A DNA stretch of 29,176 bases from a virus: IMG/VR virus record IMGVR_UViG_3300042691_013017, positions 1 through 29,176 of that record. One strand, 5' to 3'. The translations under genes and the position numbers were made by a program. Below, one piece after another: positions 1 through 29,176 of this stretch. The notes under the pieces were generated by a model, which worked only from the letters and a program-made list of their open reading frames with translations, searched no databases and was not told where the DNA came from. Within the stretch, counting starts at the first letter, position 1. Every line of letters begins with the position of its first letter.

Positions 1-252
1 GCGCTTGGGCAGTGGGCGTGGTGTGACAGGCGCTTTGCGGGCAAATCTGTACTTGTTGCAAGCGTTGCGCTCGATGTACCCGCGCTTTTCAAATCGCTTC
101 AAATACTCAACCGATGTGTTCGGCGATGCCCAACCAAAATGCTCCCTGATCGCGTGATGAGAGGGAATCTGGTCGTTTTCGCAAAAGTAGTCCACCAAAT
201 AGCGGTAGACCCTCGTTTGACTTTCAGTCAGCCCATCAAAAAAGAATTGCAT
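1..252 (-). CDS. LexA-like winged-helix DNA-binding protein, C-terminus cut by window edge
   Basis: I translated 84 codons from the ATG at 252; the reading frame is still open at base 1, so the C-terminus lies outside the window. Residues 8-72 look like the LexA N-terminal winged helix: LTESQTRVYRYLVDYF, then IPSHHAIREHFGWASPNT, then EYLKRFEKRGYIER. LexA has the same order, with a GFRSPN-type recognition helix followed by LK..ARKG.IE. The start follows directly on the TGA of the upstream Cro-like gene (TGAATG), and AGAGGTG sits upstream as a ribosome binding site. As the second gene of the leftward PR operon it could be a second regulator or the N-terminus of a replication initiator; the missing C-terminus would decide. 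A full LexA with an S24 protease domain cannot be excluded. Confidence 0.75.
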   Translation of the reverse strand, partial: MQFFFDGLTESQTRVYRYLVDYFCENDQIPSHHAIREHFGWASPNTSVEYLKRFEKRGYIERNACNKYRFARKAPVTPRPLPKR

Positions 253-486
253 TCAGGCCACCTCTTTCAGATCGGGCCAGATGTCGTGCCAATCCTTCGG
301 GCGCAAATCGCGGCGAGTGACTGCCCCGCCCGTTGCCTCTTCAATGCGGTAGCAATACTCAACCGGAATGCTGTTGATGCTTTTCCAGTGAGATACGGCA
401 GCTTTGGTGACGCCGCACAACGCGCCAAGCGACTCCTGATTGCCGAGAATCTTGGCGGCTTTCTCGATTGATTCGGTGATTGACAT
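253..486 (-). CDS. Cro-like helix-turn-helix regulator (YdaS-type)
   Basis: This 77-residue protein has one helix-turn-helix at about residues 9-48 (AAKILGNQESLGALCGVTKA, then VSHWKS, then PVEYCYRIEEATGG). This is the usual form of YdaS/Cro proteins of phage immunity regions, which bind operators and switch off the repressor. The C-terminal LRPKDWHDIWPDL tail is also common in that group. It is the first gene of the leftward PR operon and lies divergent from the CI-like gene. Its ATG falls six bases after the predicted -10 box (493-498), so the transcript should begin at or next to the start codon, giving a leaderless mRNA; no Shine-Dalgarno site exists. The family call is from memory of the fold; the role as Cro is inferred from position. 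Confidence 0.8.
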   Translation of the reverse strand: MSITESIEKAAKILGNQESLGALCGVTKAAVSHWKSINSIPVEYCYRIEEATGGAVTRRDLRPKDWHDIWPDLKEVA

Positions 487-492
487 GCCTGA

Positions 493-521
493 AGTATCGT
501 CTGCCGAAACCCTGTGGTCAA
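493..521 (-). promoter_or_regulatory. PR-like sigma70 promoter for the Cro operon
   Basis: On the minus strand TTGACC (521-516) and GATACT (498-493) are separated by exactly 17 bases. The spacer and -10 region GTTTCGGCAGACGATACT matches the PL promoter at 1012-1029 at 16 of 18 positions. Transcription should start near 486, on the ATG of the Cro-like gene. Confidence 0.75.
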
Positions 522-533
522 GCAGGGCGATAC
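494..533. promoter_or_regulatory. OR operator pair between cro-like and cI-like genes
   Basis: Two 17-base sites are visible. Site 1 (494-510, minus strand GTTTCGGCAGACGATAC) is an imperfect palindrome with half-sites GTTTCG and CGATAC (GTATCG in reverse complement) around five bases, and it covers the -10 box. Site 2 (517-533, minus strand GTATCGCCCTGCTTGAC) shares the GTATCG half and covers the -35 box. Their centres are 23 bases apart, like neighbouring lambda operators. Both sites recur with the same geometry at 989-1028. Binding by the CI-like and Cro-like proteins is inferred. Confidence 0.7.
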
Positions 534-539
534 AATTCT

Positions 540-568
540 TTCGTCATAAGGTGCCGAGCCTTTATGCT
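540..568 (+). promoter_or_regulatory. Possible PRM promoter for the CI-like repressor
   Basis: A weak -35 (TTCGTC, 540-545) and a -10 (TATGCT, 563-568) lie 17 bases apart. The predicted start of transcription is about 575, the first base of the repressor ATG, so the cI-like mRNA would be leaderless, as known for lambda PRM. No Shine-Dalgarno sequence precedes that ATG. The -35 match is poor, as expected for an activated promoter, so this is tentative. Confidence 0.4.
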
Positions 569-574
569 TTTGGC

Positions 575-916
575 ATGTTGTTAGGCTCGACTTTTGGCGA
601 ACGGCTGGCGCAGGCCAGGAAAGACGCCAAATTGTCCGGCGAGTCGCTCGGGGGCAAATTAGCGCCGCCAGTGAGCAAGCAGACCATTGCGCACTGGGAA
701 GCTAACCGGCATTTCCCGGTAGTGACGCATGTGCGACAGATATGCGAGATTCTCGGGGTATCCGCCGATGCCTTGGTGCTTGGCCGCGCAAATGGAATGA
801 GTCCAGCAGCTCGCGCACTAGCTCAAGCGTATGACGATCTGGAGCCTGCGGCTCGATCCCGCCTGAACCTTGTCCTGCAGGGCATGGAAGTTCTACCAAT
901 TCCGCACGCGAAATAA
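575..916 (+). CDS. Short CI-like phage repressor (XRE helix-turn-helix)
   Basis: This 113-residue protein has an XRE-type helix-turn-helix at about residues 7-68: FGERLAQARKDAKLSGESLG, a turn containing PPVSKQTIAHWEANRHFP, and VRQICEILGVSADAL. A short helical tail (residues 75-105) may mediate dimerisation. It has no LexA/S24 autoprotease domain, so RecA-stimulated cleavage is not expected. I chose the ATG at 575 because the domain begins just after it; an upstream in-frame ATG at 440 would overlap the divergent Cro-like gene and both operators. The gene lies between OR and OL on the same strand as the recombination and integrase genes, exactly as cI does in lambda. Role as lysogeny repressor is inferred from fold and position. 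Confidence 0.8.
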   Translation: MLLGSTFGERLAQARKDAKLSGESLGGKLAPPVSKQTIAHWEANRHFPVVTHVRQICEILGVSADALVLGRANGMSPAARALAQAYDDLEPAARSRLNLVLQGMEVLPIPHAK

Positions 917-988
917 GGCTTTACGCGCCTTTATGCGCCACTCCGGCATTTAGCGCCGGGCTTCATGTGAACTCTGTCTAACGATTTT

Positions 989-1028
989 GTATCGTTTGGC
1001 TTGACTGCATTGTTTCGCTAGACGATAC
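989..1028. promoter_or_regulatory. OL operator pair overlapping PL
   Basis: Site 2 (989-1005, GTATCGTTTGGCTTGAC) covers the -35 and site 1 (1012-1028, GTTTCGCTAGACGATAC) covers the -10. Centre spacing is 23 bases. Site 1 matches OR site 1 at 15 of 17 positions, and site 2 shares GTATCG-N5-CTTGAC with OR site 2. An additional palindrome, ACGAT-N5-ATCGT, lies at 981-995 and overlaps site 2. Repressor binding here would silence the early operon. Confidence 0.7.
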
Positions 1029-1029
1029 T
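1001..1029 (+). promoter_or_regulatory. PL-like sigma70 promoter of the early operon
   Basis: TTGACT (1001-1006) and GATACT (1024-1029) are separated by 17 bases, a strong sigma70 pattern. The first downstream gene starts at 1068 with GGAG at 1055-1058. Both boxes are covered by operator sites. The sequence is nearly the same as the divergent PR promoter at 493-521. Confidence 0.8.
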
Positions 1030-1067
1030 AAACCCATCGCAGCAAACAACCCACCGGAGCAAACGAA

Positions 1068-1214
1068 ATGAACCAAGCACAGCAAGCCCTCAAGAACGCC
1101 GACCTTCGCAATGACGCAGTGGACGTGCAGTTCTTCACCCGCAGCACCGTCTATCGCTTTGCCGACGGCTCCAAGCTGACCGTGAATATGTACGGCCCGT
1201 CCTACGCAGCCTAA
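1068..1214 (+). CDS. Small hypothetical protein, first gene of PL operon
   Basis: This is a 48-residue ORF starting at ATG 1068, with GGAG 9 bases upstream, and ending TAA at 1214. The sequence runs from MNQAQQALKNADLRNDAVDV through FFTRSTVYRFADGS to a short C-terminus ending YGPSYAA. It is not arginine-rich, so it does not resemble a lambda N antiterminator, and I recognise no domain. The FTRSTVYRFADGSKLTV segment looks like one or two beta strands. Position directly behind PL makes it the earliest expressed gene of the operon. It is reported as a gene because of the good ribosome binding site, the high third-position GC, and the lack of any other explanation for this gap. Confidence 0.6.
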   Translation: MNQAQQALKNADLRNDAVDVQFFTRSTVYRFADGSKLTVNMYGPSYAA

Positions 1215-1238
1215 CCACCCACACCAAGGAGCCGCCCC

Positions 1239-1526
1239 ATGCGCCACGCTGACTGCCTCGCCCATCTGCGCCGTCCAGGCCATGCAGATGCCGCGATCCT
1301 CGACTTCCTCCGCGCCATGTCCTCGACGCTGCATCACACCGACCCGACCTGTGAGGCGCTGGACGCCGCCATCGAAGCGATTGAACAGCACCACATCGAC
1401 GCAATGGCCGCGCAAGAGTGGGCAGATGACGACAAAGCCTGCCGCGCACAACAGCGGGCAGAACTCGACCAGTACACGCCGCGCAGCACTGGCGCTGTCC
1501 CGGCATTCATAGCAACCGCAATCTAA
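1239..1526 (+). CDS. Hypothetical early protein, acidic and helical
   Basis: This 95-residue ORF is preceded by AAGGAG about eight bases before ATG 1239. It is rich in Ala, His, Asp and Glu and predicted mostly helical (residues 17-75), with an EAIEQHHIDAMAAQEWADDD stretch in the middle. I do not recognise a family. It lies in the run of small early genes between PL and the recE-like gene, which in other temperate phages often encode host-takeover or accessory factors. Nothing in the sequence lets me name a function. Confidence 0.6.
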   Translation: MRHADCLAHLRRPGHADAAILDFLRAMSSTLHHTDPTCEALDAAIEAIEQHHIDAMAAQEWADDDKACRAQQRAELDQYTPRSTGAVPAFIATAI

Positions 1527-1535
1527 GGAGCAGAC

Positions 1536-1718
1536 ATGAAAGCAGTACCCCTGAACGTGCTTGTCAATGCATTGGAGGCAATGCAGAAATCGCTCGACCA
1601 CATGAACGACAAGCCGGTAGCTGGTGCGCCTTACGTGCCCCTACTGTCGGCACGGTCGGAGTTGAGCTACTACGTCAAAGAGATGCTCAAGGAAATCAAT
1701 GCAGAGGTGGCGGCATGA
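1536..1718 (+). CDS. Small hypothetical early protein
   Basis: This is a 60-residue ORF with AAGGAG eight bases before ATG 1536. It has two amphipathic helices, VLVNALEAMQKSLDHM (residues 9-24) and LSYYVKEMLKEINAEVAA (residues 43-60), separated by a Pro/Gly loop. No family is recognised. Its TGA overlaps the next ATG in an ATGA junction at 1715-1718, which indicates translational coupling within the operon. Confidence 0.6.
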   Translation: MKAVPLNVLVNALEAMQKSLDHMNDKPVAGAPYVPLLSARSELSYYVKEMLKEINAEVAA

Positions 1719-1933
1719 CCGCCGCAATCATCGCCGTAGTGGCTTACATCGCCCTGATCGCCATCGTCCTGGCGGCGCTTCGCAAGATGAACGGCCCCGA
1801 CACCGACGCACAGGAAGCCGCTGACAGCGTGCGTGCTGCGCTGGAATCGGATGCGCGTCTGGATGAACTGCGCACGTACACACAACGTTCGCATGTTCGG
1901 GCAAACACAGCTTACGGAAAGGCCGTGAAATGA
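1715..1933 (+). CDS. Small single-pass membrane protein
   Basis: This 72-residue protein has one clear membrane segment at residues 3-22 (AAIIAVVAYIALIAIVLAAL), followed by a charged cytoplasmic or periplasmic tail with a helical ADSVRAALESDARLDELRTY stretch. It is coupled on both sides by ATGA overlaps (1715-1718 and 1930-1933). I recognise no family. Pairing with the next membrane protein suggests the two act together at the inner membrane, for example in superinfection exclusion, but that is a guess. Confidence 0.6.
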   Translation: MTAAIIAVVAYIALIAIVLAALRKMNGPDTDAQEAADSVRAALESDARLDELRTYTQRSHVRANTAYGKAVK

Positions 1934-2106
1934 AAAGCTCATATGTCACCACTCCCCGCACGATGGAAGACGCCACATGGGTCGCAGGCGGGCAAGCGAT
2001 TCACCACTACCCACAGTCGCGCACAGAACGCGCAGCAGGGCTATTTCTTGCGGTGGTGATCGGCGTGTTGCTGGCGGCTGCTTTGGTTGCGTGGTGGTCG
2101 GCATGA
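1930..2106 (+). CDS. Small tail-anchored-type membrane protein
   Basis: I read 58 codons from ATG 1930 to TGA 2106. The polar N-terminus (MKSSYVTTPRTMEDATW) is followed by a C-terminal hydrophobic helix at residues 35-56 (AAGLFLAVVIGVLLAAALVA) ending WWSA. It overlaps the upstream gene by ATGA, and its own TGA overlaps the recE-like start (ATGA at 2103-2106), so it fills the gap exactly. This perfect fit, rather than any family match, supports it as a gene. Function unknown. Confidence 0.6.
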   Translation: MKSSYVTTPRTMEDATWVAGGQAIHHYPQSRTERAAGLFLAVVIGVLLAAALVAWWSA

Positions 2107-2921
2107 AGCGCGACCTCCCCACCGGCATCGTCCACGGCCTGGACGCCGACCAATACCACGCCATGCCCGGCATCAGCAATTCCGGCCTGAACGATCTGGC
2201 CCGGTCTCCGCTGCACTATTACTCGCTGCACCTCGACCCGAACCGGCCAGATCCCGCCGAAAAGGCTGGGCAGCTTGCCGGGACGCTGGCGCACTGCGCC
2301 ATTCTGGAGCCCGCCGAGTTCGACAAGCGATACGCCATCGGCCCCGATGTAAGCCGTGCCACGAAGGAATGGAAGGCCTGGGAGGCGTCGGAAGCCCGCC
2401 AAGCCATCAAGCCCCAAGACTCGGCCACCGCGCAGGCGCAGGCCCTATCCGTGCGCGCCCTGCCCGATGTGGCGCGGCTGCTGTCTGCCGGCCAGCCGGA
2501 AGTGTCTGCGTTCTGGATCGATGAGGCGACCGGCTCCCAGTGCCGATGCCGTCCGGACTGGGTGTACCCGGTCAACGCCACCAGCGTGATCTTGCTTGAC
2601 GTGAAGACGTACAGCAGCGCAGACCCCGACGAGTTTTCCCGCCAGGTGGCCCGCAAAGGCTACCACCGGCAAGCGGCCTGGTACTCGGACGGCTATGCCG
2701 CCGCATCCGGCCTGCAAGTGCTGGGCTTTGTGTTTGTGGCGGTGGAGTCCGACTGGCCCCATGCCGCGTGCGCCTGCATGCTGGACGACGAGTCCCTCGA
2801 CAAGGGCCGGCAGGAATATCGCGGCCTGCTCGACACATACGCCGCCTGCCAGCGCGCCGGGGTCTGGCCCGGGTACGCGCCCAGCATCGTCCCCATTTCC
2901 CTGCCCGCCTGGGCGCTTTGA
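2103..2921 (+). CDS. RecE-like PD-(D/E)XK exonuclease (exodeoxyribonuclease VIII type)
   Basis: This 272-residue protein matches the C-terminal nuclease part of RecE. It shows the entry motif GxLAGTLAHCAILEP (residues 56-70, with His64), a PDW motif with Asp152, the catalytic LLDVKT with Asp166 and Lys168, and the downstream QAAWY (190-194). RecE-type 5'-3' exonucleases resect double-strand ends to leave 3' single strands for an annealing partner. That partner, RecT, is the next gene 21 bases downstream. The ATG at 2103 is chosen because it overlaps the previous stop in ATGA and the homology starts there; an upstream in-frame ATG would run through the membrane gene. Role: phage homologous recombination during replication. 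Pairing and motifs make this a firm call. Confidence 0.9.
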   Translation: MKRDLPTGIVHGLDADQYHAMPGISNSGLNDLARSPLHYYSLHLDPNRPDPAEKAGQLAGTLAHCAILEPAEFDKRYAIGPDVSRATKEWKAWEASEARQAIKPQDSATAQAQALSVRALPDVARLLSAGQPEVSAFWIDEATGSQCRCRPDWVYPVNATSVILLDVKTYSSADPDEFSRQVARKGYHRQAAWYSDGYAAASGLQVLGFVFVAVESDWPHAACACMLDDESLDKGRQEYRGLLDTYAACQRAGVWPGYAPSIVPISLPAWAL

Positions 2922-2942
2922 ATCAACCACAGGAGAGAAACC

Positions 2943-3800
2943 ATGTCAGCAGTCCTCGACACCACCACCAGCGCCGAGCTGGCCCCGCAAGGCAATGCAG
3001 CCGTCATGCCGAGCTTTCACAGCTCCAGCGGCTGGGAGTTGGCCCAGCGCATCGGCAAGGCGTTCGCCGCCTCCGACCTCGTGCCCCAGCAATACAAGGG
3101 CAACCTGGCGAACTGCATCGTTGCGCTCGAGATGGCGAACCGCATGGGGGCCAGCCCGCTGCAGGTGATGCAAAACCTCTACATCGTGCATGGCAACCCG
3201 GGCTGGTCTTCCAAGTTCCTGATTGCCACGTTCAACCAGTCCGGCAAGTTCTCCGCCCTGCGCTATCGCTGGAACGCCGAACACACTGCCTGCCGAGCCT
3301 GGGCGGTGGAGAAGGCCACGGGCGAGGAGCTTGTCGGGCCCGAGGTGTCCATCCAGATGGCGAAGGAAGAGGGTTGGAGTACCAAGAACGGCAGCAAGTG
3401 GAAGACGATGCCCGAGCTGATGCTGATGTACCGATCTGCCGCTTTCTTTGTGCGGACCTACGCGCCCGAGATCAGCATGGGCCTGCGTACCGACGACGAA
3501 CTGATCGACACCGTGGAGGATGTCCGCCCGGCCAGCAGCATCAATGCCGTGCGCGGCGTGCTGGGCCACGTTGACAACGCCACGGGCGAGATCCACAGCG
3601 ACAGCCCCGCCATTGGCAAGGAAACCGGGCTGGGCGGCACCGTGCAGTCCTACGCATCCGTTGCCGACAAGATCGCAAAGTCCACGACAGCCGACGCCCT
3701 GGACTACGCACGCTCCCTGATCGCCGAAGTGCCCAACGTCGAGCAGCAGGCCGAGTTGCACGCGCTGGCATCCAAGCAGTTCGCCGCCATCGGCGAGTAA
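2943..3800 (+). CDS. recT: RecT family single-strand annealing protein
   Basis: This 285-residue protein carries the RecT-family core from about residue 30 to 190. It includes NCIVALEMANRMGASPLQVM, QNLYIVHGNPGWSSKFLIAT, a KNGSKWKTMPELMLMYRSAA segment and FFVRTYAPEISMGLRTDDEL. The C-terminus (200-285) is low in conservation. RecT binds the 3' single strands made by the RecE-like nuclease encoded just upstream and anneals them to complementary DNA. The start is supported by AGGAGA nine bases before ATG 2943. Both genes are expressed early from PL, matching the exo-bet position of lambda. Confidence 0.92.
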   Translation: MSAVLDTTTSAELAPQGNAAVMPSFHSSSGWELAQRIGKAFAASDLVPQQYKGNLANCIVALEMANRMGASPLQVMQNLYIVHGNPGWSSKFLIATFNQSGKFSALRYRWNAEHTACRAWAVEKATGEELVGPEVSIQMAKEEGWSTKNGSKWKTMPELMLMYRSAAFFVRTYAPEISMGLRTDDELIDTVEDVRPASSINAVRGVLGHVDNATGEIHSDSPAIGKETGLGGTVQSYASVADKIAKSTTADALDYARSLIAEVPNVEQQAELHALASKQFAAIGE

Positions 3801-3889
3801 CCAGTTTCGGGCCGGAAGTAGTGATAGTCAGCATTGAAAGAATCGCTCCAGCACGCTGCGCCTGGCCGGCCCACCTACACACCAACACC

Positions 3890-4111
3890 ATGACCACCTC
3901 CACCATCACCTGGCACAAGCCCACTGCCCTTCCCGACGCCGACACCGCCGTTCTGGTCGGCCTTGACGTTGACGGCATCCGCACCAGTTGCGAGGGCTAC
4001 TTCGGCTGCAATCCTGACGGGCGCGAATTCTGGTACGACAGCAACGATCAGCCGCTGGATAGCAAGCACGTTACTGGCTGGTGCGAGTTGCCGGAAGGAC
4101 CTGCAAAATGA
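3890..4111 (+). CDS. DUF551-like protein
   Basis: From ATG 3890 this is a 73-residue protein with the DUF551 pattern: WHKPTALPDADTAVLVGLDV near the N-terminus, then YFGCNPDGREFWYDS, and a WCELPEGP ending. DUF551 proteins are short phage proteins of unknown function, usually found among early genes. A GTG at 3821 extends the frame by 23 residues and has a GGAAG upstream, but the added sequence shows no homology pattern, so I prefer 3890 even though it lacks a clear ribosome binding site. The stop overlaps the next ATG (ATGA at 4108-4111). Confidence 0.65.
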   Translation: MTTSTITWHKPTALPDADTAVLVGLDVDGIRTSCEGYFGCNPDGREFWYDSNDQPLDSKHVTGWCELPEGPAK

Positions 4112-4626
4112 AGTTCACGCGAGTCGCGGCGCCCACCAACGCCGAAGAGATGCGCGCCTACCTGGAGCGCAAGACCGTGCGCGACGATCTGACCGGGTGC
4201 ATGGTGTGGCAGGCCCACGCCCACCTGGGCCAGTTTACCATGATGCGATTCAACGACAAGGCCACGTCAGCCCGGCGCGTTGTCTGGAAGCTGCTGCGTG
4301 GCCCGTTGACTGAGAAGCGGCAGATCGGCGTGCGCGACACCTGCCACTGCCTGTGCATGGACCCCGAGCACCTGGTGGCCCGCACCAAGGCTCAGGCCGG
4401 CAAGGGGCACGCGGTCAAGCTGTCCACGCGCGTGAAGATCTCCACGGCGCACCGGAGCAAGTCCAAGCTGGACATCGAGGCGGTGCGATCAATCCGCGCC
4501 GGTGATGCGCCCTGCACCGTGGTGGCCGATCAGCACCAGGTCAGCGTGTCGATCGTCTCGCGCATCCGCCGGGGTGATGCGTGGCGGGAATACACCGGGC
4601 CGTGGGCCGGGTTGATGAGGGCATGA
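4108..4626 (+). CDS. HNH-type homing endonuclease-like protein, degenerate active site
   Basis: This 172-residue protein follows the common phage HNH layout. A GCMVW segment lies at 30-34, ARRVVWKLLRGPL at 55-67, a Cys cluster CHCLCMDPEHL at 79-89, and a C-terminal DNA-binding helix-turn-helix from about 119 to 158 (KLDIEAVRSIRAG through VSVSIVSRIRRGDAW). In active relatives the first catalytic His sits two residues before the first Cys of this cluster (VLHxC); here that position is Asp77 (VRDTC). The metal-Cys spacing is also one shorter. It may therefore bind DNA without cutting. It is the first of three nuclease-like genes within 2.2 kb. Start chosen by the ATGA overlap with the upstream gene. 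Confidence 0.7.
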   Translation: MKFTRVAAPTNAEEMRAYLERKTVRDDLTGCMVWQAHAHLGQFTMMRFNDKATSARRVVWKLLRGPLTEKRQIGVRDTCHCLCMDPEHLVARTKAQAGKGHAVKLSTRVKISTAHRSKSKLDIEAVRSIRAGDAPCTVVADQHQVSVSIVSRIRRGDAWREYTGPWAGLMRA

Positions 4627-5189
4627 CCATGACCACCACCCTATTGCAGCAGGCGCTGGATGCGCTGGAAGAAGCCACTGCGTACACCAGCAGCCCCTCA
4701 TGGTCACCATCCATGACGGAAGAATGCACCGCTGTAGCAGCGTCTATCCGCGCACATCTGGCAGCACAGCCCACCTCCGCCACGCAGGAAGATGACCCCC
4801 TGACAAACGCTGAACTGCGTGCTGGCGTAGCCCTGCAACTGCGCGAAATCGACCGCCTGCGTGTCACCAACAAGATGCTGCAGGACGACAAGGCTGCGCT
4901 GCAAGTCGAATACGACCACGCAGTAGAGCAGGCGGCCAAGAACTGCGACGAGGTTCTGGCACTGCGGGAGCAATTGGCGCTTGCCGAGACTGTGCGGGCT
5001 GCTCAGGTGGCGGGGCTGACGGAGGGGGCGGATGCACTGCAGAGGGATGCGGCTCGATACGTCTATCTGCGCGATGTGGCGTGGCACAGCGGTTCGCTGA
5101 TCTTCTACGCCGAGCGGTACGGCCCCGAGGATTGGGACGAACAGATCGACGCCGCCCGCGCCGCACTCAAGGGGGGCGTCAATGGATAA
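4623..5189 (+). CDS. Hypothetical coiled-coil early protein
   Basis: This is a 188-residue protein starting at the ATGA overlap (4623-4626). Residues 60-140 form a long heptad-like helix (LREIDRLRVTNKMLQDDKAA and onward to LALREQLALAETVR). The C-terminus has RDAARYVYLRDVAW, then WDEQIDAARAAL, a pattern I know from many uncharacterised beta-proteobacterial phage and prophage proteins. No enzymatic motif is seen. It overlaps the following HNH-AP2 gene by eight bases. Confidence 0.65.
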   Translation: MTMTTTLLQQALDALEEATAYTSSPSWSPSMTEECTAVAASIRAHLAAQPTSATQEDDPLTNAELRAGVALQLREIDRLRVTNKMLQDDKAALQVEYDHAVEQAAKNCDEVLALREQLALAETVRAAQVAGLTEGADALQRDAARYVYLRDVAWHSGSLIFYAERYGPEDWDEQIDAARAALKGGVNG

Positions 5190-5694
5190 CGCAGGCAACG
5201 AAAAATTGACGGCTGAATTTTTGCGGAACGCCCTGTTTTACAACCCCGCCACAGGAGTTTTTTGGCATCGGTACAAAAGCAAAAGCACTATTGCGGGGCA
5301 TTTGAGGTCTGACGGTTATGTTGCGATCATGGTTCATTGGAAATGGTATGCCGCGCACCGCCTTGCATGGATGTATGTCCACGGGTCAATGCCATGCGAA
5401 TGCATTGATCATATAAATGGCATTCCATCAGACAACAGAATCGTGAATTTGCGCGAGGCAACGAACGCTCAGAATCAGCAAAACCAACGCAAAGCACAAA
5501 AGAACAACAAGTCAGGAATGCTTGGCGTAAGCCCAAGAAAAGGGCGAAAAAAGTGGGGTGCTGTCATTCGCATTAACTATAAGTCGATCTGGCTTGGGGG
5601 GTTTGATTCAAAGGAAGAAGCTGCCGCCGCTTATCTTGCGGCAAAAGCATCCATACATCCATTTGAAACCATTAGCGCGGAGTCCATGCGATGA
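5182..5694 (+). CDS. HNH-AP2 homing endonuclease
   Basis: This 170-residue protein has an HNH domain at about 55-105 (AHRLAWMYVHG, CIDHINGIPSDNRIVNLREA, with catalytic-type Asp76-His77 and Asn84/Asn89) and an AP2/ERF DNA-binding domain at about 111-155 (SGMLGVSPRK, KKWGAVIRINYKSIWLGGFD, SKEEAAAAYLAAK). This is a classic selfish phage endonuclease layout. The DNA is clearly more AT-rich and uses AAA, ATT and TTT codons more than its GC-rich neighbours, which points to recent acquisition. GGGGGG precedes the ATG at 5182. It overlaps both neighbours (8 bases upstream, ATGA downstream), so it is integrated neatly in the operon. Confidence 0.88.
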   Translation: MDNAGNEKLTAEFLRNALFYNPATGVFWHRYKSKSTIAGHLRSDGYVAIMVHWKWYAAHRLAWMYVHGSMPCECIDHINGIPSDNRIVNLREATNAQNQQNQRKAQKNNKSGMLGVSPRKGRKKWGAVIRINYKSIWLGGFDSKEEAAAAYLAAKASIHPFETISAESMR

Positions 5695-6263
5695 CCGACA
5701 TCAAACTACTGACGCCCGACGAACTGGCGGAACTCACCGGCAAAGCCTGGAGCCGCCATCAGTCAGCGTGGCTTGTGGAGCAGGGCATACCGCACCGCAC
5801 CGATGGACGGCGGGTGATCGTGAAATCCGACCATGTGCTGTCCTGGCTGGAGAGCAAAGACGTATCCAAGGAGCCGCCCTACACACCCCCGGATTGGCGC
5901 GACTACATCCTGCAGCCTGATGCGCAGCGGTATGACGCCAAGAAACACGATGGCCCGAGCGTCACCGGCATCTATGCCCTGTATGACATCTGCGGCGAAC
6001 TGCTCTACATCGGCAAGGCTTCCGACACTTACAGCCGCATAACCAATCACCTGTGGGCGATGGGGCGCGGCGATCAGGAGCGGTTTTCTGCGTACTCCTG
6101 CCTAGAGGTGCCATCCGAGATTCTGAACGGCGTGGAGGCCGCGCACATTGCCGCGCTGTACCCGCCGCGCAATTTCAAGCTCGAGACTTCGCCCTGCAAC
6201 TTCCGCGAAGCCATGACGGCAGAAATCAAGAAGATTTGGAAAGTGGTGGAGGTCGAACTATGA
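5691..6263 (+). CDS. DUF4224::GIY-YIG fusion protein
   Basis: This 190-residue protein has two parts. Residues 4-54 (LLTPDELAELTGKAWSRHQ, then WLVEQGIPHRTDGRRVIV, then HVLSWLE) resemble DUF4224, a small winged-helix-like domain normally found alone next to phage integrases. Residues 92-165 form a GIY-YIG nuclease domain with GIY (93-95), YIG (106-108), the following Arg116, Glu149 in NGVEAAHIAALY and Asn161 in PPRNF, so the known catalytic positions are present. DUF4224 may supply sequence-specific DNA binding to the nuclease. It is coupled by ATGA overlaps to the HNH-AP2 gene upstream and the excisionase-like gene downstream. Function is unproven: homing nuclease or a recombination-control factor. 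Confidence 0.8.
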   Translation: MTDIKLLTPDELAELTGKAWSRHQSAWLVEQGIPHRTDGRRVIVKSDHVLSWLESKDVSKEPPYTPPDWRDYILQPDAQRYDAKKHDGPSVTGIYALYDICGELLYIGKASDTYSRITNHLWAMGRGDQERFSAYSCLEVPSEILNGVEAAHIAALYPPRNFKLETSPCNFREAMTAEIKKIWKVVEVEL

Positions 6264-6469
6264 GCGAACTCGAGATGCTGCGCCGGGAGATTGCCCGCAT
6301 GGCCCAAGCCGTCGCGCCGTGGATCGGGCAAGAGGAAATGCAGGCCCGCTATGGCGTCACCGGGAAAACGCTGCTGGCTATGGAGCGCCGCCGCGAGATT
6401 CCGACTCGAGTAAATGGACGCTGGAGTCGTGCGGAAGTGATGGAGTGGGAAGCTCGAGTTTCTGCCTGA
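6260..6469 (+). CDS. xis: Excisionase-like helix-turn-helix protein
   Basis: From ATG 6260 (ATGA overlap with the GIY-YIG gene) this is a 69-residue basic protein. Residues 23-66 form a MerR/AlpA-like winged helix: WIGQEEMQARYGVTGKTLLA, then MERRREIPTRVNGRW, then SRAEVMEWE. Small proteins of this type directly upstream of a tyrosine integrase usually act as recombination directionality factors that bend att DNA and favour excision. The fold is clear; the excisionase role is inferred from location. Confidence 0.65.
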   Translation: MSELEMLRREIARMAQAVAPWIGQEEMQARYGVTGKTLLAMERRREIPTRVNGRWSRAEVMEWEARVSA

Positions 6470-6639
6470 TTACGCAGAAATTCCCCAAAACTGCCATGCT
6501 TCACTCTTACAGCGAGTCCCTTCCTGGGCACCATAATTGTTCTGCTTTTCTCTCGTACGCAGGGAAAACGCGGAAGGTGGATTACCCAATTTCCCCCACA
6601 ATGGGGAAGTTCGGCACCCAAATCCCCCAAATTTTCCCC
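6470..6639 (+). promoter_or_regulatory. Integrase leader with TTCCCC repeats and an inverted repeat over the start codon
   Basis: This 170-base AT-richer gap contains TTCCCC at 6481-6486, 6591-6596 and 6634-6639, and its reverse GGGGAA at 6603-6608. ATGGGGAA (6601-6608) is a perfect inverted partner of TTCCCCAT (6634-6641), whose end includes the first two bases of the integrase ATG. A hairpin could hide that start, and no Shine-Dalgarno site precedes it. The repeats could also be protein-binding sites. I see no convincing promoter. Confidence 0.45.
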
Positions 6640-7605
6640 ATGTCATCGATCAAGCCCTATGGCACCGGGTATCGCGTACAGCTATACGTCCGGGGCCAGC
6701 GTGATTCTCGCACGTTCGACACGAAGAAAGCCGCGCAACTGTGGGCAGCGCAACGCACCATCGACCTGCAGACCATCTCGAGCGGGCAGGAGGGAACGCT
6801 ACGCACCATCCAAGATGCGTTCGACAAATACGCTGGGGAGGTTGCGCCTACGCACAAAGGCGAACGGTGGGAGGTTGTCAGGCTTGCCAAACTTGCTCGA
6901 GATTTTCCGCGCATCACTTTGGACAAGTTGACGGCCACCCACATCCAGCAATGGCGGGACTCGAGACTTAAGCAGGTTGGCCCCGCGTCTGTGCTGCGTG
7001 AGATGAAGCTGATCCACAGCGTACTCGAGCAGGCCCGCAGGGAGTGGCGCTGGCTGACAGTCAACCCTTGCGCGGAAGTCCGCAAGCCTACCGCACCCGG
7101 CCATAGGAGCCGCGTAATCAGCCGCCAGGAAGCTCGAGCGCTGTTGCGGGCACTCGGATACCCAAAACTCGAGACAGCCCGCCACAGCGTTGCCCATGCG
7201 TTCCTGTTGGCATTGCGTACAGGCATGCGGGCGGGCGAACTGGCCGGGTTGACCTGGGCGGATGTGTTTGCCGGGTTTGTGCGCCTGCCAAAGACCAAGA
7301 ACGGCACCGCTCGAGATGTTCCACTGTCTGCCAAGGCTAGGCGCGTTCTCGAGAAGATGCGCGGGTATCACGCTGAATCGGTGTTCGGGGTGACGGCTGG
7401 CAGCATTGATGTTCACTTTCGCGCTGCTCGAGCGCGGGCGGGCTTGTCTGGCATGAATTGGCACGACACCCGGCACACTGCCGCCACATGGATTGCGCCC
7501 AAGCTGCAACTGCTCGAGCTATGCAAGATGTTCGGATGGCGAGACCCCAAGCAAGCCATGATCTATTTCAACCCGAGCGCGTCAGACATCGCGGGCAAGC
7601 TGTGA
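6640..7605 (+). CDS. int: Tyrosine-family phage integrase
   Basis: This 321-residue site-specific recombinase starts with an arm-binding-type region (SSIKPYGTGYRVQLYVRG, residues 2-19), followed by a core-binding domain at about 55-145 and a catalytic domain at about 160-321. The catalytic set is visible: Arg197 in RTGMRAGELAGLTW, Lys218/220 in LPKTKNG, His275 and Arg278 in HDTRHTAATW, Trp300 in place of the usual second His (FGWRDPKQ; Cre also has Trp), and nucleophile Tyr309 in MIYFNPS. The frame is open upstream to 6319 and overlaps xis, but homology begins at ATG 6640. It is the last gene of the rightward operon, facing the leftward holin gene. Confidence 0.92.
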   Translation: MSSIKPYGTGYRVQLYVRGQRDSRTFDTKKAAQLWAAQRTIDLQTISSGQEGTLRTIQDAFDKYAGEVAPTHKGERWEVVRLAKLARDFPRITLDKLTATHIQQWRDSRLKQVGPASVLREMKLIHSVLEQARREWRWLTVNPCAEVRKPTAPGHRSRVISRQEARALLRALGYPKLETARHSVAHAFLLALRTGMRAGELAGLTWADVFAGFVRLPKTKNGTARDVPLSAKARRVLEKMRGYHAESVFGVTAGSIDVHFRAARARAGLSGMNWHDTRHTAATWIAPKLQLLELCKMFGWRDPKQAMIYFNPSASDIAGKL

Positions 7606-7762
7606 ATCGACAGCCCCAACATGCCCAACATAATCAACCACTTAGCCGCAGAGTTTCTGCATCGCGTCTGCGGCGTTTCTGCAAAGGCTAGGGCTTGATG
7701 GCCTTTAGATCCATTATCTGCGCGGGGATAATCCGTGATAATTGGCTAGGGCTTGATGGCTT
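7606..7762. other. Convergent int-holin gap rich in repeats; candidate attP/terminator region
   Basis: Visible elements: a perfect inverted repeat GCCGCAGA/TCTGCGGC (7645-7652 and 7667-7674, 14-base loop); GTTTCTGC twice (7653-7660 and 7675-7682); a perfect 17-base direct repeat GGCTAGGGCTTGATGGC (7686-7702 and 7744-7760); and ATTATC-N8-GATAAT (7713-7732) with a further GATAAT at 7737-7742. The segment between the 17-base repeats holds the GATAAT elements. Repeats beside an integrase gene are typical of attP arms and core. No gene is seen. The hairpin lacks a good T-run, so a terminator role is weak. Confidence 0.5.
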
Positions 7763-8161
7763 TCACGCCACGCCTTTTACTTTTTCCACCGACCGCAGAC
7801 CAGCAATCCCAAGCAAGCCGCCGAGCGTGTAGATCAGCACATCCGAGTCCACCGCAGGCGGTGCAGGCCAGCCCTTCGCCGCTGCAAGCCATGCAAGCAT
7901 GTTGTGCCCGATGGTGGCGTATGCCAAGCCCGTACCGCAGCACCAGCCCACGAAGGGCCTCCATCCGGCCACGAAGATGGACGGATGCTGCGCTTCCTTG
8001 GCGTTGATTTCCAGTTGCGCCAGGACGGTCTGCAGGTCGCCTGCCTGGGCGATCTTGAGCAGCTCCAATTCCGCCGCAGCCTTTGCTGCAGGGTCTGGAA
8101 ACATGCGCTCGATGATCTTGCCGCCGAGGTCGAATAGGGGGCCGAGCAGCAAGGGGTTCAT
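7763..8161 (-). CDS. Holin of the 3TM (GTA-holin, DUF3154) type
   Basis: This 132-residue protein has an amphipathic N-terminus (residues 1-55), the family signature FVAGWRPFVGWCCGTGLAYA (63-82) that opens the first membrane helix, and a second membrane helix at about 108-123 (LIYTLGGLLGIAGLRS). The family oligomerises in the inner membrane to release or activate the endolysin. The start at ATG 8161 is preferred over one four codons upstream because that one would overlap the endolysin gene. It is the last gene of the leftward late operon, directly after the endolysin. Confidence 0.85.
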   Translation of the reverse strand: MNPLLLGPLFDLGGKIIERMFPDPAAKAAAELELLKIAQAGDLQTVLAQLEINAKEAQHPSIFVAGWRPFVGWCCGTGLAYATIGHNMLAWLAAAKGWPAPPAVDSDVLIYTLGGLLGIAGLRSVEKVKGVA

Positions 8162-8162
8162 T

Positions 8163-8630
8163 TCACGCCTCAATCAGGTTTGTGGCAATGCGATTGGCCC
8201 AACCCCTGCCGAACGCTGGCCAGTTGGGCAAAGATGACATCAGCCGCAGCCGGTAGCCGTTGAACCGAGCCACGAACCGCGCCTGGTGCATGTCGTTCAT
8301 TGCCTGCATGGTGCGGGGGCCGATCACTCCATCATCATCCACGCCGACAGCGCGTTGCAGCGTCTTGATGGCGGGCTTCACGCCCGAGTTAACCGCCATG
8401 TCGAACAGGTCGAACTTGACGGCATCGGGCACGGTGTCGCATCCAGACGCCCACCAGAAGTCGCGCCGGTATATGTCCTTTGCGCGTTCTAGTGTCATGT
8501 TGCGGATGTCCTCGTTCGGGTAGCTGCGCTGCGTGATTCCGTACTTGGTGCGCCCACCGGGGTCTGCCGGGTGATCGACGTAGCCGCCTTCATGGCCGAT
8601 CAACTTCTCAAAAGCAATATCGAAGTTCAT
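8163..8630 (-). CDS. Endolysin, glycoside hydrolase family 108 muramidase
   Basis: This 155-residue protein carries the GH108 N-terminal domain with the signature HEGGYVDHPADPGGRTKYGI (residues 13-32; Glu14 is the catalytic acid) and a C-terminal peptidoglycan-binding region (about 87-150: AIKTLQRAVGVDDDGVIGPR). These enzymes cut the N-acetylmuramic acid linkage of murein. There is no signal peptide, so export depends on the holin encoded next. AAGGG precedes ATG 8630, and a 16-codon ORF overlaps this start (ATGA). Confidence 0.93.
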   Translation of the reverse strand: MNFDIAFEKLIGHEGGYVDHPADPGGRTKYGITQRSYPNEDIRNMTLERAKDIYRRDFWWASGCDTVPDAVKFDLFDMAVNSGVKPAIKTLQRAVGVDDDGVIGPRTMQAMNDMHQARFVARFNGYRLRLMSSLPNWPAFGRGWANRIATNLIEA

Positions 8631-8677
8631 GGTTTAGCCCTTTTTGCGCTAATTGTCTTGGAGGGGTCGAAGGTCAT
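8627..8677 (-). CDS. 16-residue minicistron bridging two late genes
   Basis: ATG 8677 to TGA 8627 encodes MTFDPSKTISAKRAKP. It overlaps the upstream gene's stop (ATGA at 8674-8677) and the endolysin start (ATGA at 8627-8630), and GAGG lies 7 bases before its ATG. Exact filling of the gap with ATGA at both ends suggests it carries ribosomes onto the endolysin start (translational coupling) more than making a functional peptide. It may also be chance. Confidence 0.4.
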   Translation of the reverse strand: MTFDPSKTISAKRAKP

Positions 8678-9117
8678 GAACGAACCTCAAACACGTTGCT
8701 GTCCACAGTTACCTCCTTGTCGGGCAGTGCTGTGTCGATCACCCAGCGTGTGGTGATCCTGTACCGGCCCGGTGATAGGTCGTAGCACTGACCGTCAGTC
8801 CACCACTTCAGCGTCAGCGGCACGGGAAATCGTGCGTCGGCGCGGTAGTTGCTTGACCCCTGCGCGTTGCAGTACGTCACCCATCCAGCGCCGTCCCACT
8901 GTCGAACAGTCACAGACCAATGCCCGCGAAATGCATGGTGCACTTGCCTGTCAACCGTCATCACGATCTGCTCGCCATGCCTTGAATCGGACAGGCTGAC
9001 ATCGCGCACATCCATCCACCACGACGCAGGCCAGAGTCCAGCGGGCAGCAGCAAAACGATCACAACCCACGGGATTGTCCGGTAGTGGTGCAACCAATCG
9101 GCAATTTTTCGGGTCAT
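8674..9117 (-). CDS. Membrane-anchored hypothetical protein of the lysis region
   Basis: This is a 147-residue protein from ATG 9117 (ATGA overlap with the upstream small gene). One N-terminal membrane segment (about residues 15-35, IPWVVIVLLLPAGLWPASWW) is followed by a periplasmic-type domain of about 110 residues that looks beta-rich, with Trp-rich strands (GHWSVTVRQWDGAGWVTYC; LTLKWWTDGQCYDLSPGRYR). Two Cys residues (in VTYC and DGQC) could form a disulfide. I recognise no family. The place between tail spike and endolysin suggests a role at the envelope during lysis or in excluding other phages. It lacks the coiled coil expected of a spanin. Confidence 0.65.
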   Translation of the reverse strand: MTRKIADWLHHYRTIPWVVIVLLLPAGLWPASWWMDVRDVSLSDSRHGEQIVMTVDRQVHHAFRGHWSVTVRQWDGAGWVTYCNAQGSSNYRADARFPVPLTLKWWTDGQCYDLSPGRYRITTRWVIDTALPDKEVTVDSNVFEVRS

Positions 9118-9299
9118 TTTCGGGTCGCCCACTCCATGAGTTTCCCGAATGCGTCGATCCCTGCCCACAGAAACGTCAGCACGCCGCCGATCCACCCAGC
9201 CAAAGATTTCAGCCGCGACCATAGCCAAGCCCTGCGGTCTGACTCCAGCCGCTGCAGGCGCAGCCACTCGGAATCGGTGATCTTGTCTTCATTGGACAT
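9114..9299 (-). CDS. Small membrane protein, possible second holin
   Basis: This is a 61-residue protein with a charged N-terminus (SNEDKITDSEWLRLQRLESD), one membrane segment at about 33-50 (LAGWIGGVLTFLWAGIDA) and a short basic end. The size and single hydrophobic helix resemble the T7 gp17.5-type class of small holins, and like gp17.5 it directly follows the tail fibre/spike gene. I infer a possible holin or antiholin role beside the 3TM holin; the sequence alone does not prove it. Its stop overlaps the next ATG (ATGA). Confidence 0.6.
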   Translation of the reverse strand: MSNEDKITDSEWLRLQRLESDRRAWLWSRLKSLAGWIGGVLTFLWAGIDAFGKLMEWATRK

Positions 9300-9311
9300 C
9301 GCTCGCTTTCG

Positions 9312-11240
9312 TCACACCCCGAGGATGTGCAAATTGCCCGTGTGCCTGCGGGCCGATGCCGTGGCACTTGTCACCAGCTTGATCGTGATGGAGTCCCCCT
9401 TGTTGGCAAAGATCGCCGTCGCCGGGTATGCCCGCTTGCTGGTTTCCGCTGCGCTGATGGTGGCCGTCAGGGCTGTATCTGATGCGCTTACCCGAACCGT
9501 GTAGATAAAGGTGTCAGCACCACCCGGCGAGCCGTCAGCGTAGGCATCCAGGCTGAAGATGTAGCCGTCGAAGGGCATGCGGTACACCGTATCCCCTTCG
9601 GTCGCCAGCGCCCCGTCGTCGTCAAGGTAGATCGTGGTCGCCGCTGCAACAGTGCCGTTGGTGTCCCACAGCCTGCGCTCTCCGCCGTTCACGTTCAGCG
9701 TGGCCCCTGCCGCGACGGAAACCTGCTTGCGCCCGAACCACGAATCGCCCTCTACCTTCACCTCTGCCGTGTCGGCGACAGTCAAGTCGTAGTACGGGCC
9801 TGCCGTCAGGTAGAAAGTCGCATCACCCCAGGGCGGAATTGATCCGGTTGCCACGGTGGACAGGCTGGAGAAATTGATGTGCGAGGATGTCCCGCCGACA
9901 TACACGCCCATCGTCGTCCCGACAAACACGGAGTTGAAGTGCATGTAGTCGCAAGCGCCGTCAAGCCTGATGCCATAGCCTGCCGTGCTGTCCGCGATGC
10001 AGTTCGCCATCGTCGTCAGTTGCGCGTCGGTAAAGTGAAAACCTACTTCGCTGTTGATGACCGTCACATTCGTCAGCAGATGCCCGCCCACAGCGAAAGA
10101 GCCAACCGGCGTGTTCTGCCTCCATCCGGTTGTGCCGCGCTTCGGGATCGCCCCCGACCCTGCCGCAGTCGTGCCGCTGTCGATGTAGACATTGACCGCG
10201 TTGATTTCGCTGACGTTGGTTTCGACGTTCACGCCGTTGGTCTCAAACCCCTCGATCACCACATCCCGCAGAATCGGCTTGTTGGTTGAGGATGCGTCAG
10301 GGTCAAAGTTGATCCCGCCCCCGTCGCCGTTCAGCACCCAAAGGTCCGTGAGCCGAGGGAACCGGCTGGCCCCCACGACGAATGTGTACGTTGCGCCGCT
10401 GGCGTCCGACACGTACATCCGGGAGACAACCGGCGCGAAGTTGGTCAGTTTGACCATGTGGGCCGCTGCTGCGTTCGACTTCGCCCGCTGGTAGCCGAAG
10501 TCCAGCCATTCATTGTTGGTCAGCGTAACCGGGCCGAACTTGAACAGCTTGGACGCCTGCGCCGTGACCATGTTGGACACCGCCGTGGTGTCGTCTGCCG
10601 TGCCGTCACCCACCGCCCCGAAGTCGAAGGGCGAGAGGTTTTCTTGATCACGGAGTTTGGCCTGTACGCTGCGAGACACCGCGCCAGTACCCTCCTGCAG
10701 GAACGTCACCGCATCTGCCGTGGAGCCTGCGGCGTAGGCTGCGGCGACTGCGCTAGCAAGCTGGGTCTGTGTGAAGGTGGAAAGCTCGGGCGCTCCGGTC
10801 GTCGCGTCGAATGCCAGCAGCTTGTCCAGCCGGCTCGCAGCCGCCGGCAATTCGTCCCATGTCTCGCCGCCTGGCCCGCGCACGCTGCGCCCGACTTGCT
10901 CCTGCAACTGCTGCGCCATCATCACCGGCGCGTCAAGGTCTGGATTCAGAACCGTGTTCGGCAGATCGCCTTGATACTGGTAGTCCGCCGCACGCAGGAA
11001 CTGCATGTTGCGCCGACGCACCACAGTGGCGCCGTTTGCTGGTGCACTCAGAAACGTGACATTGCCGCCAGCATCGACGCCAACCCCGCTCACCGTGTAG
11101 TGTGTGGTCAGGGTCCTTACGACCCCGTCGACAAGAACCTCCAGATCCGCATCACGCAGGATCTTGAAGGCGTAGGGGAAAACCGTCGTCACACCGTTGC
11201 CGGTGCTGCTGTTGACGGTGGTCTGTGCTGAAACTGTCAA
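9312..11240 (-). CDS. Tail spike/fibre with T7-type N-terminus and beta-helix
   Basis: This is a 642-residue protein starting at TTG 11240, with GAGGTG just upstream; there is no earlier or better ATG. Residues 5-110 resemble the virion-attachment domain of T7-like tail fibres (TTVNSSTGNGVTTVFPYAFK, then VVRRRNMQFLRAADYQYQGD). Residues 205-218 (FDFGAVGDGTADDT) are the signature opening of a pectate-lyase-like right-handed beta-helix that runs to about 500, as in capsule-degrading spikes. The last 100 residues look like a separate beta-sandwich. It would bind, and perhaps cut, host surface polysaccharide. It follows terminase and precedes lysis genes. Confidence 0.88.
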   Translation of the reverse strand: MTVSAQTTVNSSTGNGVTTVFPYAFKILRDADLEVLVDGVVRTLTTHYTVSGVGVDAGGNVTFLSAPANGATVVRRRNMQFLRAADYQYQGDLPNTVLNPDLDAPVMMAQQLQEQVGRSVRGPGGETWDELPAAASRLDKLLAFDATTGAPELSTFTQTQLASAVAAAYAAGSTADAVTFLQEGTGAVSRSVQAKLRDQENLSPFDFGAVGDGTADDTTAVSNMVTAQASKLFKFGPVTLTNNEWLDFGYQRAKSNAAAAHMVKLTNFAPVVSRMYVSDASGATYTFVVGASRFPRLTDLWVLNGDGGGINFDPDASSTNKPILRDVVIEGFETNGVNVETNVSEINAVNVYIDSGTTAAGSGAIPKRGTTGWRQNTPVGSFAVGGHLLTNVTVINSEVGFHFTDAQLTTMANCIADSTAGYGIRLDGACDYMHFNSVFVGTTMGVYVGGTSSHINFSSLSTVATGSIPPWGDATFYLTAGPYYDLTVADTAEVKVEGDSWFGRKQVSVAAGATLNVNGGERRLWDTNGTVAAATTIYLDDDGALATEGDTVYRMPFDGYIFSLDAYADGSPGGADTFIYTVRVSASDTALTATISAAETSKRAYPATAIFANKGDSITIKLVTSATASARRHTGNLHILGV

Positions 11241-11272
11241 AGGGCACCTCGCGTGTTGTGCGCGGGCGCGGC

Positions 11273-12916
11273 TTACGCCTCTAGTTCGACCTCATGCACA
11301 CCCGCTGATGGCCGCCAATCTTCACGCCCCTTGCCGTTCGGGTTCCCGGAAACCTGCCCGATCACCTTGCCCACGCGCACCGGGGTCGCTGCGATGGCGC
11401 CGGCAGCGGAGTCGATGTAGTCGTCCGGCTGGTTGCGCTGCATCGGGTCGAAGTCAGCCATCTGCTTGCCGGCAGGACCGTCGATCACCGACACATGCGC
11501 CCACAGGAACCCGCTGGATAGGGGCGGCTCGAAGGCGTCAAGGATGCGCTGCTGCTTGTTCTCGCGCTCGAAGTCAGGCGTCACCGCGATGCCGTACCGC
11601 TTGAGGTGCTTCCTGGCGATGGGCACCAGAAACCCCCCAGGGCCGTTCGTCTCGATGGTGATAGAGGGGACTTGCAGCGGCGTCAGCAGGTCGATCAGTT
11701 GCTTGATCTGCCCGCCGATCAAGGTGCGGCCATCGTCGTCGAACTCCTCCAGTTCGCCGGTCATGGCCTCCGCCCGGTGCCAGTACAGCCGGCCCACCTC
11801 GTCAGTGAACACGACCGACACCGCGCTGGCATCGCTTTTGATCTTGCCAAGCGAGCAGTCCCAGCGGGCCTTGCAGCCCACAATCCGCACGTCTCCCAGC
11901 ATCAGCAGGGTTTCGCCGTTGGCGTGGCGAATCACCGGCTCTGCGTTGTAGGCCACCATGCGCTCGGGGTTCAGGCGCTGCTCTCCGACCGGCTTGCTGT
12001 GCAGTTGGTACTGCGAGTCCCATTCGTTGATCGTGCGAGTCTTCCTGCGCCGCTTGAGCAGTTCGGCATGGTCGAATCGTTCCGGCCAGGCGCACCCGGC
12101 GTAACAGTCCACCAGCCCCATCGGCGGCTCGGCGAACTCGATGCCGTCCTGGGTGTTGCGGTAGTCCACCCCGGCCACCAGCAAGCGTGCGGACTTGCCG
12201 ATGCCGAAGAACACCAGATCCGGCACGAACGGCACGCCGTAGCGGGTCTTTGCCGCCTCCTCGATGCGATGCTCGCGCTCGAACATGCGTATGGTCAGGC
12301 AGTCAGCGCCCAGCTTTTCCTGCTCGTCGTACAGGCTGTCATGCGTGTGGGGCGTTCCGATGAACATCTGTTTTGCTCCGGGCACCATGATGTGCACCTG
12401 TTCGCCCAGGCGGTTGCGCATCTTCTCGCGTGCCTCGGGGTTGCTGATGTTCTTCGGAACCTCCACGTCATCGTTCTGGCACTCGTCGGCCCGGCTCGAT
12501 GTGGTGGTGGAGGTGATCCCCTTGGCGAACATGGATGCGTTTCGGGGATCGTCCGAGCCCTCGACCCACCACTGCTCTACCGGGCCCGGCCTGTCGGGCA
12601 GCATGCCGGTTGTCCACGGGTGATTGCGCAGGACGTGCTGGGTGTCCCGGCTGGTCTTGTAGGCCATCTGGTCGTCAGCGCCCTGGTGCAGGATTCGGTG
12701 CGTCGGGTCGCGGTAGTAGCGCCAGGCGTTGTAGACCGCCAGCAGCGTGGACTTTCCAAAGCCCCGGAAGCAGCGCAGCACGGCCAGGTCGCCGCAGTTC
12801 TCCAGCCAGTGGCATGCCTGCACATGGATGGCGGGAACGTCCCAGCGTTTGACCTCGGCCCACTCAAGGAAAAACGCTACTAAGGACGCCTTATTTTTTC
12901 CCGATGGCGCGCTCAT
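11273..12916 (-). CDS. terL: Terminase large subunit, T7-like
   Basis: This is a 547-residue packaging ATPase-nuclease. Walker A is FRGFGKST (50-57). The Walker B region is SRADECQNDDVEVPKN (141-156), with the paired Asp149-Asp150 but an unusually polar strand before them. The coupling motif is FIGTPH (185-190). Nuclease residues include Asp353 (RWDCSLG), Asp362, Glu422 (IETNGPGG) and Asp499/Asp502 (DDYIDSAAGA). The DDVEVPKN and GTPHTHDSLYDEQ patterns resemble T7 gp19-type terminases. It overlaps the small-subunit gene by 26 bases. It would bind the portal (outside the window) and drive DNA into proheads. Confidence 0.92.
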   Translation of the reverse strand: MSAPSGKNKASLVAFFLEWAEVKRWDVPAIHVQACHWLENCGDLAVLRCFRGFGKSTLLAVYNAWRYYRDPTHRILHQGADDQMAYKTSRDTQHVLRNHPWTTGMLPDRPGPVEQWWVEGSDDPRNASMFAKGITSTTTSSRADECQNDDVEVPKNISNPEAREKMRNRLGEQVHIMVPGAKQMFIGTPHTHDSLYDEQEKLGADCLTIRMFEREHRIEEAAKTRYGVPFVPDLVFFGIGKSARLLVAGVDYRNTQDGIEFAEPPMGLVDCYAGCAWPERFDHAELLKRRRKTRTINEWDSQYQLHSKPVGEQRLNPERMVAYNAEPVIRHANGETLLMLGDVRIVGCKARWDCSLGKIKSDASAVSVVFTDEVGRLYWHRAEAMTGELEEFDDDGRTLIGGQIKQLIDLLTPLQVPSITIETNGPGGFLVPIARKHLKRYGIAVTPDFERENKQQRILDAFEPPLSSGFLWAHVSVIDGPAGKQMADFDPMQRNQPDDYIDSAAGAIAATPVRVGKVIGQVSGNPNGKGREDWRPSAGVHEVELEA

Positions 12917-13250
12917 CGAAAGCCGTCTTTCTTGCTTTCTTCATCACGCCATCAAGCAGCGCCTGCGCCTCGCGTTCGCGCTTGGCGATCTGCTTTTCGA
13001 TGTCCACCTCCTGCGCTGCCGGCTCGCCGTCTGCCGGGCTGTAGCTCAGGGTCGAGGTGGTGCGCTCAAGCAGGGCGAAGGTTGCGGCTGCGTTTTTCTT
13101 CTCCCAGTACCTGTTGCCCCTCTCGTCCCGGGACAGTTGATCCATCGGAGTGCCGGCCCCGCTCCAGTTGTCCGGGTCGGCTTCCTCCAGCACGATCTCG
13201 GCGAGTTTCTCCTGCAACTCGCGCAGGCGTGCAATCTGGTCAGGTCGCAT
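12891..13250 (-). CDS. terS: Putative terminase small subunit
   Basis: This 119-residue protein has no strong family signature that I can see. It starts with a helical DQIARLRELQEKLAEIVLEE stretch, has a central DERGNRYWEKKNAAATFALLE segment and ends with a basic helix (EREAQALLDGVMKKARKTAF). Position directly upstream of terL with a 26-base overlap, size, and charged helical makeup fit a DNA-recognition small subunit. GGAGAG lies upstream of ATG 13250. The name rests on context. Confidence 0.7.
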   Translation of the reverse strand: MRPDQIARLRELQEKLAEIVLEEADPDNWSGAGTPMDQLSRDERGNRYWEKKNAAATFALLERTTSTLSYSPADGEPAAQEVDIEKQIAKREREAQALLDGVMKKARKTAFDERAIGKK

Positions 13251-13251
13251 G

Positions 13252-15798
13252 TCACTCTCCTATCATGTTGCCGAAGTCCGGCGCGCGGTCCGGGAAGGGC
13301 TCGCCCGGTGCCCAGAAATAGCCTTGGCCAAAATCCTTCTGCGCCCGCTTCTGCATGCGCGAGAGGTAGCCGGGGTTTGCCGCTTCCTGCAGGTTATGGA
13401 GAACCCAATGCTCCCACAGCGCCCGCGTCTGCCACAGGTTTGCATAGGGCAGGTTGCTGTTCGTCAGGCGGATTGCCTCGCTGCCCATGTCGGTGTTTTC
13501 GCCCGCTGCCGCCTGCTTGGCATTGCCGACGGTCAGGTCGAGCAGGCCACCCACAGCGCCACCAGATGGCCCGGCCACCACGCCCAGCACGTTCTCGAAC
13601 TCGCGCCCCTTGAATGTTCCGCCCTCGGACTTGAGCAGCACATCGCCGATGTACCCCAAGCCGCCTCCTTGTGATGCGGCACGCGCCCAGAATCCTTTTG
13701 TGGTCATGTCGAACGGGTCTTTGCCCTGCACCAGCGCTTTGTTCTGTAGCACGATGGCACCGATCATCATCAGCGACACGTTGAGGGCTGCCAGCACCGC
13801 CAGCTTGCTGGCTGCAGCCGCCTTGTTGGCCGCACCGCCCCCGGCAGTCTGCGCATCGTAGCCAGTTGGCGCGCCCTCCAGGCCCTGCGGCGTCTCAAAC
13901 ACCCGCGCCCAATGCCGGGTGATCATGGCGGTCGGGAAGGACTTGAACTGCCAGAAGGCGCGAGCCGCCTCGCCCCTGATGGTCCCAGCGGGCATGCCGC
14001 CACCAGTCACAATCGCCCGCGTTGCCATGTCGGGATTGATGACGGCAAACTGCGCCTCATCCGACACGAAGGCCATCCAGCGGGTGGCGGCTGCTCGAGC
14101 ATTCGGGTCTTGCACCGCCTCGATGGCGTCCCGCGTCAGGTACTTGACCCCGTTGCGCTCGGTCGGCGTGGCCTGGCTGATGATCGACCAGTCGGCCTCG
14201 GTGACGCCCTTCCTCTGCATCAGGAACCGATCCCACTCGGTCAGGTCGCCCCACGCCTTGCCCGCCTTCTTGGCGAATCCTTGCATCATGGTTGCCGAGA
14301 ATGCGCCGCGCAGGCCATCGGTCCAGGCGTTCATGAGCGACAGCTTCATCACGCTGCCGGCCACGCGCCCGGATAGGCTGTGCGTCAGGTTGTCGCCCGT
14401 CCAGCGGTTGAGCGTGCTGGTGACAGCCTCGCCGATCACGCCATGCACCCGCAAGAAGTCGCGCTGTTCCCGGCTGAACTGCTTGCCCAGGTTCTTGAGC
14501 ATGTCGAAGTAGGGCAACTGGTTGTAGTGCAGGCTGGCAGCAATGGTCGCAATATCGGTGGTGGATGACAGCACCGCCCCGCCCAGCTTCGCCGCCGTCT
14601 GCAGGTTGCGCAGATCCTGCCCCAGCCGCGCAATGCCCAGGTTCTCCGGGTTGCCACTCTTGCCCGACACGATAGCCCAGTACGCATCCGGCATGTTGAG
14701 CTTCACGCGCTCGGGCATCGGGTTCGCGCCCTTGCCATCCGCCCGCGCTGCCATGTCGTTTTGCACCCGGAACTGTTGCTCCGGGTTCGGGCCAAAGTTC
14801 TCCACCAGCCCGATGTCGCGGGCCATGCCGCCGATGTGGCCCATCATGGAGTCGTACAGCGAGCCCTGGCCAAACTCCTGCATGTACTGCATCCAGGCGT
14901 CACCATCGCGGAAGTGCAGCACCCGGGCCTCGCTGCCGCTGTTCGCCCTGGCTCCAGACCCTCGAAACTGCCCCGGCGCGACCTTGTTGCCGCCGCCCGT
15001 GCTGATGGTGTCGTGCGCGGCCTCCAGCATTTGCGTGATTTCGGGCAAGTCCATCAGGCTCCCGTCCTCGCGCAGGTACTGGTTGCGGTCCATCAGCGGT
15101 GCGACCTTCTGCGCCCAAGCCTGTGCACCAGCATCGCCCACCTTCACGGCGTCATGGGCCTGCGACAGGTAGCCGTAGCCCAGTTTCCCGATGTCGCCGC
15201 CTGCCGCGTTGAACCGCTGGCGCATGCCCTCGATGGTGTCCAGCCACGCCTTCGCCGCCGCCTTGGCTGCAGCGTTGCCGGTGTGCCCGTCTGCCAGCCT
15301 GAACACCTCGCGCACAACGTCTGCCGTCATGGCCGGGTTGTCCAGATCGAATATCCACATGCCGAGGTTTCGCAGCAGCCCGGTGCCGTCGCGGTTGCCA
15401 GCGGCCTCCAGCAAGTCGCCCAGGTTGGAGATGGAATCGTTGCGCGTAGCGTCGATGTAGCCCTGCACGTTCTCTATGTCGCGCACCAGACCGGCCGAGC
15501 GGCTCACGTCGGAGAGTTGCATCTGCTGCTCGATGCGGCTGTTCGTCTCTGCCGTGCGCAGGATCTGCAGAGAAGCCCGGTATTCCTTGAGCGCCGCAGC
15601 CTTCTGGATGTCGGCCATTGCCTCGACGGACGCCTCGACCATGCGCTGATCCTTGGACATGCCTTGCCACCGCTGCCGGTCCCGGCGTGCCAGTTCCCGC
15701 ATCTTGGAGGACAATGCGTCGTCGATCGCCTTGATCTTGGCAGGCGTCAAGGCCTTGCCTGCTGCTGCCGTCACTGCCGCGATGCAATTGGGGTTCAT
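13252..15798 (-). CDS. Large internal virion/ejection protein (848 aa)
   Basis: The N-terminal 100 residues are helical and charged (KIKAIDDALSSKMRELARRD; SVEAMADIQKAAALKEYRAS). The middle includes TDIATIAASLHYNQLPYFDM. A membrane-type helix lies at about 665-690 (KLAVLAALNVSLMMIGAIVL). The C-terminus ends WAPGEPFPDRAPDF. I know this type from podovirus virion operons, where it occupies the place of a T7 gp16-like ejection protein, but no transglycosylase motif is visible. GGAAGG eight bases before ATG 15798 sets the start; an open frame continues upstream to 16068 but has no homology. It probably enters the host cell with the DNA. Confidence 0.7.
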   Translation of the reverse strand: MNPNCIAAVTAAAGKALTPAKIKAIDDALSSKMRELARRDRQRWQGMSKDQRMVEASVEAMADIQKAAALKEYRASLQILRTAETNSRIEQQMQLSDVSRSAGLVRDIENVQGYIDATRNDSISNLGDLLEAAGNRDGTGLLRNLGMWIFDLDNPAMTADVVREVFRLADGHTGNAAAKAAAKAWLDTIEGMRQRFNAAGGDIGKLGYGYLSQAHDAVKVGDAGAQAWAQKVAPLMDRNQYLREDGSLMDLPEITQMLEAAHDTISTGGGNKVAPGQFRGSGARANSGSEARVLHFRDGDAWMQYMQEFGQGSLYDSMMGHIGGMARDIGLVENFGPNPEQQFRVQNDMAARADGKGANPMPERVKLNMPDAYWAIVSGKSGNPENLGIARLGQDLRNLQTAAKLGGAVLSSTTDIATIAASLHYNQLPYFDMLKNLGKQFSREQRDFLRVHGVIGEAVTSTLNRWTGDNLTHSLSGRVAGSVMKLSLMNAWTDGLRGAFSATMMQGFAKKAGKAWGDLTEWDRFLMQRKGVTEADWSIISQATPTERNGVKYLTRDAIEAVQDPNARAAATRWMAFVSDEAQFAVINPDMATRAIVTGGGMPAGTIRGEAARAFWQFKSFPTAMITRHWARVFETPQGLEGAPTGYDAQTAGGGAANKAAAASKLAVLAALNVSLMMIGAIVLQNKALVQGKDPFDMTTKGFWARAASQGGGLGYIGDVLLKSEGGTFKGREFENVLGVVAGPSGGAVGGLLDLTVGNAKQAAAGENTDMGSEAIRLTNSNLPYANLWQTRALWEHWVLHNLQEAANPGYLSRMQKRAQKDFGQGYFWAPGEPFPDRAPDFGNMIGE

Positions 15799-15990
15799 CT
15801 GGAAGACCTTCCTCGTTATCTGAAACTGGCCGGGCTGCTGGTCGTCTTCTTGGGCATCGTTCCGCTGGCCGGCTTTCTGGTGTCCGGTTCGCTCAAGCAC
15901 GCATGGGAGTACAGCAAAATCTGGCTCAAGTGCATGGCGATCCTCGCGGCGGTCGGTGGCGTGCTGTCGATCATTGCGCTTGCCGGATGA
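15787..15990 (+). pseudogene. Plus-strand membrane-protein-like remnant without start codon
   Basis: In this frame the plus strand reads LPRYLKLAGLLVVFLGIVPL, AGFLVSGSLKHAWEYSKIW, LKCMAILAAVGGVLSIIALA and G, then TGA at 15988-15990. It gives two membrane helices and a high third-position GC typical of real genes here. There is no ATG, GTG or TTG upstream in frame within the coding-like part; a frame-2 ATG at 15782 (MQLGFIWKTFLVI, then stop) would need a -1 shift. It lies opposite the gap between two leftward genes and overlaps the 5' end of one and 3' end of the other. It is a decayed insert or a chance reading. Confidence 0.3.
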
Positions 15991-16924
15991 GCTTGGCGCG
16001 TGGCGACCTGACCAACTGCGGCCCGATCTGAATCCGCGCCAGCAGCTTGACGGCCTGCAGCAGCGCATCGCGGTCCATTGAATCCGCCGTCGCCAGTATC
16101 TCGGCTGGCGCTGTAATGCGCGGCCTGGCAGGCTCCATGTTCAGGTTCACAACTGCGACCACAACCACCGGAGGGCGCTCTACGCGCGCAGGAGCAGGCG
16201 CGGCAACCACGACCAGATCGACGGGCTGCGGCGCATCTGGAACGGCGGGCGGCTGCGGCTTCTTCACCTTGCGCGGTTTGGCAAGAGTCGAGCGCGGGGC
16301 AAGCGCAGACACTGGCGCTGCAGGTTCTGGCGTCGGCTTGGCCTCGGGCGGCACCGGCAGCAGTGCAGGCTCTGGCAGCGGCACATCGTAGTCTTGCCAG
16401 CGGATGCGCCCGGCTGGCATCTTCTTGCCGCCGCCCAGGCTTTCCACATCCCCGGTGATCGTCAGAGCCAGCGAATCCGCCGTGTGTGCGTGCGCCGCAT
16501 CCTGAATGGCCAGATCGGTCGAGCCCTCAACTGTCAGCGTCAGGTTGTCCGCGCTGTGCCCGTGCGTGGCGTCTTGAATCGTCAGGTCCGTCGCCCCGCT
16601 GACACTGACCGTCAGATTGTCTGCAGTGTGCCCGTGCAGTGCATCGGCAATCGTCAGGTCCACCGCCCCGGTGGTGGTCAGGGTGAGGTTGTCTGCTGCG
16701 TGCGCGTGCGTTGCGTCGGCAATCGTCAGGTCGGTCGAGGTGGTGACCGTGAGCGTGAGGCTGTCTGCGGTGTGCGCGTGTGTGGCGTCTTGGATCGTCA
16801 GGTCGACTCCCCCGCCACCCACCCCAATTACCTGCTCCCACCCCCCAGGCGTGACCCGCGAGGAATCAGCAGAGTCATCGCCCTGCTCCCAACCCCAAGG
16901 CGTGACGCGGCTGGTCGTTGCCAT
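15971..16924 (-). CDS. Virion-operon protein with five 24-residue His-containing repeats
   Basis: This is a 317-residue protein. The N-terminus has a duplicated RVTPxGWEQ motif (residues 6-14 and 23-31). Residues 41-160 are five tandem 24-residue repeats with consensus DLTIxDAxHxHxADxLTLT. Residues 176-260 are rich in Pro, Ala, Lys and Val. The C-terminus (270-317) is a helical, basic segment (MDRDALLQAVKLLARIQIGP). The repeats look like beta strands joined by turns, possibly a fibrous shaft; the HxH pairs could bind metal. The gene lies between the beta-helix gene and the 848-aa virion protein, so it is probably a tail or fibre part. I cannot assign a family with certainty. Confidence 0.7.
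   Translation of the reverse strand: MATTSRVTPWGWEQGDDSADSSRVTPGGWEQVIGVGGGGVDLTIQDATHAHTADSLTLTVTTSTDLTIADATHAHAADNLTLTTTGAVDLTIADALHGHTADNLTVSVSGATDLTIQDATHGHSADNLTLTVEGSTDLAIQDAAHAHTADSLALTITGDVESLGGGKKMPAGRIRWQDYDVPLPEPALLPVPPEAKPTPEPAAPVSALAPRSTLAKPRKVKKPQPPAVPDAPQPVDLVVVAAPAPARVERPPVVVVAVVNLNMEPARPRITAPAEILATADSMDRDALLQAVKLLARIQIGPQLVRSPRAKLIRQAQ
16445..16804. repeat. Five tandem 72-bp coding repeats
   Basis: Each unit encodes 24 residues starting D-L-T/A-I and carrying an H-A/G-H pair and ADxL. On the plus strand the unit is recognisable by recurring (T/A)TCGTCAGGTC and GTGxGCGTG-type segments. Units have diverged at third positions and in the last five residues, so this is an older expansion kept by selection. 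Confidence 0.85.
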
Positions 16925-16927
16925 GAT

Positions 16928-18256
16928 TTACGTGCGGATTTGTGGGTCTGCGTAGACGGTGATGGACGGCGCACCCACCACAATCCGCGCCTGGATATGC
17001 CCGACTTCTGCGGGAGTGATGCTGGACCCTAGCTCAACCTTGCCGCTCCAGGCTGTGCCGCTCTCGCCCGTCCACGATCCAAGCCCAGCGCCTGCAGGCA
17101 GGTTTGTCGGGGAGCCGAGCAGCGTCATGCGGTCGGTGAACAGAGACGCCGTGACAAACCCGCTCGTTGTCTTGGCCGCAACATCAAACCAGACTTGATT
17201 GTCTTGGTACGCAGTCGTAGACCCGTCGCGCAGGATTTCGACGTATGGCGTGATGGCTGTCGTGACGGTGTTGTAGTAGCCGAACCAGGGGGTTTCAAAC
17301 GGCGTGTAGTACGAGCAATGCGGGGTCGTCGTGATCTTCCAGCTTTGCCCTGCCGCGCCGGATGTGAAGTAGATGCCACTGCCGCCGATGCCATCGCTGA
17401 TGACGCTGCCCATTGGGTTGTAGTACCCGAAGAAGCCGTGCGTGTCGCCAACAGCGCAGTCGAATAGGTACACCTCCGCGCTGGAGCGGTTCAGGTTTGT
17501 CTGTGTGGCAAGGGGGACGAAGCCGGTGCCGAGTTTGCACTGGGCGAATCGGGCCGTGAATACGTTCGTTGTTGCGTTGCCTACGATGGGGTTCGACCCG
17601 AGGTAGGACATATCGAAGCCGACAGCCTCGACTGATGCGCCCGCAGGGTCTGTAGTGGCCGCGATAAACAGCCCGCCCGTAGGAATGGTGCCTGTTGCCG
17701 CCAACTCGCCGCCTTCAATGACCAACTTGGAGACAAGACCAATTCTTGCCGTGGTCAAATTCAATCTAAAAGTGCAGTTCTTCGCTTTCACAAATGATTG
17801 AACGTCTGCAGTAGCAGTGAATATGCCGCTATTTGCGCCCGTGTTGCCATGCCAGAAATAGCATGACTCATATTCAAAATGACAGCCGTCAGTCCCGCCC
17901 AACACCATGTTGTCTGCCGTTCCACCAGCAGTCCGCAAGGTGATCCCATACAGAAAAACGCGAAACGCTCCAGCCATCGTGATGCCGCGGTTCGAGGTGC
18001 TGTTCCCGATCCACGCCGCCGTGCCCATCGTTGCCAGCGCATCACTTGCGTCCTTGTCCACGCAGATTACGCTGATGCTCTGAGAATGCGTGAATGTCGT
18101 GTCTGCCGCTAGTTCCTCGGTGTGCGTCTTGTGGACCTTGATGATGTCGCCCGCAGCCTTGCTTGCAATTGCTGCCGCATAGGTCGTGTATGCGTTCGTC
18201 CAATCGGCCCCAGTTCCAGACCCGCCTGCACCACTCCAGAGGAAGTAAGTCGCCAT
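16928..18256 (-). CDS. Beta-helix virion protein, possible second spike or fibre part
   Basis: From ATG 18256 this is a 442-residue protein. The N-terminus (ATYFLWSGAGGSGTGADWTN, then AYTTYAAAIASKAAGDIIKV) is the usual opening of parallel beta-helix proteins that list periodic strands. The rest is rich in Gly, Thr, Ser, Asn and short strand-turn units (for example NAAA/GNATTNVFTARFAQCK). No signal peptide or enzymatic residues stand out. Its stop lies four bases from the repeat protein's start. It is probably an outer virion structure, such as an appendage or an adhesin that decorates the tail. The start is chosen at the TAATG junction with the upstream 91-residue gene. Confidence 0.7.
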   Translation of the reverse strand: MATYFLWSGAGGSGTGADWTNAYTTYAAAIASKAAGDIIKVHKTHTEELAADTTFTHSQSISVICVDKDASDALATMGTAAWIGNSTSNRGITMAGAFRVFLYGITLRTAGGTADNMVLGGTDGCHFEYESCYFWHGNTGANSGIFTATADVQSFVKAKNCTFRLNLTTARIGLVSKLVIEGGELAATGTIPTGGLFIAATTDPAGASVEAVGFDMSYLGSNPIVGNATTNVFTARFAQCKLGTGFVPLATQTNLNRSSAEVYLFDCAVGDTHGFFGYYNPMGSVISDGIGGSGIYFTSGAAGQSWKITTTPHCSYYTPFETPWFGYYNTVTTAITPYVEILRDGSTTAYQDNQVWFDVAAKTTSGFVTASLFTDRMTLLGSPTNLPAGAGLGSWTGESGTAWSGKVELGSSITPAEVGHIQARIVVGAPSITVYADPQIRT

Positions 18257-18531
18257 TACAACGCCCCTTCCGCCAGAATCGCCGCCCAACGGTCATGCGC
18301 CGGGGTGATGCGGTTCGCCCGCAGGGTCGTCCACTGCTGCGCCGTGAGGCTGCGCCCGAATGCCGTGTTGAAGCTGTTGCGTGCTTGCGTGTCTGTCAGA
18401 TCACCAGCAACAAGCCTGCGCGTTAGCCAGTACATCAGGCGCGAAAACTCCACCCGGTCAGCATCCCGCGCACGCTCCCAGAACCGCGCTGCGAACTGCG
18501 CCGGAGTCTGGTGACGAAGATTGAGAGCCAT
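18256..18531 (-). CDS. Small virion-operon hypothetical protein (91 aa)
   Basis: This is a 91-residue helical protein from ATG 18531. It contains HQTPAQFAARFWERARDADR, then EFSRLMYWLTRRLVAGDLTD and TQARNSFNTAFGRSLTAQQW, ending in RWAAILAEGAL. No family is known to me. The ATG overlaps the upstream TGA (ATGA) and its TAA overlaps the next ATG (TAATG), so it is embedded in the structural operon. It may be a chaperone or a minor virion part for the neighbouring beta-helix protein. Confidence 0.65.
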   Translation of the reverse strand: MALNLRHQTPAQFAARFWERARDADRVEFSRLMYWLTRRLVAGDLTDTQARNSFNTAFGRSLTAQQWTTLRANRITPAHDRWAAILAEGAL

Positions 18532-18755
18532 CAGTCCTGCCCCAGCAGTTGCGCTGCCTCTGCCTCGGCCAACTGCGCGTTGATCTCCGATGCGCGACTG
18601 TTCACACGGGCCTGCACATCGAAGCCCACAGGGGCCAGCCACGGGCCGACCTGATACACCTGTCCAGCGTCATCCGTGTGGCGCTCGACCACATAACGCC
18701 CGCCATCCTTTTGGGTGTGCGCGTCTTGGGTAAAAGTGCTGGAGACGATGGGCAT
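18531..18755 (-). CDS. Small virion-operon hypothetical protein (74 aa)
   Basis: From ATG 18755 this gives MPIVSSTFTQDAHTQKDG followed by RYVVERHTDDAGQVYQVG and a C-terminal helix (INAQLAEAEAAQLLGQ), 74 residues. The longer open frame upstream is only the opposite reading of the 125-residue gene. The RYVVERHTDDAGQVY pattern recurs in uncharacterised tail-region proteins of beta-proteobacterial phages as far as I recall. It is coupled by ATGA to the next gene. Confidence 0.65.
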   Translation of the reverse strand: MPIVSSTFTQDAHTQKDGGRYVVERHTDDAGQVYQVGPWLAPVGFDVQARVNSRASEINAQLAEAEAAQLLGQD

Positions 18756-18757
18756 GG

Positions 18758-19135
18758 TCAGGCCGGGTCTGCCAGTTCGATGTCCCAGGCCGGGAAGTTC
18801 ACCGTGTTCGACCCGTTCGCCGTCACCGCCTGCGAGCTGCAGGTCGTCACGTAGATCAGCGTGGTGTCCGACACCCGCACCAGGGCGATGTGGTTGCCCG
18901 TGCCGCTGGTGTCGATCAGCACGCCGGATTTTGCGGCGACCGTGACCTTGCGTCCGCTGGTGTCGCCGTTGGCCTTGGTGAAGTCGCCGCCGCCCATCGT
19001 CACATCGGCCAGCGCAAAGGTCGCGTTTGCCTCCGTGTAGGTCGTTGGCTGCGCGTTGCACAACACCATTCGTGTGGCTGTGGCGATTTCGTCCAGAGTC
19101 TTGTCGAGAATCGCATCAGGAATGGCTTTTGCCAT
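18758..19135 (-). CDS. Hypothetical phage structural protein (125 aa)
   Basis: This 125-residue protein has a strong GGAGG before ATG 19135. The N-terminal helix (AIPDAILDKTLDEIATATRM) is followed by a beta-rich body (TYTEANATFALADVTMGGGD; VTVAAKSGVLIDTSGTGNHI; LVRVSDTTLIYVTTC). The makeup suits a small virion protein such as a tail or fibre attachment part. I know similar sequences from phage late operons but no function for them. Confidence 0.7.
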   Translation of the reverse strand: MAKAIPDAILDKTLDEIATATRMVLCNAQPTTYTEANATFALADVTMGGGDFTKANGDTSGRKVTVAAKSGVLIDTSGTGNHIALVRVSDTTLIYVTTCSSQAVTANGSNTVNFPAWDIELADPA

Positions 19136-19138
19136 GAG

Positions 19139-21106
19139 TTAACCTCCGTTCGTCAATGCACAATTCGCCGCCACGCTGACCAGATCAGCGTCCTTGGCAC
19201 CTAGTTCCACGTCCGTGCCCTCGAATGCTTCCTTGCGGATGCGTGCGAGTTCATCACGAACCGTTATCGGGTTCCCGGATTCCGTAGTCCCGACCACCAT
19301 GTCAGGGTTCGTCAGTTCCACCGCTGCAACTCGCTCGGTCACGGACTGCATCAGCGGGTCGGGTTTGGCTGCGATGGTGTCGGGTGGGGTGTTGGTCAGG
19401 TCGGCGTCGGTCAGGGTGCGCACGCCCTCCACAGCATCAGCCGTCACATCCGCCGCGCTCTTGGTCGTGTCGCCTGCGTTCTTCGCCACCAGATCGAGCA
19501 GCGCCTTCGCCCGGCGCGGGTCTTTCATGGTCTCGGTCAGGCCGATCAGCAGGTTGTTGACGGCGGGCGGGAGTTCGCGCTGTGCCAGAAACTCGTCCAG
19601 CGTGCCGCCTGCTTTCTGGAAGGCTGCGAACTCGTCTTGTGCTTTGGTGACGGCTTCGGTCAGGGCGCCGTAGGGGGTGGCGGGTTCGGGTTTGGGGGTG
19701 GGCGCGGTGTCTGCTGCCGGTGCAAGCATGCCGGGCTGCTTCACCGGGTCAGCAGTGCGCGTGCCGGTCTGCAGGAATTCGACCTCCTTTTGCAGCAGCG
19801 CAATCGACTTGTCCAGTTCCGCAATCCTGCCCACAGCCTGCTGGGCGCGGGCGTTGGTTTCAATGAAGTCGGTGACGCGAGCGACAGCCGCCGCATGATC
19901 CGCCACCCGGCCGGCAATCTCCTTGGTGGCCGTTGACAGCGCCGCCTTGTAGCTCACCCGTTCCTGCGCCTGGATTTCCTTGGCGCGCTCCCGGATGGCC
20001 TCGGGCGTGTCTGCGGGGCGGGTCTGCTCCAGCGCCTTCAGTTCCTCGCGGGCTGCACGAATCTCGCCGCGTCCGGCAAGCGCCCCGGCATCTGGCAGCA
20101 ACTCGGCACGCTGGCCCTGCAGATCGGCAACGCGGGTTTCTACCTCGGCACGCAGCACCTCCGCTGGCCCGAGGGTCCGCACGCGCTCCTGCACTGCTGT
20201 CTGCGCCTGCCGCTGCAACGTCAAGTTGTGCACCATCGCCGCGTCCACTGCCTCGCGCGGGACGGTCGGGGGCTCGGGCGCAACAGGGGCAACGGGCGGA
20301 ACATCGCCCGCCTTCGCCGCATTCCTCGCCCGCACCACATTGCGCGCCCCGTAGGCAGCAAACGGCAGCGGGATCAGCGCCGACATCGCCAGCCCTACAG
20401 GGTCCAGCGGGTCGAACTGCTCGGCGATTTTGGCGTAACCGGCGCGCTTCAGGATTTCGCTGGTGGCAGTCTGCTGCGCGACAAAGCCGCCCGGGCCGCC
20501 CAGCACGTAGTAACCCGCCGTGCCTTTGAGCGTCTGGCCGGCAAGAGGAAGTGCCACACTCAGCCCGGTGACGCCCGCCGTCAGCGCGCCCACCTTGGTC
20601 CGCGTTTGGAAGTCCACGCCCTGCTGCCTCAGATCGTCGGACTGCTGCAGGCCAATCTCTAACGCTGCCGCACCCAGCCCGAACGGCCCCAGCGTCAGCC
20701 CGCTGCCGATCAGCTTAAGCATGGGCTCGGCCACGCCGAAGACGATGGTCTCCGCTTGCCCCGCCGTGAGTGGATCAGGCCGGGCATCGCGCTGCACTTG
20801 CCTGAACGAGTCGCCCAGCGTGGATGTCATCGCCTCGCCCGTGTCGATCTGGCGCTGGCCCTCGACTTGCCCGGCCTGCAGTTGCTCGGCAGTGAATGCG
20901 CCACGCGCCCTGGGATCAGCGGCCAGCGTCAGGGCATCAGCCGCCGCCGCGCCCTTGACCACATCGGCAACGGAACCAGCAACGCCTGCCACTGCCGCCT
21001 TGGTGATGCGCGGCACCCAGCCCCAGGCGCTGCGCTCGGCAGGCTTGGCGGGCTCTGGCGGGAGTTTCGCCAGGGCATCGACTTGGGTGGAATTGTCGAA
21101 GTCCAC
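19139..21106 (-). CDS. Large coiled-coil internal virion/ejection protein (655 aa, GTG start)
   Basis: The true start is GTG 21106, overlapping the upstream TAG by one base (TAGTG); the longer open frame upstream is antisense-phase reading of the 697-residue gene. Residues 30-60 and 115-200 contain Ala/Gly-rich hydrophobic segments (LIGSGLTLGPFGLGAAALEI; VGALTAGVTGLSVALPLAG). Residues 270-450 are long charged helices with AREELKALEQTRPADTPEAI and ELDKSIALLQKEVEFLQTG. The C-terminus is acidic. Membrane-active stretches plus coiled coil fit a protein ejected into the cell envelope, in the gp15/gp16 neighbourhood of T7-like order. No enzymatic motif seen. Confidence 0.7.
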   Translation of the reverse strand: MDFDNSTQVDALAKLPPEPAKPAERSAWGWVPRITKAAVAGVAGSVADVVKGAAAADALTLAADPRARGAFTAEQLQAGQVEGQRQIDTGEAMTSTLGDSFRQVQRDARPDPLTAGQAETIVFGVAEPMLKLIGSGLTLGPFGLGAAALEIGLQQSDDLRQQGVDFQTRTKVGALTAGVTGLSVALPLAGQTLKGTAGYYVLGGPGGFVAQQTATSEILKRAGYAKIAEQFDPLDPVGLAMSALIPLPFAAYGARNVVRARNAAKAGDVPPVAPVAPEPPTVPREAVDAAMVHNLTLQRQAQTAVQERVRTLGPAEVLRAEVETRVADLQGQRAELLPDAGALAGRGEIRAAREELKALEQTRPADTPEAIRERAKEIQAQERVSYKAALSTATKEIAGRVADHAAAVARVTDFIETNARAQQAVGRIAELDKSIALLQKEVEFLQTGTRTADPVKQPGMLAPAADTAPTPKPEPATPYGALTEAVTKAQDEFAAFQKAGGTLDEFLAQRELPPAVNNLLIGLTETMKDPRRAKALLDLVAKNAGDTTKSAADVTADAVEGVRTLTDADLTNTPPDTIAAKPDPLMQSVTERVAAVELTNPDMVVGTTESGNPITVRDELARIRKEAFEGTDVELGAKDADLVSVAANCALTNGG

Positions 21107-23199
21107 TACCGCACCTCGATCAGGATCGGACGGCCAGCACCATCCACCACCGGACGGCCACCCACCAGCGGCGTGAACTGGCCGGCGCGGTACGGCATCA
21201 GCGGCAGACCGGGCAGGGTTTTCAGAAACTCGGTAGCGGGCATCGGCACGCCGCCCGCGCGCACGGTGTCGGTCTTGATGTCGGCAGGGGTCACGGTGCG
21301 CAGGCGCTTGGCCAGGCCGTCCTCGTCCACGCCGGCAGGAAGGGGAATCTTGCGCCCGTTGTGTTCGACCACCTCGCCGCCGACCGCCAAACGCAAAGCC
21401 CGCTGCCGATCCTTGGTGGACAGTTCGCCGCCCTGCTCTGCCGCGATCCCGTGGCTGATGAGCATCGCCGCCTCTCGCACCTGGTCGGCGGTCTGCTGGT
21501 TGGGGTACACATCGGCCAGGCTGTCGGCGAACTCGGCAGACCACTGGCCCACCGCTGCGTCGGGCTGCTTCAGTCCTTTGGTGCTGGTCTTGTCCAGCCG
21601 CGCCTGCTGCCCGCGCAGGATCAATTCCGAGGTGTACCGGCCCGATGTCGTCTGCCGGTCGGTGTAGGCCAAGGCCAGGGCAAGCGCCTGATCCTTTGGC
21701 TCGATCTGCTTGGCAAAGGCTGCGCGCTGGCCCACGGTCATGACCTTGGACAGCCCGACCAGTGCGCCGGCCCGGTCTTTGGGTGGCATGGCAAGCAGAA
21801 CCCCGCCGATCTTCTCGGCTTCCTCGGGACGGAATAGCGACACCTCCCGGCCAGCCGCCACGCTGACCTTGCGCGCGTCCTCGGCCCGGGCCGCAAGCTG
21901 AGCCGGCAGGGCTTGGATGTCCAGCGATAGCGGGGAAACGCCGACGATTACCCCGCGCTCTGCCGCTGCCTGATAGGGGTCTTTCGCGTAGTCGGCCACC
22001 GCCGCTTTGTAGACCGTCTCGCGCTTCTTGTACTCGGCGATCATCTCGGGCGTCGCGCCCTTGGTGTTCATGGTGGCCTGAAACGCCATCAGGGATTGCG
22101 ACTGTGCGGCCAGCGGCTGCGATGCGAATGCCGACGTGGCAGGGGCTTGCGTCATCATGGCGTCGAGTGCCGCAGCGTAGGGCGTGCCCCGGAACTGCCG
22201 GCGCGCAGCCTCTGCCGCTGCCGGGTCGAGCATCTTGCCGGCGTCGAACACGGTGGACAGGGCATTCCACTGGGTTTCCAGCCTGCGCGCTGCCGCCGCG
22301 CTGGCGACCTCGGCCCGGTTTACGGCCTGCGTCACCCGCACGTCGGCGGTCTGGATCAGGTTCGTGCGTGCGCCCGGGTCCAGTTCGGGCAGGTACTTGG
22401 GGTCTTTCAGGGCCTTGAGTGCCGCGCCCGGGTCGGCGTTCACCAGTGCTGTGGCCTGGGTGAACCGCACGCGCTCGGCGAACTGCTGCACCCGGGCCTG
22501 CGCATCCTTGTCGCCCGCCATCGGGCCGGTGGCCGCCCAGAATGCACGCACGTTGGCGATGGCCTGGTCGGCCTCCTTCGGGCCGCGCACCGCGAACCGC
22601 TGCATCTCCTCGAAGTAGGCCATGCCGCCCGACATGATGTCGGCTTTCTCGCGTGCTGCCACCAGACCGGCGACCGACCGGCGCGTGCGGCCCACGTTGT
22701 CCAGAAGGCTCGCCTCCACCAGCGGGCGATTCTCCGGGTCCACGCCCTCGATGCCTGCGGCCTGCAGCTTCTGCGCCCGGGTCTGGAAAATCTCCAGCGC
22801 CTTGCCCTTGTCCACCGTGCCGTCGGCCAGCCCGTTCTGGATCTCGTCGTGCAGGTCGTTCAGGCCGTTGGTGATCGTGGCCGATGCCGTCAGGGCCTTG
22901 ACCCGTGCGGCTTCACGCGCCGCTGCTTTGGCCTCTGCCTCGGCCTGGCGCTGCGCTGCCTTAATCTCTGCGGCCACCTCTCGCGCCGCTTGCTTGGCGT
23001 CTGCCTCGTCCTGGCGCTTGGCGCGGTCAGCCTCTGCTGCCGCCTGATCCATCTCCTGGCCAGCAGCGCGCATGCCGATGGAGCCTGCATTCTGTAGGGC
23101 TTGTCCTACACCCGCGCCATAGGCATCCGGACCGCCTGACGGCCGCTCGACCGGGCGAGCCACCACACCACCGAAGTCGCCCAGGGGGATGCGCGCCAT
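21106..23199 (-). CDS. Internal virion protein, T7 gp15-like position (697 aa)
   Basis: This is a 697-residue, Ala-rich, mostly helical protein. The N-terminus has IPLGDFGGVVARPVERPSGG. Residues 45-105 are an Ala/Lys/Glu/Arg-rich continuous helix (AAAEADRAKRQDEADAKQAA and further). A repeated-helix body runs to about 600. The C-terminus is PLMPYRAGQFTPLVGGRPVV. Size and place between the gp14-like and 655-residue proteins correspond to the inner core proteins of T7-type podoviruses, which form a trans-envelope channel for DNA. The ATG overlaps the upstream TAA (TAATG). The assignment rests on order, size and composition. Confidence 0.75.
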   Translation of the reverse strand: MARIPLGDFGGVVARPVERPSGGPDAYGAGVGQALQNAGSIGMRAAGQEMDQAAAEADRAKRQDEADAKQAAREVAAEIKAAQRQAEAEAKAAAREAARVKALTASATITNGLNDLHDEIQNGLADGTVDKGKALEIFQTRAQKLQAAGIEGVDPENRPLVEASLLDNVGRTRRSVAGLVAAREKADIMSGGMAYFEEMQRFAVRGPKEADQAIANVRAFWAATGPMAGDKDAQARVQQFAERVRFTQATALVNADPGAALKALKDPKYLPELDPGARTNLIQTADVRVTQAVNRAEVASAAAARRLETQWNALSTVFDAGKMLDPAAAEAARRQFRGTPYAAALDAMMTQAPATSAFASQPLAAQSQSLMAFQATMNTKGATPEMIAEYKKRETVYKAAVADYAKDPYQAAAERGVIVGVSPLSLDIQALPAQLAARAEDARKVSVAAGREVSLFRPEEAEKIGGVLLAMPPKDRAGALVGLSKVMTVGQRAAFAKQIEPKDQALALALAYTDRQTTSGRYTSELILRGQQARLDKTSTKGLKQPDAAVGQWSAEFADSLADVYPNQQTADQVREAAMLISHGIAAEQGGELSTKDRQRALRLAVGGEVVEHNGRKIPLPAGVDEDGLAKRLRTVTPADIKTDTVRAGGVPMPATEFLKTLPGLPLMPYRAGQFTPLVGGRPVVDGAGRPILIEVR

Positions 23200-23690
23200 T
23201 ACCGTGGCCCCCGAAACGGTTCAGCGTAACCCGGCGCACTCACCTGCGGAGCCCGTACCGCCTTCCAGCCTTGCAGCCCGGTCGATACGCTCCCCAGCAT
23301 GCTCGACGTGACGGCGTTCTTGCCTCGGGCGCGGGAGATGGCGGCAGAGTCCTGCAGGCTGGTCGCCTTGCGGTCGCCGGTCAGAAGGGTGTTGTAGGCG
23401 TCAAGTTCCGAGCTCGTGCCGATGTCGTCCTCGATGGTCACAGCCGTTCCGCTGTTCACGTCGATCCCGCTGGCCGCAAGTTGTGCCCGTGCAGCGCCTC
23501 GCGTGCGGTCCCCCGCCAGCCGGATGCGCTTGGCTTCCTGCATGGCGGCGTCACGCGTCTGCGCGGCTAGGTTCTCGGCGTTGCGTGCTTCGGCGTTGGC
23601 TGCAGCCTTCGCCGCCTGCCCCTGCTGCAACTGGCCCACCACCGACACGCCGGTCGATAGTGCCATCATCATCGACGCGCTGATGCACAT
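23199..23690 (-). CDS. Virion core protein of T7 gp14 type (internal virion protein B)
   Basis: This 163-residue protein has a hydrophobic N-terminus (MCISASMMMALSTGVSVVGQ) followed by an Ala/Arg/Glu-rich helix (QAAKAAANAEARNAENLAAQ to MQEAKRIRLAGDRTRG) and the motif AQLAASGIDVNSGTAVTIED. This motif order is what I associate with the T7 gp14 family of core proteins, which insert in the outer membrane at ejection. ATG 23690 is preferred over an upstream TTG because GGGGGG lies 8 bases before it. It overlaps the GNAT gene by 22 bases. Confidence 0.82.
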   Translation of the reverse strand: MCISASMMMALSTGVSVVGQLQQGQAAKAAANAEARNAENLAAQTRDAAMQEAKRIRLAGDRTRGAARAQLAASGIDVNSGTAVTIEDDIGTSSELDAYNTLLTGDRKATSLQDSAAISRARGKNAVTSSMLGSVSTGLQGWKAVRAPQVSAPGYAEPFRGPR

Positions 23691-24142
23691 GAATTTGCCC
23701 CCCAAGTCCAAATGGTTCCGCTCTGATCTGCGCCGAGAGCCGCCAACAGTTGCCCCGTGCGCTCGGGCTGCACGCCGGTATTGATGCCGATGGATGGCTC
23801 CGCACCCATCTCCTGCGCCCAGTCCAGATACCCGCGCACCAGCCGCAAAGCAGGCGAGCCGCCGCGAAACTCGGGGTGGATGAAAAACGCCAGATCACTG
23901 GCCTGCACCAGATCACAGGCATAGTGCGGCATGGTCATCGCCATCAGACCGCCGATCACGCCCTCCAGCGGCTGCTCTGCCACCAGCACCAGCCCCTGGG
24001 GCGAACCCATGAGCCATTCGATCATCTCGCCCACGCGGGCAGGCTGATAGGCAAAGTCCCGGAAACGCGGGCTCTCGGAGTGCATCACAGCGCCCAGGTC
24101 CACCAAGCGCGGGATGTCGTCAAGGCGTGCAGCGCGGATCAT
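23669..24142 (-). CDS. GNAT-family acetyltransferase-like protein in the virion operon
   Basis: From ATG 24142 (ATGA overlap with the tail tubular B gene) this is a 157-residue protein. It begins IRAARLDDIPRLVDLG, a normal GNAT opening. The central strand LVLVAEQPLEGVIGGLMAM leads to DLAFFIHPEFRGGSPALRLV (acetyl-CoA pyrophosphate-loop region, RGGSPA at the usual Q/RxxGxG/A place), followed by an amphipathic helix and the INTGVQPERTGQLLAALG segment. Phages with this operon type often carry a GNAT gene between tail tubular and core genes, in the position of T7 gp13. Substrate unknown; it could acetylate a virion or host protein or be a structural relic. Confidence 0.8.
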   Translation of the reverse strand: MIRAARLDDIPRLVDLGAVMHSESPRFRDFAYQPARVGEMIEWLMGSPQGLVLVAEQPLEGVIGGLMAMTMPHYACDLVQASDLAFFIHPEFRGGSPALRLVRGYLDWAQEMGAEPSIGINTGVQPERTGQLLAALGADQSGTIWTWGANSCASARR

Positions 24143-26088
24143 CCTGCGTTCACCGTGAGGATGCGGGTGACGGACAGCACATGCCAGGGCATGGGCAAAT
24201 CCTGCGAAAGTGTCAGCGGCGCGTCTCCGCGCTCCCAGCCAAGGCACTCGATGCGCTTGATGCCGGAGAACAGCGCGGGCGGCTGATCCAGCACATCGTC
24301 GCCGGTCTGCCTGAAGGTCAACTCGTCAGCGGTTGCGGCCAGCGCCTGCACCTTGCAGCCGGTCGTCTCATGGAACCGCACCGACACCTCGCTGACACTC
24401 ATGGCGTGGCCGGATGCCGAGCCCATGCCGGTCTGGATTTCGGGCGGGAGCAGTTCGATGCTGCTGGTGTAGGGCAGGCCGATTTCCACCGATGTCGCAG
24501 CCCGGTCCAGAGTGATCGAGCCACTGGCGACCGTGTACCGGCCGGCGTAGTAGCCATTGGCCACCACATCGACGGCCTTGCCCTCCAGATGGCCCAGACC
24601 GCTCCAGACCGTGGCCGATGCGCCAGTCAGCACCAGGGCGCTGTCGCTGCGCACGTCCAGGGACAGGCGCTCGATGTAGCGTTTGTCCGACCCGTTGACG
24701 GTGCGCTTGATGACGATCCATGTCTGATCGGCGGTCGCAGTCGGGATGCAGGCGATGGACTCCACGATGCCGCCCAGGTCATGCAGGGCCCAGGCGGTCA
24801 CGTCTTGGTCGCGGTCGTAGGTGACGGATGCCAGCTTGCCGTCCTCGCGCACCAGCCAGATGATCGAGTCCGGCTCCTGCTGCCAGCACATATCCACGAT
24901 GCCGGTCTCGGTCAGGTGTTCGGACAGCACCGACAGGTCGGGCGCTCCCCACTTGTCCAGGCCATCGACATCGCCAAGCGCCCGCAGCTTCCTGCCGGCA
25001 CGCTGCACGAACATCTCGGAATCCAGCACGCGCACCGGGCGAACCAGCGCGCAGCCGTGGTTCCTGCGTGGCTTGATCTGAGCATTGGTCGGTGCCAGCG
25101 GCTTTTCCAGGCCACCCTGGATCGTGAACTCCCCGCCGCTGGTCAGCGCGATCAGTTGCGTGCTGCCGGCCAGGTACTGGATCGGGTTGGTCGAGTCGCT
25201 GGCGATTTTGAAGGCGAATGCGTCATCGTCGTCCACGCCCTGCTGAAAGTCGAGGTAAGCCCCGGTCACGCTGCCCCACACCGTCTGCGGGAAGGTTGGC
25301 GAGCCACCGGCGACCAGCCGCTGCTCGTACAGGGTGCCGGTGCGCGGGTAGCCCCGGCCAGCCGACCATGCCGGCGCGTGCAGGCTCCAGGCATCAGCAG
25401 GCGCAGCGGTCGTGCTGCTCAATTCCTGCTTGATGATGCCGGTCATGATCGTGGTCGAGGTGTAGCCCGTGAGCTTCACGATCCCGCCGTTAATCTTGAT
25501 GCTCGAACCCACCAGGCCAGCAGACAGCACGGCAGCGCCTGCGGTCATGGTCACGGCAGCGCCGGCAGGAGAGGCGACCGATGCGGTCATGGTGGACGCC
25601 GGGTAGCTGCCGGGCTCCTCGAATGGCGTGTTGACGAACACCGCCGCCCCGAGCGTCCAATTCGTGTCTGCGATGCGCACCAGCCGGTAGGGCTCCACAG
25701 CTGCGGCGAACAGGAACATGGTGTCTTCGCCGTGGGTGTAGTCCACTTCGAAGATGGTGGCAGAGGAATAGGGCGACACCACCTCGTAGGGTGCGCCGAG
25801 GACCGCGTTGTCTTTGTAGAACCGCAGGTAGAGGTCGCCGGCCTCGATGATGTACGCGGTCGTGGCGTTCAGCACGAAGGGGATCAGCCGCGTCAGGTCG
25901 GCACTGTCCTTGACCTCGCGCACGAAGATCGTCCCGGGCCTGCGCTTGGCCCCGCCGTAGATTTGCGGGATGGTGTTGCGCATGGCGCGCACGCCGTTCT
26001 GATACCTTGCCACGTCCGAGCGCCCATACAACTGCGGGCTGATCTCGCCCGCTGTGAAGTTGGTGGCTAAAACCGTTACGCGCGGCAT
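24139..26088 (-). CDS. Tail tubular protein B (T7 gp12-like nozzle)
   Basis: This 649-residue protein begins PRVTVLATNFTAGEISPQLY, then GRSDVARYQNGVRAMRNTIP and GGAKRRPGTIFV, the recognisable N-terminus of the podovirus tail nozzle family. Later segments include EVDYTHGEDTMFLFA, LIPFVLNATTAYIIEAGDLY and DSIIWLVREDGKLASVTYDR, in the order expected of the propeller-like fold. ATG 26088 is chosen because the homology starts there; the frame is open to 26124. It assembles below the gp11-like adaptor ring encoded just upstream. Confidence 0.92.
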   Translation of the reverse strand: MPRVTVLATNFTAGEISPQLYGRSDVARYQNGVRAMRNTIPQIYGGAKRRPGTIFVREVKDSADLTRLIPFVLNATTAYIIEAGDLYLRFYKDNAVLGAPYEVVSPYSSATIFEVDYTHGEDTMFLFAAAVEPYRLVRIADTNWTLGAAVFVNTPFEEPGSYPASTMTASVASPAGAAVTMTAGAAVLSAGLVGSSIKINGGIVKLTGYTSTTIMTGIIKQELSSTTAAPADAWSLHAPAWSAGRGYPRTGTLYEQRLVAGGSPTFPQTVWGSVTGAYLDFQQGVDDDDAFAFKIASDSTNPIQYLAGSTQLIALTSGGEFTIQGGLEKPLAPTNAQIKPRRNHGCALVRPVRVLDSEMFVQRAGRKLRALGDVDGLDKWGAPDLSVLSEHLTETGIVDMCWQQEPDSIIWLVREDGKLASVTYDRDQDVTAWALHDLGGIVESIACIPTATADQTWIVIKRTVNGSDKRYIERLSLDVRSDSALVLTGASATVWSGLGHLEGKAVDVVANGYYAGRYTVASGSITLDRAATSVEIGLPYTSSIELLPPEIQTGMGSASGHAMSVSEVSVRFHETTGCKVQALAATADELTFRQTGDDVLDQPPALFSGIKRIECLGWERGDAPLTLSQDLPMPWHVLSVTRILTVNAG

Positions 26089-26089
26089 G

Positions 26090-26683
26090 TCACCGGCCCG
26101 GCCCGTAGCGGAAAGCCCCGCCAAAGCGCGACTGCATCAGCGGGAAGTCGCCCAGCGTGTCAGGCGGATCGTCCTGCCCATCGGTGGCACGGCAGCGCTT
26201 CATGTGGTCGCGGTAAAGCCGGGTCTGCGTCTCCACCATCGCGGAGGACTTGGTGATGCCGTAGGCCATGCTTGCGGCCATCGCCAGTTCCATCGCCTCG
26301 ACCAGCATCGCGTCCCACGTCGATTCGACCGTGTTGCGCCAGATGTAGCGCAGGGCAAGGCTTGTGCCGCTTGCCATGATCTTGCCGCTCTCGGTGCGGT
26401 AGTCGCCCTGGAATCCGTCTTGCCCTACCTGCAGGGTGCGCATCCAGTCGCTGGGCAGGGTGAACTGTGCAGTGAAGTCGAACGCGGGCACCTCGGTGTC
26501 AGGGGCCAGCACGACACGCTTGACGGCGCAGTTCCACGGGTGCGAGCGCAGGGTCGAGTCGCGCACGCTCTCGTACAGGTTGGCAGCGATCCGGGCCCGG
26601 TCGTTGGACTCCGACAGGCTGGCGATGGTCTGTGCGCCAAGCCGGAGCAGTGCGTTCGAGCAGATTGAAACGGAAGTCGCCAT
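26090..26683 (-). CDS. Tail tubular protein A (T7 gp11-like adaptor)
   Basis: This 197-residue protein begins ATSVSICSNALLRLGAQTIA and continues SLSESNDRARIAANLYESVR, then RSHPWNCAVKRVVLAP, the standard signature of gp11-type gatekeepers that join the portal to the nozzle. The C-terminus has ETQTRLYRDHMKRCRATDGQ. It lies one base from the nozzle gene. Its start is only 14 bases downstream of the terminator T-run at 26698, with a poor ribosome binding site, so expression may depend on read-through. Confidence 0.92.
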   Translation of the reverse strand: MATSVSICSNALLRLGAQTIASLSESNDRARIAANLYESVRDSTLRSHPWNCAVKRVVLAPDTEVPAFDFTAQFTLPSDWMRTLQVGQDGFQGDYRTESGKIMASGTSLALRYIWRNTVESTWDAMLVEAMELAMAASMAYGITKSSAMVETQTRLYRDHMKRCRATDGQDDPPDTLGDFPLMQSRFGGAFRYGPGR

Positions 26684-26697
26684 GTGCTGCTTTCATG

Positions 26698-26727
26698 AAA
26701 AAAGCCGGGGGCGCGAACGCTCCCGGC
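26698..26727 (-). terminator. Rho-independent terminator after the capsid cassette
   Basis: On the minus strand a GC-rich stem GCCGGG/CCCGGC with inner pairs (26727-26704) is followed by six T (26703-26698). It lies 22 bases after the 151-residue gene and directly before the gp11-like gene, comparable with T7's terminator after its capsid gene. Confidence 0.88.
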
Positions 26728-26748
26728 CTGCATCAGACGCCGAGCGCG

Positions 26749-27204
26749 TCAGTCTTGGACGTAGGAGCCTTCGAAGATGAGCTTCTGGTTCGCGGCCAGG
26801 ACGGCAACCAGAACCGTGGCGTAGACCTCGACGACCTCCGTGGTGACGTAGGACAGGCCTGCCGCCAAGCCGCTGCCGTTGTTCAGCGCGACCTGGCCGG
26901 CAGTGGTGACTGCAACGCCGTCGGCGATGCCATCCACGTCGATCACGGTGCCGTCAGACTTCTTGCGATAGCCCACGTCCAGCGTGCACGATGCCGTGCC
27001 GGTGCTGAAATTCAACACCCAGTCGTGGCAAATCCGCGCGCCCTTGGGCAGGTCGCCCAGGTAGATCGTGTCGCTGGTCGCCAGCGTGCTGGCGCCGTTG
27101 ACGTACTCCGCATAGAACAGGCGACGACGGCCATGCTCTGCCGAGGGCAAGACCTTGTAGCCGGCCGCAATGGCCGTGGTCTGAGTGCTGCGAACTTCAG
27201 GCAT
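26749..27204 (-). CDS. Capsid-cassette protein, possible decoration or head protein (151 aa)
   Basis: This 151-residue protein has a strong AAGGGGAA before ATG 27204. It opens PEVRSTQTTAIAAGYKVLPS and is beta-rich (RRLFYAEYVNGASTLATSDT; GTASCTLDVGYRKKSDGTVI; VEVYATVLVAVLAANQKLIF). I know similar sequences next to capsid genes in podovirus genomes, without proven role. It is cotranscribed with the major capsid gene between two terminators, which suggests it is needed in high amounts, as a cement protein or head fibre would be. That role is inference. Confidence 0.75.
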   Translation of the reverse strand: MPEVRSTQTTAIAAGYKVLPSAEHGRRRLFYAEYVNGASTLATSDTIYLGDLPKGARICHDWVLNFSTGTASCTLDVGYRKKSDGTVIDVDGIADGVAVTTAGQVALNNGSGLAAGLSYVTTEVVEVYATVLVAVLAANQKLIFEGSYVQD

Positions 27205-27214
27205 TTCGTTCCCC

Positions 27215-28090
27215 TTAAACGGTGTACTCGACGGTCACGACCTTTTGCTCGTTGACTCGCACGGAGCCAATGGACATCGGGACGTAAATCTGGATCAGGT
27301 TGCGCTTGTCACGGCGCGGGCCGATGTCCACCATGCCCTGCATGGCAGTGCCAACATGCACGCCGGACTTGCACCAGGCGACTGCCAGCTTGTGCGTGGT
27401 GCCGCTGAAGTTCTGGTACGGAACCCAGTTGAAGCCCATCCACTTGCCGGTGATGTTGCCTTCCTGCAGCATCTTGACGGCCATGAAGTCGGCGCTGGTC
27501 AGTTGCGTGTCGGTCAGGATGTCCTCCAGCATGCCGGCGTCGTAGGCAAAGTAGAGTTCCTCGCCGTTGTGCTCGTCGGCCTCGTTGGTGCGGAAAATCT
27601 TTTTCGTCTGGATGATCTTCGCCTTGGTCATGCCGGTGCCGCCGTTCAGGATGGCCTGCCCTGCGGGAACCGTGACGCCGGCAAAAGAACCCGACTCGTC
27701 GGTCTTGCGCAGCGCGGAGCCAACCATTGCGGCGTAGATCACGGCGTCCTTCTTGCGCTGCAAAGCGGCGAGACAACGCTGCAGGTAGTCGCCTTGCGGA
27801 TTGGCCAGGAGCTTGGGCAGGTCGAACTGGTCAACCGGCACGGCCAGGTCATAGTCGGACATCAGGGCTTGACGCACGCCGACATCGGGGATGGTCCACT
27901 CCGTGTCGCCGTAGCGATTGGTCACGGTGTTCATCTCGATGGTGCCCATGTCGTTGGCGGTGAAGCTCGACCCGACGATGGAGCCACGGTTCGTGACCCG
28001 GGACTCGAAGCGCGATTCTTTCTGCTCTGCGGCGGCGACGAAGCCGTCATGGAACTGCTGCACAAACGCAGCGGTGATGGTGGTGTTCAT
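27215..28090 (-). CDS. Major capsid protein
   Basis: From ATG 28090 (AAAGG upstream) this is a 291-residue protein with MNTTITAAFVQQFHDGFVAA, then RVTNRGSIVGSSFTANDMGT, GVRQALMSDYDLAVPVDQFD, AALQRKKDAVIYAAMVGSAL and the C-terminal HVGTAMQGMVDIGPRRDKRN. The order matches the Phage capsid-like family (HK97 fold) found in podoviruses with T7-like tails. There is no N-terminal delta domain, fitting a separate scaffold encoded upstream. Nine extra codons upstream are open, but the family begins at this ATG. A 244-base gap with a terminator precedes it. Confidence 0.9.
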   Translation of the reverse strand: MNTTITAAFVQQFHDGFVAAAEQKESRFESRVTNRGSIVGSSFTANDMGTIEMNTVTNRYGDTEWTIPDVGVRQALMSDYDLAVPVDQFDLPKLLANPQGDYLQRCLAALQRKKDAVIYAAMVGSALRKTDESGSFAGVTVPAGQAILNGGTGMTKAKIIQTKKIFRTNEADEHNGEELYFAYDAGMLEDILTDTQLTSADFMAVKMLQEGNITGKWMGFNWVPYQNFSGTTHKLAVAWCKSGVHVGTAMQGMVDIGPRRDKRNLIQIYVPMSIGSVRVNEQKVVTVEYTV

Positions 28091-28267
28091 TTCGACCCTT
28101 TCAGTCAGAGAACACACGCCGGTCTTGTGGGTTGTCAGCGCAGCCGCTGGCCCTCAAAAGTCCACAGCCTTGGCGTATCGCTGTGCACTGGCTTCGATGG
28201 TTATCCGGGTGCCGCCCCGGGCCGATTGCTGCGCAGTGTCTGCCCGAGTGGCGTTCGGGTTCCCGGA
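28091..28267 (-). other. Leader of the capsid gene, no gene seen
   Basis: Together with the terminator this makes a 244-base gap between scaffold and capsid genes. Open frames here are short opposite-phase readings. I see the capsid ribosome binding site (GAAAGG) but no convincing sigma70 promoter; a phage-specific late promoter may lie here, because a terminator sits upstream. Confidence 0.4.
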
Positions 28268-28301
28268 AATAAAAGGGCCGGTGGTTGTGACGCCACCGGC
28301 C
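28268..28301 (-). terminator. Rho-independent terminator between scaffold and capsid genes
   Basis: On the minus strand the perfect nine-base stem GGCCGGTGG/CCACCGGCC (28301-28293 and 28284-28276, eight-base loop) is followed by C and TTTTATTT (28274-28267). It lies 34 bases after the scaffold stop. Confidence 0.82.
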
Positions 28302-28334
28302 AAAGGGCTCCAACGCCCGTCCACCAGGAGAGAT

Positions 28335-29159
28335 TCAGGTCACGGGTGCGGTCCCGTATTTCTTGGCATAGTGCGCGTCGATGGTGGCGCGCGTGCGTGC
28401 GTGATCGGGATGGCGCGGGTTGGTGTTGGCCTCGGACAGCAGCAGGGCCTTCACGTCCTCCTGTCCACCGCCGCCAGCAGTCGGAGGAATGCCGCCAGCC
28501 TCGCGCAGCTCGGGGCCGATCTTGGCCAGGATGCGGTACGCCAGCGCCGGGTCGGTCATCAAGCTGTCGAACTTGCCCTTGTCGGCAGGATCGGCGAACT
28601 TGTCGAACGCCAGCGCTGCGGCGTCCAGTTGCTTGCCGTACTCAGGCCCCCAGGCTTTCTCCAGCGCCCCGCGTGTCGTCTCGACGGTGGTGTCGATCGC
28701 ACCCGTCACCAGCTCGGGGGCCACCGCGAAATACTTGCCCATCACGAAGTCGAACTGCTTCTGCGTCAGCCCTGCCGCCAGCGCATCGGTGCGGAATGCC
28801 TTGGTGCGGTCGTCCTCGACAAACGATTCCTTGAAGGCGTCCGGCACCGTGATCGTGTATTCCTCGGCGGCTTTCGGTGGCACGTCACCCGTACCCATGC
28901 GGGCCTGCAGTTGGTTGTAGCTCTCGGCCATTTTGCGGGCGCTGGCCTCCACGTCCAGGGCCTCGCCAGACATCACCCTGAATTTCTCCGGGATGAACTC
29001 GGCGGGTGGCGCTGGAGGTGGAGCCAGTGCGGAGGGCGGTGCGGGTGGGTCGCCGGCCGGCGGGGTTGCGGGTGGCGTGGCTGTGGGCGGCACCGGTGGC
29101 GTGGGATCGCCACCGCCTGCAGCGCCCGGGGTTCCGTCCATCAGCACGAATCTACGCAT
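28335..29159 (-). CDS. Capsid assembly scaffolding protein
   Basis: This 274-residue protein has AAGGAGAG seven bases before ATG 29159. The N-terminus (residues 10-53) is a Pro/Ala-rich disordered arm. Then FIPEKFRVMSGEALDVEASA, ARKMAESYNQLQARMG and the EEYTITVPDAFKESF region follow, a layout I know from scaffold proteins of T7-like and related podoviruses. The body is helical and acidic, and the C-terminus ends with short basic helices (HPDHARTRATIDAHYAKKYG), as expected for coat binding. It sits directly before the capsid gene, as in T7 (gp9-gp10). The portal gene should lie just outside the window. Confidence 0.85.
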   Translation of the reverse strand: MRRFVLMDGTPGAAGGGDPTPPVPPTATPPATPPAGDPPAPPSALAPPPAPPAEFIPEKFRVMSGEALDVEASARKMAESYNQLQARMGTGDVPPKAAEEYTITVPDAFKESFVEDDRTKAFRTDALAAGLTQKQFDFVMGKYFAVAPELVTGAIDTTVETTRGALEKAWGPEYGKQLDAAALAFDKFADPADKGKFDSLMTDPALAYRILAKIGPELREAGGIPPTAGGGGQEDVKALLLSEANTNPRHPDHARTRATIDAHYAKKYGTAPVT

Positions 29160-29176
29160 CGCTCTCTCCTTGTGGT

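Follow-up and report, generated by a model that had tools for sequence, protein, structure and literature searches.

The locus considered here raises the question of how a single six-base palindrome, CTCGAG, came to fill the integration module of a temperate phage and hardly any other part of it. The window, by which we mean the entire stretch analysed and at the same time the whole viral record (29,176 bases), holds 16 copies, of which 14 lie within one short segment (Table 1) and the remainder at 3126 and 14094. These counts agree with the original prediction, which had put 14 copies in ~1.34 kb, a length for which base composition led it to expect under one, and two elsewhere; whole-window dinucleotide shuffles gave 8.4 copies per 29 kb, or ~0.4 in 1.34 kb. 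Iterated palindromes have hitherto been treated as a property of whole genomes, and a repair ratchet, methylation and selection compete as accounts of their origin.

The window is a temperate podovirus. Protein profile scans identified T7-like late genes (terminase, tail, head) on the minus strand, the terminase showing 61-63% identity to that of Yersinia phages YeP4-6. The plus strand carries an early operon whose last genes are, in order, DUF3799 nuclease, RecT-like annealing protein, HNH-AP2, DUF4224/GIY-YIG, xis and int. Several features of this layout deserve mention in their own right: the HNH-AP2 homing-endonuclease-like gene (5182-5694) has ~47% GC against 63% for the phage and is probably a recent insertion; the DUF4224/GIY-YIG gene fuses an excisionase-like N-terminus to a weak GIY-YIG nuclease match directly upstream of a separate xis; a 20-base direct repeat (95%), GGCTAGGGCTTGATGGC, occupies 7686-7705 and 7744-7763 in the convergent int/holin gap; and a 96-base tRNA-Trp reported by ARAGORN at 22344-22439, within a long structural ORF of the opposite strand, is probably a false positive. 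The cluster of CTCGAG had been assigned to the xis-int segment, and it does cover both genes; its first copy, though, falls within the final 85 bases of the preceding DUF4224/GIY-YIG gene, and the spacer between xis and int, which holds attP, contains none. Since the two earlier Leu-Glu pairs of that preceding gene are written CTGGAG (5847) and CTAGAG (6102), the left edge of the CTCGAG segment lies between 6102 and 6180.

Table 1. Features of the CTCGAG-saturated segment and its surroundings (window coordinates).
Feature	Position	Strand	Residues, codon phase	Remarks
DUF4224/GIY-YIG gene	5691..6263	+		N-terminus excisionase-like DUF4224, GIY-YIG match weak; CTCGAG only at last Leu-Glu pair
CTCGAG-saturated segment	6180..7518			14 copies in 1,339 bases, 10.5 per kb
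CTCGAG	6180..6185		LE, phase 0	upstream gene, 3' end
xis-like excisionase	6263..6469	+		phrog_66; CTCGAG at 3/3 reachable placements
CTCGAG	6269..6274		LE, phase 0	xis
CTCGAG	6405..6410		TRV, phase 1	xis
CTCGAG	6453..6458		ARV, phase 1	xis
attP core CGAGTCCCTTCCTGGGCACCA	6516..6536	+		21 bp, 3' end of tRNA-Leu(CAG) in G001
int, tyrosine recombinase	6640..7605	+		PF00589, phrog_1; CTCGAG at 10/12 reachable placements
CTCGAG	6777..6782		ISS, phase 2	int
CTCGAG	6896..6901		ARD, phase 1	int
CTCGAG	6960..6965		DSR, phase 2	int; CTCGAG in L153 too
CTCGAG	7024..7029		LE, phase 0	int; CTCGAG in L153 too
CTCGAG	7133..7138		ARA, phase 1	int
CTCGAG	7168..7173		LE, phase 0	int
CTCGAG	7310..7315		ARD, phase 1	int; CTCGAG in L153 too
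CTCGAG	7348..7353		LE, phase 0	int; CTCGAG in L153 too
CTCGAG	7427..7432		ARA, phase 1	int; CTCGAG in L153 too (ARE)
CTCGAG	7513..7518		LE, phase 0	int

To express how far the palindrome has spread, we define filling as the number of CTCGAG present over the number of placements at which CTCGAG is reachable by single synonymous base changes, the protein being left unchanged. By this measure xis and int are nearly full (Table 1), as against 2 of 72 placements elsewhere in the phage (p 1e-11 by Fisher's test within the window). When synonymous codons of int were shuffled 20,000 times, the mean was 0.77 copies and the maximum 6, compared with 10 observed; for xis the mean was 0.31, and the observed 3 were reached in 26 of 20,000 shuffles. 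When 3,733 ORFs, drawn from all the loci collected, were surveyed for 64 palindromic hexamers, the window int took rank 1. Going by the proteins listed and the counts per contig, just one further high-ranking ORF was free of repeats and lay in a contig without CTCGAG enrichment elsewhere, namely the int of a second virus, L153. Words one mismatch away from CTCGAG are scarce in the window int (1, where codon shuffles give 7.3) and less so in that of L153 (4 against 8.0 expected, 4.4% of shuffles being as low), and the near-misses left in the segment, at 6392, 6421 and 7572, could be converted to CTCGAG only with an amino acid change. An origin in codon usage, base composition or chance can draw on the facts that CTC, GAG, GCT and CGA are each permissible codons and that the region has ~60% GC; the codon-preserving shuffles, the rank in the ORF survey and the binomial probabilities calculated at the rate of the 151 int homologues (window int 2e-13, L153 int 2e-11) refute it, and we give it practically no credence.

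The 14 copies occur in all three codon phases, as had been predicted: six as CTC GAG, six as xCT CGA Gxx and two as xxC TCG AGx. Together with the near-total filling of synonymous placements and the existence of close homologues without sites, this bears out the earlier view that the force concerned acts on DNA and not on protein. That CTCGAG is a frequent cloning site might also bring to mind an assembly or laboratory artefact, such as XhoI linkers or a synthetic construct, yet the reading frames run uninterrupted, the residues encoded by each copy are normal ones for the family, and saturation recurs, at partly different positions, in a contig from another metagenome, so that this explanation is highly improbable. 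The pattern itself is real, since a second, separate virus shows it likewise.

That second virus was recognised among the relatives of int, of which alignment-based scans and searches of 401 genomes of the family yielded 153 distinct genes (an initial scan with the single sequence gave distant relatives only). The closest, L152, has 68-69% identity in int and 61% in xis and the same order xis-attP-int as the window, and its module contains zero CTCGAG. The int of L153 (contig IMGVR_UViG_3300033076_000893) has 53% identity to that of the window and 8 of its 9 reachable placements filled, and its xis, which lies convergent and downstream of int, has its one placement filled, at the gene end; the complete L153 record of 37,451 bases holds 10 CTCGAG and 3 GAGCTC. 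In both phages the sites are restricted to the xis-int module, and five of them stand at homologous codons of the two int genes, the remaining ones at non-homologous codons. L172, a sister of L153 at 81% identity, has 0 of 9 placements filled. The relatives of xis designated L521-L524 likewise have no CTCGAG in the module, and no relative of int or xis above 69-71% identity was found.

These comparisons decide two points of ancestry. The expectation that homologous int genes would have the sites in common did not hold, for L152, L172 and 149 others at similar or higher identity lack the pattern (35 of 975 reachable placements filled) and only the window and L153 are saturated among the 153; the integrase family as a whole is thus not characterised by saturation. 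In the int tree the two saturated genes occupy separate, well-supported places, each with a clean sister beside it, and two changes are required. A single old event still visible today is ruled out as well, because synonymous positions would have been randomised at 53% identity.

The attP core offers a further constraint. The 21 bp equal the 3' end of a tRNA-Leu(CAG) gene in the Rhodoferax MAG G001, and the last 18 bases are also matched in G104 and L152; this tRNA match suggests a Burkholderiales host. A role of CTCGAG as a homing or recombination signal, raised originally, receives no support, since CTCGAG is absent from the attP core and the spacing of copies follows codon permissiveness. 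Additionally, since attP lies between xis and int, the two genes would come to stand at opposite ends of the prophage, which makes it unlikely that the process works on a single end; the unit concerned is the module in its circular or virion form.

Among the explanations that remain to be weighed, we favour, at a probability of about 0.5, a recent import of the integration module from a replicon in which CTCGAG is iterated in the manner of the highly iterated palindromes (HIP). Temperate phages are well known to exchange integration modules. On this account, the stretch from ~6102-6180 to the end of int, comprising xis, attP and int, would have entered the podovirus recently by recombination, from a donor whose whole DNA was saturated with CTCGAG acting as a highly iterated palindrome. 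The donor sequence would have drifted to CTCGAG wherever a synonymous path allowed, its copies probably being methylated and preserved either by methylation-linked repair, working as a ratchet, or by selection for methylated sites, and in the new phage the sites would not yet have decayed. The int and xis of L153 would reflect an independent event of like kind. The near-total filling irrespective of codon phase, spacing and gene argues for such an import, as do the depletion of near-misses in int, those left being beyond synonymous conversion, and the sharp left edge between CTAGAG and CTCGAG. Import would also account for the clean sisters and for the repeated origin, two separate saturated int lineages with a clean sister each being what repeated imports should produce.

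Import is also supported by the existence of replicons of the needed type. Three phage records are enriched in CTCGAG throughout, at 2.6-2.9 per kb: G1165 (L306; 84 CTCGAG and 1 GAGCTC in 29.5 kb, 51% GC over 10.7 kb), G1166 (L379; 118 and 1 in 45.3 kb) and G1167 (L373; 85 and 0 in 32.0 kb). These contigs were picked up through their CTCGAG patterns and so do not measure how frequent such phages are. Where G1165 and G1166 were read, ~45-50% of reachable placements are filled, and the int genes of G1166 and G1167 have 7 sites each, 7 of 12 placements being filled. L379 and L373 have their genes in common. The three records represent a HIP-like state in phages. An int taken from a phage of the G1165 type would much resemble the one found here, somewhat less saturated.

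A source of the density required was not met with among cellular genomes. Across ~590 Pseudomonadota genomes (201 of the Burkholderiales family and 398 of the phylum) CTCGAG reaches at most ~1.3 per kb, compared with ~10 per kb in the module; the collections sampled were centred on Pseudomonadota, other phyla being represented by one Actinomycetes genome. A host-wide signature was not found in the Burkholderiales family or the Pseudomonadota, and the foreign, CTCGAG-rich source proposed at the outset stands as a live explanation with no such cellular genome among those sampled. Pairs of int sites were found in 0 of 399 genomes of the order and, within an int, only in L153 in IMG/VR; the sole other contig to match them, L518, does not encode an integrase there. 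Tight triple clusters of CTCGAG were few in 401 family genomes (20 or fewer per genome), and those read mostly resemble in-frame Leu-Glu pairs. CTCGAG-dense loci from an open pattern scan were mostly of low complexity, very GC-rich or enriched genome-wide, and none was a confined int module. Four observations count against import: no donor appeared in any of these genome sets or in IMG/VR, where L153 was the only such int; the CTCGAG-iterated phages are ~45-58% filled compared with ~87-90% in the two modules; two imports are needed, both stopping at the xis-int module; and no relative is close enough in identity to date or trace a transfer.

The main rival places the process in the module itself: a protein that binds CTCGAG, or a methyltransferase acting on it, would subject the copies in int and xis to selection or drive. 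Silencing of int transcription in lysogens would be one example of such a role, a coupling of integration to hosts with CTCGAG methylation another. The sites coincide with xis-int in both phages despite their different gene orders, and the five at homologous codons are hard to reconcile with 53% identity unless they are maintained or regenerated; moreover, viruses are known to encode solitary CTCGAG methyltransferases (PMC7253447). However, the copies occur wherever the codons leave room for them, without a preserved spacing or array, the attP/regulatory spacer has none, the 151 int homologues manage without saturation, and neither a methyltransferase (Pfam, PHROGs) nor another obvious candidate was recognised among the window proteins scanned. 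We regard this rival as a serious but doubtful one. Its most far-reaching form would be a palindrome drive on the scale of genes, by which the xis-int of some temperate phages alone is pushed continuously to CTCGAG at every synonymous opportunity, the bound or methylated marks controlling integration and excision; this we consider rather unlikely. A process at the RNA level, with CUCGAG in the int/xis transcript serving as an endoribonuclease or small RNA site or shaping secondary structure, would fit the location of most sites on the coding strand of one operon and the somewhat greater folding stability of the window int mRNA relative to codon shuffles (z -2.6). The folding effect is absent from L153 int (z 0.1), one L153 site lies within the oppositely transcribed xis, and a palindrome gives no distinction between strands, all of which leave the RNA-level explanation with little probability.

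Whichever of these explanations applies, the module can be compared with clean sister genes, and a second case arose independently. If it was imported, CTCGAG provides a readable fingerprint for tracing the origins of phage integration modules and points to uncharacterised replicons saturated with it. If the sites are maintained locally, they represent a new mode of lysogeny control; under a drive, that control would be epigenetic or set by site density, and written into coding sequence.

Comparison with known systems places the module beside, and not within, the highly iterated palindromes. HIP1 and alternate palindromes of cyanobacteria occur genome-wide at ~0.5-2.5 per kb, and models linked to methyltransferases, including methylation-linked repair, have been proposed for them (Elhai 2015, PMC4390886). 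The resemblance to HIP confined to one module, suggested at the outset, is borne out: in both cases a short GC-rich palindrome is far over-represented in coding sequence in any codon phase, and the biased near-misses of HIP (PMC4390886) may have a parallel in the shortage of near-misses in the window int, which is less marked in that of L153. Unlike HIP, the palindrome is limited to one 1.4 kb module, at ~4 times the upper end of the densities usual in HIP genomes, and is nearly missing from the other 28 kb of the phage; lacking genome-wide over-representation, the module is not classed as HIP. We found no report of module-confined CTCGAG in the literature. G1165-G1167 share with the module the same hexamer and, in two of the three, an int with 7 copies, GAGCTC being nearly absent from all three, but their enrichment extends over the whole record at about half saturation. 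Giant viruses encode solitary CTCGAG methyltransferases, which makes CTCGAG a known viral methylation site, and mollivirus has 850 copies (PMC7253447); those viruses are eukaryotic and their sites are genome-wide, not confined to a module, whereas no such enzyme was recognised in the window. Finally, the avoidance of Type II restriction-modification sites concerns the same class of palindrome. Rhodoferax MAG G001 (L089) strongly avoids CTCGAG, with 64 copies in 5.8 Mb against 547 of GAGCTC, and other genomes of the family are similar (e.g. G003, 33 against 363). The window module shows the opposite sign, for there CTCGAG accumulates.
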